A stretch of DNA of 64,000 nucleotides from Gammaproteobacteria bacterium Ga0074134 (GCA_001464965.1 LNEJ01000014.1:1-64000); one strand, 5' to 3'. Positions 1 to 64,000 are shown, counted from the stretch's first letter. Translations and numbers: made by a program. The notes: generated by a model not told the origin, from the sequence alone.

Positions 1-100
1 TCCAACCAGCGTCAAACTGCTGAAAACCGCGATGGTCGTAGCTTTTCGTCACGCTATGCCCCATTTTTTACCCACACGATTTCCTGAAGAGCCAAAGATT

Positions 101-1105
101 TTAGTGCAACTGATACTTCCTCACCGCATTATTATGCTCTTGCAGTGTTTCCGAAAAATAGTGGCTGCCATCGCCGCGCGCCACAAAATACAAGGCCTTG
201 CCTGGCGCCGGATGCACTGCAGCTTGCAGGGCATCACCGCCGGGCATGGCAATCGGTGTGGGCGGTAGGCCACGGCGCAGATAGGTATTGTACGGGGCAT
301 CCGCCATAAGATCATGCTTGCGCAGGTTACCGTCAAACGCGTCGCCCAGGCCATAAATAATAGTGGGGTCGGTGGCCAGCGGCATGCCGATCTTCAGGCG
401 GCGGATGAATACACCCGCAATCATTGGGCGCTCGGCGGGCGCGGCGGTTTCTTTCTCAACGATAGAGGCCATGATCAGCGCCTCATAAGGCGTTTTATAA
501 GGCAAGTCTGGGTCGCGCTTTTGCCAGGCTTCATCCAGGCGCTGGCCCATCAAACGATAGGCGCGCTGTAAAAATGCCACATCAGTGAAATTGCCGGAAA
601 ACTGGTAGGTATCCGGGTAAAAACGGCCTTCAGGGTGCTGGTCTGGCCAGCCCAGCTTTGCCATGATCTGCTGATCCGTCAGGCCAGACAGGGTATGCAC
701 CAACTTCGGGTGGCTGTTGACAGCGGCCATCACCTGCCGGAAGTTCCAGCCTTCCACGATAGTAAGCGCATATCCCACCACCTTACCCGCCACGAGATTG
801 TCCAGCAGTTCTACGGGAGTCATCACGGAGGTCAACTGGTATTCGCCCGCCTTGATGCTGTGCTCCTTGCCCTGCCAGCGCGCCAGCCATACGAGATAGG
901 TGGGGTGATCAATCATGCCGCGCTGCGCAAGATCTCTTGCAACCTCCTTCAAACCGGCGCCAGGCATGACGGTATAAGAGACACTCTTTTCCGGAATACG
1001 CAACGGGGTTTCGACGAATTGCGTCATATCCATGTACAGCCAGCCGATGGCAAAGCTGCCGAACAGGATAAGGAAACCGGTAAGTTTGAACAGAATATTT
1101 CGCAT
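101..1105 (-). CDS. mltG: Endolytic murein transglycosylase MltG (YceG family)
   Basis: Inner-membrane lytic transglycosylase that cuts nascent glycan strands and is thought to set their length. The 334-residue protein has the family's usual size. Residues about 4-25 form a single membrane anchor, and the rest would be periplasmic, with a LysM-like segment followed by the YceG catalytic domain. The motif SIVEKET near residues 214-220 carries the catalytic glutamate, followed by ERP and DPTIIYGLG, as in the E. coli enzyme. It is the last complete gene of the fab/pab run on this strand, 71 bp after pabC. In E. coli tmk follows; the bases to the left are too few to tell whether that holds here. 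Confidence 0.95.
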   Translation of the reverse strand: MRNILFKLTGFLILFGSFAIGWLYMDMTQFVETPLRIPEKSVSYTVMPGAGLKEVARDLAQRGMIDHPTYLVWLARWQGKEHSIKAGEYQLTSVMTPVELLDNLVAGKVVGYALTIVEGWNFRQVMAAVNSHPKLVHTLSGLTDQQIMAKLGWPDQHPEGRFYPDTYQFSGNFTDVAFLQRAYRLMGQRLDEAWQKRDPDLPYKTPYEALIMASIVEKETAAPAERPMIAGVFIRRLKIGMPLATDPTIIYGLGDAFDGNLRKHDLMADAPYNTYLRRGLPPTPIAMPGGDALQAAVHPAPGKALYFVARGDGSHYFSETLQEHNNAVRKYQLH

Positions 1106-1176
1106 GGTGTGGGATCAGGTTTAGAAAAAATCAGCGCCACGGCATCTATGGAATTCAATAGCGCCTATTTTTATTT

Positions 1177-2004
1177 CTAAAACTCCTGCCTCCCAATCCT
1201 ATCAGCAATATAGCGTGTTATCGGACGATGCACCGGAAAATCAACCCCCGCGCAGTGCCTCACTGGCCACACGCCAATCAGGCTGTTGCATAGAAACACT
1301 TCATCGGAGGACTTTACATCATCAAGGGTAATTTGCGCGATATCGGCCGGAATATCCATGCCGCGCGCGCTATCAAGGATATAGCCGCGCATCACGCCCG
1401 CCACGCCGCACTGTGACAGGTCCGGGGTCAGCAGACGCCCATTGCGCACGATGAAGAGATTACTCATGGTGCCTTCGATGACATGCCCCTCCCCATCCAG
1501 CATCAATCCTTCCGGGATCGCCGGATCATCCCATTCGCTGCGCGCCAGCACCTGCTCCAAGCGATTGAGATGCTTGATGCCTGCCAACGCGGGATTGCTG
1601 CCCAGGCGGGTTGAGCATAGCCGCACGGCCACCCCCTCCACCCAAAACGCTGGGGGATATTCCGGCCACGCATAAAGCGCCACCAGGCGGGTAGGTTGTA
1701 CCGCGCCGCAAGGTGGAGCGCGATATCCCCGGCCACTGCTGCCACGCGTGATGATGATCTTGAGCACACCTTCGGCGACACCCTCACACAACTGCGATGA
1801 CTCGCGCCGAAGCTGTGCAGTGTCTATCGGAGCAATACCAAGGCGCTCGCAGCCAAGCAAAAGACGCTGCATGTGCCTGTCCCATAGCGCGGGCACGCCA
1901 TCATGTACGGCAATGGTTTCAAACAGACCATCGCCGTAATGCAGGCCACGGTCATTGGCGTCGACTCTCGTGCCCGGCACACCATTCACCAGCATCCCAG
2001 CCAT
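1177..2004 (-). CDS. pabC: Aminodeoxychorismate lyase PabC
   Basis: Fold-type IV PLP enzyme that eliminates pyruvate from 4-amino-4-deoxychorismate to give p-aminobenzoate for folate. The N-terminus MLVNGVPG followed by DRGLHYGDGLFET is the class IV aminotransferase hallmark, and KHLNRLEQV holds the likely PLP lysine. The frame is open upstream to about 2157, but the ATG at 2004 overlaps the pabB stop by one base (TAATG), fits the family N-terminus and gives 275 residues. Translational coupling with pabB is therefore likely, which makes sense because PabC uses the PabAB product. No pabA is present in the window. Confidence 0.94.
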   Translation of the reverse strand: MAGMLVNGVPGTRVDANDRGLHYGDGLFETIAVHDGVPALWDRHMQRLLLGCERLGIAPIDTAQLRRESSQLCEGVAEGVLKIIITRGSSGRGYRAPPCGAVQPTRLVALYAWPEYPPAFWVEGVAVRLCSTRLGSNPALAGIKHLNRLEQVLARSEWDDPAIPEGLMLDGEGHVIEGTMSNLFIVRNGRLLTPDLSQCGVAGVMRGYILDSARGMDIPADIAQITLDDVKSSDEVFLCNSLIGVWPVRHCAGVDFPVHRPITRYIADRIGRQEF

Positions 2005-3467
2005 TAACTTCCTCCCTTTGCAAAAGGAGGATCCATGCCCAGCGCCAATAACAGCCCACGCGCCTTGGCGCGGGTCTCCTCCAGTTCGGCCTCCGGCACG
2101 GAATCGGCCACGATGCCTGCACCAACGCGCAGCCGCACCTGGTTCTCTTCCACCCACATGGTGCGAATCAATATATTCAGGTCCATGCTCCCGTCATGGT
2201 TGAGATAGCCCATCGAGCCAGTGTAGGGTCCGCGCGCCGCTTGCTCAAGCTCGGCAATGATTTCCATGCAGCGCACCTTGGGGCAACCGGTGATGGTGCC
2301 GCCGGGGAATACTGCACGAATCACCTGCCCCGGCGTAACATCGGAGCGCTTGATTCCGCGCACATTGGAAACGATGTGATGCACATGGGCATACGATTCC
2401 AGCCCCATCAATTCATCCACCTGCACGCTGCCGGGCACACACACGCGCCCCAGGTCGTTGCGCTCCAGGTCGATCAGCATCACATGCTCGGCACGTTCCT
2501 TGGGATGGGCAAGCAAGGTCTGCGACAACGCGTGATCTTCATCGCCGATACCGCGCGGCCGGGTACCCGCGATGGGACGGGTCTCGACCACATCATCGCG
2601 CACCCGGACCAAGCGCTCCGGCGAAGAGCTTAGTATCGCGCCACCGTTGTATGTCACCAGTCCCGCGAATGGCGCCGGGTTGTGCCGCCGGAGATTCCGA
2701 TAAAGTTGCGCACAGGCAACGCCTTCCGCCAACACACCGGAATAGGCACGCGACAGATTAACCTGGAACACATCACCTTCAACAATGTAGTCTTTGATGC
2801 GCCGCACTGCTTCCAGATACCGCTCCGGTTCATCCTCCCGCACGCCCGTCTGTATATTGGACAAATCGTCATCAGTCTCCATCGTCACAGCTTGCAGATC
2901 ACACATCATCACATCCAGCAATGACGCATAAGAATCCTCAGCCACGATGAAAGTCTGTTTCAGCGCGTGGTCCCTGATGACAGCCGCAGGAATACGTGTG
3001 GCGAACGCAATGGGCAGGCATGAGGCACGCCCGGACAGATCCCCGGATAGATCAAGTCGCAGGTCAAGACAGGACTCAATCTGTCCGGCAAGTTCATAAC
3101 CAAGATAGACAAACCATCCGCCGGAAAATGGCAAGTTCGATTCAGCCTCTGTGGAGGGTAGACGTTCTCTCGCCCACCAGTCATCGAGGTTATTCAGAAA
3201 ATCCGGCCCATTGACAGGCAGACCGCCGCCTTTGAGAGCGTAATCACCGGTCAGCGGCCGCTCCCGGCATCCGGCCTCTGGCGGCACTCGTGCATCCATG
3301 CACAGCGCAAGCGATTGCCCAGGAAAAGCAAACAGGATGTCATAACGGGCATGCGGCATGCCATGAGCAACGCTCTCCAGCAGGAAGGGATAGCGTTGCG
3401 GATGAGCCAGGTGTAACCCTAGCAGATCTTGATAGATGTCGAGCTGGCGTATCAGTTTTGCAGTCAA
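2004..3467 (-). CDS. pabB: Aminodeoxychorismate synthase component I PabB
   Basis: Chorismate-using enzyme that, with the glutamine amidotransferase PabA, makes aminodeoxychorismate. The 487-residue protein has the anthranilate synthase I/PabB fold. Recognisable are PIAGTRPRG, the ERAEHVMLIDLERNDLG block and GGTITGCPKVRCMEII in the C-terminal half. The PIAGT lysine/alanine position and the coupling to pabC favour PabB over TrpE. The longest frame begins at a TTG (3467) with no convincing ribosome site, so the exact start is uncertain. It overlaps pabC by one base. Its placement inside a fab cluster, between fabF and pabC, differs from E. coli, where pabB is elsewhere. Confidence 0.92.
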   Translation of the reverse strand: MTAKLIRQLDIYQDLLGLHLAHPQRYPFLLESVAHGMPHARYDILFAFPGQSLALCMDARVPPEAGCRERPLTGDYALKGGGLPVNGPDFLNNLDDWWARERLPSTEAESNLPFSGGWFVYLGYELAGQIESCLDLRLDLSGDLSGRASCLPIAFATRIPAAVIRDHALKQTFIVAEDSYASLLDVMMCDLQAVTMETDDDLSNIQTGVREDEPERYLEAVRRIKDYIVEGDVFQVNLSRAYSGVLAEGVACAQLYRNLRRHNPAPFAGLVTYNGGAILSSSPERLVRVRDDVVETRPIAGTRPRGIGDEDHALSQTLLAHPKERAEHVMLIDLERNDLGRVCVPGSVQVDELMGLESYAHVHHIVSNVRGIKRSDVTPGQVIRAVFPGGTITGCPKVRCMEIIAELEQAARGPYTGSMGYLNHDGSMDLNILIRTMWVEENQVRLRVGAGIVADSVPEAELEETRAKARGLLLALGMDPPFAKGGS

Positions 3468-3519
3468 CCCAGGACAAAGAAGCGATATTTAACCGCGAAT
3501 CATACTATGAAAATCAGTC

Positions 3520-3584
3520 AGCCACAGAGACGAGGATTCACAGCGAAAAACGATTCTCCATGAACCTCTGTGTTCTCTGTTACT
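3520..3584. repeat. Imperfect inverted repeat between fabF and pabB
   Basis: The 122-bp gap between fabF and pabB holds an imperfect inverted repeat. The left arm CCACAGAGACGAGGATTC (about 3522-3539) matches the reverse complement of the right arm GAACCTCTGTGTTCTCTGT (about 3562-3580) with a few gaps. ACAGAG-rich inverted repeats of this kind are common intergenic palindromes in proteobacteria. It could form an RNA hairpin and lower read-through into pabB, but no T-run follows, so a terminator call is not justified. Confidence 0.4.
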
Positions 3585-3589
3585 TACAT

Positions 3590-4834
3590 CTAACGCAGCT
3601 TGCTCACCACCAGCGTCGCATTGGTTCCGCCAAACCCAAACGAGTTGGACAACACATGTTCAATCTTCATCTGCCGCGCCGTATTGGGCACATAATCCAG
3701 ATCGCACTCAGGATCCGGCGTGATGATATTGATCGTGGGCGGAGCGACCTGATCGCGTATTGCAAGCACACTGAAAATCGCCTCGATGCCACCCGCCGCA
3801 CCCAGCAAATGGCCGGTCATGGACTTGGTGGAACTCACCGCCAGACGGTAGGCATGCTCACCGAAGGCTGCCTTGAGCGCCTGGGTTTCAATCTTGTCAC
3901 CCGCGGGTGTGGATGTGCCATGGGCATTGATATAGCCAATATCATCAGGATTGAGACGCGCATCGCGCAGTGCGTTGGTCATGCAGCGCCGCGCGCCGTC
4001 ACCACCCTCGGAAGGCAGAGTCATATGATAAGCATCGCCGCTCATGCCGAAGCCGGTCAGTTCCGCGTAAATCGTGGCGCCGCGTTTCCTGGCGAATTCA
4101 TATTCTTCCAGCACCACCACGCCCGCGCCATCACTGAGCACAAAGCCATCGCGGTCTTTATCCCATGGACGGCTGGCGGTCTGGGGATCATCGTTGCGGG
4201 TGGACAACGCCCGCGCCGCAGAAAATCCGCCCAACCCGCTGGGAGATGTCGCCATCTCCGCGCCGCCCGCCACCATCACGTCGGCATCGCCATACATGAT
4301 GATACGCGCCGCCTCGCCGATATTGTGCGCTCCTGTGGAGCAGGCGGACACCAGCGCAATATTGGGACCCTTCATGCCATACATGATCGAAACATTGCCA
4401 GAGATCATGTTAATGATGTTGCTGGGCACGAAGAACGGTGAAATCTTACGCGGACCGCCATCCAGGAAGTTCTGGTATCCCTTCTCAATGCCCGGCAGGC
4501 CACCGATGCCCGAGCCTATCGCAACCCCGATACGCTCGGCATTCTCTTCAGTAACCTCCAGCCCGGCATCGGCAATCGCCTCTTTTGCGGCGGCGACGCC
4601 GTAGTGGATGAAAGGGTCCATTTTTTTGACATCTTTCGGAGGGATATAATTCGTAGGGTCAAAATTCCAAACGGATCCGCCAAAACGCGTCGGAAAATCC
4701 GAGACATCAAAATGGGTAATCGGGCCAATACCGCTCCTGCCCGCCAGGATATTCTCCCAAGACTCCTTGACTGTCAGGCCCACAGGGCCAACCATGCCAA
4801 GTCCGGTGATGACGACACGTCTTTTTGCGCTCAC
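3590..4834 (-). CDS. fabF: 3-oxoacyl-ACP synthase II FabF
   Basis: Condensing enzyme (KAS II) that elongates acyl-ACP with malonyl-ACP in type II fatty-acid synthesis. The 414-residue length is standard. The catalytic Cys is in [12 protein letters not shown], the two active-site histidines in [10 protein letters not shown] and [12 protein letters not shown], and the C-terminal [13 protein letters not shown] loop is typical of FabF. The start is GTG at 4834, with a GAAGGGA site about 11 bases upstream. It follows acpP, the usual fab order, but a hairpin terminator lies between them, so its transcription may be reduced relative to acpP. Confidence 0.97.
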
Positions 4835-4879
4835 GCTTGATCTATCCCTTCAAGTTACATCAAAAATACGGCGGGGCAT

Positions 4880-4917
4880 AAACAAAAGGCCGCCACCACA
4901 ACAGTGGTATGCGGCCC
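4880..4917 (-). terminator. Rho-independent terminator/attenuator after acpP
   Basis: Read on the minus strand just after the acpP stop, GGCCGC (4911-4916) pairs with GCGGCC (4888-4893). An inner ACCAC/GTGGT stem closes a short loop, and TTTTGTTT follows at about 4880-4887. This is a textbook intrinsic terminator about 45 bases downstream of acpP and before fabF. It could raise acpP expression relative to fabF by partial termination. Confidence 0.8.
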
Positions 4918-4960
4918 CCCATCCGGTAATCTTCTTATTAATTTGGCGAGTATTATTTAA

Positions 4961-5200
4961 TCAATGGCTCAGATGGGTATTGACGTAATCAATCGCCTGC
5001 TGAACAGTGGTGATCTTTTCTGCTTCTTCATCGGGTATTTCGCACTCGAATTCTTCCTCAAGCGCCATGACCAGTTCTACAGTGTCAAGCGAATCAGCGC
5101 CAAGATCATCCACGAATGAAGACGTATTGCTCACCTCTTCATCCTTCACCCCTAATTGTTCTACAACGATCTTCTTGACACGTTCTTCGACAGTGCTCAT
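4961..5200 (-). CDS. acpP: Acyl carrier protein AcpP
   Basis: Small acidic carrier of growing acyl chains on phosphopantetheine. The start at 5200 gives [12 protein letters not shown] and 79 residues, the standard ACP size; a longer in-frame start at 5218 adds six residues not found in ACPs. The attachment serine is in [11 protein letters not shown], and the rest is the usual four-helix, Glu/Asp-rich sequence. It lies between fabG and fabF and is followed by a strong intrinsic terminator, consistent with the need for much more ACP than enzyme. Confidence 0.97.
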
Positions 5201-5310
5201 GACAGGTAAATCCTCCAAGTATATAAATAGCAGATTAACTGCAAGCGGTATTTTATTGAAAAAGTGCTACGGATGCTAGTTGTTTAACTGTAAACCCTGC
5301 GCTATCGCAC

Positions 5311-6054
5311 TCAACCCATATACATTCCGCCATTGACATGCAATGTTTCACCGGTAATGTACGAAGCGGAGGGCGACGCCAGAAAAGCCACCGCCGCCGC
5401 GATATCCTCGACACGGCCCAGACGGGTCAGCGGAATTTGCTGCAGTAACGCCGTTTTCTGATCCTCCGGCAAGGCACGCGTCATGTCGGTATCGATAAAG
5501 CCGGGGGCTACGACGTTGACGGTGATGTTGCGCGCTGCCGCCTCGCGCGCCAAAGCCTTGCTAAAGCCTATGATCCCTGCCTTGGCAGCGGCATAGTTTG
5601 TCTGGCCGGCATTGCCGGTGCACCCCACCACTGATGCAATACTGATGATGCGCCCCTTGCGCGCCTTCATCATGGCCCGCAAGCAAATCTTTGAAAGACG
5701 GTAAACGGACGTGAGATTGGTGTTGATAATACTATCCCACTCCTCGTCCTTCATGCGTATCAGCAAGTTATCGCGCGTGACACCCGCATTGTTGACCAAT
5801 ATCCCCGGCGCACCAAAATCCTGCCCGATCTTTTCCAGCGCGGCGTCAATAGAGGCCTGATCGGTGACATCAAGGACCATGCCTGCGCCCTTGATCTCGT
5901 TGTCCGCCAGATACCTGGAAATCTTTTCCGCAGCATCCGGTGAAGTTGCCGTGCCGACCACCACAGCACCCTGACGCCCCAGTTCCAGCGCTATCGCACG
6001 CCCAATTCCGCGGCTCGCACCAGTCACGAGAGCTATTTCGTTATTCAAAAACAT
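5311..6054 (-). CDS. fabG: 3-oxoacyl-ACP reductase FabG
   Basis: NADPH-dependent short-chain dehydrogenase that reduces 3-oxoacyl-ACP. The 247 residues match the family. The cofactor loop TGASRGIGRA is near residues 11-20, NNAG occurs in NNAGVTRDNLL, and the catalytic Ser and Tyr-Lys are in SIASVVG and YAAAKAG. The C-terminus ends HVNGGMYMG as in FabG. The ATG at 6054 has GGTGGAG five bases upstream. It sits between fabD and acpP in the canonical order. Confidence 0.97.
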   Translation of the reverse strand: MFLNNEIALVTGASRGIGRAIALELGRQGAVVVGTATSPDAAEKISRYLADNEIKGAGMVLDVTDQASIDAALEKIGQDFGAPGILVNNAGVTRDNLLIRMKDEEWDSIINTNLTSVYRLSKICLRAMMKARKGRIISIASVVGCTGNAGQTNYAAAKAGIIGFSKALAREAAARNITVNVVAPGFIDTDMTRALPEDQKTALLQQIPLTRLGRVEDIAAAVAFLASPSASYITGETLHVNGGMYMG

Positions 6055-6196
6055 TGAATCTCCACCTGCAAAGACAATTTAGTGCTATCCGGCGACGCAC
6101 AGGGAAGAGCGACAGCGAAGGGTTTTGCTAGTGTCGCTGGAGGCGCGGCGCCGGAAGCAGCCGGCACGCCACAGGGTTCCACTATGCCGGGAGCGG

Positions 6197-7138
6197 TCAA
6201 GCCTGAAGCGCCTCATCCAGAGTGACTGGATCGAACACCGGCAGCACCGCCATATCACGTTCGATGCGTTTGTTAAGCCCGGCGAGCACTTTGCCGGGGC
6301 CACATTCTACCAAACTTTTTACCCCCGCGTTTGCCATGGAACGAATGGTTTCCACCCAACGCACCGGGTTATACAACTGCCTGACCAGCGCATCGCGGAT
6401 TTTATCCGCTTCGGCATAAACAGCTACATCGGTATTGTTAACGACCGGTATTCCGGGTGTTTTCAATACGACCGTTTGCAGCAGCGCGGCAAGGCGCTCG
6501 GCGGCGGGCTTCATCAGCAGGCAGTGTGATGGCACACTCACCGGCAGCACAAGAGCGCGCTTGGCACCGGCCTGCTTGGCCAGCTCGACGGCACGCGCCA
6601 CTGCCGCCGCCGTCCCTGCCACCACCACCTGGCCGGGAGAGTTGAAATTCACCGCTGCCACCACCTCATCCGAAGCGCCAGGGGCGGCCGACGCATCCCT
6701 GCACACCTGAATCACCTGCGCGTCCTCAAGACCGAGAATCGCCGCCATCGCGCCCTCGCCCGCCGGCACGGCCTCCTGCATGTAGCGCCCACGCTCCGCA
6801 ACGAGGCGCACAGCATCGTTAAAATCCAGCGCGCCGGCGCACACCAGCGCCGTATACTCACCCAGGCTATGCCCAGCCATCATCATAGGCATAGCGCCCT
6901 GCCGGGCCTGCCAAACGCGCCATACGGCAACCCCCGCGGCAAGCATGGCGGGCTGGGTTTTATGAGTCTGATTCAGCTCCGCTTCCGGGCCGGACTGAAC
7001 CAGGTCCCACAGATCATAACCCAGCACCTCCGATGCCTGGCCAAACGTCTGGCGCACCTGGGGATAGGCAATAGCCAGCTCCGAGAGCATCCCCACGGAT
7101 TGTGAACCTTGACCGGGAAAAACAAAAGCAAGCGACAT
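6197..7138 (-). CDS. fabD: Malonyl-CoA:ACP transacylase FabD
   Basis: Transfers malonyl from CoA to ACP, supplying the elongation substrate. FVFPGQGSQSVGM lies at the N-terminus, the nucleophile serine is in AGHSLGEY, and the active-site histidine is in VSVPSHC. The start at 7138 (MSLAFVFPG, AGGG eight bases upstream) gives 313 residues, the family length; a further upstream in-frame ATG at 7207 would add an unlike N-terminus. It is separated from fabH by a gap with an inverted repeat. Confidence 0.96.
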   Translation of the reverse strand: MSLAFVFPGQGSQSVGMLSELAIAYPQVRQTFGQASEVLGYDLWDLVQSGPEAELNQTHKTQPAMLAAGVAVWRVWQARQGAMPMMMAGHSLGEYTALVCAGALDFNDAVRLVAERGRYMQEAVPAGEGAMAAILGLEDAQVIQVCRDASAAPGASDEVVAAVNFNSPGQVVVAGTAAAVARAVELAKQAGAKRALVLPVSVPSHCLLMKPAAERLAALLQTVVLKTPGIPVVNNTDVAVYAEADKIRDALVRQLYNPVRWVETIRSMANAGVKSLVECGPGKVLAGLNKRIERDMAVLPVFDPVTLDEALQA

Positions 7139-7193
7139 CGACGTACCCTGTAACAGATTTATGTTTTTTAACGAAACATTACGAGATATCTTG

Positions 7194-7299
7194 TCCACGA
7201 AACTCACGAAAAAACAAAAACAATGGATTGATTTAGCAATTCACTGGATAGGGGCAATATGCACCTAAATATTTTCGTGTTTTTTCGTGACAACGTGGA
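7194..7299. repeat. Inverted repeat in the fabH-fabD gap
   Basis: Left arm TCCACGAAACTCACGAAAAAAC (split here as TCCACG plus TCACGAAAAAAC, 7194-7215) pairs with the right arm at 7279-7299, whose complement reads TCCACG-TTG-TCACGAAAAAAC. Eighteen positions pair around a roughly 60-base loop. It occupies most of the non-coding space between fabH and fabD and may be a transcript-stabilising or pausing structure, or a remnant of a small palindromic element. It is unrelated to the two repeat families described elsewhere in the window. Confidence 0.5.
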
Positions 7300-7316
7300 T
7301 AACCAAGTTTTTCAGG

Positions 7317-8285
7317 TTAATACTTGAGCAATGCCGATCCCCAGGTGAAGCCCGCGCCAAAGGCCTCCAACAATAGCATATCACCCCGCTGGATGCGGCC
7401 ATCCCGAACCGCGACGTCCAGCGCGAGCGGCACCGAGGCCGCCGAGGTGTTACCGTGCTCGCCCACGGTGACAACCACCCGTTCCATGGGCATTTTCAGC
7501 TTTTTGGCGGTGGCTTCGATGATGCGTATATTCGCCTGATGCGGCACCAGCCAGTCCACGTCGGACTTTTCGAGCTGGTTAGCCGCCAGCGTCTCATCCA
7601 CAATACGCCCCAGGGTATTCACGGCGACCTTGAAAACCTCGTTACCCTGCATCTTGACGTACTGACTGCCCTGTTGAATGTTTTCAAAACCTTGCGAGAT
7701 GCCGTAGGGAATGGTCAGCAGGTTTTCATAGATGCCATCGGAATGTGTATGTGTAGAGAGGATACCCGGCGTATCACTGGCGCCGAGCACCACCGCGCCG
7801 GCGCCATCACCGAACAGCACACAGGTGCCGCGATCGGTCCAGTCAACGATGCGCGACATGGTTTCCGCGCCCACTACCAGGACATTGCGCGCACTGCCGG
7901 AACGGATAAACTTGTCCGCAACATCCAAGGCATAGATGAAGCCGGTACAGGCGGCCTGAAGATCAAAAGCCGCCGGGCCGCGGATATCCAGACGCCGCTG
8001 GAGCAGACAGGCAGTGCTGGGAAATATCCGGTCTGGGGTGGTGGTTGCTACCACAATGAGATCGATATCGGAAGTCTTGATACCCGCGGCTTCAATGGCG
8101 CGCCGCGCGGCGGCTTCGCTCATGTCACAGGTGGTCTCACCGGGGGCTGCAATGTGACGCTTACGGATGCCGGTACGCTCCACGATCCACTGATCCGTAG
8201 TGTCGACCATCTTTTCAAGATCGGCGTTAGTCAACACCTTTTCAGGCAGATAGCCGCCGGTGCCGATGATGCGCGAATATTTCAA
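7317..8285 (-). CDS. fabH: 3-oxoacyl-ACP synthase III FabH
   Basis: Initiating condensing enzyme joining acetyl-CoA to malonyl-ACP. The Cys-His-Asn triad is visible in [19 protein letters not shown] and EHGNTSAAS, and the C-terminus is [13 protein letters not shown]. The frame is open upstream to 8405, but the family N-terminus [13 protein letters not shown] begins directly at a TTG (8285) preceded by GAGAGG eight bases away. That TTG overlaps the plsX stop (TTGA), so coupling to plsX is likely. The resulting protein of 322 residues has the usual size. Confidence 0.95.
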
Positions 8286-9304
8286 CTTGCACGCCTCTCT
8301 GTCAGGAAGGATTCCAGTTGCGTTCTGATGCGTTGCGGCACATCCTTTTTGACTTCGGTCACCGCCTCTTTGATGGCGTTGGCGAACGAAAAAACATCCG
8401 CGCAACCGTGGCTTTTAATGACGATCCCCTGCAATCCCACCAGACTCGCACCATTATACTGGCGGGGATCAATCTTGGCGCGAAACGCCTTTAGTACCGG
8501 CATCGCCACCAATGCCACCGACCGGGTAAAGATTGAACGTTTGAATTCCTGTCTCATGTAATGACTGATCATTTTCGCCACGCCTTCGCTGGTTTTCAGC
8601 GCGACATTACCAATAAAACCATCACATACCACGACATCGACGCTGCCTTTATAAATGTCATCGCCCTCGACGAAACCCACATAATGGATGTCGCTGGCGG
8701 CGAGCATGCGCGCAGCCTCCTTGACCGTCTCGTTGCCCTTGATCTCTTCCTCACCGACATTGAGCAGGCCGACCCGCGGGCGCTCGATGTTATCCACCGC
8801 ACTGGTCAACACCGACCCCATTACGGCGAACTGGAATAAATGCTCGGCGGTTGAATCCACGTTCGCGCCCAGATCGAGCATGTGAGTGTGCCCCGTCATG
8901 GTCGGCAAGGCGGAGATAATGGCGGGCCGGTCGATACCAGGCAAGGTTTTCAGCACATAGCGGGCGGTGGCCATCAATGCGCCCGTATTACCTGCGCTGA
9001 CACAAGCCTGGGCGCGGCTAGACTTGACCAGATCAATGGCAACACGCATTGATGAGTCCTTCTTGCCACGCAACGCCTGGGAAGGCGGCTCATGCATTTC
9101 GACACATTGAGAGGCGTGCTGGATCTGCAGCCTGTCGCTGGTCCGCGCATTGTGCGCCAGCAGTTGCTTGGCGAGGATATCCTGATCGCCCACGAGGATG
9201 AGCGTGAGATCCGGCTGCTCGGCAAGCACGCTCAGGGCGGCGGGTACCACCACATGGGGGCCATGATCGCCCCCCATGGCATCCAGCGCGAGAGTAAGAC
9301 CCAA
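8282..9304 (-). CDS. plsX: Phosphate acyltransferase PlsX
   Basis: Peripheral enzyme converting acyl-ACP to acyl-phosphate for phosphatidic-acid synthesis. The 340-residue protein begins [13 protein letters not shown] and shows the PlsX blocks [30 protein letters not shown] and [11 protein letters not shown]. The start appears to be TTG at 9304, three bases after the rpmF stop. It is placed between rpmF and fabH as in E. coli and overlaps fabH by three bases. Confidence 0.96.
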
Positions 9305-9307
9305 GTC

Positions 9308-9487
9308 TTACTCGCCCTTGGTGTTGATGATCTTGCGGCCGCGGTAATACCCGTCCGGGCTGATGTGATGGCGCAGATGGGTTTCGCCCGTGGTGGGCTC
9401 AACCGACAGGGTGGACGAGGTCAGCGCGTCATGGGATCTGCGCATGCCACGCTTGGAGGGGGTTTTACGGTTCTGCTGTACGGCCAT
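9308..9487 (-). CDS. rpmF: 50S ribosomal protein bL32
   Basis: A 59-residue basic protein, [20 protein letters not shown] at the N-terminus, which is the bL32 signature; the body continues with [16 protein letters not shown]. It was found by direct translation because it is shorter than most gene-finding cut-offs. No zinc-binding Cys pairs are present, so it is the C-minus type of bL32 seen in most Gammaproteobacteria. It lies between yceD and plsX, the conserved order. Confidence 0.97.
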
Positions 9488-9550
9488 TTTTCATACTCCT
9501 GCTATATATTTAAAGCGTTTAAAATCATTTGAGCAACCCGCAAAGGTCAC

Positions 9551-10072
9551 CTACATCTTCTTCAGTTGCGCTAGCACTGCAAACGGGTTTTTCCTGTCTT
9601 CCTGGGCCAGCTCATCCTGTTCTTCCTCAACAACACGCTCTTGCCACGCCGGGCATTGCTGCTCGGGGTGCATCGGCGCCACTGGCAAGACCAGCAGCAA
9701 CTCGTCCTCAATCATCTCATTTAGAGAAACAGGCTCCGCGCCTACAATCAACGGCTCATAGGCGCTTGGCAAACGCCCAGCTTCCTGCATCGACGCCACC
9801 ACACCCAGCGCCACTTTAGCTTCCAGTGGCAGTTTCATTGGCTGTAGACAGCGCTGACAAACAACATCCAACTGTGTGCGCAGGGAACCGTGGATGCACC
9901 GGATTCCTTCCATGTCCACACTAAACGCCAGCTCGAAATCCACCGCGCCTTGCGTCGAACACAATGAAGGTGCAAGCCGCGCCATGCTTGACACAGCCAC
10001 TTGCCCCTGCAACACCGCTCGGGCATCAGCAAGACGTAAAGGGTCTATATATTCGGGCGGCTGACTGGGCAT
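9551..10072 (-). CDS. yceD: YceD (DUF177) large-ribosomal-subunit RNA accumulation protein
   Basis: Cytoplasmic protein that supports 23S rRNA accumulation and 50S assembly in E. coli and plant homologues. The 173-residue length is typical. The conserved CQRCLQPM motif near the middle and an acidic C-terminal third (EDELLLVLPVAP, then EEEQDELAQ) are visible. The start ATG at 10072 is the only good one. As first gene of the rpmF-plsX-fab run, the promoter for the cluster should lie in the 177-bp gap shared with the divergent pycA. Confidence 0.92.
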   Translation of the reverse strand: MPSQPPEYIDPLRLADARAVLQGQVAVSSMARLAPSLCSTQGAVDFELAFSVDMEGIRCIHGSLRTQLDVVCQRCLQPMKLPLEAKVALGVVASMQEAGRLPSAYEPLIVGAEPVSLNEMIEDELLLVLPVAPMHPEQQCPAWQERVVEEEQDELAQEDRKNPFAVLAQLKKM

Positions 10073-10249
10073 AAGCCGAGCATTTTACAATTGGCGGGCA
10101 CCTCCTGTCAAAAAATGCCCGATAAATCCAACTCTTCCAATTTAGCAGTCTTGACTATAGCGATTGATTCCCGTAGAAGTCGATAATTAAAGAAAGCAAG
10201 GCGCAGGCCGATTCTCTGATACGACACAACCAACCCGCGAGGCAGCCGC

Positions 10250-11683
10250 TTGATCAAGAAAGTGTTGATCGCCAACCGTGGCGAAATCGCTGTGCGCATT
10301 GTGCGCGCATGCGCGGAGATGGGCATCAAATCGGTGGCGATCTACACCGATGCCGACCGCCATGCCCTGCACGTCAAGAAGGCCGATGAAGCTTACAACA
10401 TCGGCCCCGAGTCGGTCGCCGGCTACTTGAATGCCCACCGTATCGCCAATCTGGCGGTGGCCACCGGCTGCGATGCGCTGCATCCCGGTTATGGCTTTCT
10501 ATCGGAAAACCCCGAACTGGCCGAGATTTGCGCGCGTCGCAACATCCGCTTTATCGGCCCTTCCGCCGACGTGATCCGCCACATGGGCGACAAGATCGCC
10601 GCACGCCAGGCGATGATTGCCGCGGGTATTCCGGTCATACCGGGCAGCGAAGGCAATCTTAGCGGTATTGACGAGGCGCTGGCACGTGCCGGTGAATTCG
10701 GTTACCCGGTAATGCTCAAGGCCACTTCGGGTGGCGGTGGACGCGGCATCCGGCGCTGCGAAAACGCCGAGGAACTGAGAAAAAACTATGATCGCGTGAT
10801 CTCCGAGGCCACCAAGGCGTTCGGCAGCGCGGAGATCTTTCTGGAAAAGTGCATCGTCAATCCACGCCACATCGAAATGCAGGTGCTGGGCGACCACCAC
10901 GGCAATGTGATTCACCTGTTCGAGCGCGACTGCTCGATCCAGCGCCGCCACCAGAAATTGATCGAGATTGCCCCGTCGCCACAACTTACCGATCAGCAAC
11001 GCGCCTTTTTGGGCGATCTTGCAGTGCGCGCCGCGCAAGCCGTTGGCTACCAGAATGCCGGAACCGTGGAATTTTTGCTGGATGCCGGGGGGAATTTCTA
11101 TTTCATGGAAATGAACACCCGCTTGCAGGTGGAGCACACCGTCACGGAGCAGATCACCGGCATCGATATTGTGCGCGAACAGATCCGCATCGCCGCGGGG
11201 CTGCGGCTACGCTACCGGCAGGATGAGGTGCAGCGCCGCGGCTACGCGATGGAATTCCGCATCAATGCGGAAGATCCGAAAAACGATTTTCTGCCCAGCT
11301 TCGGGCGTATTACCCGTTATTTCGCGCCCGGCGGTCCCGGTGTGCGCACCGATGGCGCGATATATACCGGCTATGAAATACCGCCCTATTATGATTCACT
11401 GTGCGTGAAGCTGACGGTGTGGGCATTAACCTGGGATGAGGTGCTGGACCGCGCCAATCGTGCCTTGCAGGATATTGGCGTGTACGGCATTAAGACCACC
11501 ATTCCTTATCATCTGGAAATCATTCGCTCACCGGAGTTCCAGAATGCGACATTCGACACCAGTTTCGTGGAAAACCATCCCGAGCTGATAAACTACTCCG
11601 TGCGCCGCCCGCCGCGCGAATTGGCCGCCGTGATTGCCGCCGCCATATACGCGCACATGGCCACGGCCAACGCCCACTCTTAA
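10250..11683 (+). CDS. pycA: Pyruvate carboxylase subunit A / biotin carboxylase (AccC-like)
   Basis: ATP-grasp biotin carboxylase that carboxylates the biotin carried on the partner subunit. The 477 residues contain LIANRGEIAVRIVRA at the N-terminus, the nucleotide loop KATSGGGGRGIR and MNTRLQVEHTVTE, all diagnostic. The start is TTG at 10250 with GAGG eight bases upstream. It lies 20 bp before a carboxyltransferase-biotinyl gene, which makes the pair a two-subunit pyruvate carboxylase, or less likely part of an oxaloacetate decarboxylase, since no membrane beta or gamma subunit is nearby. It would supply oxaloacetate for anaplerosis. Confidence 0.88.
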   Translation: MIKKVLIANRGEIAVRIVRACAEMGIKSVAIYTDADRHALHVKKADEAYNIGPESVAGYLNAHRIANLAVATGCDALHPGYGFLSENPELAEICARRNIRFIGPSADVIRHMGDKIAARQAMIAAGIPVIPGSEGNLSGIDEALARAGEFGYPVMLKATSGGGGRGIRRCENAEELRKNYDRVISEATKAFGSAEIFLEKCIVNPRHIEMQVLGDHHGNVIHLFERDCSIQRRHQKLIEIAPSPQLTDQQRAFLGDLAVRAAQAVGYQNAGTVEFLLDAGGNFYFMEMNTRLQVEHTVTEQITGIDIVREQIRIAAGLRLRYRQDEVQRRGYAMEFRINAEDPKNDFLPSFGRITRYFAPGGPGVRTDGAIYTGYEIPPYYDSLCVKLTVWALTWDEVLDRANRALQDIGVYGIKTTIPYHLEIIRSPEFQNATFDTSFVENHPELINYSVRRPPRELAAVIAAAIYAHMATANAHS

Positions 11684-11703
11684 CCCAGCAGCGAGTGCCT
11701 GAC

Positions 11704-13515
11704 ATGTCCCGCGTCCACATCACCGACACCATTCTACGCGATGCACATCAATCCCTGATTGCCACCCGCATGCGCACCGAGGATATGCTGCCGATCTGCG
11801 CCAAGCTGGATCAGGCGGGCTTCTGGTCGCTGGAGGTCTGGGGAGGCGCAACATTTGATGCCTGCCTGCGTTTCCTCAAGGAAGATCCGTGGGAGCGCCT
11901 GAAAAAGCTCAGGACGGCACTGCCCAACACCCGGCTGCAAATGTTATTGCGCGGACAAAACCTGCTCGGCTACCGCCATTATTCCGATGATGTGGTGCGC
12001 GCCTTCGTGCAGCGTGCTGCCGCTAATGGCATCGACGTATTCCGCATTTTTGATGCGCTCAACGACACCCGCAATCTGCGCGTATCCATAGAATCCGTCA
12101 AGGCCGCGGGCAAACACGCCCAAGGTACCATGTGCTACACCACCAGCCCCGTGCACAGCACGCCCAAGTTTGTTGAGATGGCGCGCGAGCTGCAAGCAAT
12201 GGGCTGCGACAGCATCGCCATTAAGGATATGGCCGGGTTGCTCACACCGATGGTCACCGCGGAATTGGTGCGCCACCTGGTCAACGCGGTTAAAATCCCC
12301 ATTCATTTACATTCACATGCCACCTCTGGCCTGGCAAGCATGTGTCAGTTAAAGGCCGTTGAAAACGGCTGCCGCCACATTGACACCGCAATTTCCAGTT
12401 TTTCCGGCGGCACCAGCCATCCACCTACCGAGAGCATGGTCGCGGCACTCCGTAGCACGCAATACGACACCGGCCTCAATCTCGAACTACTACAGGAAAT
12501 CGGGTTCTATTTCTACGATGTGCGCAAGAAATACCAGCGCTTCGAGAGCGAGTATACGGGCATCGACACGCGTGTCCAGATCAACCAGATCCCCGGCGGC
12601 ATGATCTCCAACCTCGCCAACCAGTTGCGCGAACAGGGCGCATTGGACCGCATGAATGAGGTGCTCGCGGAAATCCCGCATGTGCGCGAAGACCTGGGAT
12701 TCCCTCCCTTGGTCACACCCACCTCGCAAATCGTTGGCACGCAAGCCCTGCTCAATGTATTGGCGGGCACGCGTTACAAGACCATCACCAATGAGGTAAA
12801 ATTTTACTTGCAGGGGCGTTACGGCAAAACGCCGGGGGTGGTAAACGCCATCGTGCGCCAGCAGGCTATTGGCAATGAAGAAGCCATTGATTGCCGTCCC
12901 GCGGACCTGCTCAAGGATGAGATGGAAACACTGCGTGACGACATCGGCGTTCTTGCAACATCGGAAGAAGACGTATTGAGTTACGCCATGTTCCCGGAAA
13001 TCGCCCGCACGTTTCTCGAACAGCGCGCCACGGGCACGCTCATACCCGAACCGCTTGAGATGGCACGCGAGGGCGAGGCCATACGTGGCGCGACACCCGT
13101 GGAATTCAACGTCACCCTGCACGGTGAGACCTATCACATCCACGTAACAGGCAGCGGCCACCAGGAGCAGAACAGGCGGCCCTTCTATGTCTCCGTGGAC
13201 GGTTTGCCTGAACAAATTATCGTTGAAACGCTACAGGAACTCTCTAGCGAGCCTGCAAAGCAAGCCACGGGGAAAGGCAGCAGGCGGCCGCGAGCCCAGG
13301 CGCCGGGGCATGTCACCACGTCCATGCCGGGCACCATCGTCGATGTCCTGGTAAAACCGGGCGACGCTGTGAAGGCGGGCGACCCGGTGCTGGTGACCGA
13401 GGCCATGAAGATGGAAACTGAAGTACAGGCGCCGATTACCGGCAAGGTAATCGCCGTGAATGTACGCAAAGGCGATAACGTTAACCCCGACGAGGCACTG
13501 ATTGAAATCGGCTGA
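11704..13515 (+). CDS. pycB: Pyruvate carboxylase subunit B / OadA-like carboxyltransferase with biotinyl domain
   Basis: Transfers carboxyl between biotin and pyruvate/oxaloacetate. The N-terminal TIM-barrel carboxyltransferase starts with ITDTILRDAHQSLIATRM, and metal-ligand blocks such as HLHSHATSG follow. A central conserved PYC/OADA domain comes next. After a basic, Pro/Ala linker a C-terminal biotinyl domain carries the biotin lysine in EAMKMETEV. An in-frame GTG at 11695 exists, but ATG 11704 (MSRVHITDT) matches the family, giving 603 residues. Cotranscription with pycA is likely. Annotation databases often call this oxaloacetate decarboxylase alpha. Confidence 0.88.
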   Translation: MSRVHITDTILRDAHQSLIATRMRTEDMLPICAKLDQAGFWSLEVWGGATFDACLRFLKEDPWERLKKLRTALPNTRLQMLLRGQNLLGYRHYSDDVVRAFVQRAAANGIDVFRIFDALNDTRNLRVSIESVKAAGKHAQGTMCYTTSPVHSTPKFVEMARELQAMGCDSIAIKDMAGLLTPMVTAELVRHLVNAVKIPIHLHSHATSGLASMCQLKAVENGCRHIDTAISSFSGGTSHPPTESMVAALRSTQYDTGLNLELLQEIGFYFYDVRKKYQRFESEYTGIDTRVQINQIPGGMISNLANQLREQGALDRMNEVLAEIPHVREDLGFPPLVTPTSQIVGTQALLNVLAGTRYKTITNEVKFYLQGRYGKTPGVVNAIVRQQAIGNEEAIDCRPADLLKDEMETLRDDIGVLATSEEDVLSYAMFPEIARTFLEQRATGTLIPEPLEMAREGEAIRGATPVEFNVTLHGETYHIHVTGSGHQEQNRRPFYVSVDGLPEQIIVETLQELSSEPAKQATGKGSRRPRAQAPGHVTTSMPGTIVDVLVKPGDAVKAGDPVLVTEAMKMETEVQAPITGKVIAVNVRKGDNVNPDEALIEIG

Positions 13516-14116
13516 ACATCATAATAATGGGCACAAGCGGCAGCAGCTGATCCTGGCTTCTTCCTCCCCTTTTCGAAAAGAATTGCTGCACCGGCTGGGC
13601 TTGCCCTTCAACGCCATCCCGCCGCAAGCCGATGAAACGCCTCTGCCCGGCGAGTCGCCGGAAAGCCTTGTGGCACGGCTCGCCGGCACCAAGGCGCACG
13701 CGGTCGCGCAACAACACTCCGATGCGCTGATTATCGGCTCCGATCAGGTAGCTGTGCTGGACGGCGAAATGCTCGGGAAACCGGGCAATCACGACAATGC
13801 GGTAAAACAACTCACCAACGCCTCCGGCAAGCGCGTGGAGTTTCTGACCGGGCTGTGCCTGCTCAACAGCACCACCCGGCGCATGCAGGTGGATGTCATC
13901 CCCTTCGCGGTTGTGTTTCGTGTGCTGAGCGCGGCGCAGATCGAGAATTATCTGCGCCGCGAGCAGCCATATAGCTGTGCGGGCTCGTTCAAATCGGAAG
14001 GTTTGGGAATTGCGCTCTTCGACAAACTGGAAGGCGAAGACCCTACCGCGCTCATCGGTCTGCCATTGATTAGCCTGGTGCGGATGCTGGAGCATGAGGA
14101 TGTGAGGATTATTTGA
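13502..14116 (+). CDS. Maf-family nucleotide pyrophosphatase, YceF type
   Basis: Predicted 7-methyl-GTP pyrophosphatase that removes modified nucleotides. LILASSSPFRKELL is the Maf signature, followed by DET and SDQVAVLDGE; FKSEGLGIALFDKLEGEDP near the end matches YceF rather than YhdE. The only possible start is TTG at 13502, which lies inside the last codons of pycB (14-base overlap), implying translational coupling. In E. coli yceF lies next to yceD-rpmF; here it is nearby but on the opposite strand behind the pyc genes. Confidence 0.9.
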   Translation: MKSAEHHNNGHKRQQLILASSSPFRKELLHRLGLPFNAIPPQADETPLPGESPESLVARLAGTKAHAVAQQHSDALIIGSDQVAVLDGEMLGKPGNHDNAVKQLTNASGKRVEFLTGLCLLNSTTRRMQVDVIPFAVVFRVLSAAQIENYLRREQPYSCAGSFKSEGLGIALFDKLEGEDPTALIGLPLISLVRMLEHEDVRII

Positions 14117-14212
14117 AAAAGCTCCGATGATTTCATCCTGGAATCATCGGAGCGTGCACCTCCCTATGCCCAGGAACCTCTGACATATCAGAGGTTCCTT
14201 GAGTTTTTTTAT
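14117..14212 (+). terminator. Double hairpin terminator, short copy of repeat family 1
   Basis: Directly after the maf stop, hairpin one has arms GCTCCGATGATT and AATCATCGGAGC (perfect 12-bp stem, 14121-14153). Hairpin two has arms AGGAACCTCTGA and TCAGAGGTTCCT (about 14172-14199) followed by GAGTTTTTTT, a good intrinsic terminator. Both outer hairpins correspond to those of the 157-bp repeats at 19985 and 28532, but the internal part is missing here. The left arms differ from the other copies on both sides in a pairing-preserving way. Confidence 0.7.
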
Positions 14213-14244
14213 GTTTAGACGCAAAGGCGCAAAGAAAATATTCG

Positions 14245-15147
14245 ATGAAGGTCCTTTCAAAATGGCTCTGGCGCGGCCTTATCCTCGCCCTGCTCGCAGC
14301 ACTGCTTTACCAAGGCTGGATCTACTGGCAAGTAACACGTCTCGATACCCTCAATCCTGAAGACACCGCGCTGATGCGCGGACGCATGGCGGAGATGACT
14401 ACCGCATCAGAACCAGCCCGCATAGACTATCGCTGGGTGCCGATGCCGCGCATTTCACGCTACCTGCAACGTGCCCTCATCGCCTCGGAAGACGCCACTT
14501 TCTATAGTCACGAAGGCTTCGACTGGGAAGGCATCAAGGTCGCCGCGGAAAAGAATATCAAACAGGGAAAGGTCGTCGCAGGCGGCAGCACCATCACCCA
14601 GCAACTCGCAAAAAACCTGTTCCTCTCCACCCAGCGCACCCCGTGGCGCAAGGGGCAAGAGGCCATCATCACGGTGATGCTGGAAAAAAGCCTGAGCAAA
14701 CAGCGTATCTTTGAAATCTACCTGAACGTGATCGAATGGGGTAATGGTGTATTCGGCGCGGAGGCCGCCGCCCACCACTACTTCGGAAAATCCGCCGCGA
14801 AACTGACGCCCCGCGAAGCCGCATGGCTAGCCGCTATCGTGCCCAATCCGCGCTATTACGATACCCACCGCAACGCCCGCCGCGCAATGCGCAAGACCAA
14901 GATCATCCTGGCGCGCATGGCGGTACGATACGGCCGTGACTTCAACGCCGCGCCACGCCTCATCGCACCCCCTGCCAAGCCTATGCCCGAACTCGACATG
15001 CCGAAAGAAACTGAGCCATCGGCTGAGCCGGAAATAGCGCCCACGCCCACAGCCGGTACGGAAACAAGCGCGCCACAAGCCACACCGCCCCCGGACGATA
15101 GCAGCCCGCCTCCTCCACCGGGCCCTAGCGCTCTGCCAGGTCTGTGA
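14245..15147 (+). CDS. mtgA: Monofunctional biosynthetic peptidoglycan transglycosylase MtgA
   Basis: GT51 enzyme polymerising lipid II into glycan strands at the inner membrane. A single anchor spans residues about 7-28. The GT51 blocks ALIASEDATFYSHEGFDW (catalytic Glu), GGSTITQQLAKNLFL and EIYLNVIEWGNGVFG are intact. The catalytic domain ends near residue 230, and a further roughly 60 residues are very rich in Pro, Thr, Glu and Ser. This tail is not part of standard MtgA (about 240 residues) and looks disordered. No PBP transpeptidase domain is present. Confidence 0.94.
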   Translation: MKVLSKWLWRGLILALLAALLYQGWIYWQVTRLDTLNPEDTALMRGRMAEMTTASEPARIDYRWVPMPRISRYLQRALIASEDATFYSHEGFDWEGIKVAAEKNIKQGKVVAGGSTITQQLAKNLFLSTQRTPWRKGQEAIITVMLEKSLSKQRIFEIYLNVIEWGNGVFGAEAAAHHYFGKSAAKLTPREAAWLAAIVPNPRYYDTHRNARRAMRKTKIILARMAVRYGRDFNAAPRLIAPPAKPMPELDMPKETEPSAEPEIAPTPTAGTETSAPQATPPPDDSSPPPPPGPSALPGL

Positions 15148-15194
15148 TATTGTGGTGGCTTGATTAGCGCCGCAAACAATCCAGGGTGATGCTC

Positions 15195-15932
15195 ATGATC
15201 GTTCTATTCACGGATTTCGGACTGGAAGGCCCATATGCCGGGCAGATGAAGGCGGTTCTTGCGCAACTGGCGCCGAGGGAACTGGTAGTAGACTTATTCT
15301 CCGACGCCCCCGCTTGCAATCCCAAGGCAGCGGCCTATTTGCTGCCCGCATATACCGAGGAATTCCCGTTGGATACGGTGTTCCTTTGCGTTGTGGACCC
15401 CGGCGTCGGCAGCGCCGCGCGGCGGCCCGTCATCGTGCGCTCGAGCGGCCGCTGGTTTGTCGGACCTGACAATGGATTATTCGACATCTTGACGCGGCGC
15501 GGATCGCATGTCGAATGGTGGGAGATCGCATGGCGGCCACAGCGGCTATCAAACACCTTCCACGGCCGCGATCTATTCGCGCCGGTGGCGGCACATCTAG
15601 CGCGCGGCATACTGCCTTCTGATGAACTTATCGCCGGCAAGCCGCTGGATGGGGGCTTGGAAACAGGGTGGCCCGATGACCTTTATGAGATCGTCTACGT
15701 TGACCATTTCGGCAATGCCATGGCGGGGATACGGACAGCATCCTTATCCAGCAATGCGGTTTTAAAGGTAGGGAAGCATACCCTGCCATGGGCACGCACC
15801 TTTTCCGATGTCGTGCCGGGCCAAGGATTCTGGTATGGAAATGCTAATGGTCTTGTTGAAATTGCCGTAAATCAGGGGCGCGCGGATCAGCTATTGGAGC
15901 TGAAGATAGGGAATTCTCTGAAATACATGTAG
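15195..15932 (+). CDS. SAM hydroxide adenosyltransferase (DUF62 family)
   Basis: Family of SAM-dependent chlorinase/fluorinase relatives; most members hydrolyse S-adenosylmethionine to adenosine and methionine using water. IVLFTDFGLEGPYAGQMK is at the N-terminus, then CVVDPGVGS and the FVGPDNGLFD block; FHGRDLFAPVAAHLA is also typical. The start could be 15186 (GTG), 15189 or 15195; ATG 15195 has AGGG eight bases upstream and fits the family best, giving 245 residues. The halide-pocket loop of true halogenases is not evident, so hydrolase is the best call. It stands alone between mtgA and the convergent phoH-like gene. Confidence 0.85.
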   Translation: MIVLFTDFGLEGPYAGQMKAVLAQLAPRELVVDLFSDAPACNPKAAAYLLPAYTEEFPLDTVFLCVVDPGVGSAARRPVIVRSSGRWFVGPDNGLFDILTRRGSHVEWWEIAWRPQRLSNTFHGRDLFAPVAAHLARGILPSDELIAGKPLDGGLETGWPDDLYEIVYVDHFGNAMAGIRTASLSSNAVLKVGKHTLPWARTFSDVVPGQGFWYGNANGLVEIAVNQGRADQLLELKIGNSLKYM

Positions 15933-15969
15933 GAGCGAGCAAGCCCCCTCCTACATGCTGTGCCCCACT

Positions 15970-17370
15970 TTACAAAATCTCCGCTGCGTGATCAGCCAGG
16001 CGTGAGCGCTCTCCGCTCTTGAGGGTGATATGCCCGCCATGCGCCCAGTCCTTGAAGCGATCAACCACATAGGTGATGCCTGAAGTGGTCTCGGTGAGAT
16101 ACGGCGTGTCGATTTGCGCGACGTTGCCCATGCACACAATTTTTGTGCCGGGGCCGGCACGTGTGATGAGGCTTTTCATCTGTTTGGATGTCAGGTTTTG
16201 CGCTTCGTCGATAATGACGTATTTTTTCAGGAAGGTGCGGCCACGCATGAAGTTCAAGGAGTGAATCTTGATGCGGTGACGCAGCAGGTCGTTTGTGGCG
16301 GCACGGCCCCATTCACCGCCATCGGCGCTGGCGAGCACTTCCAGGTTATCCATCAACGCGCCCATCCAGGGCACCATTTTTTCCTCCTCCGTACCCGGCA
16401 GAAAGCCGATGTCCTCGCCCATCGGCACGGTGGCGCGCGTCATGATGATCTCCTGATAACGGCGCTCATCGAGCACCTGGGCAAGCCCGGCCGCCAGCGT
16501 CAACAATGTTTTGCCCGTTCCGGCGTTGCCTAACAGGCTCACAAAATCAATCGCCGGGTCCATCAGCAAGTTGAGGGCGAAGTTCTGTTCGCGATTGCGC
16601 GCGTTGATACCCCATACGGCGTGGTGCGCGCTGCGGTAATTAATGCAGATCTCGACAATTGCGGTATCGTGCTCAATGCTGCGCACAATGCCTTCAAAAC
16701 CACTCTGTGCGCCGTCGTGCACCAACTGGTTGGGGTACCACTGCGCGATGTCCGGCCCGGAAATCCGGTAAAACGTGCGGCCCTCCTCCTTCCAGGAGGT
16801 CAGCTCCTTGCTGTGCCGCTCCCAGAATTCCGGTTCAATCTCAACCTGGCCTTTATAGAGCAGGGTGAGGTCGTCGAGCACCTGGTCGTTTTGATAATCC
16901 TCGGCAGGAATCCCCAGTGCCGCAGCCTTGATGCGCAGATTGATGTCTTTGGAGACAAGGATAACCGTAGCGTCGGCAAGCTTCTCCTGGAGCGCCAGCA
17001 CGGTTTCGAGTATGGTATTGTCCGGCTTGTTGCCCGGCAGGCTGGGCGGCAGGTCGTGCGACAATATCTGGGTTTGAAAAAACAGGCGTCCACTTTCGAA
17101 GCTGGCGTTAACGGAGGTAGGCAGCTTGAGGCCCGCCTCCATACCTTGCTCCAAACCGCCACGCATTAATTCTTCCATGAAACGGCTGGCCTGACGGGCA
17201 TTTCTCGCCACTTCGGAGGGGCCGCGTTTGTTGTTATCAAGCTCTTCCAGCACCATCATGGGCAGAAAAATATCGTGCTCCTGAAAGCGGAAGAGTGCTG
17301 CGGGATCGTGCATCAGGACATTGGTGTCCAGCACAAAAAGACGTTTTCCGGTGACTTTATTTCTTACCAT
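15970..17370 (-). CDS. PIN-PhoH fusion ATPase (PhoH2/YlaK type)
   Basis: Fusion of an N-terminal PIN nuclease domain with a C-terminal PhoH ATPase; characterised PhoH2 proteins unwind and cleave RNA. The PIN domain begins FVLDTNVLMHDP and has the acidic residues in LEELDNNK; it occupies about residues 8-140. The ATPase half has Walker A GNAGTGKTLLTL and Walker B YVIIDEAQNLT, in the last 200 residues. The 466-residue length is standard. There is no adjacent antitoxin-like PhoAT gene, so this is the stand-alone form. It has its own upstream gap of about 100 bp. Confidence 0.9.
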   Translation of the reverse strand: MVRNKVTGKRLFVLDTNVLMHDPAALFRFQEHDIFLPMMVLEELDNNKRGPSEVARNARQASRFMEELMRGGLEQGMEAGLKLPTSVNASFESGRLFFQTQILSHDLPPSLPGNKPDNTILETVLALQEKLADATVILVSKDINLRIKAAALGIPAEDYQNDQVLDDLTLLYKGQVEIEPEFWERHSKELTSWKEEGRTFYRISGPDIAQWYPNQLVHDGAQSGFEGIVRSIEHDTAIVEICINYRSAHHAVWGINARNREQNFALNLLMDPAIDFVSLLGNAGTGKTLLTLAAGLAQVLDERRYQEIIMTRATVPMGEDIGFLPGTEEEKMVPWMGALMDNLEVLASADGGEWGRAATNDLLRHRIKIHSLNFMRGRTFLKKYVIIDEAQNLTSKQMKSLITRAGPGTKIVCMGNVAQIDTPYLTETTSGITYVVDRFKDWAHGGHITLKSGERSRLADHAAEIL

Positions 17371-17472
17371 GGCCGTGCCCTTTTATTGACTAAAACAACA
17401 ACAATGCGCCAGATAAAGTGCTCTATTAACTTTATCGGCAACATGAAAATATTTGCCAGTTGCCTGCCGCCC

Positions 17473-18282
17473 TCACAAAACCCGCCGCGTCCGCACATCC
17501 ACCCAGTCGCGCAAGTGATCACCAAGAAGATTGACGGCGAGCACCACCAGCATCAGGATAATGCCCGGCGCCAGCACCATGTGCGGCGCAACCAGCATGT
17601 AGCGTGTACCATCACGGATAATGCTACCCCACGAGGCGGCTGGCGGCTGAACGCCTAGCCCCAGGAATGACAAACCTGCTTCGGCGATAACCACGCCCGC
17701 CACGGCAAAACTGGCCTCGACAATCAGTGGCGCGAGAGTCAACGGCAGAATATGACGCACGACAATGCGCACCTGCCTCACACCCATTGCCACTGCCGCC
17801 TCTACATGCAGGCGCTGCTTGATGGACAGCACTTGGGCGCGTGCCAGCCGTGCAAAGCCAACCCAGCCTACTGTGCTCAAGGCGATGATGACGTTATCGA
17901 CACCCGGCCCCAGCAAGCCGGCCATGGCGATAGCAAGCAGGATGCCGGGAAAGGCGAGGAAGATGTCGATGATGCGCACGATAACGTGATCCCACGCGCC
18001 ACCCATATAGGCGCCGGCCGTACCGATGGCAGTGCCCATCAGCGCGGAAATCATCACCACCCATAGCGCCACGAACAATGAGGTGCGCGCCCCAACGACA
18101 AGACGATCCCACAAGGGACGGCCCAGATCATCGTAGCCCAGCCACGCATCCGCGCCGGGCGAAACAAGTATCCGGGAAAGCTCGATATGATCAGGCTGCA
18201 AATCCAGCAGCGGGCCAAACACGGCCATGCCCAGCCACAACAGCAAAATACTCGACGGCAATCCCAGACGCATCACCCGCAT
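17473..18282 (-). CDS. ABC transporter permease, DppC/OppC/NikC type
   Basis: Inner-membrane permease of the peptide/nickel importer family. The 269 residues contain several hydrophobic helices and the ATPase-coupling loop around EAAVAMGVRQVRIVVRHILP, which is the EAA motif. A C-terminal EAGLSFLGLGVQPPAASWG is the DppC/OppC hallmark. It overlaps its partner permease by one base (TAATG). Substrate-binding protein and ATPase genes are absent on both sides, so the substrate cannot be named. The neighbouring L,D-transpeptidase makes a peptide or murein fragment a reasonable guess only. Confidence 0.88.
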   Translation of the reverse strand: MRVMRLGLPSSILLLWLGMAVFGPLLDLQPDHIELSRILVSPGADAWLGYDDLGRPLWDRLVVGARTSLFVALWVVMISALMGTAIGTAGAYMGGAWDHVIVRIIDIFLAFPGILLAIAMAGLLGPGVDNVIIALSTVGWVGFARLARAQVLSIKQRLHVEAAVAMGVRQVRIVVRHILPLTLAPLIVEASFAVAGVVIAEAGLSFLGLGVQPPAASWGSIIRDGTRYMLVAPHMVLAPGIILMLVVLAVNLLGDHLRDWVDVRTRRVL

Positions 18283-19211
18283 TACATATCCTCGTGCAGA
18301 CGCACGCGCGGATCAAGCCAGACATAGGCAAGGTCGGTGAGAGTGTTCACCAGCACATAGGTCACGCTGATTAACAGTATACATGCCTGCACTACAGGGT
18401 AATCACGCCTGTGGATGGCCTCGATGGTCAACTGTCCGATGCCCGGCCAGGAAAACACCATTTCCGTGACTATCGCACCGCCCAGCAACGCGCCGAGTTG
18501 CAGGCCGAGCACGGTGATCACCGGCAACAGTGCGTTGCGTAATGCGTGGTGCAAAACGACTGTATATTCGGTAAGCCCCTTGGCGCGTGCGGTGCGGATG
18601 TAGTCTTCATTCAGTGTTTCCAGCAGCGTGGCTCGCACCATGCGCGACAGGATCGCCGCCAGCGCCGTGCCCAGCGTCAGCGCGGGCAGCACCAGCGACG
18701 CAAAACCCTCGCGCCCGCTCACCGGCAGCCAGCCCAGCCACAAGGAAAATATCAGGATCAACAGCGGCCCCAGCCAGAAGTGGGGGATGGAGATGCCAAG
18801 CAGCGATATGACCCTGGCGCCATGATCCAGGGCCGTATCTTTACGCACCGCCGACAGCGCGCCGAGAGGCAAGGCAATAACCACGGCAACCAGCAATGCG
18901 GCAACCGCCAGCTCCAGCGTCGCCGGCATGCGCTCCAGCATCATTTCGGCAATGGGACGCTGGCTATGCAGCGATACGCCAAGATCAAAATGCAGCAGAC
19001 CATTGAAATAGTTGAATAGCTGCACAGGCACCGGTTGATCCAACCCCAGCGCGTGGCGCAATGCCGCCCGGTCCGCGGGTTGGGCGGACTCCCCCAGCAT
19101 CACTTCCACCGGGTCGCCGGGCACCAGATGGATCAGGAAAAACACCAGGGATGACACGCCAATCACCACTACGGCGGCGCTCAACAGGCGGGACAAGATG
19201 AAATTCAGCAC
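18282..19211 (-). CDS. ABC transporter permease, DppB/OppB/NikB type
   Basis: Partner inner-membrane permease. It opens with LSAAVVVIGVSSLVFFLIHL and VPGDPVEVMLGE, the classic OppB/DppB N-terminus. The EAA loop is DYIRTARAKGLTEYTVVLHH, and the C-terminus reaches LVNTLTDLAYVWLDPRVR. The length of 309 residues is usual. It lies 7 bp after the L,D-transpeptidase and overlaps the second permease, so the three genes look like one transcript. Missing operon partners (binding protein, ATPases) must be encoded elsewhere if the system works. Confidence 0.88.
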   Translation of the reverse strand: MLNFILSRLLSAAVVVIGVSSLVFFLIHLVPGDPVEVMLGESAQPADRAALRHALGLDQPVPVQLFNYFNGLLHFDLGVSLHSQRPIAEMMLERMPATLELAVAALLVAVVIALPLGALSAVRKDTALDHGARVISLLGISIPHFWLGPLLILIFSLWLGWLPVSGREGFASLVLPALTLGTALAAILSRMVRATLLETLNEDYIRTARAKGLTEYTVVLHHALRNALLPVITVLGLQLGALLGGAIVTEMVFSWPGIGQLTIEAIHRRDYPVVQACILLISVTYVLVNTLTDLAYVWLDPRVRLHEDM

Positions 19212-19218
19212 GCTCGGC

Positions 19219-19704
19219 CTACTCTTCGATCAACACTTTCGTCCCCGCCTCGACCTTATCGAATAACGCGATGATGTCGCGGTTGCGCATCCTCACACAG
19301 CCATGTGAGCCGGGAATGCCCATCGGCACATCATCAGGCGAACCGTGAATATAGATGTAACGGCGCATGGTATCGACATCACCCAAGCGGTTCCTGTCCG
19401 GCTCCAGGCCGCTCAGCCATAGAATGCGCGTGAGTATCCAGTCGCGATCCGGGAATTGTGCGCGCAACTCCGGGCAATAAATTTCACCCGTAGGACGCCT
19501 GCCGACGAAAACCGTATCCGGCGGACAACCCTCACCAATCCTGGCACGAATCACATGCCAGCCGCGCGGCGTGCAGTTGCTACCCTTGCGCTCTCCTGGG
19601 CCGTTCGCCGCCGTGGAGACGGAGAATTCGCACACTATCTGGCCGTCTTCGCGCAATTGCAGGTGTTGGCTGGCAATGCTGATGTGAATGGTTTTTTCAG
19701 GCAT
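19219..19704 (-). CDS. L,D-transpeptidase (YkuD domain), no export signal
   Basis: Single YkuD domain of about 161 residues. The active site is HGSPDDVPMGIPGSHGCVRM, with the catalytic Cys and both histidines. YkuD enzymes form 3-3 crosslinks or attach proteins to peptidoglycan. This one has no signal peptide or membrane anchor: it begins MPEKTIHISIASQHLQL, which looks like the domain itself. An in-frame ATG at 19716 adds four residues but gives no signal sequence either, and neither start has a clear ribosome site. It is first in a likely operon with two oligopeptide-type permeases. Confidence 0.85.
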   Translation of the reverse strand: MPEKTIHISIASQHLQLREDGQIVCEFSVSTAANGPGERKGSNCTPRGWHVIRARIGEGCPPDTVFVGRRPTGEIYCPELRAQFPDRDWILTRILWLSGLEPDRNRLGDVDTMRRYIYIHGSPDDVPMGIPGSHGCVRMRNRDIIALFDKVEAGTKVLIEE

Positions 19705-19984
19705 GACACACAGCATTCAGTTTATTTACGCACATCCGGGATTTTTCTGGCTTCCTTGATTGCACTGACGACATTGTACCCTGAAGCAGGCGCCAGCGAG
19801 GTTTCTGTAGCGAAAAAGTCTGAAAAAATCACCTATCAAGCCCTAACCGGCAGGAATACCCTGAACGTCGTGGCTTATGCACTGGCTGGAGGATGAGGCG
19901 CGCGCAGGCAGCCCGCTCTAGCGGGCCAAACATCTAACGCATAACTGGCTGAAGATGGATACCGAATTCAGATGCACGTTGACT

Positions 19985-20141
19985 AAGGAAGCTCTGAATA
20001 ATTCCATCCTGGAATTCTCAGAGCACGAAAAGCAAAAAATGTGATTTTTGCTTTTCTTCATTTTTCAATCCCTTGCCGTGATCGAAAAATGCCGGCACCA
20101 CCATGTGCCAAGGAACCTCTGAATAAATCAGAGGTTCCCTA
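19985..20141. repeat. Family 1 structured repeat, full copy (157 bp)
   Basis: About 96% identical by eye (six differences) to the copy at 28532-28688. Three hairpins are visible: an outer left stem GCTCTGA/TCAGAGC with inner ATTCCA/TGGAAT; a middle AGCAAAAA/TTTTTGCT stem; and a right stem AGGAACCTCTGA/TCAGAGGTTCCT. The left end AAGGAAGCTCTGAATAA also resembles the right hairpin's first arm as a direct repeat. No open frame runs through it. It ends six bases from the stop of the hybrid kinase gene and may terminate that transcript. The remainder of the 440-bp gap holds nothing I can identify. Confidence 0.8.
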
Positions 20142-20146
20142 AATCA

Positions 20147-23100
20147 TCAGGGATTCACGGACATATTCTGCTTGGTTAATACCCTCAATGTATCGATCAG
20201 CTCCTGATTCGAAACCTGAGACTTCACCAGCACGGCGGCTGTCTTGCGCGCATCTTCGGCCGTAACATCCTGCACGGAGAATATCACCACCGGAGGCTGC
20301 GGATTGAGCACACTGAGCAGTGGCAGCACGTCCCAGCCCGAACCATCGGGCAACCCCAGGTCAAGAATAATCAGATCATAGCGTTGCTGCTTGAGCTTGT
20401 CGGCCACCTGCCGCAGACTGCCGGCGTAATCAAAATCAGCGATATCCTGCGCCATGGAAGAGACCACCTGCCGGACATCAGGATCATCCTCAACATGCAG
20501 GATACGCGGCTTGTGATTACCGCCACACACTGCGACCTGTTTTAATGCGCCTAGCAGCCGCCCCTGATCAATCGGCTTGTTGAGCCAATCCAGTACGGCA
20601 AAACCGCCGCCATTCAGCTCCTTGCGGGCCTGCTCGACCTGTGCGGACACGACGATGATAGGCAATGTCCGCGTAGCCTCCTGTCCACGCAGCTCACGAA
20701 TCAACGTTACGCCATCCTCATCCGGCAAGCCGATATCCAACGTCATCGCGGCATAGCGATTCTTGCTGAGCATCTGCTTGGCGTGCGCCGCGTCATACGC
20801 AACATCGACATCAAAACCATCACCCTTCAGCATCACCTCAAGAAATGACGCCACATCAGGATCGTCCTCGCAGACCAAAACCCGAGGAAGCGCAGCATCG
20901 CTACCGGCCGCGCTTTCCCGCCACTCTGGCAAATCAAAATAAAACATGGCGCCCGTTTCACGTTGCGCATCAAACCCAAGCTGCCCGCCCATTCTTTCGA
21001 TGATCACCTTCGAGATGCTCAAGCCCAAGCCGGTGCCGCCTTTCTGGCGCGTATCGGACGTATCAGCCTGGGAAAATTTCTGAAAAATCTTGTCGCGAAA
21101 GGCAGGGGGAATGCCGGGCCCTTGATCCGTCACCGACACCCTGATCATCGAACCATGCCGCCCCACATCTATACCAACACGGCCATTCAGCGGGGAAAAC
21201 TTCGCTGCATTTGAAAGCAGATTGGACATAACCTGCATCAGACGGTCGCTATCCATGTTCACCTTGACGCCCGGCAGTGCCGTAACCAGCTCAAACTTCA
21301 CACCATACTGCTCGCCATAAGCATGATTCGACTCCAGCGCGGACTCGATGAGCGGCATCAATGCTTGCGGATGCAGATTAAATGTCATCTTGCCGGACTC
21401 AATCTTTTCAATATCCAGGATATCGTTGATGAGATGCACCAGCCGTTCACTGTTTTTGTAAGCAATATCAATCAGAGGCTTGGCGCGCACGGGCAATTCA
21501 CCCGCCACGCCACCCGCGAGCAGTCCTAGCGAACCGCGTATCGAGGTCAGCGGGGTACGCAACTCATGGCTGACCGTGGAAACAAACTCGTTCTTCATCA
21601 AATCAATTTTCTTGCGCTCGGTGATATCACGCACGATGGCGATAAATAATCCTTTGCCTTCTTCCGTCTCCACTAACTGCAAAAATATTTCAACAGGAAA
21701 GTCATGGCCATCCTTATGGCGATGCAGTGTTTCGAATTGCATGGACGCCTTTTCCCCGGAAATCAGGGGCGCTATCGCACCGCGAAATACAGGCTCCGGC
21801 ATTAGCGGCTTGATTTGATAGGGTGTCATGGTCATCAGCTCATCACGCGCATAGCCCATGCTCTCCACCGCCCCCCTGCTCAGATAAACGAAACGCAGGC
21901 TGTCCGCTTCAAACATGAAAATCATGTCGAGAGTATTATCTAAAACATGCTTGAATCTATTCAGATCCTCCAAGATTCGCACGCGCTCGGTCACATTGTA
22001 AGCAATCCCCAAAAAACCTGTAATATCACCCTGACTGTCCCGCAATCCCGTCACCGACAGGTTTACTTTGAGACGCCCGCCATCCTTGCGGATACAAGTC
22101 CACTGGTTTTCATCTGCCTCTCCCAGACGCGCCTTGGCAACAAACGCATCAAACCCAGGCTTCACCTCGACACCCAGCTCTGCGCTCAACACCTGGGCAC
22201 GGCGCGCAACCTCACCAGGATCGTGCAGAATAGCCGGGGTGCATTTACCTATCATGTCTTGCGCGGCATACCCCAGCATGCGCTCGGCCGCGGCATTGAA
22301 AGTACTGATCACTCCGCTCTGATCGGTCGAAATGATCGTGAAATCCGCGCCATCAAGGATGGCTTTCTGCAAAGCCGTGGTCTCGCGCAATACGGCCTCG
22401 CTTTTCCTCAACGCGCCCGTCATGCGGTTTGCCAGGGCCAACGCCCTTTCTCGATACGTTGATAAAATCAAGATAATCGCGCACAGCAGGGCACTCAAGG
22501 CCACGCCGCTGATCAGTATTATCCACGACTCCTCCTGATTGATATTCTCAATAAAAGCCGGACCAGGGGAAAATCGCAGCGTCCATGAGCGCCCACCCAC
22601 ATCTATTGATGCTGTTTTCGTAAAAAGAGGAGGGTAATTTTCTTGATCCTTGGGGGCCTCTCCGTACAGACGCGCTTCTGGCACAACCTGCCTGCCATCA
22701 AACACTTCAAGCCTGATGTCCGGCCATTGCCGGCCCAATATGCCCTGCATCAAATCGTTAACGCGAAACGGACTATAAATAAATCCCAGCATTGCCGCGC
22801 GGCGCTCGGCCAGTGTGCCGGCAGGTTGCCCGTTAGCGTAAAGCGGTAAATACATCAAAAAACCAGCCTGCTTGTCCTTGCCGGTCTCCTGAATCAGCGT
22901 CACCTTCCCCGAAATCGCGGTCACCCCTGTATCCCGCGCCTGATCCATGGCAGCGCGTCTCACACTTTCGGAGTACATGTCAAAACCAAATGCACGCAGG
23001 TTGCGCCCTGCGAACGGCTCTAGATATAGGACAGGATAATATTCCGGACGCTGGCCCGGCGGCTTGATGCTGTATCCAGGAAATCCCTCGCTACGCACAG

Positions 23101-23473
23101 TTTCTTCATGAGCATCACGCTCCGGCAAGGAAACGCGCTTGGCAAAGCCGACCCCCTGAATCCCAGGATAGCTTCTTGCCAAATCCAGGCCTGCGACATA
23201 CCGACGCCACTCGTCGCGCTCAACAAACTTTGAAGCAGCAAAATAAGCCACCCCGCCTTGCAATACCTGCTCATAACCCTGCATGCGATTCTTTATAGCC
23301 AGTGTCATCTGGCTCGCCTGCCCGTCAAAGTACAGCTGGCCTTGTTTCAGGGCATTTTCCCTGGAAACAAACCATCCCCACACAGTCAGCGCCAAACAAA
23401 CCAGCAGCACCGTCCAGGCGAGGGGGCCACCTCGAATCCATCCATTTGCATCAGTACTACCAGACATAGGCAT
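20147..23473 (-). CDS. Hybrid sensor histidine kinase: CHASE, 2 PAS, HisKA, HATPase, 2 receiver domains
   Basis: A 1108-residue membrane sensor. A helix at about 18-36 and another at about 316-339 bracket a periplasmic CHASE domain (about 65-270). PAS domains lie near 365-495 and 505-622. HisKA has phospho-acceptor His636 in VSHELRTPL, and the ATPase domain has NLLSNAAKF near 751 and DQGPGIPP near 783. Two C-terminal receivers follow, with Asp913 in LDIGLPDED and Asp1038 in LDLGLPDGS; both have the conserved lysine (966 and 1084). No Hpt domain or response-regulator gene is adjacent, so the output partner is unknown. Divergent from rimO. Confidence 0.92.
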   Translation of the reverse strand: MPMSGSTDANGWIRGGPLAWTVLLVCLALTVWGWFVSRENALKQGQLYFDGQASQMTLAIKNRMQGYEQVLQGGVAYFAASKFVERDEWRRYVAGLDLARSYPGIQGVGFAKRVSLPERDAHEETVRSEGFPGYSIKPPGQRPEYYPVLYLEPFAGRNLRAFGFDMYSESVRRAAMDQARDTGVTAISGKVTLIQETGKDKQAGFLMYLPLYANGQPAGTLAERRAAMLGFIYSPFRVNDLMQGILGRQWPDIRLEVFDGRQVVPEARLYGEAPKDQENYPPLFTKTASIDVGGRSWTLRFSPGPAFIENINQEESWIILISGVALSALLCAIILILSTYRERALALANRMTGALRKSEAVLRETTALQKAILDGADFTIISTDQSGVISTFNAAAERMLGYAAQDMIGKCTPAILHDPGEVARRAQVLSAELGVEVKPGFDAFVAKARLGEADENQWTCIRKDGGRLKVNLSVTGLRDSQGDITGFLGIAYNVTERVRILEDLNRFKHVLDNTLDMIFMFEADSLRFVYLSRGAVESMGYARDELMTMTPYQIKPLMPEPVFRGAIAPLISGEKASMQFETLHRHKDGHDFPVEIFLQLVETEEGKGLFIAIVRDITERKKIDLMKNEFVSTVSHELRTPLTSIRGSLGLLAGGVAGELPVRAKPLIDIAYKNSERLVHLINDILDIEKIESGKMTFNLHPQALMPLIESALESNHAYGEQYGVKFELVTALPGVKVNMDSDRLMQVMSNLLSNAAKFSPLNGRVGIDVGRHGSMIRVSVTDQGPGIPPAFRDKIFQKFSQADTSDTRQKGGTGLGLSISKVIIERMGGQLGFDAQRETGAMFYFDLPEWRESAAGSDAALPRVLVCEDDPDVASFLEVMLKGDGFDVDVAYDAAHAKQMLSKNRYAAMTLDIGLPDEDGVTLIRELRGQEATRTLPIIVVSAQVEQARKELNGGGFAVLDWLNKPIDQGRLLGALKQVAVCGGNHKPRILHVEDDPDVRQVVSSMAQDIADFDYAGSLRQVADKLKQQRYDLIILDLGLPDGSGWDVLPLLSVLNPQPPVVIFSVQDVTAEDARKTAAVLVKSQVSNQELIDTLRVLTKQNMSVNP

Positions 23474-23669
23474 ACGGTTCCCGCCAAAATTCCGACAAAA
23501 TGACTAGAATATGCAATTTTAGCGCCGTCTACAGCAAATCCGACTATCGAACAACAATGACAATAAGGATATAATGATCAAATATATATACGACGCCATA
23601 TCAATCCTCCGCACGCTGGAAGGCAATACCACTCCAGTGCACCCTGGCAACCCGCTATCGCAATGAATA

Positions 23670-25010
23670 ATGAGCACTAACATGACCCAGGCCTCACCCA
23701 AAGTTGGCTTTATCAGCCTCGGCTGCCCCAAGGCGCTCGTTGATTCAGAGCAGATCCTCACCCAATTGCGCGCCGAAGGCTATGCCATTTCCCCTTCTTA
23801 TCAGGACGCCGACCTGGTGGTCGTCAACACCTGCGGATTCATCGACAGCGCGGTAGAGGAATCACTGGACGCCATCGGTGAAGCGCTGGCGGAGAATGGC
23901 AAGGTCATCGTCACAGGCTGCCTGGGCGCGCGCGAAGAGGTTATCCGGGAGGCACACCCACACGTCCTGGCCGTCACTGGCCCCCACGCCATGCAGGAAG
24001 TCATGCACGCCGTGCATAAACACCTGCCACCCTCACACGACCCCTACACCAGTCTGATACCACCTCAGGGCATCAAGCTGACGCCAAAACATTATGCCTA
24101 TCTGAAAATATCCGAGGGATGCAACCATCGCTGCAGCTTTTGCATCATCCCCTCGATGCGCGGTGATCTGGTTAGCCGCCCCATTGGCGAAGTCATGCAG
24201 GAAGCCGAGCATCTGGTCAATGCGGGGGTGCGAGAATTACTGGTGATCTCGCAAGACACCAGCGCCTATGGCGTTGATACCAAATATCGCACCGGCTTCT
24301 GGAAGGGCAGGCCGCTCAAGACCCACCTCACGGCGCTCGCGGATGCACTGGGAGATCTTGGCGCATGGGTACGCCTGCATTATGTATACCCCTACCCTCA
24401 TGTCGACGACCTCATTCCCCTCATGGCCGAAGGCAAAATCCTGCCTTACCTGGACGCCCCCTTGCAGCATGCTAGCCCCCGCCTGCTCAAGGCCATGAAA
24501 CGCCCCGCCAACAGCGAAAACACCCTGGCACGGCTGCGGCTATGGCGCAGCATTTGTCCGGACATCACAATACGCAGCACCTTCATCGTCGGCTTTCCGG
24601 GGGAAACGGAGGATGACTTCAAATATCTGCTGGATTTCCTCCACGAAGCCCAACTTGATCGCGTCGGATGCTTTGCTTATTCCCCCGTGGAAGGCGCCAG
24701 CGCCAACGCTTTGCCGAACCCGGTACCTGAAGAGATCAAGCAGGAACGTCTGGAACGATTCATGAGCGTCCAGGCCGGAATCAGCGCCGCAAAATTGCAA
24801 GGCAAAATCGGAAAAACGTTCAAGGTGCTGGTGGATGAAGTTGGGGCCACAGGCGCGATCGCCCGGTCAGCCGCGGACGCACCGGAGATTGACGGTCAGG
24901 TGTATATCGAAGATGCGGCTGGCCTGAACCCAGGAGAGTTCGTGGAAGTGGAAATTATCGACGCTGACGACCATGACCTTTGGGCTACAGCAAAGAAAGC
25001 CAAGGGATAG
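23670..25010 (+). CDS. rimO: Ribosomal protein uS12 methylthiotransferase RimO
   Basis: Radical-SAM enzyme adding a methylthio group to the conserved aspartate of ribosomal protein uS12. The N-terminal MTTase domain has its three cluster cysteines in SLGCPK, NTCGFID and TGCLGAR. The radical-SAM cluster is [11 protein letters not shown], and the C-terminal TRAM domain covers roughly the last 65 residues. Its 446 residues are normal. [10 protein letters not shown] at the start separates RimO from MiaB. ATG 23670 is used; ATG 23682 is an alternative, and neither has a strong ribosome site. Monocistronic, convergent with the cytochrome locus. Confidence 0.96.
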
Positions 25011-25026
25011 GGTTGATTGCTGTTCC

Positions 25027-25485
25027 CTATTTATAAACCTGCAAGAACGACTTGGCGTCCTTGAATTGAGACTCGTCGGCAAACTGTCCGAGGTGAAAAA
25101 CATACTGCTGCTTCTTTCCAGACAAATCCAGCCCAGTCAAAGCAAAGCTCTTGCCCGCGAAATCCGCAAAAAACCGCACACCCTTCACCAGATCCACCTG
25201 CGTCCCACTCCGCAACTCCAAGCGCACGCGCTGCTTACCGATATCGATGGCAACCGGCGCCGCCGGCAATATCATCAAGCGGGTTTTGAGGATACGGTTA
25301 GCGCCCGTAAGCAGAAAAAAAGTGGCCATGAACACCAACAGATATGCCCAGCTCTGGTTCGGCCCGAACCATACCTTAAGGGCAATCGCCACAAGGAATA
25401 TCACGGTGGGGACATACAGCAGCAAATCCCAGGTCATACCCTTGCGATCCTGAACCAGGACGTAGCGTTTTTCTGATTCCGCCAT
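25027..25485 (-). CDS. Two-helix membrane protein of unknown function
   Basis: I do not recognise a named family. Of about 152 residues, two hydrophobic helices lie near 21-40 and 47-66. They are followed by a soluble beta-rich part with RVRLELRSGTQVDLVKGVRF, reminiscent of PH-like membrane domains, though this is only an impression. The start at 25485 (MAESEKRYVL) lies one base after the stop of the CXXC lipoprotein gene; the frame is open further upstream, but that part overlaps the lipoprotein gene. It is last in the cytochrome/mini-oxidase operon, so a role in its assembly or in thiol/copper handling is possible but unproven. Confidence 0.75.
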   Translation of the reverse strand: MAESEKRYVLVQDRKGMTWDLLLYVPTVIFLVAIALKVWFGPNQSWAYLLVFMATFFLLTGANRILKTRLMILPAAPVAIDIGKQRVRLELRSGTQVDLVKGVRFFADFAGKSFALTGLDLSGKKQQYVFHLGQFADESQFKDAKSFLQVYK

Positions 25486-25486
25486 A

Positions 25487-26044
25487 TTAACTCTTCGCAG
25501 GCAAAACGCGGGTAATGGCTGCCTCAAGCTCGCCATACAACATACGTCCCGGCTGTTTCGACCGCACCACACCATCTTTGTCGATCACAAACGTCCAGGG
25601 GTCGCCTTTCACGCGAAAAGCAATAAAGGCTTCGGTATTTTGATATTGATCCATATGCAGGAAAAGCACTTGAGACTCGTATTTGGTAAGCAGGGATTTC
25701 AACATTTGCAACTGCACATCGCACACAGTGCAGTGGCCGGGCGTGGCAAACTCCAGAACAATAGGCTTGCCTGTTTTGAGCGCCTCGTCAATCGAATACT
25801 GATACATCCTTTCATCGGGCTGGCGGTAACTGGTGATCTTGCTGAAATCGCCCCCCACATCCGCCAGGGTCTTGGTTCTAAGACTGGGCGCTTTCTGGCC
25901 GACCAGCAAGGTGTCCTTGTTATTTCCCCCATCGCACCCGGCAAACATCAATCCAACCAACAGCGCACAGGCGATGCGGGTGCCCTTCAGCGCAAAACGG
26001 CGGCTGCCGGACTGGTTGTTCGCACGGCCACCGGTCATTTTCAT
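25487..26044 (-). CDS. Thioredoxin-like lipoprotein with CXXC motif
   Basis: About 185 residues. A basic N-terminus is followed by a hydrophobic stretch and a lipobox-like LMFAGC (near residue 35), so it is probably lipid-anchored in the periplasm. The domain following has GKPIVLEFATPGHCTVCDVQ with a CXXC active site and then FLHMDQYQNTEAF and WTFVIDKDGVV, a thioredoxin fold. The ATG at 26044 overlaps the upstream stop (ATGA) and has GGAA upstream, so it is preferred over more distal starts. Context with cytochromes suggests reduction of apocytochrome or copper-site cysteines, by analogy with TlpA/CcmG-type proteins. Confidence 0.82.
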   Translation of the reverse strand: MKMTGGRANNQSGSRRFALKGTRIACALLVGLMFAGCDGGNNKDTLLVGQKAPSLRTKTLADVGGDFSKITSYRQPDERMYQYSIDEALKTGKPIVLEFATPGHCTVCDVQLQMLKSLLTKYESQVLFLHMDQYQNTEAFIAFRVKGDPWTFVIDKDGVVRSKQPGRMLYGELEAAITRVLPAKS

Positions 26045-26568
26045 TGGCGTTCTTTCCATCCCGAGCATGTGCGAAAGATGTTGTATGCCCAAATACAATT
26101 GGCCAGCAATACTATTGAACCAAACACGCCAACCAATATCATGAATGGCTTTACAACTGTTTTAACCTCATCGGGTGGCATTTCCATGCTCGCCAGTCCG
26201 CCCATCGTGCCTGCGGCAACAAAAAACACCACCATACCCATTAGTCCAAGATTGTGCGTCCAGAAATGAACCTTCACTAGCTTAAGACTAAAAATGGGCC
26301 GCTTCACCAAACGCGGCACAATAAAGTACACAGACCCGAAAATAGCCATCTCCACCCAGCCCAGCAAATTGATATGTCCATGACCAAGCATGATCAAATG
26401 AGCGTGGGGACGGTTATTAATAAAATCCCGCAGGTCCGGCAGCATTCCCACCACCACTCCCCAGGAAAAACCAATCAAGCTATATATTACGCAGGCATAA
26501 AAAAACCATAATGTATAACGCCTGTATTCTATTTCGTTCTGATGCAGCCAGGGTTCGCTGTTACTCAT
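26041..26568 (-). CDS. Mini heme-copper-oxidase subunit I homologue (4 TM)
   Basis: A 175-residue membrane protein with four predicted helices: residues about 20-45, 56-82, 100-124 and 137-163. HAHLIMLGHGHINLLGWVEM in the second helix resembles the low-spin heme histidine region of cbb3/NorB-type subunit I, with several histidines. Full subunits I have 12 or more helices and a binuclear centre; those parts are absent, and both ends look natural, so this is not a truncation. Short proteins of this sort are known but, as far as I know, uncharacterised. It is coupled to a NorC-like cytochrome upstream (one-base overlap) and a CXXC lipoprotein downstream. Confidence 0.78.
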   Translation of the reverse strand: MSNSEPWLHQNEIEYRRYTLWFFYACVIYSLIGFSWGVVVGMLPDLRDFINNRPHAHLIMLGHGHINLLGWVEMAIFGSVYFIVPRLVKRPIFSLKLVKVHFWTHNLGLMGMVVFFVAAGTMGGLASMEMPPDEVKTVVKPFMILVGVFGSIVLLANCIWAYNIFRTCSGWKERQ

Positions 26569-27161
26569 TAGTGCTGATGTTCCTCTCCGGCAGGACCACT
26601 ACCCTGTGGCTTGTCGCGTATATCTTGATATTTATCCTTCCAGGTTTCCGGTGCAAAAGCACCCACCATTCCATCAATAAATCCGGAGCGCTCCTTCGGC
26701 GGCTGGGCAGCCGCCGCAGAGCCACGATCCGCTCTCAGCTCCGAAAGGAAAACGGCGATCTTGTGGAGATCCTCTTTAGGCAACGATGATACATAGGCAG
26801 CTTCTTTGGGCGGCAAGCCATGATCGAGCGTCGGTCCGCCATACGTCTTTTCCGGATCAATGAAAAAACTTTCGATCCATTGTATAGAACGCTTGGAGCC
26901 AATGCCATCGAGACTCGCGCCCATGTTCGTGCCATTGCGCATCGCCCGATGGCAGGAGTTGCAACGGGCTTCACGATAAACCTTGGAACCCTCCAGCCCC
27001 ACAGGTGAGAAATCGAAGTGGGTGGTTACGGTAAACATCGGGGCTTCGGAGCGCGCGCGCACCACTTCCATAGCAATGAATGCAATGATCCCCAATATAA
27101 AAAACGCGCCGAAAATACTGAACAGTATCTTTTCGCCGTACTTGAGACGTTGTTTACTCAT
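26568..27161 (-). CDS. Membrane-anchored monoheme cytochrome c, NorC-like
   Basis: A 197-residue protein with an uncleaved N-terminal helix (about 11-33) and a periplasmic cytochrome c domain. One heme site, CNSCH, is near residue 67; the region LEGSKVYREARCNSCH is reminiscent of NorC and other anchored electron donors. The C-terminal 40 residues are charged, with Lys/Asp/His. It overlaps the mini-oxidase gene by one base, arguing that it donates electrons to that protein. Met ligand assignment is unclear: NGTNMG follows the heme site. Name NorC is not used because a complete NorB is missing. Confidence 0.85.
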   Translation of the reverse strand: MSKQRLKYGEKILFSIFGAFFILGIIAFIAMEVVRARSEAPMFTVTTHFDFSPVGLEGSKVYREARCNSCHRAMRNGTNMGASLDGIGSKRSIQWIESFFIDPEKTYGGPTLDHGLPPKEAAYVSSLPKEDLHKIAVFLSELRADRGSAAAAQPPKERSGFIDGMVGAFAPETWKDKYQDIRDKPQGSGPAGEEHQH

Positions 27162-27313
27162 GTGATTCTAGCGCCTTTAAAAGTATCGGAAATCACCAAG
27201 CGCCGCGGACACACTGAGTGATTCGCGCCGCCAGCAAATATAACCAAGCAACAAAACGACGCTAATGAGACAAAATTCCAGGCATGAAGTTCAGGCGGCC
27301 CATCTAAAATTAG

Positions 27314-27337
27314 GGGTGAGGAAGTACTTCCTCACCC
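27314..27337 (-). terminator. Perfect 24-bp palindrome after the c4-type cytochrome
   Basis: GGGTGAGGAAGT is followed immediately by its own reverse complement ACTTCCTCACCC, with no loop bases. It begins about 36 bp downstream of the diheme cytochrome gene, and on the minus strand CTAATTTTAG follows. It could be an intrinsic terminator, with the central bases opening as loop, or a dyad binding site. If it is a terminator, the cytochrome gene and the mini-oxidase operon have separate transcripts. The rest of the 212-bp gap shows nothing else clear. Confidence 0.55.
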
Positions 27338-27373
27338 TCTAGTACATCTGATGACAACCAGCGGAACGCCGGT

Positions 27374-28114
27374 TTAGTGCGGGTCGTAAGCGTGGCGCGT
27401 ATTGCCGCTGGAATAGAATGAGGTGATCGCCAGATAAGCAGCTGCGTTATTGATATCATCATCGGACATCTTTTGTGCAACAGCGCGCATCGCACCCTTA
27501 GGATCATTGGCACGGCTGCCATCACGCCATTTCTTCAATTGATTGACAAGATACACATAGCGCTGCTGACCAATCATGGGGAAAACTGGCGGGGCGCCCA
27601 TGCCATTATATCCGTGACATGATTTGCAGGCGGTGATGCCCTTCTCATTACCGCCCCACTCGACCAGCGACTTGCCCTTGTGCGGCAAACCAACCACTTG
27701 ACCTGCGGCCTTCAACTCTTCAAGGTTGGAGACCTTGGTGTCACCATGCTTGCGCAGGCTCGCCAAGTAGGTCGCCACATCCTTGCGGTCCTGCTCGCTC
27801 AGACCCTTGGCATTGGTGTTCATGACGAACATGGTGGTGTCGGTACGCTTGTCGGCCGCAAAATCCTCCAACTGCTTCAAGAGGAAGTTATAAAACTGGC
27901 CGGAGATGCGGGGCGTGCCCATATTGTCGTCGCCCAGCCCCTCAGGACCGTGGCATGAATTACACGCGGGAACACTGCCCTTGCCTTCCGTGAAAATCTT
28001 TTTGCCATTGGCAAGATCACCGTCACCCTTGGGCCACGCCACACTCGCCATCACTACCGATGGCAACATTGCCGCCATAAGTAAAGCCGCAGTCGAAACT
28101 ATTACACGTTTCAT
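27374..28114 (-). CDS. Diheme cytochrome c, c4-like
   Basis: A 246-residue exported protein. A signal peptide covers residues 1-24, with likely cleavage after VVMA. Two cytochrome domains in tandem follow, with heme sites CNSCHG at 51-56 and CKSCHG at 163-168; Met residues in DDNMGTP and GYNGMG could be ligands. Cytochromes c4 are periplasmic shuttles to terminal oxidases. GGGAGGGTG lies about 8 bases before the ATG, a strong site. It is preceded by a 30-residue membrane peptide gene and followed by the mini-oxidase operon, pointing to a shared electron chain. Confidence 0.9.
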   Translation of the reverse strand: MKRVIVSTAALLMAAMLPSVVMASVAWPKGDGDLANGKKIFTEGKGSVPACNSCHGPEGLGDDNMGTPRISGQFYNFLLKQLEDFAADKRTDTTMFVMNTNAKGLSEQDRKDVATYLASLRKHGDTKVSNLEELKAAGQVVGLPHKGKSLVEWGGNEKGITACKSCHGYNGMGAPPVFPMIGQQRYVYLVNQLKKWRDGSRANDPKGAMRAVAQKMSDDDINNAAAYLAITSFYSSGNTRHAYDPH

Positions 28115-28288
28115 CTTAAAGACACCCTCCCAAGTATTTAACCATTTTTATCATCCTGTGGCCCAAGCCCGGCAGGCGGGCAGATCGAGCGTGCGATCGC
28201 CAACCATAAACAAAGCCACACCGCAGGATTCCCACCCGCACGACATGCCACCACTTTTGTTGAAAGCCCCCCGACCCATCAAACGGGA

Positions 28289-28381
28289 TCAGGAATTCAT
28301 CTTAACCAAAAGTGCCGCAAAAACAAACGCCCCAACAAACCAGATCGCGTAGATAGTAAAGACTTCAGCCGAGTACATCAT
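28289..28381 (-). CDS. Small single-helix membrane protein (30 residues)
   Basis: Too short for routine gene calls. Translation gives MMYSAEVFTIYAIWFVGAFV continued by FAALLVKMNS, which is one transmembrane helix with a short polar end. It has a strong GGAGG site eight bases before the first of two ATGs and a clean stop. Small one-helix proteins of this size occur as accessory subunits in oxidases (for example CcoQ- or CydX-like). Its position 174 bp upstream of a diheme cytochrome gene and the mini-oxidase operon fits such a role, but no family is recognised. The 28115-28288 gap holds no other convincing gene. Confidence 0.65.
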   Translation of the reverse strand: MMYSAEVFTIYAIWFVGAFVFAALLVKMNS

Positions 28382-28531
28382 ATTAATCGCCTCCACTTTT
28401 ATGAGTCACCCTAATAACTAGAGCCTGAATATTATATTGTTTTATTCAAGCTTGAGGATATATAACATGACACCTAATATTAATGCAAGCACTATCCCCT
28501 CCGATCCATGCGTGATAATTTTATCTACTTT

Positions 28532-28688
28532 AAGGAAGCTCTGAATAATTCCATCCTGGAATTCTCATAGCACGAAAAGCAAAAAATGTGATTTTTTCTT
28601 TTCTTCATTTTTCAATCACTTGCCGTGATCGAAAAATGCCGGCACCTCCATGTGCCGAGGAACCTCTGAATAAATCAGAGGTTCCTTA
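28532..28688. repeat. Family 1 structured repeat, full copy (157 bp)
   Basis: Near-identical partner of 19985-20141. The right hairpin AGGAACCTCTGA/TCAGAGGTTCCT is unchanged. One base of the left outer stem is changed (TCATAGC in place of TCAGAGC), which weakens the pair, and the middle stem has one G-to-T change. It lies in the 414-bp gap between the 30-residue peptide gene and the next plus-strand gene. Apart from it, that gap holds an AT-rich stretch (28420-28530) and the upstream region of the next gene, with an AAAGGAAAG site before 28796. Confidence 0.8.
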
Positions 28689-28795
28689 AACTATCCTCCC
28701 GCCCTGCTTGTCATAGTAGGGCGGGTGCTTCGAGCCACACATCGCCTCAAACATGTTAAGCTACAACAGAAAACTAAAATTCTAAAGGAAAGTCA

Positions 28796-30193
28796 ATGCA
28801 ATACCGAATCTCAGGCCGCCATCTGAGCCTGTTAGCCATGATCATCTGGGGCGGAGCAATACTGGCACTGGGCCTGGTTAGATTTGAACCCTACGGATTG
28901 GATGAAGGCGCCGCCAGGGGGCTGCTGCTGAATTGGTCTGTCGTCGACAACATTGCCAGCCCCATTGTCATCTTCGGGCTTCCCGACTTCCGGGCATTGT
29001 TTTTTGTGCCGCTGGGGCTTTATTGGTCGGGCAGCATTATCGCGGCCAAGGTATATACCTTAATGATGGCCTTCTCCGCCATCCTGCTTCTCTATTCCTG
29101 GAGCCGCCGGACTAGCGGCATCGAAGCTGCGCTGATCCCCAGTACACTACTGGCGATATCGCCGCTCATGATCACGCAGATTGACGCCATCGGCGCGGGC
29201 CCCTACCTGCTTCTGACATTTGGCCTTGGTGCTTGGCTGGACAAGACCTATCGCGCGGCACAACGCCCTCTGAGTGGCTGGTATTTTCTGCAACTCTTGG
29301 CCATCGGCACCAGCGTCACCCTGCACCCTGCCGGACTGGCTTACCCCCTGGCTCTGATGTGGCGATGGTATAAAGACCCCGCCGATACCCGCCAGAAAAG
29401 ACATGTCCTTATCGGCGCCACCCTCATCACGGCGCTCGTTTTGATCATGCGGCTGGGATGGCCTGACATTACGACGTGGTGGAGCAACCCTATCGCCACG
29501 CTTGGCCTGGCGAATCTGGGTAATCCACTGGAAGAACCAAGTTGGGCCACCGGCACGGTGTTCGCAGCGTTATTGCTACTGGTGCTGTGGCTGGAGCGGC
29601 GCACATTGCTGGGTGACCTGATGGGCAGCATGCTGCTGCTGGGTCTGCTGATCGGCCTCGCCGCCGCTGACGCCACATGGGCCATGCTGGCGCTGGTGCT
29701 GGTTTTATATCGCGGAGTCCCGCGCTTGATCGCCGCAAATCAGGCGCTGAACAAAAGCAGCCTGATGGGCCGCTATGGGTTGGTGATGATTGTAATGGTA
29801 GTTATCTCCACGACCTTCATGCTTGCGGACAAAAGCTATGCGCGCATCGTGAAAGACGGCGAATTAAGCCCCGAGGATCAGCTCATCAAGCTGCTCGCAA
29901 TGGAGGCATCGGACACCAAACAGCCGTTTCGCGCCGCCAGCCAATGGCCGGCCCGCAGCATGATCGCGTGCAAGCGTGACGTATTGCCATTGCCGCCGCC
30001 CGCCAAGGATGGGGAAACCCTGCTCAGGACGATCAAGGGCATTACGCACCTTACTTTCAACCCCTATAACCCTGCCTACCGCGAGCTTGGGCGCAATATT
30101 GCTCAATTGGGCGCCGCAACACAAACGCTGGCGCTACAACAAGGGGGGGTAATTATTAAAATACGGCCGGCGAGCAAACCTGCCACTCAATAA
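28796..30193 (+). CDS. Polytopic membrane protein, possible GT-C glycosyltransferase relative
   Basis: 465 residues, with about 10 hydrophobic helices. The N-terminal loop after helix one has RFEPYGLDEGAARGLLLNW, where an acidic residue in the first extracytoplasmic loop is reminiscent of ArnT/PMT-type glycosyltransferases (GT-C), but the usual DE motif context is weak. Around residues 375-450 lies a soluble periplasmic part. The ATG has AAAGGAAAG upstream. It stands alone between a family 1 repeat and the convergent psiE-like gene, so the neighbourhood gives no functional clue. Confidence 0.7.
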   Translation: MQYRISGRHLSLLAMIIWGGAILALGLVRFEPYGLDEGAARGLLLNWSVVDNIASPIVIFGLPDFRALFFVPLGLYWSGSIIAAKVYTLMMAFSAILLLYSWSRRTSGIEAALIPSTLLAISPLMITQIDAIGAGPYLLLTFGLGAWLDKTYRAAQRPLSGWYFLQLLAIGTSVTLHPAGLAYPLALMWRWYKDPADTRQKRHVLIGATLITALVLIMRLGWPDITTWWSNPIATLGLANLGNPLEEPSWATGTVFAALLLLVLWLERRTLLGDLMGSMLLLGLLIGLAAADATWAMLALVLVLYRGVPRLIAANQALNKSSLMGRYGLVMIVMVVISTTFMLADKSYARIVKDGELSPEDQLIKLLAMEASDTKQPFRAASQWPARSMIACKRDVLPLPPPAKDGETLLRTIKGITHLTFNPYNPAYRELGRNIAQLGAATQTLALQQGGVIIKIRPASKPATQ

Positions 30194-30312
30194 GGCTCGC
30201 GGACGGCAGACTTTAAAAAACCGTGCAGGCCGGGGCGCCCAACATCAACAGCGTGAGGAGCTGCCCCGGCGCCGTTGTTGCGTTGGAGCCTCTGGCTCTA
30301 CGTCCTCCAGCA

Positions 30313-30777
30313 TCATTCCGCCGCTTTTTCTTGCGATGATGCGGACTTCGCCATATCCGCCATTCGTCTCTCGCGCTGGTACACAACCACCGAGCCGATA
30401 CGCAATACGGTCAGCACCAGCATCAGGGCACTCAGCGCATAAATCTCATCGGGCATGATCTTGTGCTCAAACAGGCCAATCATCAGCTCCCGCAAAACAA
30501 ACACAATCCCGGCATCGACGATAAATGTCATGCGCAGACGCTGGGTATGGAAATACTCAACGAGCGAACGCGATAGCTCCACCAGAATGAAGAGGGTCAA
30601 GACATCGGAGATGATCTTGGAGTAGTGCTTGCCCAGCTCCTTCTCGACCATCAGGTCACCGACGGACATGAACAGGTGCAGCACGCCAATGATCATGCCC
30701 AGCGTGATGAATAACAGCATGGCACCGAATACAACGCCGATAACCTTGTTGAACAGCTTCAGAAAATCGATATTCAT
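30313..30777 (-). CDS. PsiE family membrane protein
   Basis: A 154-residue protein with four hydrophobic helices, of the phosphate-starvation-inducible PsiE family, whose function is unknown. Segments such as VLTLFILVELSRSLVEYFHT and the RMTFIVDAGIVFVLREL stretch are characteristic. AAGGGTAAAAC before the ATG gives a good ribosome site. The C-terminus is a soluble Ala/Lys/Glu tail. The gap between it and the convergent gene (30194-30312) has an 8-bp stem GCCGGGGC/GCCCCGGC with a large loop, not assigned. Confidence 0.8.
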   Translation of the reverse strand: MNIDFLKLFNKVIGVVFGAMLLFITLGMIIGVLHLFMSVGDLMVEKELGKHYSKIISDVLTLFILVELSRSLVEYFHTQRLRMTFIVDAGIVFVLRELMIGLFEHKIMPDEIYALSALMLVLTVLRIGSVVVYQRERRMADMAKSASSQEKAAE

Positions 30778-30807
30778 GTTTTACCCTTCGTCTTTTTTAG
30801 CTGTATA

Positions 30808-31623
30808 TCAGCGCTGGCACGCCGAACAGAAAAATGTGGAGCGCTGCCCCTGTTTAATTTGAACAATAGCACGCCCGCAGCGAGCACAAGGCTGATCCGT
30901 CCTGCCATACACCTTGAGCTGCTGCTGAAAATAACCCGGCTTGCCCTCGCCATTATAAAAATCGCGCAGCGTGGTACCGCCTTGGGCGATTGCGTCGCTC
31001 AATACCTGCTGGATGGCCTGCGCCAGGCGCTGATATCGCTGCTGCGAAATACGGCCCGCTGCTCGCAGGGGGTGGATGCCGGCGAGAAACAGTGCCTCAC
31101 TCGCGTAAATATTACCTACACCCGTGACAATATGACTATCCATAATAAATTGCTTAATGGCAAGGCTGCGGCTACGGGAACGCTGATGCAAATAAGCGCC
31201 ATCAAACGCATCGCTGAATGGTTCGGGGCCGAGATCACGCAACAGTGCGTGGTGTTGCGGATTTTCCTGCGTCCACAACACGGCGCCAAAGCGGCGCGGA
31301 TCGCGCAGGCGCAGGCAATCGCCGCTAGCGAGCACAATATCCACATGATCGTGTTTTTCGGCAGGGGTTGCGCCTGGCAGGATGCGGAGGTTGCCTGACA
31401 TACCCAAATGGATGATCACACTGCCCGCCGGGGAGCACAACAGAAGATATTTGCCGCGCCGCTCCACTGCCTGCAATGTTTGCCCTGTCAGCCCACTGGC
31501 AAGCTCCGGGGAGACGGGTTGCCGCAAATGGGCATTACGCACAATAATGCGCGCGACACGCTGTCCCACGACATAGGGGGCAATACCGCGGCGAGTGGTC
31601 TCGACTTCGGGGAGTTCGGGCAT
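30808..31623 (-). CDS. mutM: Formamidopyrimidine-DNA glycosylase MutM
   Basis: Bifunctional glycosylase/AP lyase removing 8-oxoguanine. The N-terminal MPELPEVET carries the catalytic proline and glutamate. The helix-two-turn-helix region includes [18 protein letters not shown], and the C-terminal zinc finger has cysteines in CARCG and CSACQ. The 271-residue length is standard. It is one base from the DUF4340 gene, hence probably cotranscribed with the Gld-type ABC genes, an association I cannot explain functionally. Confidence 0.97.
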
Positions 31624-31624
31624 A

Positions 31625-32506
31625 TTATGGACTCTGTCCGTTGCCTTGGCGGCTCTTGAGAGGCTCCTGCAACAGCAGGCGTTTTGACTGTTCCGCAGTA
31701 AAATGATACTGCATGCCTATGTCGCGGCGAGCCAATATCAACTCCGGTTCTCTGGCGACAATTTCAAATCGCAGCTCTGCCTCCGGCTGAAGACGCACCA
31801 CAACTTCACCCAGCGCCTTGCCGTCCGGGACATACGTCTCAACGCTGCGCGCCTCGGCGCGTTGCCATTCGTCCGCCAGGCGCTGCATCGCATCCGCGGA
31901 AAGACTCGCCGATGGCGGCACCGCCGTCCAGCGCCCATCTTCCGCGCGGCTGATCGTGGCGTCAGGCAGTTTAATCTCCATCTGCTTGAACCCCGCTGGA
32001 AGCAAGGCGGGATTCACCAGCGCTGCCAGTGCGATATTTGCATCCCGGTAGCCGCCATCGTCGATCAGATGCACGACTTGCCCTACCCGCACGTATCGCC
32101 GTCCCTCCAGTGGTTCGATGCCGCCAAAGGCGAACTCGATATCATCGAACTCCACATAAAGATCGGGGGAGTCAAGTTTGAATTTTTTCAAATCCACGCC
32201 ACGCACATCAAGTTGCGCGTAACTCGTGGCCCGGGCCAGTTCCAGTAAGCGCTGCACATTTCTGCTATTGGCGGGCACGCTGATGGGCTGATTGAGGCGC
32301 CAGCCATGGACATCTTTAACCAGGCTGATAGTTTCGCCATCCCTGTGATTGATGCGAATTTGGCTGATCTTGCCGGGATCAATAACCGTCAGGGTGAGTG
32401 GCTGTTCTGTTGACTCCCTGCCAGCCTCATAAAATGTGAACAAGGCCAGTCCCGCCAGCAGGATAAACAATACCAGGTTGACCCAGGCGCGCGAACTTAT
32501 TTTCAT
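31625..32506 (-). CDS. DUF4340 domain protein
   Basis: 293 residues with one N-terminal membrane helix (about 9-27), then a soluble, presumably periplasmic, beta-rich region. DUF4340 proteins are commonly encoded behind GldG-type genes; their function is unknown. Visible hallmarks are the early [12 protein letters not shown] and the W-R-L-N-x-P segment [11 protein letters not shown]. It lies 13 bp after the GldG-like gene and directly before mutM. By association it is an auxiliary periplasmic part of the ABC exporter. Confidence 0.8.
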
Positions 32507-32519
32507 CTGTGTATCGCCG

Positions 32520-33878
32520 TTAGCGTTTGCGGCGCCGCAACCAGATCAGCAAACCGCTACCGGCCAGCATGGCTGGGATGACGACGAGAAAGCCGGCACC
32601 AATAACAGCATAGCGCGTTTGCGACAAATTGAGCGACAGGTCAGGGGCGGTCTTGACTGGGATGGCGATAAAAGCGTCGTCATGCGCTAGCCAGTTCACG
32701 ATATTCATTCCCAGGTTCAGATTACCGCCATTGCCGAGATAGGCATTGGAGAGGAAATCGCCATCCCCCAACACCACAACACGCTGCTGCATGTCCTTGC
32801 CGCCGGCATCCTTGACTGCACGGTTCAGGCTCACGCCAATGGCCAGCGGTCCTGCAACATCACCACCTTGATTAAAGCTGATATCACCGGAAAGCCTGCC
32901 GCTTTCCGACCAGCTGCGCTCTCCCGTCATCAGAAATGGCTGGCCATCCCAACCTGCGGGCGCGGTTAATTTCAGGCCGCTCGCCAGGGGAAACAAAGTG
33001 ACCACATTGAAATCCTGCGTGATGGGATGATCGCCGTAATCGGCCACCAAGGCAAAGGCGGGATTGTTGATCGAAAACGCCTGCGTGGCGGGATCAACGA
33101 TTACGCCGGGCAGAAATTCAACGCCAAGCTGCTGGGCCAGTGGCATCAGGCCGTGCAATGAGCCGGGATCACTCAGCCACAGGAGATTGCCGCCGTGCGC
33201 CACGTAATCCTGGATCAGCTTCACCTCGCCCGGCAGCAAATCCACTTGAGGACCGGCGACAACCAGTGCCGTGGTGTTGGCGGGGATCTGCGGATGGCTG
33301 GCCAGATTGATGGTTTGCGCCTTGAAACCCTTGGCCTCGACCTGACCGATCCACGATTCCAGGTCATGATTGGCCCGGCCATGTGGGTTGCGCTCGCCAT
33401 GCCCTTCCAGAAATACAATCCAGCTTTCTCCGCCGCGCGCGAGACGCTGCAAGGCATTGGTCAAGCTCTGCTCGCCAAGATCCTTGATCTTTTCCATACG
33501 CCCTGCGTACTGAATGACTATCTCGCCATCCGCGGTGATGCCCTGTTCACGCACTCTATCCGGCTCGGCATCGGGATTGATGAAAGTAAGGCGCATATCG
33601 CTTTTATGCCGCTGATACATGCCCACGATTTCGGAGATACGCTTGCGCAGCGGCTCCGCCTCACGGGCAAAGGCGGTGACAATGACAGGCCCCCGCACCT
33701 CCTTGAGCAGTGCCACGCTTGCCTGGGAAAGAGTGTTGCGCCCCGTGGCCGTCCAATCCGCCTGATAGTGATAGCGCGTGCTCAACCAGGCCAGCAGGCC
33801 AAGCACACCCATAAACAACACCACGAACAGGATGTTTTGCAACCGCACCTGACGACGGGATTTGCGTGTAACCTCCAT
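32520..33878 (-). CDS. GldG-like ABC transporter auxiliary protein
   Basis: About 452 residues. N-terminal helix (LQNILFVVLFMGVLGLLAWL), a large extracytoplasmic part with the GldG/IFT52-like fold, and a C-terminal helix followed by LRRRKR. The segments VFLEGHGERNPHG and LVVAGPQVDLLPGEVKLIQ are typical of this family. A start at 33914 would overlap the permease gene; ATG 33878 (MEVTRKSRRQ) lies after the permease stop and is preferred. Works with the ATPase and permease genes upstream. GldG is needed for gliding in Bacteroidetes, but homologues are widespread in non-gliders. Confidence 0.85.
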   Translation of the reverse strand: MEVTRKSRRQVRLQNILFVVLFMGVLGLLAWLSTRYHYQADWTATGRNTLSQASVALLKEVRGPVIVTAFAREAEPLRKRISEIVGMYQRHKSDMRLTFINPDAEPDRVREQGITADGEIVIQYAGRMEKIKDLGEQSLTNALQRLARGGESWIVFLEGHGERNPHGRANHDLESWIGQVEAKGFKAQTINLASHPQIPANTTALVVAGPQVDLLPGEVKLIQDYVAHGGNLLWLSDPGSLHGLMPLAQQLGVEFLPGVIVDPATQAFSINNPAFALVADYGDHPITQDFNVVTLFPLASGLKLTAPAGWDGQPFLMTGERSWSESGRLSGDISFNQGGDVAGPLAIGVSLNRAVKDAGGKDMQQRVVVLGDGDFLSNAYLGNGGNLNLGMNIVNWLAHDDAFIAIPVKTAPDLSLNLSQTRYAVIGAGFLVVIPAMLAGSGLLIWLRRRKR

Positions 33879-33891
33879 GGGATATTTCCAA

Positions 33892-34659
33892 TCAATGCTG
33901 TAGGCGATCGGCATCCAGACGACGCACGCTCAACCCAAGAAAAAAAACGATAAACAACAGGTAATAAATCACGTCGGCGCTGTCAAACACCCCCTTGAGC
34001 AATGGCTCATAGTGGCGCAGCAGAGAGAGATAGGCAAGGATGCCGCTGACATGCTCATTCATGACACCGTTCCCCGCGTTGCCTGCCCAATCCAGCACCC
34101 ACAACAGGAGCAACATGCCGAAGCTGCCAACGGCGGCGATAGCGGGCTGCACGGTAAGGGTGGACATGAACAGACCCACGGCAGCGAAGCTGGCCAACAG
34201 CAACGTCAACCCAAGCAGGCCGGACAGAAACATACCCATATCAATGGAGCCGCCCAGCAACAGTGCCAGCGGCATCAGGGCGATCATGGCGAGCACCAGC
34301 AGTAAAAATGCCATGATTCCAAGATACTTTCCAAGGATGATCTCGCTCATGGAGACCGGCGCGGAAAACAGCAGGCTGATAGTCTGCGCCCTGCGCTCCT
34401 CGCTGATCAGACGCATCGTCACCAAGGGCACCACCAGCAACAGCACAATGGCGGCGCTGCCAAACAGCGGCACGACGACCAATCCGGTGACGCCGGGCGC
34501 GCCCTCCAGTCCCACAAGGCGCGGCTGGATCTGCATGAATGTCTCGATCTGGGCCAAATACAAATATGCCAGAATAAACTCGACCACGGCCATGATGGAC
34601 CAGGCCAGCGGAGAGAGAAACAGGCTGCGCAGCTCGCGCGCCGCTATGGTGAATATCAT
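33892..34659 (-). CDS. ABC-2 type permease, GldF-like
   Basis: 255 residues with about six helices. It begins IAARELRSLFLSPLAWSIM, the standard ABC-2 permease N-terminus, and contains RRAQTISLLFSAPVSMSEI and ILGKYLG, diagnostic of the NosY/GldF subfamily. It overlaps the ATPase gene stop by one base, so production is probably coupled. The substrate is unknown. Neighbouring GldG-like and DUF4340 genes indicate the Gld-type exporter arrangement. Confidence 0.87.
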   Translation of the reverse strand: MIFTIAARELRSLFLSPLAWSIMAVVEFILAYLYLAQIETFMQIQPRLVGLEGAPGVTGLVVVPLFGSAAIVLLLVVPLVTMRLISEERRAQTISLLFSAPVSMSEIILGKYLGIMAFLLLVLAMIALMPLALLLGGSIDMGMFLSGLLGLTLLLASFAAVGLFMSTLTVQPAIAAVGSFGMLLLLWVLDWAGNAGNGVMNEHVSGILAYLSLLRHYEPLLKGVFDSADVIYYLLFIVFFLGLSVRRLDADRLQH

Positions 34660-35615
34660 TACGCCGCTTCCTCCGTCACTACGGCATGCTGTTCCGTACG
34701 CGTGATGTCGACAAAAATCTCCTCCAGCGACATGCGCTCGGGCGTCAGCTCATACAATCCCCATCCGTGCTGCACCGAACGTTCGACCAGAATCTGGGCT
34801 GGACTGGCATCGGGAAAATAGTGCACCCGCAGGCGGCCATCCGGCAGAGGGACCACCGACCTGACGCCGGGCAACGATTCCAGCTCCAGCACTGGAGGTG
34901 GATTGCGCAACGCCACCAGCATACTGGAGGACTGCATGCGCGCCAGCAATCCATCAATGCTATCGTTCAGCACCAGCCTGCCCTTGTTGATGATCTGTAC
35001 CCGGTCACACGTCGCCTGCACCTCGGGCAGAATATGCGTCGAGAGAATCACGCTGTGCTCGCCGCTCAACTCCCTGATCAGCGCGCGGATCTCGCGCACC
35101 TGTATCGGGTCCAACCCCACCGTCGGCTCGTCGAGTATCACCAGTGCAGGTGTATGAACAATCGCCTGGGCGATGCCCACGCGCTGCTGATAACCCTTGG
35201 AGAGATTGCCAATCAGGCGCGCGCCCACCTCGGTCAATCCGCAGCGCTGCTTGGCCTTGTCCACGGCGGCATTGCGCCTGTCACGCGGGATGCGGTTGAG
35301 GCGCGCGCAATAGTTCAGATATTCATCGACGGTCAGTTCACGATACAACGGAGGCTGATCAGGCAAGTAACCGAGCGCGGCCTTGGCGAGTTTTGGTTGG
35401 TCCAGGATATCGATGCCGTTGATCCACACCCTTCCCGCGCTGGGCGCCAGATTGCCGCTCAGAATTTGCATGGTAGTGGACTTGCCCGCGCCATTAGGCC
35501 CCAGCAATCCCAGCACCTCGCCCTTGCCGATATCAAAAGTAACATCGTGCAAAGCGCAGATATCGCCGTAATAGCGAAAAAGGTGTTCAACACGGACCAG
35601 AACGTCGTTACTCAT
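34659..35615 (-). CDS. ABC transporter ATPase, GldA-like
   Basis: ATPase of an export-type ABC system. Walker A LLGPNGAGKSTTMQ, signature LSKGYQQRVGIAQA and Walker B LVILDEPTVGLDP are complete, with a C-terminal extension of about 90 residues as in GldA/NatA-type proteins. The start at 35615 (MSNDVLVRVEHLF) fits the family; the open frame continues to 35657 without homology. It is the first gene of the five-gene run ATPase-permease-GldG-DUF4340-mutM. Confidence 0.9.
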   Translation of the reverse strand: MSNDVLVRVEHLFRYYGDICALHDVTFDIGKGEVLGLLGPNGAGKSTTMQILSGNLAPSAGRVWINGIDILDQPKLAKAALGYLPDQPPLYRELTVDEYLNYCARLNRIPRDRRNAAVDKAKQRCGLTEVGARLIGNLSKGYQQRVGIAQAIVHTPALVILDEPTVGLDPIQVREIRALIRELSGEHSVILSTHILPEVQATCDRVQIINKGRLVLNDSIDGLLARMQSSSMLVALRNPPPVLELESLPGVRSVVPLPDGRLRVHYFPDASPAQILVERSVQHGWGLYELTPERMSLEEIFVDITRTEQHAVVTEEAA

Positions 35616-35693
35616 TGGGTCATTATACATGATGCACGACCGCCCCAACCGCCTCACAAGTTGAACATTTTTAAAACTTTCACAAACCCGCCA

Positions 35694-36167
35694 TCAACTG
35701 CCAAGACGAAGCGTAAGGCCTTTCAAAAAATTTCTGAGCAATTGATCGCCACACTCCCTGTAATTTTTTTGTCCTTTCTTTCTGAATAATGCACTCAACT
35801 CGGACTTCGATACCTGGAACCCTGCCAGCGCCAAAATCCCATGCATATCATCCTCCTTCAACTCGAAGGCAACCCTGAGCTTTTTCAATATATCGTTATT
35901 TGTTAACAAAGAAGCTGGAGATTTATGCTGATCCGGCTCACGTCCACCCTTGCCTCTCTTGTAAATAATCAACCCATCCAGAAAAGATTCCATGACATCA
36001 TGGTCACACTCAAGGTAGCCTTTCTCATCTTCCTTTTTCAGAAGATTAGCTATAGTTTCCTGATCAATTTCACGGCCTGACAATTTTATTATCTCGGCCA
36101 TTTTTTCGTCGCCAACATTCAGCGCGTATCGAAGCCTTCGTAACACATCATTATTTACCACAGTCAA
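35694..36167 (-). CDS. DUF1456 (YehS) family protein
   Basis: 157 residues made of two repeats of about 70 residues, each starting NND(V/I)L(R/K)(R/K)LR and each with a LLKK or LFRKK block, the YehS/DUF1456 pattern. Function is unknown. A linker near residues 78-90 is basic and polar. The gene lies alone between the Gld-type cluster and an AT-rich intergenic stretch. No membrane segment or signal is present, so the protein is probably cytoplasmic. Confidence 0.85.
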   Translation of the reverse strand: MTVVNNDVLRRLRYALNVGDEKMAEIIKLSGREIDQETIANLLKKEDEKGYLECDHDVMESFLDGLIIYKRGKGGREPDQHKSPASLLTNNDILKKLRVAFELKEDDMHGILALAGFQVSKSELSALFRKKGQKNYRECGDQLLRNFLKGLTLRLGS

Positions 36168-36371
36168 CTCCAGCTTATTGAGAATACAGTGATCCTTGCC
36201 ACGCCATCATACCCCTGCACGCAGCAATTGAGTGGCGCGGACATACGGCGGTTTTTTCCTTGAGCCTAGACGACTGGCAAGGAAAATATCATATTACAAG
36301 ATGACAGGCCTAAACGGATCTCCCCTGCCTTAACGAGCGTTGTATAATTTCCAGCTTTGAGCAGGGAACAT

Positions 36372-36686
36372 ATGGGTAACTTTGACGAAGAACTCCGGGG
36401 CCGGCTTAACGCCGAGACCGGGAAATTGACCTTGCATGAGCTTGAGCGCCATTTTGCGCGTGGTGTAGTGGTCAAGGTTGCAATGGATCTTGACTTGGTC
36501 GAGGTCGCGGCGTCCATGTCCAAGGATGACAAGACTGCCATTGAGAGCCTGATACAGGCCGACAAGCTCGCGCGCGCATCGGTGAAAGATCTCAAGGGCT
36601 GGCATGAGCGCAGCCCAGTATTCTGGGCCGTGGTGGTCGCGCCGTGGGTACTCGTTCAAGAAGCCAAGCCCCCGCATTCCTCATAA
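36372..36686 (+). CDS. DUF2288 family protein
   Basis: 104 residues. ATG 36372 (MGNFDEELRGRLN) has AGGGA four to eight bases upstream and is preferred over a TTG at 36357. Blocks LTLHELERHFARGVVV and HERSPVFWAVVVAPWVLVQE match the DUF2288 family of gammaproteobacteria and cyanobacteria; function is unknown. A perfect TATAAT (36343-36348) lies about 24 bases upstream, but the -35 region is weak. Confidence 0.8.
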   Translation: MGNFDEELRGRLNAETGKLTLHELERHFARGVVVKVAMDLDLVEVAASMSKDDKTAIESLIQADKLARASVKDLKGWHERSPVFWAVVVAPWVLVQEAKPPHSS

Positions 36687-36737
36687 GCAGGCGTTGACGG
36701 CCTCGCTAAACGAAAAATCTTGCCAAGCATCACAATG

Positions 36738-36949
36738 ATCCTAGAAACGGCAGTTGACCGCTTCTTTGGACGATTAGCAATATGTTTTAGATGGGTTTTG
36801 TCATACCCTGCGGACTCATCTGTTTGGTGAGTCCGCTACGGGGCGGATTGCACGATTTTCAGTGCGCATGGCAGCGTTGCAACTCCTTGGAATGGAACAA
36901 CCATTCCGCGTCGTTGCGCCTTACACCGTTCAACTGCCGTTTCTAGGAT
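36738..36949. repeat. Family 2 MITE-like element, copy A (212 bp)
   Basis: Bounded by perfect 20-bp inverted repeats: ATCCTAGAAACGGCAGTTGA at 36738-36757 and its reverse complement at 36930-36949. Internal sequence matches the copy at 51360-51599 in long blocks, including GGAATGG...CCATTCC nested inside GTTGCAAC...GTCGTTGCGCC. No open frame of useful length and no transposase. It sits between a DUF2288 gene and the tRNA-Ile2 gene (276-bp gap). Most likely a non-autonomous element or a family of structured intergenic repeats. Confidence 0.8.
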
Positions 36950-36962
36950 GATTTGATTTTAT

Positions 36963-37039
<77 letters not shown>

Positions 37040-37147
37040 TGGATAGAAAAGGGAGTATACCGCTGAAGCGGGTCTCTCGTCATCCTGGATGCGCAAAAAA
37101 ACTATCTCATCAGGCGGCTATAATACCGCCTGATGAGATTTACCCGG

Positions 37148-38998
37148 TTAATCCAGGAAACTGCGCAGATTTTCGGAGCGGCTGGGATGGCGCAGTTTGC
37201 GCAATGCTTTGGCTTCGATCTGGCGAATGCGCTCGCGCGTTACGTCAAACTGCTTGCCGACCTCTTCAAGCGTATGGTCGGTATTCATATCAATACCAAA
37301 GCGCATACGCAGCACCTTGGCTTCACGCGCCGTCAGCGTTTCCAGCACGCCCTGCGTAGCTTCGCGCAGACCTTCGACCGTGGCGGCATCAGGCGGGGAC
37401 ATGACATTCGGATCTTCGATGAAGTCGCCCAAATGGGAGTCTTCATCGTCGCCGATTGGCGTCTCCATGGAGATGGGCTCCTTGGCGATTTTCAACACCT
37501 TGCGCACCTTGTCCTCCGGCATTTCCATCTTGACCGCCAGTTCTTCAGGCGTGGGTTCGCGCCCCATCTCTTGCAAGAGCTGACGCGAGATACGATTGAG
37601 CTTGTTGATGGTCTCAATCATATGCACGGGAATACGGATCGTCCTCGCCTGGTCCGCAATGGAGCGCGTGATCGCCTGCCGTATCCACCAGGTCGCGTAG
37701 GTGGAGAACTTGTAACCGCGACGATATTCAAATTTATCCACCGCCTTCATCAGGCCGATATTACCTTCCTGGATCAGATCCAGGAACTGCAAGCCACGGT
37801 TGGTGTACTTTTTGGCTATGGAAATCACAAGACGAAGATTCGCCTCAACCATTTCCTTCTTGGCACGCCGCGCCTTGGCTTCGCCGATAGAGATCTTGCG
37901 GTTGACATCCTTGATCTCGTGGATACCCAAGCCGCATTCATCCTGTATGGCAATCAGCCGGTTCTGTGCAGACAGAATAGCCTCAGCATGCTGCTCGAGC
38001 ACCCGTGAATAATCACGCTTGGCCTTGATTTGCCGTGTCAACCACTCCAGGTCGGTTTCATTGTCCGGAAAAGAGGTAATGAAATCCTTGCGCGGCATAT
38101 GTGCCTGGCCCACGCAAATGTCCATGATCACCCGTTCGTGGGCGCGTATGCGATCCATCGTTTCCCGCAGCCTGTTGACCAGGCGATCTATCTGAAGCGG
38201 CGCAAGCTTGATCTCCAGGAGCGCGTCGGAAAGCTCCTGACGGCATTTTACGGCTTTGGCATGTCCCCGGCCGTGCTTCTCGGATGCTGCCATGAATTTC
38301 TCATGCAGTTCACGCAGATTGGCAAAACGCGCACGCGCCTCTTCAGGATCCAGCCCGGTATCAACGTCGTCCAGCTCGGCGTCGACATCCGCCGTTTCCT
38401 CTTCATCATCATCGGGGATGTCGGCCGCGGCAAATTCGGGTTCTTTTTCAAAGTCCGCAGCGGGAAGATCACCCTCGGCCACAGCGGGATCAATATAACC
38501 TCGGATCACCTCGGTAAGACGAATTTCACCGGCCTGCACCCTGTCATGCTGCCGTATCAGCTCGGCAATCGTCTCGGGGTACGTGGCGAGCGAGGACAAC
38601 ACCTGGCCCAGGCCGTCTTCGATTCGCTTGGCAATCTGGATCTCACCCTCACGGGTAAGCAGTTCGACCGTTCCCATCTCGCGCATATACATGCGCACCG
38701 GGTCGGTAGTGCGGCCGAATTCACCATCGACGCTCGCCAGCGCCGCCGCCGCTTCTTCCGCCGCATCCTCATCTGCGGCAACGGCAGTATCGGCCAGCAA
38801 CAAGGCATCGGCATCGGGCGCAACTTCATGCACCGGGATACCCATGTCATTGATCATGCTGATGATGTCTTCGATCTGTTCGGGATCGACGATCTCATCC
38901 GGCAGGTGATCGTTGACCTCGCGATAGGTAAGAAACCCTTGTTCCTTGCCTTTTGCGATTAATAGTTTTAACTGCGACTGTTGCTGTTCCTGATTCAT
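37148..38998 (-). CDS. rpoD: RNA polymerase sigma-70 factor RpoD
   Basis: Primary sigma factor. The 616 residues include region 1.1 at the N-terminus ([19 protein letters not shown]), an acidic non-conserved insert rich in Asp/Glu (about 185-225), and region 2 with [12 protein letters not shown] and [15 protein letters not shown]. Region 4 contains [20 protein letters not shown] for -35 recognition. It lies in the standard rpsU-dnaG-rpoD order, 134 bp after dnaG, a gap that may hold a separate promoter such as the heat-shock promoter known within E. coli dnaG; I see no clear one. Confidence 0.98.
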
Positions 38999-39132
38999 AT
39001 TACCCAGTAGTCTTTAGGTTTAAGGTTGATTGAACTCAGCAAAAATAACTTTCTATCTTACACTAAGCCGCATGTCATGCAAACGAAACCTGCAAATTAA
39101 GCCAAACGTTCCTCCGCACACGCAGGATGGAA

Positions 39133-40917
39133 TCATCCAGAGCTTCCCTTTTTTTCGCTGGCCGCTTCCTGCTCGCCTCTCGAAAGCAACCGGCCCAATT
39201 CGCCTCTCTCCTCAGCGCTCAGACCCTCCAGACGCTCCTTGTGCAGCAAGTTCTCGACAAATTGCTCAATGCGCTGCTCACGCAGGCGCCTCATCACACC
39301 GCCAAATTCCGCTTCCACGCCCTCGGGCAAGGTAGGGGTCCACTGCGCCAATGTAGCCAGATAATGACCTTCCTTGGTATCGCGCCAGCGCTCTAGAAGG
39401 GCGCCAACCTTTAAATGAGGCTGCGCATGCAGTAATTCAAGCAATTCTTCCAGTAAGCGTACTCCGGGAACATCAAGATCCCTCAACCACCTTGTATCAC
39501 CCGCCCGAAGCGCCAGATCCGGCCTGTAAAGCAGCAACTCAATCGCCATGCGCACGGGCGAACGGCTGCCAGCCTGTCTGGCCGGCATGGCTGCGGGCCG
39601 TCGCGGCGCTCTGGCATCAACCTTGCCGCCGCTCACCATACCCGCCAGCGCCACGGCATCCATGCGCGCCACCTCAGCCAGCCGCGCCATCATCATATGC
39701 TTGAACGCGCCCTCCGGCACATTGGACAATTGGGGGCGAACAAGTTCCACCAGCCGGGCGCGTCCATCCATGCTTGATATATCGGCCTGTTTGGTCAAAC
39801 TGGTATAAAAAAAAGTCGAAAGTGGGATCGAGTTCTCAATACGCGCCTCAAAACCCCCTTGACCTTCCTTGCGGACCAGCGTATCGGGATCCTCCCCTTC
39901 GGGCAGAAACATGAAGCGCGCGGTTCGCCCATCGGTCATCAACGGCAGGGCGTTTTGCACCGCCCGCCACGCCGCGTCGCGTCCGGCGCGGTCGCCGTCA
40001 AAACAGAACACCACCTCAGGGACAACACGGAAGATGCGCTCCAGGTGCTCGCGCGTGATGGCGGTGCCCAGGGTTGCCACCGCATTGCGAACGCCGAACT
40101 GCGCCAGCGCCACGACATCCATGTATCCCTCCACCACCAGCAGCCGGTCAAGCTGGCGCGACGCCTTGCGCGCCTCATACAAACCGTAGAGTTCACGACC
40201 TTTGTGGAACACTGGCGTCTCGGGCGAATTGAGGTATTTGGGCGTATCGTCCCCCAGCACCCGCCCGCCAAAACCGATGACACGGCCACGCCCATCACGG
40301 ATTGGGAACATGATGCGGTCGCGGAAACGGTCGTAATAACCACCACCTTCTTTCTCTATCAGCAAGCCCGCCTCCGCCAACCGCGCCTGGGATGGGGGAT
40401 TCCCTCCCTGCGCGCGCAACAGGTTGTCCCAGCCCGGCGGGGCGAAGCCGATATCGAATTCGGCGGCGATTTCGCCACTCAGGCCCCGCCCTTTCAAGTA
40501 ATCGGTTGCACGCCGCGCCTGGGAATGTTCGCGCAACTGCCGACGGTAGAAAACAGACGCCTGGGCAAGCAGCTCATACAGATCCTTACCCCTGGCCGCC
40601 ACAACAGAGTCCGGGGCTGTCTGCGGCACCTGCATCCCGGCGCGCGCCGCAAGATCATGGACGGCTTCAACAAAATCCATGCGCTCGTATTCCATCAAAA
40701 AGCCGATGGCAGTGCCGTGCGCACCGCAACCGAAACAATGATAGAACTGTTTTTCAGGGCTGACGGTAAATGAAGGGGTCTTTTCGTCGTGAAACGGGCA
40801 GCGTGCCGTGTAGTTGCTGCCCGCCTTGCGCAAAGGGACGCGCGCATCGATCACCTCGACGATATCGACGCGCGCCATTAACTCATCGATAAACTGCTGG
40901 GGAATTCTGCCTGCCAT
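39133..40917 (-). CDS. dnaG: DNA primase DnaG
   Basis: Synthesises RNA primers for replication. An N-terminal CHC2 zinc finger (CPFHDEKTPSF, then FHCFGCG-like YHCFGCGAHG) covers residues about 35-65. The TOPRIM catalytic core has VVEGYMDVVAL and FCFDGDRAGRDA with the metal acidic residues. A C-terminal helicase-binding domain fills the last 140 residues. At 594 residues it is normal. Placed between yqeY and rpoD on the same strand. Confidence 0.97.
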   Translation of the reverse strand: MAGRIPQQFIDELMARVDIVEVIDARVPLRKAGSNYTARCPFHDEKTPSFTVSPEKQFYHCFGCGAHGTAIGFLMEYERMDFVEAVHDLAARAGMQVPQTAPDSVVAARGKDLYELLAQASVFYRRQLREHSQARRATDYLKGRGLSGEIAAEFDIGFAPPGWDNLLRAQGGNPPSQARLAEAGLLIEKEGGGYYDRFRDRIMFPIRDGRGRVIGFGGRVLGDDTPKYLNSPETPVFHKGRELYGLYEARKASRQLDRLLVVEGYMDVVALAQFGVRNAVATLGTAITREHLERIFRVVPEVVFCFDGDRAGRDAAWRAVQNALPLMTDGRTARFMFLPEGEDPDTLVRKEGQGGFEARIENSIPLSTFFYTSLTKQADISSMDGRARLVELVRPQLSNVPEGAFKHMMMARLAEVARMDAVALAGMVSGGKVDARAPRRPAAMPARQAGSRSPVRMAIELLLYRPDLALRAGDTRWLRDLDVPGVRLLEELLELLHAQPHLKVGALLERWRDTKEGHYLATLAQWTPTLPEGVEAEFGGVMRRLREQRIEQFVENLLHKERLEGLSAEERGELGRLLSRGEQEAASEKKGSSG

Positions 40918-41022
40918 GCGCTATTGTAAGCTTCCAGCGCTGCGCCTGCGAGGGCAGGGGGAGAGAAATTCTGAAGCTCGCGGATGAAGTCCTCATTCAC
41001 GAAGCTTGCCAAGCGGCTTTTA

Positions 41023-41499
41023 TCAGGGGGACGGAAACAACGCAGTCAAGGTAGTTTTGATCTTGGCGCCCACCACGCCCATATCGGCACGGCCCTGGAC
41101 GCGCGGCTTGAGCGCCGCCATGATCTTGCCCATGTCCTTGGCCGAGGTGGCGCCGCTGGCGGCTATCGCCTCGTCAATCAGCGCGCCGATCTCCGCCTCG
41201 CTGAGCTGGGCAGGGAGATATTCCTGGATCAGGCCTATTTCAAAAGCCTCTTGCGCGGCAAGCTCGGCGCGCCCCGCCGCCTCATACTGGCTGAAAGAAT
41301 CGCGCCGCTGCTTGATCATCTTGTCAAGTATGGCAAGGACTTGCGCATCATCAAGGGAGATGCGCTCGTCGACTTCGCGCTGTTTGAGCGCCGCCAGGAT
41401 CAGGCGAATCACGCCCAATCGCTCTTTCTCCTTGGCGCGCATTGCGGACTTCATGTCGTCCTCAATGCGCTGCTTCAGGCTCTGCTCACTGCTCGCCAT
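41023..41499 (-). CDS. yqeY: GatB/YqeY domain protein
   Basis: 158 residues, helical, of the YqeY family, which resembles the tail of the tRNA amidotransferase subunit GatB; its own role is not settled. It begins MASSEQSLKQRIEDDMKSAM and contains LPAQLSEAEIGALIDEAIA and the ending MGVVGAKIKTTLTALF, all typical. An in-frame start at 41526 adds nine unconserved residues; the ATG at 41499 has GGGGG four bases upstream. It lies between rpsU and dnaG as in Pseudomonas and relatives. Confidence 0.93.
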   Translation of the reverse strand: MASSEQSLKQRIEDDMKSAMRAKEKERLGVIRLILAALKQREVDERISLDDAQVLAILDKMIKQRRDSFSQYEAAGRAELAAQEAFEIGLIQEYLPAQLSEAEIGALIDEAIAASGATSAKDMGKIMAALKPRVQGRADMGVVGAKIKTTLTALFPSP

Positions 41500-41557
41500 A
41501 ATACCCCCACGCAGGAGCGGGCACAAAATCCGCCCCTGTAGCCTGCCAGGAAAAAGC

Positions 41558-41773
41558 CTAATACATGCGCACCCGTTTGGTAATATCGCGCGAGGACTTC
41601 TTGAGCTGCCGCTTCACCGCCGCCGCCGCCTTGCGCTTGCGCACCGAGGTTGGCTTTTCGTAGAACTCACGAGCACGGACGTCAGCCAATGTGCCGGCCT
41701 TTTCACATGTTCTCTTAAAACGACGCAAAGCGACTTCAAACGGCTCGTTCTCTCTTACGCGAACTAATGGCAT
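41558..41773 (-). CDS. rpsU: 30S ribosomal protein bS21
   Basis: 71 residues, strongly basic: [20 protein letters not shown] is the bS21 N-terminus, followed by RREFYEKPT-like [16 protein letters not shown]. First gene of the macromolecular-synthesis cluster, with GAGG before the ATG at 41773. The 127-bp gap upstream to moeB contains a T-rich stretch (GCGCGGTTTTTTT on the minus strand), possibly the moeB terminator, and presumably the rpsU promoter. Confidence 0.97.
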
Positions 41774-41900
41774 CTATAAACCTCAACAAATGAAAAATGG
41801 ATAAAAATCAATACAAAACTTAAAAAAACCGCGCTTGGGCAACTACTTGCAACCGATTAAACCGCCAATTCTAATCCCAAAACATCAGGGATGCAAAGAT

Positions 41901-42653
41901 TTATGCTTGGCGCGCGGCACACACCGGACAAGCCGGGTCTTGCGATAGCCGGATCGTCCGCCAGTTCATGGTGAGCGCATCCAGCAGCATCAGCCGCCCG
42001 GCCAGGGTATCGCCAATGTCAAGCAATAGCTTGAGGGTTTCCGCAACCTGGATACTGGCGATAATGCCGGCGGCAGGGGCAAACACACCGCCCTGGCCGC
42101 ACGTCTCGGCGGCCTCTCCATCCTCCTTGTACAAACAGCGGTAGCAGGGGCTGCCAGGCTGATCCGCGCGAAACACCGTCACCTGCCCTTCCATGCGGAT
42201 CACGGAACCGGATACGAGGGGCGTCTTTTCCATCACACAGGCTTCGTTGAGCGCGAAGCGCGTGGCAAAATTATCACTGGCATCAACCACCACATCGGCA
42301 AGCCGCACCTGCTCGCGCAGCGCCTCTCCGGACAGGCGCGCATTGATGGCGCTGACTTCGATGCCCGGGTTGAGCGCCAGCATGACATCCCTGGCGGAAC
42401 TGACCTTGTCGCGCCCCACGTCGGCGGTGCGGTGGACGATCTGGCGCTGGAGATTGGTAAGATCAACCTGATCGTCGTCGCTGATCACCACATGACCGAC
42501 GCCGCTGCTCGCCAGATACATCACCACCGGCGACCCCAAACCACCCACGCCGATCACCAGCACCCGCGAGCGCAGCAATTTTTCCTGCCCCGCAAAGTCG
42601 ATCTGGGACAACAGGATATGACGGCTATAGCGCCTTAACTGTTCATCATTCAC
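41901..42653 (-). CDS. moeB: Molybdopterin-synthase adenylyltransferase MoeB
   Basis: E1-like enzyme that adenylates the C-terminal glycine of MoaD. The Rossmann nucleotide loop GVGGLGSPVVMYLASSGVG is intact, followed by DLTNLQRQIVH, and zinc cysteines sit in CYRCLY and CPVC. The 250-residue length lacks a rhodanese domain, typical of MoeB; HesA or ThiF are alternatives, but the nearby moaACDE genes argue for MoeB. It begins 12 bp after the kelch gene, so the two are probably cotranscribed. Confidence 0.88.
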   Translation of the reverse strand: MNDEQLRRYSRHILLSQIDFAGQEKLLRSRVLVIGVGGLGSPVVMYLASSGVGHVVISDDDQVDLTNLQRQIVHRTADVGRDKVSSARDVMLALNPGIEVSAINARLSGEALREQVRLADVVVDASDNFATRFALNEACVMEKTPLVSGSVIRMEGQVTVFRADQPGSPCYRCLYKEDGEAAETCGQGGVFAPAAGIIASIQVAETLKLLLDIGDTLAGRLMLLDALTMNWRTIRLSQDPACPVCAARQA

Positions 42654-42665
42654 AACAGAGCACGC

Positions 42666-43601
42666 TTAACCGCACGTGTAGACATAAAAAGCATCCACCG
42701 GAACGCGCGCGTTATCGGCCCATCCACCTATCAAATAAGCGGATCTGCCTACCACCGCAACCCCCATTGCCGCCAGCGTGCCCGGCATGGGGCCGACTTG
42801 ATGCCACACGCCCGCTTCAGCGTCATAATAAGCGGCGCGGTCATGGATGCCATCGCCGCTGTACCCGCCAAAGATGAAGATTTTCCCATCCAGGATACAG
42901 GCGCCCAGGCCTGCTGCGGTCCATGGCAGTACCAGCGTCTCGTCCCTCACCCATACACCTTGCGCCGGATCATAAGATTCCACAAAGTCGAAGTTATTAA
43001 AGCCCTTGCTGCTGAAAGCTACTCCGCCCATCGTCAATATCTTCCCCCCGGAGACGACGGCGGTGAGAGCGAACCTTGGCGTGGGCAATGGGGCAATCTC
43101 CTCCCACCCCCCTTTCGTAATGTCCAGGCGCTCACAGAAATCAAAACCCGGGTCGGTTTGCGGCCCGCCCTGCGTGGCGTCCGGATGATGCCCACCCATT
43201 ACATAGATGCAACCATCGAGATACGCCACCGCCGGGTAATCATGCGGCCTCAGCAGATCAGGGCCACGCTCCCACGCATCCCGCCCGGGGTAATAAATTT
43301 CGACCTCTGTCAAAAAACGGAATGTCCCATTTGACTGCTTGAATCCCCCGCCCATCACATAAATACGATCACCAACAGTGACTGCCACCGTCCCCGACCT
43401 CAACGTAGGCATATCCGCGCGCTTTTCCCAAACCCCAGTGGCAGGATCGTACATCCGGGTCAAATTCATGCTGGCGAAATTCACGCCGCCGCCGCCAAAG
43501 GTATAAATTTTATTTTCATGGACAACCACCGACGGGTGAGACCGCGCGACATCCAGAGGCCCCTTGCTAACCCATCCGCCCGAACAAAAAGCATCTCCCA
43601 T
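42666..43601 (-). CDS. Six-blade kelch-repeat protein
   Basis: 311 residues with six kelch repeats, each ending in a hydrophobic strand plus GG: IYTFGGGG, IYVMGGG, IYVMGGH, ILTMGGV, IFIFGGY and AYLIGGW. Conserved Tyr/Trp appear between them (YDPATGVWEKRADMP). Six blades make a closed beta-propeller, a scaffold for binding or sometimes catalysis. No signal peptide, so it is probably cytoplasmic; an early Cys (FCSGG) is present. It has AGAGGG seven bases before the ATG and precedes moeB, which suggests but does not prove a link to molybdoenzymes. Confidence 0.85.
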   Translation of the reverse strand: MGDAFCSGGWVSKGPLDVARSHPSVVVHENKIYTFGGGGVNFASMNLTRMYDPATGVWEKRADMPTLRSGTVAVTVGDRIYVMGGGFKQSNGTFRFLTEVEIYYPGRDAWERGPDLLRPHDYPAVAYLDGCIYVMGGHHPDATQGGPQTDPGFDFCERLDITKGGWEEIAPLPTPRFALTAVVSGGKILTMGGVAFSSKGFNNFDFVESYDPAQGVWVRDETLVLPWTAAGLGACILDGKIFIFGGYSGDGIHDRAAYYDAEAGVWHQVGPMPGTLAAMGVAVVGRSAYLIGGWADNARVPVDAFYVYTCG

Positions 43602-44070
43602 ACAACAGCCCTCTTTTAAGTAGTTAACATATTAAATTATAATTGTTTTTTATTGAGAAACACCCCGCCGCCATCCATGCCATCCTATCACCAGCAACAA
43701 AAAAACCAAAAATTAAACCATCAATACTCTATAAAACGAGCTCCATTTATGGTAAAAAAAGCGGGTTGGGGTAGGGCAGAGGAGCTTAAAAAGAGCGAAA
43801 AACTCACATAAGATCCTTTTTAATATACAAAAACAACTAAAACATAACACAAGAATAACCGATACATAAGTTAGATACGCACACAATACGGCCTTGCAAG
43901 ATAAAGAAATGACATTGAATATGCCCAAACGCTCTTTTAGTCACCAAACGTCAGGGCAGCCATATTGGCTATTGCAGGGTTTTTCGTGTATGTTACTAAT
44001 ATCTGACTATAATGCTAGGTTATTCACGTGTTGGCGAAACCCACTCACTCAACCCTGAGGAGACAAAACC
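43602..44070. other. AT-rich intergenic region between kelch gene and moaA
   Basis: 469 bases without a convincing gene, clearly richer in A and T than the surroundings (about 43620-43960). On the minus strand ATTATAATT near 43635 could be the -10 of the kelch-moeB transcript. On the plus strand TATAAT at 44008-44013 lies 57 bases before moaA, with a poor -35. I could not fit the Moco riboswitch consensus to the moaA leader. An open frame at 43713-43928 looks like a composition artefact. Confidence 0.5.
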
Positions 44071-45153
44071 GTGCTCCATAACAGCTCTCTTAACAACAGC
44101 TTGAGCGTGGCTCCGCAGGCGCCTGCCAGCGTCCAGACGACCTCGCTTCCACCCCTTCAAGACGCCTTTGGGCGCACGTTCGACTATGTACGGATTGCCG
44201 TCACGGATCGATGCAACCTGCGCTGCACGTATTGCATGCCGGAAGAAGGCGTCGAATTCAAGCATAAGGATTCCGTCCTAAACGCTGAAGAAACCATGCG
44301 CATTATTTCGGTGCTTGCCAAGATCGGCATAAAAAAGGTGCGTTTTACCGGGGGTGAGCCGACCATCCGCAAGGATATCGTCGATCTCGTCGCAGGCGCG
44401 GCGTCGACCCCAGGCATCAAAGGAGTGCATCTCACCACCAACGGCCTACTGCTGCACCGCTACGCCAAAGACCTGCTCAATGCCGGACTCACCGGACTCA
44501 ACCTTAGCCTGGACAGCATGGATGCCGACCGCTTCATGCGCATCACACGCCGCACCGGTGTCAATACGGTGCTCGACAACATCCAGTTAGCGCTGGACAT
44601 GGGTTTTCCCCGCGTCAAGGTCAACGTCGTGCTGATGCGCGGCTTCAACGAAGACGAACTGGAGAAGTTTACCTCCTACACAAAAGACCATGCAGTTACT
44701 GTGCGATTTATCGAATTCATGCCGTTCGATGCAGAGCAGATCTGGGGCAGCGGCGACCATTTCGCCAGCGCGGAGAGCATTGTTGCACGCATTCATGCGC
44801 TTTACCCTGATATCGGCCCTGCTCCGGGCACACGCACCGAACATCATATTTTCAAAGTCCCCGGCTGGGCAGGCAAAATCGCCGTCATTCCCGCCTTCAC
44901 CCGCAGCCTGTGCGGCAATTGCTCGCGCATCCGCGTCACCGCCGATGGCAGCATCCGCAACTGCCTGTACTCCGATGACGAGTACAATCTCAGGGAAGTC
45001 ATGCGCGAGGGCGGGACGGATGATGACATGATCGCGCTGTTCCGAAAGGCATTCGCCGACAAGGCCATCGACGGCTATGAGTCGAAAAAGCGATCCGACT
45101 CTAAAATCAGCCTTTCCCCGCACCGCGGCAGCATGACCCAGATCGGCGGCTAA
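44071..45153 (+). CDS. moaA: GTP 3',8-cyclase MoaA
   Basis: Radical-SAM enzyme for the first step of molybdopterin synthesis. The N-terminal cluster motif is [12 protein letters not shown] (Cys-X3-Cys-X2-Cys), the C-terminal cluster uses the cysteines of [14 protein letters not shown] and CLYSDDE, and the protein ends GSMTQIGG, the conserved GG tail. The start is GTG at 44071 with GAGGAG eight bases upstream; an N-terminal 30-residue extension precedes the domain. First gene of moaA-C-D-E. 360 residues. Confidence 0.96.
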
Positions 45154-45250
45154 ATCAGACAAGACAAGACCCAGCACCTTGCCTTGCTCGAAAGGCAAGG
45201 CGCTCGCTACAATCAATACTCCGGCCAAATTCAAGCAGGTACACAGCACA

Positions 45251-45739
45251 ATGGAAAATGAATTTACCCATTTCAACGCCAAGGGCGAGGCCCATATGGT
45301 GGATGTCGGCAACAAGGCCGTAACCCAGCGCGAGGCCGTCACCGAAGGCCGCATCTACATGAACCCAAAGACCCTGGAAATGATCATGCAGGGCACCCAT
45401 AAAAAAGGCGATGTATTGGGTATCGCACGCGTTGCCGGCATCATGGGCGCAAAGAGAACACCGGATCTGATTCCATTGTGCCATCCCATAAACTTGACTG
45501 CGGTCGAACTCGACCTGATTCCAGAGCCGGATAAAAATGCAGTGTATTGCCGTGCCGCCGTCCGCTGCGGCGGACAGACCGGTGTTGAGATGGAAGCGCT
45601 TGCCGCCGTGCAGATCGCGCTGCTAACCATCTACGACATGTGTAAAGCGGTAGACCGTGGCATGGTGATGCAGGACATCGGCCTGCTGGAAAAATCCGGC
45701 GGAAAATCGGGAACCTGGACCAAAACCGCACAAGGCTAG
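45251..45739 (+). CDS. moaC: Cyclic pyranopterin monophosphate synthase MoaC
   Basis: Converts the MoaA product to cyclic pyranopterin monophosphate. [18 protein letters not shown] and [10 protein letters not shown] and [17 protein letters not shown] are conserved MoaC blocks, with catalytic Lys and Asp/His residues in them. ATG 45251 is chosen because upstream residues (from 45179) do not look like MoaC; 162 residues is the family length. It is 97 bp after moaA and precedes moaD. Confidence 0.96.
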
Positions 45740-45766
45740 CCGCGCCAACACATTCGAGGGTTGAAT

Positions 45767-46003
45767 ATGAACATCAAAGTACGCTATTTCGCCAGTATGC
45801 GTGACCGAATGGGACGCGCCGAGGAAACCGTCTCGGTTGATGGCGACACTGTTACCGTTGCAGACCTGTGGAAAAAGGTTTCCTCCGGCCAGGACTTGCC
45901 CGGCAGCACGCTGATTGCCGTCAACATGGAATATACGGATGGTCTGGCAACCGTGAGAAACGGCGACGAAGTCGCCTTCTTTCCGCCCGTCACGGGAGGC
46001 TGA
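45767..46003 (+). CDS. moaD: Molybdopterin synthase sulfur carrier MoaD
   Basis: Ubiquitin-like carrier; its C-terminal Gly-Gly becomes a thiocarboxylate activated by MoeB. The protein ends EVAFFPPVTGG, the expected tail, and opens MNIKVRYFASMRDRMG. Start ATG 45767 gives 78 residues; a TTG two codons earlier is possible. It is 27 bp after moaC and 2 bp before moaE. Confidence 0.96.
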   Translation: MNIKVRYFASMRDRMGRAEETVSVDGDTVTVADLWKKVSSGQDLPGSTLIAVNMEYTDGLATVRNGDEVAFFPPVTGG

Positions 46004-46005
46004 TA

Positions 46006-46512
46006 ATGAACACCAAAACCGGAATTACAGTCCTGGTTCAAGAGGAATCCTTCGATCCTTGCCAGCTCACCGCGGCACATCAAGCCACACTCGATGCCAG
46101 TAAATGCGGAGGCATCGTAACCTTCGTCGGTACCATGCGCGACTACAATGACGGCCACAGCGTGTCATCCATGTACCTGGATCACTATCCGGGCATGACC
46201 GAGCGCCACATCGAAAAGGTGTGCCAGGAAGCCGCCGAAAAGTGGGAAGTGATAGACATCCTGGTGGCGCACCGCTACGGCGAGATCAAACCTTCCGACG
46301 CTATCGTACTGGTCGCCGTGTGGTCAGCCCACCGCGCCAATGCCTTCGACGCCTGCCGCTTCGTCATCAACTACCTGAAAGAACGCGCCCCGTTCTGGAA
46401 GCGTGAATCAACCCCTGCGGGCGAGCGCTGGGTGGAGCACAACACCAAAGACCCCGCTGCCGAAGCTGCGGCCGCAGCCGTCAGCACGGCAGGCATCCGC
46501 CGCACAGGCTAG
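46006..46512 (+). CDS. moaE: Molybdopterin synthase catalytic subunit MoaE
   Basis: Inserts two sulfurs from MoaD into cyclic pyranopterin. Conserved blocks GGIVTFVGTMRDYN, LDHYPGMTE, AHRYGEIKPSDAIVLVAV, SAHRANAFDACRFVINYLK and the catalytic lysine region RAPFWKRE are all present. Start at ATG 46006, with the upstream stop of moaD overlapping closely (TGATAATG). A C-terminal Ala-rich stretch follows the domain. 168 residues. End of the moa transcript, with a long hairpin behind it. Confidence 0.96.
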   Translation: MNTKTGITVLVQEESFDPCQLTAAHQATLDASKCGGIVTFVGTMRDYNDGHSVSSMYLDHYPGMTERHIEKVCQEAAEKWEVIDILVAHRYGEIKPSDAIVLVAVWSAHRANAFDACRFVINYLKERAPFWKRESTPAGERWVEHNTKDPAAEAAAAAVSTAGIRRTG

Positions 46513-46521
46513 CCAGCATCG

Positions 46522-46559
46522 ATTCACCCCCCTCCCCGCTTCATGAGAGGGGGGTGAAT
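46522..46559. terminator. 13-bp GC-rich hairpin between moaE and a convergent gene
   Basis: ATTCACCCCCCTC (46522-46534) pairs perfectly with GAGGGGGGTGAAT (46547-46559) around a 12-base loop. It lies 10 bases after moaE and 70 before the end of the convergent 441-residue gene, the expected place for a bidirectional terminator. Neither side has a real T-run, so it may be a stability hairpin instead. Confidence 0.5.
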
Positions 46560-46629
46560 ACGAAGGCTCTGACCAAACTTTAATGGCCAATAGGCGCAGA
46601 TACCGGTTTTTTGCCGGACCCCTCCAGGC

Positions 46630-47955
46630 TTATGCTATCAGTTCCGGCGCAGGCGGGCAGCAACGATACTCTTGAGATTTCTCCAAAAGCTCAATCTTCT
46701 TTTTTAGCAGCTCGTTTTCAAGCGCCGCTCGCTCCAGGCCAAGCTCAACTTCCTTTTCCACCGCAGGCTCGCAGATATTGCAATCATCAAGGCAGCCTTT
46801 GACCAGCAGACCCGGCGTGGGTAATGAGCTGCGCCGCTCATACGAAAAACGCTTTTTGATCTCGTCAGAAAGCTTGCCAGTTTTGTCCAGCAGCCCCTCC
46901 TTGACCAAGCGTTCATCGACGTAAGCGAGGGCCTTGAGCCGCGTCGCTTCGGGAATCGGCTCAATGGTGGAGGCCGCACTGGCGAACAGTCCTGCGGCGG
47001 ACCTGAAATTACCCACACCTGCGGCGTCTGTTACACGCTGCTGTGCCAATACACTGGCGCGGGCTGTCTCTTCGATCTTGAGGCGATTCGTGTCCGTGGC
47101 CAGCACGGCGCTGGGAATGGCTGTGACACCGCCGGTGGAAACAAAACGATTATTCGTGATGCGTGTATCGGCTGCCGGGTCGATGACGCGCCGCTCGATG
47201 GACTCGATGGTGAATTTCACGATTTGCGTTTTATTAATCTGGTAAAAATAGAAGGTGACGACATGACATTTGTTGGGATTGGAAAAAGTCCGCGACGCCG
47301 ACTCGAAATGATCCTCCGACTCTCCTTCTGTATGGCTGCGGCTGGAGACTTCGCCGACTGACACAGAACTTGCAGCGCGGGTGGCCATTTCGGCGCGGCG
47401 ATCCGAGCTTGATGCATGCTGGCTGAGTTCGCGCAGGAAGGTGTTGGTCGACGACGCTTCATATGAGCCGCTGACATCGACCGAAGGACCCGCGAAGAAA
47501 CTCTCGATCGCGCCGCTGGTTTCCGCATGCCCCTGAGCCGAACCGCTGCTGGAGCTGGTCGCAGTGGAGGAGTCGCGTACATTCAGGTCGGACATGGAAT
47601 CGTGCATGCTGGCCATGAAGTAACGCTCTTCCGAGGTCTGTTCGTGACGGTAACTAACTCGGCTTGCGGTATCCAGACTGAAGCGAGTACGCCGGTCAGA
47701 GGTGAACAAACGCACCTTCTCGCCAGGCAATAATGTGGTGCTGTAGGCCAGATCACCCAGCGCCATCGGGCCAGGGCAACGCTCGAAACGCGCGTGGATA
47801 ATGACCTCCACCTGCACCGGCCGGTTTCCCGCCACCACGTTGGTAGTGTGCTTGAGCCGGTAATGGAAATCCAGCACGTCGCAGGCGTTGTCTTTTTCCA
47901 GCGGCGGGCAGCAGGGAATGATTTGGGGATGGGGATCGGTGATGATGTCATTCAT
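46630..47955 (-). CDS. Unknown protein with CCPP motifs at both ends and a C-terminal coiled coil
   Basis: I recognise no family. 441 residues, no signal peptide or membrane helix. N-terminus: IIPCCPPLEKDNACDVLDFH, then a beta-rich part (RPVQVEVIIHARFERCPGP, LLPGEKVRLFTSDRRTRF). Residues about 120-205 are Ser/Ala/Thr-rich, low complexity. A soluble middle (CHVVTFYFYQINKTQIVKF) follows, then about residues 395-432 a Glu/Leu/Lys-rich coiled coil (VELGLERAALENELLKKKIE) that ends in YRCCPPAPELIA. KGCLDDCNIC adds more cysteines. Cysteine-rich ends around a helical tail suggest metal binding or cross-linking. It is 83 bp after a 698-residue unknown gene on the same strand. Confidence 0.8.
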   Translation of the reverse strand: MNDIITDPHPQIIPCCPPLEKDNACDVLDFHYRLKHTTNVVAGNRPVQVEVIIHARFERCPGPMALGDLAYSTTLLPGEKVRLFTSDRRTRFSLDTASRVSYRHEQTSEERYFMASMHDSMSDLNVRDSSTATSSSSGSAQGHAETSGAIESFFAGPSVDVSGSYEASSTNTFLRELSQHASSSDRRAEMATRAASSVSVGEVSSRSHTEGESEDHFESASRTFSNPNKCHVVTFYFYQINKTQIVKFTIESIERRVIDPAADTRITNNRFVSTGGVTAIPSAVLATDTNRLKIEETARASVLAQQRVTDAAGVGNFRSAAGLFASAASTIEPIPEATRLKALAYVDERLVKEGLLDKTGKLSDEIKKRFSYERRSSLPTPGLLVKGCLDDCNICEPAVEKEVELGLERAALENELLKKKIELLEKSQEYRCCPPAPELIA

Positions 47956-48038
47956 GACGGTACTCTCCTTGTGTGTGGTCGTGATGTCCTGAAAAATCCA
48001 TCCCGGCGCGCATCACGCAGGCCGGGACGGAAGATCTC

Positions 48039-50135
48039 TCAAGAACACTTTTCTATGGCGATAGCCTTGATCTGCTCTTCATAGTAGATAAAGCCATAGC
48101 CATTGCGAATGTGTGGCCACGCCCATAACTTGAGCGCGAACGCGCAAGTGCTGTTCAGACCTGTCAGCAGTGGCACACCATTCACTATGGTGTTTACCGG
48201 ACTTAACGTGCCGGAATTCGAAACCGTCGCCGGCAGGTAATTTGGCGGTATTGAAAGCACAGTGACCGCCGGATTGACGCCCTTGGTGTATTGCAATCCC
48301 CACGAATGAAGCCTGCCGTTTTCCTGGGTGACGCTGACATTAAAGTCAAGCGGAGGCACGGAATTCCAGGGAATCACTCCGCATTCGTTCAGCACGGCGG
48401 GGATTTGCAGATTCACCACGGGTGGCTTGTTGTCGAGCGTGATCACCAGATCACAATGGTCGACCATAGGCGGCAACACGGCGGGTGGCGCCACCGTACC
48501 GTCGCGGTAATCCACCTGGCCGGAAGCCGTGTTGAGATAGACGCCATTTTCGTCGAATACTTCAAGCCGCAAGACATAAGTGCCGGTATCTTCTTCTGCC
48601 AGCTCGGTATTCCAGGTACCGATCCAGTCCGGGTTATACCAGTAGTAACCGGCACGGTTGCGTACCTCATACAGCGTGGTAGTGCCGTTGACCGTCTTTG
48701 GCCCCAAGGCATAGTCATCGCTGAACAAGGTGGCCTTATCAACCCGCGTATCCACGAGATCGGCGTCTATATATTTGAAGCTACTGCTACCCTGCTTGGC
48801 ATAAGATAGCCGGTAATAACGCGCTGGCACGCCATCTGCCAGATTATCACCAAACTGGCCATAGACCCACAGAGTACGGCCGTAGGCGACATTGGTATAA
48901 GTGGCGTCGTTATAGAGACCGCTAGCCTGGTTGATCTGATACACCTCGTCGTTGCCTATGCGCGTAAAGAAGGTGGCAGATCCTTCGGGCTGCGGATTGC
49001 ACCCTTGGCCACAGCGCACTTCCTCGTTATCCAGGAATAGATCGATATGCGCGTTTGTTGTATTCCAGCGCGTGCTGGTATAGGGATCCATGTAGACGAC
49101 TGTCTCGACCCCGTTGATCACCTGCGTCACACGGATGATGATGTCAGGGCGCGAATCGAAGCGCAGGCGACCGCGGCGGAAATGGAAGGACCACCACGGG
49201 AAACAGCAACGGAAATGACCGTTGCAATCGGTATAGGTCTCGCATACCAGTTGCCTGCTATAAAAACAGTGCGGAAAGATATGCCATGGTGCGATTTTGG
49301 AGGTGAGCGTCAGTTTATCGAGACGCGCGGCAAGTGACGAGGACAATGCGCTGACTTCACCCACGCGCGACAGCGCCATTTGCGCTGACACTAACCGGCC
49401 GGGCGGATCGGGCTGCGGATCAAAGGATACCGCATCACTCAAACCAGCATGCATGGCTGCCGCCGAGACTCGCGGCGGCAGTGGCTGGGGATTCAGCGAT
49501 ACGGTATCACCCGCACCACCAAAGCGCAGCTCCGGCGCGGGATCGGACTCGGGGAACGGTTTCGGGAAAGGACGCTCTTTCAGCAGGTCGGGGACGCGGA
49601 TCACCGGACGGTCCAGCAACACATCCCACCATTTGTGAATCCACGGCCACCAGCAAAATTCGCGATCCACATCGAATATCTCGACCTTGACGTAAGGTAC
49701 CGGACAGGTGGTCGTACTATTTTCGTGATGAGAGATTTTGCGCACATGACCGCTGATACAGATCCGCCGCGGCCACCAGGGACGCCACACATCCAGAGGC
49801 AGTAAGGCTTCATGCCGCAGACGAAATTTTGTCCCCTCCCCTATCCACTCCTTGGCAGTGAACCGCTGGCTGTAGGCGCTGGACTGCCGTATCTGCCCCG
49901 CATCACCCGGCCCGATCATGAGTTCCACATCAGCGGGCTGGGCTAGCTTGACTGCTGCGCTATATCCACCTTTATCATCCACATCAGCCTTGCCCAACAG
50001 GGTTCCAGCCTTATCGAAAACATATACTGCCAATTTCAGTTCGCCGGACTCACATTCGGCTTGCTCCCGCTGTATCCGGCCTTCTATACGGAAATCTCCG
50101 TACTTCCCAACGCCACGCGATTGTTCCTTTGCCAT
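48039..50135 (-). CDS. Large unknown protein with CarboxypepD_reg-like start and NPQPLPP motifs
   Basis: 698 residues, no signal peptide, no clear family by eye. Residues about 12-75 look like a beta-sandwich (FDKAGTLLGKADVDDKGGYS). A Trp/Cys-rich part with PLDVWRPWWPRRICISGHV and DREFCWWPWIHKWWDVLLDR follows. Near 210-245 two spaced motifs VSLNPQPLPPR and VSFDPQPDPPG repeat. After residue 300 another domain has IIIRVTQVINGVETVVYMDP and GQGCNPQPEG, then several beta-rich segments to the end. CKC-type cysteines occur throughout. It leads a two-gene transcript with the 441-residue protein. A secreted or surface scaffold is possible but unsupported without a signal. Confidence 0.8.
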   Translation of the reverse strand: MAKEQSRGVGKYGDFRIEGRIQREQAECESGELKLAVYVFDKAGTLLGKADVDDKGGYSAAVKLAQPADVELMIGPGDAGQIRQSSAYSQRFTAKEWIGEGTKFRLRHEALLPLDVWRPWWPRRICISGHVRKISHHENSTTTCPVPYVKVEIFDVDREFCWWPWIHKWWDVLLDRPVIRVPDLLKERPFPKPFPESDPAPELRFGGAGDTVSLNPQPLPPRVSAAAMHAGLSDAVSFDPQPDPPGRLVSAQMALSRVGEVSALSSSLAARLDKLTLTSKIAPWHIFPHCFYSRQLVCETYTDCNGHFRCCFPWWSFHFRRGRLRFDSRPDIIIRVTQVINGVETVVYMDPYTSTRWNTTNAHIDLFLDNEEVRCGQGCNPQPEGSATFFTRIGNDEVYQINQASGLYNDATYTNVAYGRTLWVYGQFGDNLADGVPARYYRLSYAKQGSSSFKYIDADLVDTRVDKATLFSDDYALGPKTVNGTTTLYEVRNRAGYYWYNPDWIGTWNTELAEEDTGTYVLRLEVFDENGVYLNTASGQVDYRDGTVAPPAVLPPMVDHCDLVITLDNKPPVVNLQIPAVLNECGVIPWNSVPPLDFNVSVTQENGRLHSWGLQYTKGVNPAVTVLSIPPNYLPATVSNSGTLSPVNTIVNGVPLLTGLNSTCAFALKLWAWPHIRNGYGFIYYEEQIKAIAIEKCS

Positions 50136-50366
50136 AAGTTGCTCCTTGTGCCAATGTTTTGATTAAGATTAGGAGGTGTATAGAGCAAGGAGAGCAGTGC
50201 CCGGAAAAAAGACAGCCATCCATGGCCACAAACCTTATCCCTGGAAGGAGGGGTACCCAGGAAAAGCGGAATCGGAATCCCGCAGGCTCTGCACATCCTT
50301 ACGCTGAAACTGCTCCATGTCATGATCGAGGCACTCCTCGATGGACTTAAGAGTACCGGAGGGGGC

Positions 50367-50384
50367 GTTACAGATCGGTTACAG
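50367..50384 (-). promoter_or_regulatory. PhoB/OmpR-type direct repeat upstream of the unknown pair
   Basis: On the minus strand CTGTAAC-CGAT-CTGTAAC, two identical 7-mers with an 11-base period, the layout of PhoB-type boxes (CTGTCAT-N4-CTGTCAT). It lies about 232 bases upstream of the 698-residue gene. TACTCT, possibly a -10, begins about 11 bases downstream of the second repeat. The 290-bp gap between this gene and znuB otherwise shows no gene; a 27-codon frame with no good start site is ignored. Confidence 0.4.
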
Positions 50385-50425
50385 ATTCGAAAAAACGGGG
50401 ATGCGCCGTCAGGGGGAGCCGTGCG

Positions 50426-51361
50426 CTACGGGCGAGGTTGCCCGGAATCTTCTTGGCCTTGATCGCCATGCTGTTCATGCCGCGGGCCGTGAGGATGGGA
50501 GTGGATGACATCACCGTGGCGGTGGATGTGTTCGTGAAGGATAAAGCGTTCCTTGATGTAATTAACCAGCTGCACCAGGCAAAACAGGCTGGCGCCGAAT
50601 AGCACGATGGTTGCGCCTGAAGCGGCGTTGAAGATATAGCTCAGATACATACCCACTACACCCATGATGGCGCCGATGATGGTGGAATAGATGATCATCC
50701 GGCTGAAGCTGTCGGTGAGCATGCGGGCGGTGATGGCGGGTATGACCAGGGTGGCGGCGATCATGGTGACGCCGACGATGTTCATCGAGGCGATGATCGC
50801 CAGGGTAAGGATGAAGGAAAACATCAGCTGCACCACCCCGGTGTTGATGCCAAAGACGCGCGCCGCTTCGTTGTCGAAGGTGGAGAACAGCAGGGGCTTG
50901 TACATCAAAAATACCGTTACCATGGTGAAGGCGGTAACCAGCGCGATGACGGTCAGGTCCTCACTGGTAACGCCCAGGATATTGCCGAACAACGCCGCCT
51001 CGAAGCTCTGGGTAAAGGTGCGCACGCGGCTGATGATGGCTATACCCAGCGCGAAGAAGGCGGTGGTGACAATGCCGATGGCGGCGTCGGATTTAATCTT
51101 GCCGCCCTTCGCTACCTGATTGATCAGAATGGCAGCCAGCAAGCCCATTGCGCCCGCGCCGACATAGAAATTCAGTCCAATGGTAAAACCCACCACGGCG
51201 CCGCCAAAGGCCGCGTGGGATAGCCCGTGGCCGATATAACTCATGCCGCGCAACACGATGTACACGCCGATCAGCCCGCACAGTGCCCCTACCATAAGGG
51301 AGGCAAGCAGGCTGTTCCTGAAAAACTCGTAGGCGAGCGGCTCAAGCAAAAAATCCATCAT
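50426..51361 (-). CDS. znuB: Metal ABC transporter permease, ZnuB type, His-rich tail
   Basis: Permease of the cluster-9 zinc/manganese importers. About 8-9 helices; GLIGVYIVLRGMSYIGHGLSH and ISNL-like VGVTMIAATLVIPAITARML are family blocks. The last 45 residues contain HEHIHRHGDVIHSHPHGPRH, a histidine-rich cytoplasmic tail that could bind metal. ATG at 51361 or 51358; the first lies at the very end of a family 2 repeat whose terminal GAGG provides a ribosome-site match eight bases upstream. 311 residues. Confidence 0.88.
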   Translation of the reverse strand: MMDFLLEPLAYEFFRNSLLASLMVGALCGLIGVYIVLRGMSYIGHGLSHAAFGGAVVGFTIGLNFYVGAGAMGLLAAILINQVAKGGKIKSDAAIGIVTTAFFALGIAIISRVRTFTQSFEAALFGNILGVTSEDLTVIALVTAFTMVTVFLMYKPLLFSTFDNEAARVFGINTGVVQLMFSFILTLAIIASMNIVGVTMIAATLVIPAITARMLTDSFSRMIIYSTIIGAIMGVVGMYLSYIFNAASGATIVLFGASLFCLVQLVNYIKERFILHEHIHRHGDVIHSHPHGPRHEQHGDQGQEDSGQPRP

Positions 51362-51599
51362 CCTAGAAACCTCAGCTGGACGGGGTGGAGTGTGCGGTTA
51401 TGGGGGTGCAGGGCAAGGCGCAACGACGCGGAATGGTTATTCCATTCCAAGGAGTTGCAACGCAGCCATGCGCCGCCATAACCGTGCAATCCGCTCCGTA
51501 GCGCGCCCGCCCAATCGGTGCAATGGTAAAACAACACAAAAGCCATCTTAGTCATTGCCCTATGCGCTCCAATGAGCGGTCAACTGAGGTTTCTAGGAT
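51360..51599. repeat. Family 2 MITE-like element, copy B (240 bp) between znuC and znuB
   Basis: Terminal inverted repeat ATCCTAGAAACCTCAG at 51360-51375 and its complement at 51584-51599. Compared with copy A the arms read CCTCAG in place of CGGCAG, at both ends, so pairing is kept. Internal GGAATGG/CCATTCC hairpin inside GTTGCAAC is shared with copy A, in the opposite orientation in the window. The znuC stop TGA and the znuB start ATG sit at its two edges, so it fills the whole znuC-znuB gap. No open frame of its own. Confidence 0.82.
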
Positions 51600-52390
51600 C
51601 ATATTTTTTCTTTCTCTGCGAGATGCAATGGCGTGCCGCTGGCAATCAGGAAATGATCTCCGTGCTCTACAATCACAATATCACCGCCATAGGTTTTGGT
51701 AAGTATGCCGTTGGTGAAAATGTCGCGCGGCCTGCCCTGGGCAACCAGTCCTTTGTTGAAACAGACCACCCAGGGCAGATGCGATGCGACGGCGTTCAGA
51801 TCGTGAGTAGTGAGCAGAATGGTGATCCCTGCTTTATTCAGGTCACCCAGCAGGTGCAGCACATCGTGCTGGGTTTTTATATCGACCCCGGCGGTAGGCT
51901 CATCGAGCACCAGCAGTTTGGGATTATTGATCAAGGCGCGCGCAAGAAAAGCGCGCTGGCGCTGCCCGCCTGAGATGTTCACTATGTGGTGATGCAGGCA
52001 GTCGTGGATGCCGAGCCGGTCCGCCAGATCGTGAACCTTGTTGCGATCCTGCCGCGTGGGCCAGGGCCAGATCCCCTTGTTGGTGTACAAGCCCATGAGG
52101 ATCACCTGCTCGACGGTGACGGGGAAGCTCCAGTCCACACTTTCGAGCTGGGGGACATAGCCGATACTCCCCGGCGGGAGCTTGTCCACGGGCAACCCCA
52201 GCAGCCGCACATCGCCCGAGAACACCGGCTGGGTACCGAGTATGGTTTTTAACAGCGTGGTCTTGCCTGATCCGGTCGGCCCCACAATACCGGCAAACTG
52301 GCCTGCGGGAATCTCCAGGGAGAGGCGGCTAAAAACGACTTTGCGCTCATAACCCACCGATACGTCATGCAATTTGACAGCAGCTTCCAT
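51599..52390 (-). CDS. znuC: Metal ABC transporter ATPase, ZnuC type
   Basis: Walker A GPTGSGKTTLLK, signature NISGGQRQRAFLARAL and Walker B LLVLDEPTAGVD are complete; the C-terminal ATPase fold ends TPLHLAEKEKI. 263 residues. It follows znuA by 9 bp and precedes the permease, separated from it by the family 2 repeat. Assigned to the Zn/Mn (cluster 9) importers by context and by the IGYVPQ(L/R)ESVDWSFP block. Specificity for zinc, manganese or another metal cannot be settled from the ATPase. Confidence 0.9.
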   Translation of the reverse strand: MEAAVKLHDVSVGYERKVVFSRLSLEIPAGQFAGIVGPTGSGKTTLLKTILGTQPVFSGDVRLLGLPVDKLPPGSIGYVPQLESVDWSFPVTVEQVILMGLYTNKGIWPWPTRQDRNKVHDLADRLGIHDCLHHHIVNISGGQRQRAFLARALINNPKLLVLDEPTAGVDIKTQHDVLHLLGDLNKAGITILLTTHDLNAVASHLPWVVCFNKGLVAQGRPRDIFTNGILTKTYGGDIVIVEHGDHFLIASGTPLHLAEKEKI

Positions 52391-52399
52391 TTGTACCTT

Positions 52400-53389
52400 T
52401 TATATTTTCGGTTCGATATTCGTCGCGTCCACATTGGCGGCACAACCACGGCTGCCACCAAGCGCCTCGGTCATAATCTCGACATTGCTGGCCATCATGC
52501 CGATGAAGGAGTGCCTCGGGCTGGTGGGCGCGCCCGGCAATTCATCATCGGACAATTGGTCGATAAACTTGACGCCTGTTTCGCGCGCGATCTGCTCCAT
52601 GGTCTTGCTGGGGAAGACCTCTGAACCAAAGATAGCGGGCACCTTTTCCTGTTTGAGCTGTTTGATGATCCTGATGACTTCGCGCGGGCTGGGCTCGGAA
52701 AAGTCCGAAGGTTGGATGGCGGCGATGACTTTCATGCCATAGCGAGGCGCAAAATAGGCAAAGGAATCGTGATAGGTCACCAGCTTGCGGTTTTGTTCGG
52801 GGATGGTTTTGACACAGGCAAAAATGGCGGCATCAAGCTTTTTCAATTTGGCCACATAGGTGGCGGTATTGGCGGCATAGCCCTCCTTGCGCGCCGGGTC
52901 GATAGCGGCCAGGCTATCCCGGACCGTCTCGGCATAGCGCACCGCCAGCGCGATGTTCGGCCACAGATGCGGATTGGGATGGCCTGCTTCGCGGGGAAAA
53001 CTGAAGTCATACTGCCAGTCTTCCTTGCGTAGTGCGCGCTCGCCCAGACGCACAATCGGCGTCCGCGCTTTTTTAACCTTTTCCGCCAGCTTTACCGTGG
53101 GCAATTCAAGATCCAACCCGTTCACGACGATAATATCAGCAGTGGTCAGTACTTTTGCATCCGCGGGCACGGGCTCAAAAGTGTGGGAATCGGTGCCATC
53201 GGGGACGATCCCGGTGACGTTGACATACCCCGCGCCGACATTCTGGACAATATTGGTAATAGGCGCGACAGTGGTGACGATGTTGATTTTTTTGCCGGCG
53301 TCAGCGGCATAGAGCTTCCCGGACAAACACAATGCCGTCAGGGACATCAAAAATAGAGCGGAAAACCGGAGCGGCTTATTCATGGGCAT
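52400..53389 (-). CDS. znuA: Metal-binding periplasmic protein, ZnuA type
   Basis: Substrate-binding protein of a cluster-9 importer. Signal peptide at residues about 1-28 (FSALFLMSLTALCLSGKLYA). Ligand histidines are expected in TDSHTFEPVP, GHPNPHLWPN and HDSFAYFAPRYG; an acidic ligand could come from the last third. The His-rich loop of canonical ZnuA is missing, so manganese or nickel cannot be excluded. 329 residues. First gene of the znuA-C-B transcript, facing the divergent tonB operon 271 bp away. Confidence 0.9.
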   Translation of the reverse strand: MPMNKPLRFSALFLMSLTALCLSGKLYAADAGKKINIVTTVAPITNIVQNVGAGYVNVTGIVPDGTDSHTFEPVPADAKVLTTADIIVVNGLDLELPTVKLAEKVKKARTPIVRLGERALRKEDWQYDFSFPREAGHPNPHLWPNIALAVRYAETVRDSLAAIDPARKEGYAANTATYVAKLKKLDAAIFACVKTIPEQNRKLVTYHDSFAYFAPRYGMKVIAAIQPSDFSEPSPREVIRIIKQLKQEKVPAIFGSEVFPSKTMEQIARETGVKFIDQLSDDELPGAPTSPRHSFIGMMASNVEIMTEALGGSRGCAANVDATNIEPKI

Positions 53390-53475
53390 CTCTTAATCCT
53401 TTACAACATATCGGCATCATTAGCGAAACTTGCACCCCGGCTGGATTGCCTGTGGCTGATCATTATTCCCCTGGC

Positions 53476-53533
53476 TTGACATTAACGAGACTGCCGTGAT
53501 GTACTGTATGATGAATTAATTTTTCATCACACA
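53476..53533 (+). promoter_or_regulatory. Predicted promoter and NikR-like palindrome for the tonB-nikR operon
   Basis: TTGACA (53476-53481) is a consensus -35; with an 18-base spacer the -10 would be TGTACT (53500-53505) preceded by TG-A, an extended -10. A palindrome TGTATGATGAA (53505-53515), 7-base spacer, TTCATCACACA (53523-53533) overlaps the start region. It contains GTATGA and TCACAC, close to the GTATGA-N16-TCATAC operator of E. coli NikR, though the spacing is one base shorter. A nikR gene ends the operon, so autoregulation is likely. The 271-bp gap to znuA is shared. Confidence 0.5.
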
Positions 53534-53660
53534 ATGTTCATCTCACGACACGACATGGTTTTTCAAGCTATTTTTTTCATGGCCAGTATGAAGATCTGGC
53601 AACATTTCACATTATAGAGAAAAATGTTCTTAATACCTATAGAAAACATATAGACCAAGC

Positions 53661-54386
53661 ATGAGAATAGCAGCGCAAAATGGGGGCATCATTCTTCCAT
53701 CGCCAGAGCGGCCGCGCCTGGTGATGATGGCCGTGCTGGTGACACTGATCGTACATGTGTTCATGGTTTCGGTTTTGTGGCGTTTGTGGAGCAATCGGCC
53801 CATGCTGCAACCCACTCCTCCACTCGAATTAAACCTTATCGCGCCACCGCCTAAACCCGCGCCAGTGACGCCGCCGCAACTGGCGCCTCGTACTCCACCC
53901 GTGAATCAGCAGCCGATCAAGCAAACGCTTCCTTTGCCTGTTCAGCAGCCCGTCGCGCCGATTACAAAACCGGCGCCCCCCTTGCCCATGCCGGTGGCGC
54001 CGCCCGTGGCGGAGCCAGTCCATCAGCCAGAGGCCGCTCCGCCGCCGCCTGTAGCTGTAAAGGAGCCGGAAGCCGCGCCCATCAAAGCAGCGCCGGTAGC
54101 AGAGATCCAGCCGCCGGAGTTTGGCGCCGCTTATTTGAACAACCCGCCGCCCAGGTACCCTCCTGCCGCGCGGAAAATTGGCCTGCAGGGCACGGTACTC
54201 CTGAGGGTGCTGGTCAGCCCGGCGGGGTTGCCGGAGAAAATAAGCGTTCTGACCAGTTCGGGTTCACCGGTACTGGATGATGCCGCCATAAATACGGTCA
54301 AGCAATGGACATTCGTGCCCGCCCGCCAGGGAGACCATGCAGTTTCTGGGTCGGTTAATGTACCGATCCGTTTCGTTTTGAATTGA
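53661..54386 (+). CDS. tonB: TonB energy transducer
   Basis: Links ExbBD proton-motive energy to outer-membrane receptors. One N-terminal helix (VMMAVLVTLIVHVFMVSVLW, about 20-42), a long Pro-rich periplasmic stretch (about 50-145), and the TonB C-terminal domain with NNPPPRYPPAARKIGLQGTV and WTFVPARQG. 241 residues. The ATG at 53661 has no clear ribosome site; a downstream ATG in the helix start is possible but less likely. Dedicated TonB with its own ExbB and ExbD genes. Confidence 0.92.
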   Translation: MRIAAQNGGIILPSPERPRLVMMAVLVTLIVHVFMVSVLWRLWSNRPMLQPTPPLELNLIAPPPKPAPVTPPQLAPRTPPVNQQPIKQTLPLPVQQPVAPITKPAPPLPMPVAPPVAEPVHQPEAAPPPPVAVKEPEAAPIKAAPVAEIQPPEFGAAYLNNPPPRYPPAARKIGLQGTVLLRVLVSPAGLPEKISVLTSSGSPVLDDAAINTVKQWTFVPARQGDHAVSGSVNVPIRFVLN

Positions 54387-54429
54387 ATCGACTTTCCAGC
54401 ACATCACCCAAAACCAACCAGGAGAACTA

Positions 54430-55224
54430 ATGAACAGTACGCCTCAATCAACAACGTCCTTCATGGACCACCTGGGAAGTGCGGACCCTATGGTCTCAGG
54501 TGTGCTCTACCTGCTGTTGATTCTTTCCCTGCTGACATGGTTTTTGATCATCTACAAAGGTTCGGAGCTATGGCGCGCCCGGCGCGCGAACGACGAGTAT
54601 GCCAAGCAATTTTGGGAAAGTGCCGATGCCGTGATCTTCCTGAAAGAATCAGCCGCATCGCATTCCGCGTGCCCCCTGGCGCGGCTGACAAAAACCGGCG
54701 TTGCCGCCGTGGAACACTATCAATCTCACTACACCGATCCAAACGATGCCGCCAAACACATCAACAACATCACCGACACGCTCACCCGTGCCTTGCGCCA
54801 GGCCATCCAGGACCAGATTACCCACTTTGAAGCGGGCCTGGGAATATTGGCGACCATCGGCAATACCGCGCCGTTTGTCGGCCTGTTCGGCACCGTCATC
54901 GGCATCATGTCGGCACTGGAAGGCATTGCCGGCAGCGGTTCGGCGGACCTCAACGTGGTTGCCGGCCCGATTGGCGAAGCGCTAGTCGCCACCGCAGCGG
55001 GCATTGCTTGCGCTGTCCCGGCAGTGGTGGCCTACAACAGTTTTTTGCGGCGCATGAAGGTGTTCAGCAATACGCTGGATAGCTTTGCCTATGACTTGCT
55101 GTCCCACCTTGCCTCTGAACGTGCCGTCCGGGCGCTTGCGCCGGGCAGGATGCCCCAGCGCGGTGAGCGCAGGGATGCGCAAGAATCGCCAACACATGGG
55201 GCAATTACCGGGGAGAAAAAATAA
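54430..55224 (+). CDS. exbB: ExbB proton-channel protein
   Basis: MotA/TolQ/ExbB family. Helix 1 VSGVLYLLLILSLLTWFLII (about 20-42), cytoplasmic loop, then helices near residues 135-155 and 175-200; GILATIGNTAPFVGLFGTVIGIM is a family block with the conserved residues. 264 residues with a Glu/Arg/Ala tail. AGGAG lies upstream of ATG 54430. Overlaps exbD by one base. Confidence 0.95.
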   Translation: MNSTPQSTTSFMDHLGSADPMVSGVLYLLLILSLLTWFLIIYKGSELWRARRANDEYAKQFWESADAVIFLKESAASHSACPLARLTKTGVAAVEHYQSHYTDPNDAAKHINNITDTLTRALRQAIQDQITHFEAGLGILATIGNTAPFVGLFGTVIGIMSALEGIAGSGSADLNVVAGPIGEALVATAAGIACAVPAVVAYNSFLRRMKVFSNTLDSFAYDLLSHLASERAVRALAPGRMPQRGERRDAQESPTHGAITGEKK

Positions 55225-55652
55225 TGGCATTCGGTCAGCTTGATCGCGGCGGCGCGCCGCAACCCATGCACGAAATCAACGTTACCCCGTTGGTCGATGT
55301 GATGCTGGTACTGCTGGTGGTGTTCATCATCGCCGCTCCATTGCTGACCCATAAGGTCAAGCTCAACCTGCCCAAGGCCACGGCCCAGCCATCATCGGTC
55401 ATTCAAAAACCGCTCGTCCTCAGCCTGACGAAAGATGCGCAGCTCTATCTTGATGGTAAACCCATCGGCAGCGCGGCATTGCAAACGATGTTGCAAGGTC
55501 TGGTCGCGGCCAATACCCCGCCCACGGTGGAATTGCGCGCCGACGGTGACCTGGCCTATCAGCATGTGGTGCGCCTTATGGCATTAGTGCAAAGCACCGG
55601 GGTAACCAAACTTTCGTTCATTACGCAGCCTGAAGCTGTAGGCGCGCCATAA
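55224..55652 (+). CDS. exbD: ExbD accessory protein
   Basis: ExbD/TolR family. One helix (VTPLVDVMLVLLVVFIIAAP, about 22-42) preceded by HEINVTPLVD; the aspartate is the essential proton residue. 142 residues, with the C-terminal periplasmic domain ending near KLSFITQPE. Starts with an ATG overlapping the exbB stop. Works with ExbB and TonB. Confidence 0.95.
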   Translation: MAFGQLDRGGAPQPMHEINVTPLVDVMLVLLVVFIIAAPLLTHKVKLNLPKATAQPSSVIQKPLVLSLTKDAQLYLDGKPIGSAALQTMLQGLVAANTPPTVELRADGDLAYQHVVRLMALVQSTGVTKLSFITQPEAVGAP

Positions 55653-55690
55653 AAATCACATTCAACACCAAACTACGGGAGAATTACACA

Positions 55691-57787
55691 ATGAAAAAAA
55701 ACACGCGGGCTCAACGAGCGTTACGCAGCGCCAGGGGCGTAACATTGACGCTGGCAGGCATCACATGTCCATTGATAGCCATGGCGGCCGGCGTGCCGAC
55801 ACTCGATGTGGTGGAGGTGAAATCCGCATCAAACAACCTGATCGGCGCCGCCGATTCCGCCAACCAGGGCACCGTGACCAAAAAGCAACTGGAGGCACGC
55901 ACCGTTTATCGCCCCGGAGAATTACTGGAAACCGTGCCGGGACTGATCGTCTCCCAGCACAGCGGTGAAGGCAAGGCCAACCAGTTCTATGCGCGCGGCG
56001 TTAATCTTGACCACGGCACGGATTTGCGTATGAGCGTCGATGGCATGCTGGTCAACCAGCGCAGCCACGGGCACGGCCAGGGCTGGACCGATTTGAATTT
56101 TCTGATACCGGAGCTGGCGAGCGGCCTGCAATACAAGAAAGGGCCTTATTATGCCGAGGAAGGCGATTTTTCGTCGGTGGGCAGCGTCAACATAGGCTAT
56201 CTTGATGTCCTGCCGCGAGGCATTTCCAGTATTGGTATCGGCCAACAGGGTTACCGGCGCCTGCTGCTCGCCGACTCTCCCAAGCTGGGTGCGGGCAACC
56301 TGCTCTACGCAGCCGAGATAAGCACCAAAGATGGGCCGTGGCTCAACCCCGACGACTATCGTAAATTCAATACCGTGCTACGCTACAGCCAGGGCGATGA
56401 CCAGAATCGTTTCAATGTCACCGCCATGGCCTACCGGGGACTATGGAATGCCACGGATCAGATCCCGCTGCGCGCCGTGAACAGCGGTTCAATACCTCGA
56501 TTGGGCACGGTTGACCCCAGCGATGGCGGCGATGTCTCCCGCTACAGCCTGTCAACTGCATGGCAGCGCATGAGCGGCAATGGCATCACCCGCGCCAATG
56601 CCTATATCATCCAGCACGATCTCAACCTGTTTTCAAACTTCACCTATTTTATGAATGATCCTATCCGCGGCGATCAGTTCGCTCAACCCGACAAGCGGAC
56701 CATGTCCGCCGCGAATATCAGCCAGGCCTGGTTGAGCCAATGGGGCGGCCGCGATGTCGAAAATACCGTCGGGCTGCAACTGCAGAACGATAATATCTCC
56801 AATGGCCTGTTGAGCACCGTCAAGCGGCAGGTATGGGGCACAACCCGGCGTGACAAAATCGTCGAGAGCAGCGCGGCTGTTTATATCCAGAACAGCACGC
56901 GCTGGACGGAAAAATTCCGCACTGTGGCGGGGCTGCGCAGCGATTTCTACCGGTTCAAGGTTAACAGCAACAATGCTGACAACTCCGGCACCGAGAACGC
57001 CAGCATCACCAATCCCAAGCTGAGCATGATCTTCGGCCCCTGGGCCAAGACCGAGTATTACATCAACCTGGGCAGCGGCTTCCGCAGCAATGACGCACGC
57101 GGCACTACCCTCACCGTCGATCCGATGACCGGCAGCACGGTTGATGCCGGCGGCAATCCAATTCAAAGGGTCACCCCGCTGGTACGCACCAAGGGTGTCG
57201 ATCTGGGGCTGCGCACCGCCATCATACCGGGCTTGCAAAGCACCTTCACCGTGTTTCAGCTGGACTCCGCTTCCGAGCTGGTATTCCTGGGCGATGCCGG
57301 CACCACTGAGGCCAGCCGCCCCAGCCGCCGCACTGGCTTTGAATTTGCCAACTACTATGCGCCCACGCCGTGGCTGACCATAGACGCGGATATCACCTAC
57401 GCCAGGGCGCGCTTCAAGGGAGATGCCCCGGAGGGAAATCGCATCCCCGGCGCAACGGAAGGCGTCGCCTCGCTGGCAGCCCTGGTGGATAACGTCGGCC
57501 CCTACTTCGGCAGCATGACCCTGCGCCACTTCGGCCCGCGCCCCCTGATTGAGGACAACAGCGTGCGCTCAAACAATACCACCACGCTTAATGGCCAGAT
57601 CGGCTACAAGTTCCACAAAAACCTGCGTGTCGCGCTACAAGTCTTTAATTTGTTAAACAGCAAGTCCAACGCCATCGACTACTATTACGAATCGCAACTG
57701 CAAGGCGAAACGGCACCCATTGCGGACAAGCACTTCCACCCCATCGAGTCACGCTCGTTCAGGGTAAGTTTTATCAGTAATTTTTAG
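55691..57787 (+). CDS. TonB-dependent outer-membrane receptor, probably for nickel
   Basis: 698-residue TonB-dependent receptor. Signal peptide at about 1-33 (ending PLIAMAAG), a TonB-box-like LDVVEVKS near residue 38, the plug domain (LEARTVYRPGELLETVPGLI, then FYARGVNLDHGTDLRMSVDG), a 22-strand barrel, and a C-terminal Phe (FISNF). His-rich loops occur (QRSHGHGQGW). Ligand is not known from sequence; the downstream nikR gene and the NikR-like palindrome at the operon head point to nickel. Confidence 0.87.
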   Translation: MKKNTRAQRALRSARGVTLTLAGITCPLIAMAAGVPTLDVVEVKSASNNLIGAADSANQGTVTKKQLEARTVYRPGELLETVPGLIVSQHSGEGKANQFYARGVNLDHGTDLRMSVDGMLVNQRSHGHGQGWTDLNFLIPELASGLQYKKGPYYAEEGDFSSVGSVNIGYLDVLPRGISSIGIGQQGYRRLLLADSPKLGAGNLLYAAEISTKDGPWLNPDDYRKFNTVLRYSQGDDQNRFNVTAMAYRGLWNATDQIPLRAVNSGSIPRLGTVDPSDGGDVSRYSLSTAWQRMSGNGITRANAYIIQHDLNLFSNFTYFMNDPIRGDQFAQPDKRTMSAANISQAWLSQWGGRDVENTVGLQLQNDNISNGLLSTVKRQVWGTTRRDKIVESSAAVYIQNSTRWTEKFRTVAGLRSDFYRFKVNSNNADNSGTENASITNPKLSMIFGPWAKTEYYINLGSGFRSNDARGTTLTVDPMTGSTVDAGGNPIQRVTPLVRTKGVDLGLRTAIIPGLQSTFTVFQLDSASELVFLGDAGTTEASRPSRRTGFEFANYYAPTPWLTIDADITYARARFKGDAPEGNRIPGATEGVASLAALVDNVGPYFGSMTLRHFGPRPLIEDNSVRSNNTTTLNGQIGYKFHKNLRVALQVFNLLNSKSNAIDYYYESQLQGETAPIADKHFHPIESRSFRVSFISNF

Positions 57788-57825
57788 GCTATACTTTTAG
57801 TCAAAGCCGTTAAAGAGGGAGTTCA

Positions 57826-58287
57826 ATGGAGCGCCTCACCATATCACTGGAAACCACGCTCGCCAAACAATTTGACGAGTTCATTCGTGCGCGCGGATAT
57901 TCAAATCGTTCTGAAGCGATGCGTGACCTGATCCGGGAGCGTCTCGAAATCGAACGTCTCCAGAAATGGGAAGAAGGCTATTGCATCGCCACGCTGAGCT
58001 ATATCTACAATCACCACGAGAGCGAGCTGGCGAGCCGCATCACTTCGGTGCAGCACGAGCACCATGATCTGACACTGTCCAGCATGCACGTGCACCTCGA
58101 CCACGACAACTGCCTGGAGATTGCCATACTGCGCGGCCCAACCCAAGAGGTGCGCAACTTTGCCAACACCGTAATCGCCGCGCGCGGCGTGCGGCATGGT
58201 AAGCTGCACATGGTGCCGGTGGAGATGCGGGAAGAAAAGCACCCCGCCTCGTCTCACGCGCACACCCATAGCTACCCCATCACCTGA
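57826..58287 (+). CDS. nikR: Nickel-responsive regulator NikR
   Basis: Ribbon-helix-helix N-terminus (MERLTISLETTLAKQFDEFI) and a C-terminal ACT-like nickel-binding domain. Spacing of metal ligands matches E. coli NikR: His76 in QHEHHD, His87 and His89 in MHVHLDHDNC, Cys95 at the end of that motif. The tail is His-rich (SHAHTHSYP). 153 residues. Last of the tonB-exbB-exbD-receptor operon; likely represses it when nickel is sufficient. Confidence 0.92.
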   Translation: MERLTISLETTLAKQFDEFIRARGYSNRSEAMRDLIRERLEIERLQKWEEGYCIATLSYIYNHHESELASRITSVQHEHHDLTLSSMHVHLDHDNCLEIAILRGPTQEVRNFANTVIAARGVRHGKLHMVPVEMREEKHPASSHAHTHSYPIT

Positions 58288-58297
58288 CTGGCGACTT

Positions 58298-58927
58298 ATG
58301 CGATCCAAAGAAGCAAGCACCCGCATCATCTATGTGCGTCACGGCCAGACCGATTTTCCGCTGGACCGCATCTACAATGACGACGCGGAAGACCCTCAGT
58401 TAAATGCCGCAGGCGTTGAACAAGCCCGGCACGCCGCCGGATTGTTGCACAACACGAAAGTCGACCTGATCTGCGGCAGCCCCAGCAACCGCGCCTGGGC
58501 GACGGCACAAGCCATTGCGCAGACCACCTCCGCACCACTGGAGGCAAATACCGCGCTGAAAGAACGACGCTTCGGCATATGGGATGGATTGTTCTTCGAT
58601 GAAATCGAGCGCAACTATCCTGACCTGTATCAACAGTGGAAACAAAATCCCAGCGCCTTCAAACCGGAGGGTGGTGAATCGGTCTACGACCTGCTCGACA
58701 GGGTTAAAGCGGTGATTGATGGCCTTATTGAGCAACACAAAGGAAAAACCATCGTCGTGGTTTCTCACGTTGGCCCTATTCGTGTGTGTTTGACGGCCGC
58801 ACTCCAGATGCCGGTGGAATTATACCGGCAATTGACCATTGATTACGCATCGCTCTCCAGGGTGGATTACGGCAGGAGCCAGAACAACTTTGTGTATATG
58901 AATATCTCAAGCAAGGGGCTTGGTTAA
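58298..58927 (+). CDS. Histidine phosphatase family protein
   Basis: 209 residues with the RHG motif YVRHGQTDFP at the N-terminus and the second histidine in VVVSHVGPIRVCL; both catalytic histidines and arginines are present. Family members include alpha-ribazole and phosphoglycerate phosphatases, and the substrate here is unknown. The start at 58298 is chosen because the earlier frame overlaps nikR. It is 10 bp after nikR and so may be cotranscribed. Confidence 0.82.
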   Translation: MRSKEASTRIIYVRHGQTDFPLDRIYNDDAEDPQLNAAGVEQARHAAGLLHNTKVDLICGSPSNRAWATAQAIAQTTSAPLEANTALKERRFGIWDGLFFDEIERNYPDLYQQWKQNPSAFKPEGGESVYDLLDRVKAVIDGLIEQHKGKTIVVVSHVGPIRVCLTAALQMPVELYRQLTIDYASLSRVDYGRSQNNFVYMNISSKGLG

Positions 58928-58961
58928 GAGCCTGACCCCGCAGCGTGCGGGACTCGACACT

Positions 58962-59998
58962 TCATGTCATCCGCCGCGCCGGATACATCGGGGCCATGCG
59001 CTCGACCATAGCGTAAACGACCGTCAGCGCAATAAATGCCACCAGCACAGCCCATAGCAACTCCTCGCGATGGACATTCGCCCACAGCGCGATCAACGCC
59101 AATACCGCATTAAGCGCAATCGTCCCCCCCAGTATCCTGCCATGACTCCAGCCACCGCCATGGTGCAAACGCTGGTAGGCGTGTGACCGGTGCGCCGCAT
59201 ACCAGCGCTCACCTGCCGCCATACGCCGCAGCAGGGTCAACGTGGCATCAAACCAGAATACCCCATACAAAATCACCCACAACAACATGGGCACGTCGAA
59301 CCACACCTCGCCCGCCAGCGCAAACACAGCTATCAAAAAACCCAAAACACTGCTGCCCACGTCGCCCATAAAAATCTTGGCACGCGGCCAGTTCCACAGC
59401 AGAAAACCGGCCACCGTCGCCGCCAGCACCCATGCCGGAATCGCCAAAGCGGCCCCGCCCGCCTGCCACAGGAAAAAACCGCCCACCCCTAGCACAAACA
59501 CAATGCCTCTACACCCGCAATGCCATCCGTGCCGTCCATAAAATTAAACAGGTTGATCGACCAGACAACGGCAAAGACCGCCAACCCCGCGCCCAGCCAA
59601 CCCAGCGGCAGATCTGTCACGCCAAGGCCCACGGCATCAACACCACCCAGGGCCATGACACTGCCACCCGCCATCCCAAAATGCACCAGCGCCCGCCAGC
59701 GCGCCGGAAGATCGTGGTGATCATCCCAGTAGCCTACCCCCGCCAGCAGTAAGGCACCCGGCAAAAATGCCAGCGCCTGTGGAAACGACCACACTCCCAG
59801 CAAAACTGACCCGGCCCCTGCCACCAGCCACAGCAGTACAAACACCAGCCCCCCACCCCGTGGCGTAGCCAGGGTATGTGATGAGCGGGCATTAGGGTTG
59901 TCAAGCAAGCCCTTGGTCAATGCGTAGACACGAAAACGGCCAACAAAGAACCAGGACGCGACAAAAGCAAGCAGTAGAGATAAAGTCAGTATGAGCAT
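58962..59998 (-). pseudogene. Frameshifted glycosyltransferase family 4 (WecA/MraY-like)
   Basis: Two minus-strand frames make one gene. The first (59489-59998) has the N-terminal helices, GYWDDHHDLP and NLFNFMDGTDGIAGVEA; the second (58962-59501) continues WPRAKIFMGDVGSSVLGF and HRSHAYQRLHHGGG. Together they form the polytopic sugar-phosphate transferase that starts O-antigen or similar glycan on undecaprenyl phosphate. The frame breaks near 59490-59505, needing one added base. It could be a true mutation or a sequence error; no homopolymer lies at the break. Confidence 0.85.
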
Positions 59999-60156
59999 GA
60001 TGCCAACTTTAACCTCGTCAGGAAATTCTCATTAGGTACATGCATCGTTAATTTTATTAGTAGCCCGCTACTTTCTGGCGCCGGAAGGCCAGCCGGGAAA
60101 AGCGATTAAATTTAATATAATGACGGAAGCTTTAGAGAATGAAAGAGTACCGTGGC

Positions 60157-60549
60157 TTATGCCAATACCACAGGATGACTTGGAGCGGCTGTATCAGCGA
60201 GTTTCTTCAAGCGTTTGTCAAAAGTGGCGAACTGCACCGCCTCCCGTCCGGAGACCAGATGCAGCGCATCGGCGAAATCCATTCCAGATTCAAAAAGATC
60301 TAACGCCTCCGCCACCGCAGGACTATCCTCAACGGTAACTTGCGGCAGTCCAACAGCGTTTTTCAGCACATTTAGAATAACCGGCCCGCTCAACTCGTAA
60401 CTGAAACGCAACACCCATTCGGTTTCAAGCAACACGGTCTTGCCAATGTAAATCCTCTCACACTCAAACAGCGCTGCCGCACGTTTGGCTTGAACATCGT
60501 CATCGCGAGTCACCAGACGGACAAGAACATTGGCATCAATCGCGATCAT
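60157..60549 (-). CDS. PIN-domain toxin VapC (module 1)
   Basis: 130-residue PIN ribonuclease. MIAIDANVLVRLVTRDD carries the first aspartate, E in LLETEWVLRF the second, and MDFADALHL the third; FATFDKRL the fourth, so the active site is complete. The frame continues upstream to 60636, but ATG 60549 is preferred because it overlaps the antitoxin end by 14 bases as in other vapBC. Expected to cleave RNA when freed of antitoxin. Confidence 0.85.
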   Translation of the reverse strand: MIAIDANVLVRLVTRDDDVQAKRAAALFECERIYIGKTVLLETEWVLRFSYELSGPVILNVLKNAVGLPQVTVEDSPAVAEALDLFESGMDFADALHLVSGREAVQFATFDKRLKKLADTAAPSHPVVLA

Positions 60550-60796
60550 AGGTGGCCTTGATTCCTGCTGCAATGGCGGCATCCATTTCTTCGATCGTCT
60601 TTGCCGGCCCCGTGTAGCCGGCACAGCCAATGACATCCTCCAGCCGCGTCGGCTTAAAAGGCTTTAAAGGGCGCAGCAATACACCATCAGGAGTATCTTC
60701 GACTGAGAACTCCACTCCTGGCTGCCATTTATGCGCCGTCCTGATATGCTTGGGCAGAATCACCTGCCCTTTGCTTGAAAGCTTGGTGGTTTCCAT
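60536..60796 (-). CDS. AbrB-type antitoxin VapB (module 1)
   Basis: 86 residues with the SpoVT/AbrB swapped-hairpin N-terminus (TTKLSSKGQVILPKHIR) and a C-terminal tail that would wrap around the toxin (PAKTIEEMDAAIAAGIKA). Upstream of and overlapping vapC 1, as usual. Presumably represses its own promoter. The 97-bp gap to the epimerase fragment holds no clear gene. Confidence 0.83.
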   Translation of the reverse strand: METTKLSSKGQVILPKHIRTAHKWQPGVEFSVEDTPDGVLLRPLKPFKPTRLEDVIGCAGYTGPAKTIEEMDAAIAAGIKATYDRD

Positions 60797-60892
60797 GAGA
60801 CTTACCTCACCACTAAAGTAAGAAATATGTAAGACAGTATGGCGCTAACCTATTTCGTTTGCAATCAGAAAATTCATTAACCCTGCGGGTGC

Positions 60893-61326
60893 TCAGACGC
60901 CAACCCGTGTTCGCAGATACCAGTCCGCCGTCTCCCGTAATCCCTGCTCCATGGTGAATGGCGGCGCCCACCCCAGCTCCCGCCGGATTTTAGAGCTATC
61001 AATCACCAAAGAATCCAGCAGCCGCTCCATCTGCGCTGACTTGCCGGTCAATTGACCGGCTAAACGCAGCAAGGCAGGTGCACAGTCAGCAAATGCGCCG
61101 GACGCCCCAGTGAAGTGGCAATACGCCGGATCAATTCTGGCGTTGATACATCCTCGCCGTCACTCACCAAATAGGTTTGTTCAACCGCCGCAGGGTGTTC
61201 CAGACAAGTGATGATGGCATCAACAAGATTGCCGACGTAGACAAGACTGCGCTGATTTTTTACGGAATAAACCAGCCCCCCTGGCGCCGAGTAACGATGC
61301 TGTAGGAAAACTTGATTCTGAGGCAC
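60893..61326 (-). pseudogene. NAD-dependent epimerase/dehydratase 3' fragment A
   Basis: Minus-strand remains of the last third of an extended short-chain epimerase (UDP-glucose 4-epimerase type). The first frame has NQRSLVYVGNLVDAIITCLE and TYLVSDGEDVSTPELIRRI and ends at a premature stop near 61060. The next frame continues LLRLAGQLTGKSAQ and SSKIRRELGWAPPFTMEQG to the natural end at 60893. So it has lost its 5' part and carries a frameshift near 61077. The region 61327-61517 holds no recognisable gene. Confidence 0.75.
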
Positions 61327-61517
61327 CAGCCAGGGAAGCGAGCAGTGGCTCGCGCCAATGTGTTGCCACTGCGGGCGTACCCACTTGCATGGTGCGGAAC
61401 TTGGGCATTTTGAAAATCGTGTTGTTACGCCCTACTCGGTCAGACTAATACAGGGCCGGGCCTTTGGAGGTCAAACACCGGTGACAAGCTGCCTGAGTCA
61501 AGCCGGACGGACATTCC

Positions 61518-61910
61518 TCACAAAACCCTGACGTCCGGTATCGCCCGGATATTCGCTGCCATCTTACCGAGCGATTTGTCGAAAGTGTAGAAACCATCCT
61601 CCTCGGCACTCAGGGCAAGGTGTAGCGCATCTCCGAAATCCATCCCTTCCTCATACCATTGAATGGTGTAACAAAGAGCTTCAAAATTCTTGGGCTTGAA
61701 GTTGGGCAATCCCAGCAGCAAACGCACCCCCCTGACGATATCTTCGCGAGAGCCCCCATTCACCTTGAGCACCCAAACCAATTCGAGCATGACGGTCGGC
61801 GGAACTGTAAAGTCTTTCTCTTCAGCAAGAAGGGTGGCAGCAGCCTTCGCTTGCGCCGGCTCATCGCCGAGCAGATAACGCGCCAGGATGTTCGTATCGA
61901 GAGCAATCAT
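61518..61910 (-). CDS. PIN-domain toxin VapC (module 2)
   Basis: 130 residues. First acidic residue in MIALDTNILARYLLGDE, second in MLELVWVLKV, third in MDFGDALHLA, fourth in FYTFDKSLG, so all four are present. Similar in plan to module 1 but clearly diverged in sequence, thus not a recent duplicate. Its start overlaps vapB 2 by four bases. Confidence 0.87.
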   Translation of the reverse strand: MIALDTNILARYLLGDEPAQAKAAATLLAEEKDFTVPPTVMLELVWVLKVNGGSREDIVRGVRLLLGLPNFKPKNFEALCYTIQWYEEGMDFGDALHLALSAEEDGFYTFDKSLGKMAANIRAIPDVRVL

Positions 61911-62176
61911 CGCTTGGCAGCCTCATCAGCCTCACTCAGCATCTGCCCGATCGCCCGTTCCGTTTCCTCATCGCTTAACCGCTTCCGGCCAGGCTTTGCC
62001 AGCACCCCGGCAACATCATCAACCCTCGTGCGAGGAAAGGTGGGAACCGGCCGAAGCCGGATTTCATCTCCCGCGAATGAAACGATGAATTCGGTTCCCG
62101 CAGTCAAATGATGGGAATCCCTCACTGATTTGGGAATAACAATTTGCCCCTTGCTAGACAATTTAACGGTTTCCAT
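61907..62176 (-). CDS. AbrB-type antitoxin VapB (module 2)
   Basis: 89 residues. METVKLSSKGQIVIPKSVRD is the AbrB-like N-terminus and a charged C-terminal part (SDEETERAIGQMLSEADEA) follows. ATG 62176 gives the domain start; the frame is open to 62215 without added conserved residues. Overlaps its toxin gene. A 191-bp gap to epimerase fragment B holds no gene. Confidence 0.85.
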   Translation of the reverse strand: METVKLSSKGQIVIPKSVRDSHHLTAGTEFIVSFAGDEIRLRPVPTFPRTRVDDVAGVLAKPGRKRLSDEETERAIGQMLSEADEAAKR

Positions 62177-62367
62177 ATAGCAGCACCCAAAGAAGTAAGA
62201 CAATAAGTAAGGCAATGTTACACTAAGAAGGCTCCTGTGTCAGCCCGACCCCACTAAGAACCTGTTGGTGGACACGAAGTCGTGCCATTACATAGCGACC
62301 TGTTTGCAGCGCCTTTATCGATGTAGTGGGCAGTCAGTCCGGCCAGTTTTGCACTGTAGGAACGCCT

Positions 62368-62559
62368 TCAGGCGCGATCACCACTCCCTTGAAACCATTC
62401 CGCCGTCTCCGCCAGCCCTTGCTCCATCGTGAACGGCGGCGTCCACCCCAGCTCCCGCCGGATTTTGGAACTATCAATTACCAGGGGATCCACCAGCCGT
62501 CCCACCTCCGCCGATTTAACGGTCAACTGACCGATTACACTCAGCAATGTGAGCCGCAC
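62368..62559 (-). pseudogene. NAD-dependent epimerase/dehydratase 3' fragment B
   Basis: A second copy of the last 60 or so codons of the same epimerase: SSKIRRELGWTPPFTMEQGL is nearly identical to fragment A, at DNA level too. It lacks the catalytic and cofactor domains, so it cannot be active. Together with fragment A it brackets VapBC module 2, suggesting duplication of the gene end or insertion of the module into a larger epimerase gene followed by rearrangement. 62560-62672 holds no recognisable gene. Confidence 0.75.
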
Positions 62560-62672
62560 AGCACACCTTCGTATTGAAAACGCGCTCTGAAATCATTGCC
62601 AATCATAGCTATGTTAAAACATTGGCATAAGGAACAGGTCGGAACCAACGAAAACCAGCCGCAGAGAAATCA

Positions 62673-63848
62673 CTAACGTGACGCTTGCAAAAAGATGTCC
62701 CTCACCGCTGCGGCGACTTCTTGCATATACCCAAACTCCAAAGTTGGATGAACCAAAAACATCAGGCTAGTCTCACCCAATTCTTTAGCGACCGGCAAGC
62801 GGCCTTTAGGTTTTGAAGGCAAGGTTTCAAATGCTTTTTCAAGATAAATCTCACTACAAGATCCAGAAAAGCAATGCACCCCCCGCTGGCTCAACTCCGC
62901 AATGACCCTGTCTCGACTCCAATCAGCCTTCAAACGGTTTGTTTCTACAAAAGCATAATATTTATAGTAAGCGTGGCCAATATGCTGCGGCGGCAAAGTC
63001 ACCCGCAATGCGGGAATAGTTTGAAATGCTTGCGTCAGCACAGCGGCGTTCTCTCGCCGTTTAGCAATCCAGGCATCCAGCTTTTTAAGTTGCAAGCGTC
63101 CTATCACTGCCTGCATCTCGGTCATTCGCCAGTTTGTGCCGAATGAATCAATCAGCCACCGGAAGCCAGGCGGATGCTCACGGCGATATACCGCGTCATA
63201 ACTGCGTCCGATATCTTTGTAAGCCCAGGCACGTTCCCAAACACCCTCATCGTGCGTCGTCATCATCCCGCCTTCACCACCGGTGGATATGATTTTGTCC
63301 TGGCAAAATGAAAATGCGGCGGCATGTCCGAATGATCCGACTTGGCGACCTTTATAGGTCGCGCCATGTGCCTGTGCACAATCTTCGATCACCTTCAGGT
63401 CATGTTCTTTGGCGATCGCGATAATCGCATCCATATCGCATGACCAACCTGCCAAATGGACAACAATAATCGCCTTGGTGCGAGAGGTAATGGCAGCACG
63501 AATAGCTTCTGGGGAAATATTTTGACTGACACGATCGACATCCACCACCACAGGCAATGCCCCGCGCATGACCACGCAACTCGCCGAGGCAATATAGGTG
63601 CGGCTTGTCGTGATCACTTCATCATCTGCACCGATGCCTAGCGCATAGAGCGCCAACTCTAGGGCGACTGTGCCATTTGCAACTGCAACCGCATAAGGTG
63701 TACCGACGTAGGCGGCATACTCCCGCTCAAATGCCCGACAAACATCACCTGTCCAGTAATTAACCTTGTTGGAAAGTAGCACACGGGAAACCGCCTCAGC
63801 CTCCTCCTGAGTAAAGCTTGGCCAAGGTGAGAAGGGGGTGTTCAGCAT
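62673..63848 (-). CDS. DegT/DnrJ/EryC1/StrS aminotransferase
   Basis: PLP-dependent sugar aminotransferase of 391 residues. The PLP lysine is in FSFCQDKIISTGGEGGMM, and VIEDCAQAHGATYKGRQVG holds the cofactor-binding aspartate. Such enzymes make amino sugars (for example perosamine-like) for O-antigen, glycoprotein or capsule. ATG 63848 is 7 bp after the stop of a partial gene upstream, so an operon is likely. Its exact sugar substrate cannot be assigned. Confidence 0.9.
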   Translation of the reverse strand: MLNTPFSPWPSFTQEEAEAVSRVLLSNKVNYWTGDVCRAFEREYAAYVGTPYAVAVANGTVALELALYALGIGADDEVITTSRTYIASASCVVMRGALPVVVDVDRVSQNISPEAIRAAITSRTKAIIVVHLAGWSCDMDAIIAIAKEHDLKVIEDCAQAHGATYKGRQVGSFGHAAAFSFCQDKIISTGGEGGMMTTHDEGVWERAWAYKDIGRSYDAVYRREHPPGFRWLIDSFGTNWRMTEMQAVIGRLQLKKLDAWIAKRRENAAVLTQAFQTIPALRVTLPPQHIGHAYYKYYAFVETNRLKADWSRDRVIAELSQRGVHCFSGSCSEIYLEKAFETLPSKPKGRLPVAKELGETSLMFLVHPTLEFGYMQEVAAAVRDIFLQASR

Positions 63849-63855
63849 AGAGCCT

Positions 63856-64000
63856 CTACATAAAAAATGAAGTCAATTTTTCGATCGTCTCATACCCAAG
63901 ACCGCTATGTCGCAAGGCGTTCACATGTACATTTAGATCATATGATACTGGGTGAAATCTAACGCTGACTGATGAAGGCGCAATATCCAGAGTCAATACA
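63856..64000 (-). CDS. Partial gene, 3' end only
   Basis: An uninterrupted minus-strand frame enters from the right edge and stops with TAG at 63856-63858, seven bases before the aminotransferase start. About 47 codons are visible, ending RHSGLGYETIEKLTSFFM. Upstream residues include VRFHPVSYDLNVHV. The family is not recognisable from this piece. Its placement suggests another surface-polysaccharide gene. Confidence 0.5.
   Translation of the reverse strand, partial: VLTLDIAPSSVSVRFHPVSYDLNVHVNALRHSGLGYETIEKLTSFFM

Follow-up and report, generated by a model that had tools for sequence, protein, structure and literature searches.

We analysed a 64,000-nucleotide stretch of Gammaproteobacteria bacterium Ga0074134 (LNEJ01000014.1:1-64000; hereafter the window), in which a first reading of the bare DNA, the original prediction, had singled out two adjacent genes for large unrecognised proteins. 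The two open reading frames, of 698 and 441 residues, were found exactly where they had been placed, 83 bp apart on the minus strand; we refer to them as A and D (Table 1). Each has AAGGAG about 10 nt 5' of its ATG. The locus is flanked by znuB (50426-51361) on the same strand and by moaA-moaC-moaE on the opposite strand, the znu and moa names being assigned by sequence reading. Against homologues sharing 57-72% protein identity, A and D differ mostly at third codon positions (0.198/0.189/0.586 for D against L005; 0.254/0.207/0.589 for A against L072), with dN of 0.21-0.38 and dS of about 2 or saturated. By this third-position excess of changes, both are genuine genes under purifying selection. 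The Trp-rich composition that had been ascribed to the pair holds for A only, as D contains no Trp residue.

Table 1. Features of the A/D locus (positions in the window)
Feature	Position	Strand	Details
Gene A	50135-48039	minus	698 aa, ATG start; ORF, codon-position pattern, AF2 model
Gene D	47955-46630	minus	441 aa, ATG start; ORF, alignment A1 of 36 homologues, AF2 model
Conserved leader 5' of the partner gene, 206 bp	50190..50395	minus	97% identical in G002, 83% in G003
Direct repeat CTGTAACCGATCTGTAAC, spaced 11 bp	50367..50384	minus	sole occurrence in window; conserved in leader alignment
Segment replaced by cl17 gene in G002/G003	48042..50206	minus	BLAST of window vs L118 stops at A stop codon, resumes at 50207
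Pro-rich loop of A, residues 159-291, predicted disordered, within transthyretin-like domain	49263..49661	minus	pLDDT about 22-45
A motif SLNPQPLPP	49473..49499	minus	degenerate second copy SFDPQPDPP follows it
C-terminal half of A, residues 385-698, common to cl17 and g2 at profile level	48042..48983	minus	hhalign
Intrinsic terminator-like hairpin and U-tract between A and D	47986..48040	minus	-29.9 kcal/mol, z -5.12
Ribosome-binding site of D, AAGGAG	47965..47970	minus	
CX3CX2C motif of D, residues 388-395	46771..46794	minus	C392 and C395 in 35/35 homologues, C388 in 33/35
C-terminal coiled coil of D, residues 397-430, then invariant CC (RCCP)	46666..46767	minus	

The two genes had been expected to form one transcript. 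The hairpin between them, followed by AUUUUUC, was matched in stability by none of 200 shuffled sequences and is conserved in relatives. This putative intrinsic terminator makes a single transcript doubtful and weakens the case for a simple A-D operon; D would therefore be reached by read-through or transcribed separately. The 11-bp spacing of the direct repeat in the leader is typical of OmpR/PhoB-family sites. Candidate regulators also occur beside D in other genomes: a BTAD-domain regulator recognised by Pfam precedes D in L005, with similar ORFs in L018, L021, and L023, and the ORF before D in L011 reads as a LuxR-type regulator but has no Pfam match. An RNA element in the leader or between the genes was considered and rejected, the sole result being a sub-threshold chance match elsewhere.

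Neither protein, searched as single sequences and as alignments, has a match above cut-off in Pfam, NCBIfam, PHROGs, or PADLOC, and neither has a significant match among PDB sequences. These searches bear out the predicted lack of a recognised domain, and assignment of A or D to a known family was rejected. Origin as a mobile or phage gene was likewise rejected, with no homologue in phage, plasmid, or IMG/VR collections; as possible phage structural proteins, A and D had neither a PHROG match nor a homologue in phage genomes.

The AF2 model of A is poor (pLDDT 54) but all-beta. Its Foldseek matches are tandem FN3/Ig chains, 44 of them with E ≤ 1e-3 and several with probability >0.9, at low TM-scores and from a model of this confidence. 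The protein appears to comprise an N-terminal beta-sandwich (residues 14-112), a split transthyretin/CarboxypepD_reg-like domain (residues 122-159 and 291-349) enclosing the Pro-rich loop, and tandem FN3/Ig-like sandwiches. The faint beta-sandwich resemblance originally noted at the start of A agrees with a hit to Big_6 (PF17936; E 0.016) that scores 15.9 bits against a gathering cut-off of 27.6. For the split domain, the A homologue L062 matches CarboxypepD_reg (PF13620) at residues 115-165 with E 7e-4, below cut-off; unlike in PF13620 proteins, the domain of A is interrupted by 130 disordered residues bearing the SLNPQPLPP motif, and the rest of A is unmatched. The motif recurs in the same loop of the homologues L011, L062, L072, L073, L105, and L107, and the literature on NPQPLPP, as on the DUF1360 family discussed below, yielded nothing relevant.

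A and its ALTERNATIVES comprise four partner types found beside D: g1 (the window type), g2, g3, and cl17. Types g1 and g3 could be aligned in one profile, A2, at 21% identity, and g2 (hhalign probability 98.4, E 9e-15) and cl17 (probability 92.4, E 5e-7) align with this profile over its C-terminal part only. Compared with each other alone, g2 and cl17 give a weak profile match. Several further large proteins match A over just the last 150 profile columns and have different N-termini. What the partner types have in common at the profile level is just a divergent C-terminal half; their N-terminal parts differ.

The cl17 partners show a signal for GEVED, an adhesin stalk domain (PMC10952558), with E of 8e-5 to 0.03; scores stay below the Pfam cut-off of 24.4 bits (23.8 in L010 and 15.7-21.0 in the others), and A gives none. 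CshA-type fibrillar adhesins and other modular bacterial adhesins with stalks of GEVED or FN3/Ig domains (PF20009; PMC10952558) are similarly built of tandem beta-sandwich modules and diversify through module exchange. Unlike CshA-type adhesins, A, cl17, and D have no apparent signal peptide or anchor at their N- or C-termini on inspection, GEVED remains under its gathering score, CshA NR2 has no match, and a separate constant partner gene, D, is present. Of the proposal that the locus encodes an uncharacterised structural or binding system, the uncharacterised status stood, and the Ig/FN3-like folds and sub-threshold GEVED and CarboxypepD_reg signals fit binding; with no signal peptide or anchor apparent, a role of the A/D module at the cell surface is at most tentative.

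D is distinguished by its cysteines. All ten in the window protein are kept in at least 94% of homologues, and the conserved motifs are PCCP near the N-terminus, CX3CX2C, and RCCP at residues 431-434. In the AF2 model (pLDDT 70), a beta core is formed by residues 26-85 and 221-257 with a helical hairpin between the two parts, and the C-terminus consists of a beta segment and a helix, at pLDDT of about 80-94 over most of its length, that agrees with the coiled coil originally predicted for this protein. Residues 125-165, between the long helices, are Ser/Gly-rich and modelled with very low confidence. Such a hairpin could conceivably make D a membrane-inserting or pore-forming protein with A as its targeting subunit, and the best PDB fold matches of D are MACPF- and aerolysin-type pores; in Pfam, one of 36 members touches the binary-toxin B domain at E 0.58. 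The fold matches, however, lie at noise level (E 0.6 or worse, probability ≤0.05), and the distant relative L047 carries a charged helix where D has the hairpin. With the hairpin itself so poorly modelled, we consider a pore highly improbable and rejected this reading of D. The locus shows none of the features that define adhesins, defence systems, phage proteins, or pore-formers, and it is therefore filed under none of these classes. No described family or system fits it, a verdict that might change with a more accurate fold model.

Profile searches started from D extend beyond its direct homologues. They reach L047, of 418 aa, and a set of giant proteins of 1,259-2,012 aa (L048 and L090-L095) in which the D core is followed, several hundred residues later, by a PTxG...CxxCE-like motif that is similar to the C-terminus of D. 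In a viral library, one protein matched D clearly, the uncharacterised 642-aa Yasminevirus entry A0A5K0U6Q4 (E 1.3e-14, 25% identity; predicted fold). We define a D-core superfamily by a PGE strand, a helical hairpin, an NxN-C/M strand, and a downstream PTxG...CxxCE, all of which were found. The giants and the viral entry share with D the core PGE...R and NxNxC/M-H and, where the Cys are retained, a C-terminal VPT/LPTxG...CxxCE. Unlike D, they contain several hundred inserted residues as well as additional domains (by inspection, HExxH motifs and an OmpA-like C-terminus), and they lack the coiled coil and RCCP. Through the D core, ordinary genes of bacteria are linked to giant proteins that have no annotation and to a giant virus of amoebae. 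Within the giants, those with the core Cys (NxNxC-H) retain the CxxC (L048, L090, L093, L094), whereas those with Met at this position lack its second Cys (L091, L092, L095). Because the core Cys and the CxxC are kept or lost together, C230 and C392/C395 of D may share one metal or redox site, a suggestion drawn from at most eight sequences, including L047, which fits.

One scan of species genomes gave 36 D loci. They lie in Pseudomonadota, Bacteroidota, Acidobacteriota, Chloroflexota, Actinomycetota, and Chlorobiota, and further phyla contribute one locus each. By homology, D is thus present in at least six bacterial phyla, and yet neither the D family nor its A-type partners have a name or a model in any library searched. 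Its occurrence is rare and patchy: D was found in 5 of 369 genomes of the window's class, one of these being the distant relative L047, and in 11 of 296 genomes from the phylum to which a Chitinophagaceae member belongs, where giant relatives account for three of the 11. In the D tree, Pseudomonadota sequences require at least three label changes on well-supported branches, which is consistent with horizontal movement of D, with the caveat that many source genomes are MAGs. Patchy horizontal spread and a swappable component would both suit a polymorphic conflict system, anti-phage or otherwise, with A providing variable recognition. No anti-phage defence model in PADLOC matched, toxin, nuclease, and NTPase domains were not found in A or D, phage and plasmid collections gave no matches, and the flanks are housekeeping genes; we regard such a system as even less probable than a pore.

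In 22 of about 43 D loci, from several phyla, a partner gene lies directly beside D in the same orientation, and at least four gene orders occur (A-D, D-A, A-B-C-D, and D-A-B-C). Gene B encodes a membrane protein that passes the Pfam cut-off for DUF1360 (PF07098) and gene C a small protein that has a Cys motif at its N-terminus. In genome-wide searches of the D genomes, which covered A and DUF1360, the latter was detected in 13 of 36, making it the third gene of the D module in many genomes. It is missing from the window's genome (G000), where no B- or C-type ORF lies between A and D. A itself was detected in 17 of 35 D-bearing genomes, and in three of the 17 (G381, G401, and G405, all outside the profile seeds) it is on a different contig from D.

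The expectation that the two genes co-occur was supported by this recurrent adjacency but not by unselected sampling. In the two samples for which D is given above, A is present in 5 of 369 and 16 of 296 genomes, and the overlap with D consists of seed genomes only. In G342, G871, G866, G816, G808, G940, and G991, A occurs by itself, surrounded by ordinary genes. In G006, of the same family as the window's genome, A (68% identical by BLAST) lies elsewhere and D is missing. D lacks an adjoining partner in L013, L015, L016, L097, and others, and the nearest relatives of the window's D, L005 and L008, are without the window's A type. Strict co-inheritance was therefore rejected for want of overlap beyond the seeds. 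Chance neighbourhood was rejected too, on the recurrent adjacency and the partner swaps described below, and a weaker version of it survives through the unlinked occurrences. As judged from gene neighbourhoods, the A-D link is real but optional.

Occurrences of A and D apart, together with the terminator between them, raise a different explanation. A and its alternatives could be autonomous binding proteins that homologous recombination swaps in and out at permissive sites, with D separate and independently useful and adjacency reflecting shared regulation or mobility, not a joint complex. This is plausible, though short of even odds. It agrees with the unselected samples, but chance cannot explain why one of four partner types so often lies next to D in the same orientation and in so many orders, and the three non-profile D genomes with A on another contig also speak against it.

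Two independent sets of loci reveal exchange of the partner as a whole gene. Within the window's genus, G002 and G003 carry a cl17 protein (706 and 735 aa, respectively) in place of A at the same moaE|znuB site. These two proteins are 89% identical to each other and 67% identical to the cl17 protein of L010, and they have no full-length BLAST similarity to A. DNA similarity between the window and G002 picks up precisely at the A stop codon on one side of the gene and at 50207, in the leader, on the other. The terminator beside the A stop codon is retained after the cl17 gene in both genomes, and in G003 the leader remains with the partner gene, about 2 kb of other sequence separating it from znuB. 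Both genomes lack D, so that cl17 occurs there on its own, as autonomous partners would. G003 nevertheless has AAGGAGAGTAC, from the D ribosome-binding-site region, 3' of the terminator, a scar that counts against independence of the two genes. Because it also retains CACAAGGAGAGTAC, the sequence preceding the D start codon, D appears to have been deleted from the G003 locus.

The second set (L010, L011, L020) comes from two MAGs of Thiobacillus and one of a related proteobacterium; the three loci have upstream flanks and D in common at 72-86% DNA identity. Between L010 and L011, DNA similarity stops within 20 bp of the D stop codon and returns past the partner gene; the partner that follows the conserved D is cl17 in L010 and L020 and A in L011. 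From these alignments, the A and cl17 families substitute for each other at two separate loci, with D retained at one. Exchange with the regulatory flanks kept means that two differently built proteins may fill one role, which could be tested by swapping them.

Our favoured reading, held tentatively, is of a bacterial module for recognition or assembly in which D stays constant and A is the exchangeable component that confers specificity; autonomous partners are nearly as likely and rank just under it. The N-terminal part of the partner would bind a ligand or surface, and the common C-terminal half would dock onto D or be handled by it. D might oligomerise through the coiled coil, around a metal site with Cys ligands that connects C230 in the core with the C-terminal CxxC. 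In some genomes the DUF1360 membrane protein and the small Cys-motif protein could anchor the module, and the partners may be able to act without D as well. A broader claim is possible with less confidence: that this is an undescribed bacterial system whose constant part, a coiled-coil scaffold with a metal knuckle, displays beta-sandwich recognition proteins. These would be exchangeable as alleles, would attach by their common C-terminal half, and would be replaced as whole genes between a fixed leader and terminator; the superfamily of the scaffold domain takes in giant proteins of bacteria and extends to a giant virus of amoebae.

The constant gene with swapped neighbours at L010, L011, and L020 could also be that of a helper and its cargo, D being an export, maturation, or assembly factor (a chaperone or anchor) that recognises the common C-terminal half of its large partner. 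Such a half is present in the cargo types, and a DUF1360 membrane protein is found in over a third of D genomes. We think this unlikely, given the many genomes with cargo but without D, the lack of recognised secretion signals, and the occurrence of the D core in giant multi-domain proteins that have no such cargo among their annotated neighbours. The specificity-module reading remains the one we prefer. In G001, a third member of the window's genus, D is 91% identical and breaks off near residue 235; next to it lies a transposase-like ORF, which extends as far as the end of the contig.

Among giant relatives that share the beta core of D, the 441-residue Cys-rich protein, those of loci L048, L090 and L094 carry a metalloprotease-like HExxH motif at the C-terminal end; in L093, the C-terminus reads as an OmpA-like domain instead. 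The L048 core had no match in Pfam. D itself is matched with high significance in both fold and sequence by an uncharacterized 642-residue protein of the giant virus Yasminevirus (A0A5K0U6Q4 in BFVD).

In several genomes, BTAD/SARP-type regulators lie upstream of D or close to a lone g2, an alternative beta-sandwich partner of D. A different regulator-like ORF immediately precedes D in L010 and L011; we read it as LuxR-type, and it had no match in Pfam.

Upstream of different partner genes, the direct repeat CTGTAACCGATCTGTAAC is retained with 11-bp spacing, which we take to be PhoB/OmpR-like. In the same-genus genome G003, an insert of ~2 kb separates the conserved partner leader from znuB. 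Within this insert, an ORF that combines an FN3-like segment with a hydrophobic stretch and basic tail at its C-terminal end looks like a further beta-sandwich gene or remnant. In G001, also of this genus, D is truncated at about residue 235 and adjoins an ISL3-like transposase ORF that extends to the contig end.

Elsewhere in the window, a Kelch-repeat-like gene with no obvious partners adjoins a moeB/thiF-type gene, in a region syntenic with same-genus G002. A dispersed ~190-bp repeat, possibly a MITE/REP-like element, occurs in the window as two mutually inverted copies (77% identity) and twice more in G002. Of the window copies, one separates znuB from the gene for the znu ATPase and the second is close to tRNA-Met.

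Coordinates of the features described
Feature	Locus	Position
BTAD/SARP-type regulator ORF	L005	6442-7893
BTAD/SARP-type regulator ORF	L018	4612-7848
BTAD/SARP-type regulator ORF	L021	1583-4741
BTAD/SARP-type regulator ORF	L023	44-3370
BTAD/SARP-type regulator ORF	L075	8460-8912
Direct repeat	window	50367-50384
Insert	L119 (G003)	5537-7599
Truncated D with adjoining transposase ORF	L121 (G001)	1867-3455
Kelch-repeat-like gene	window	42666-43601
Dispersed repeat	window	36735-36922
Dispersed repeat	window	51415-51602
Dispersed repeat	L118 (G002)	505-712
Dispersed repeat	L118 (G002)	8982-9169
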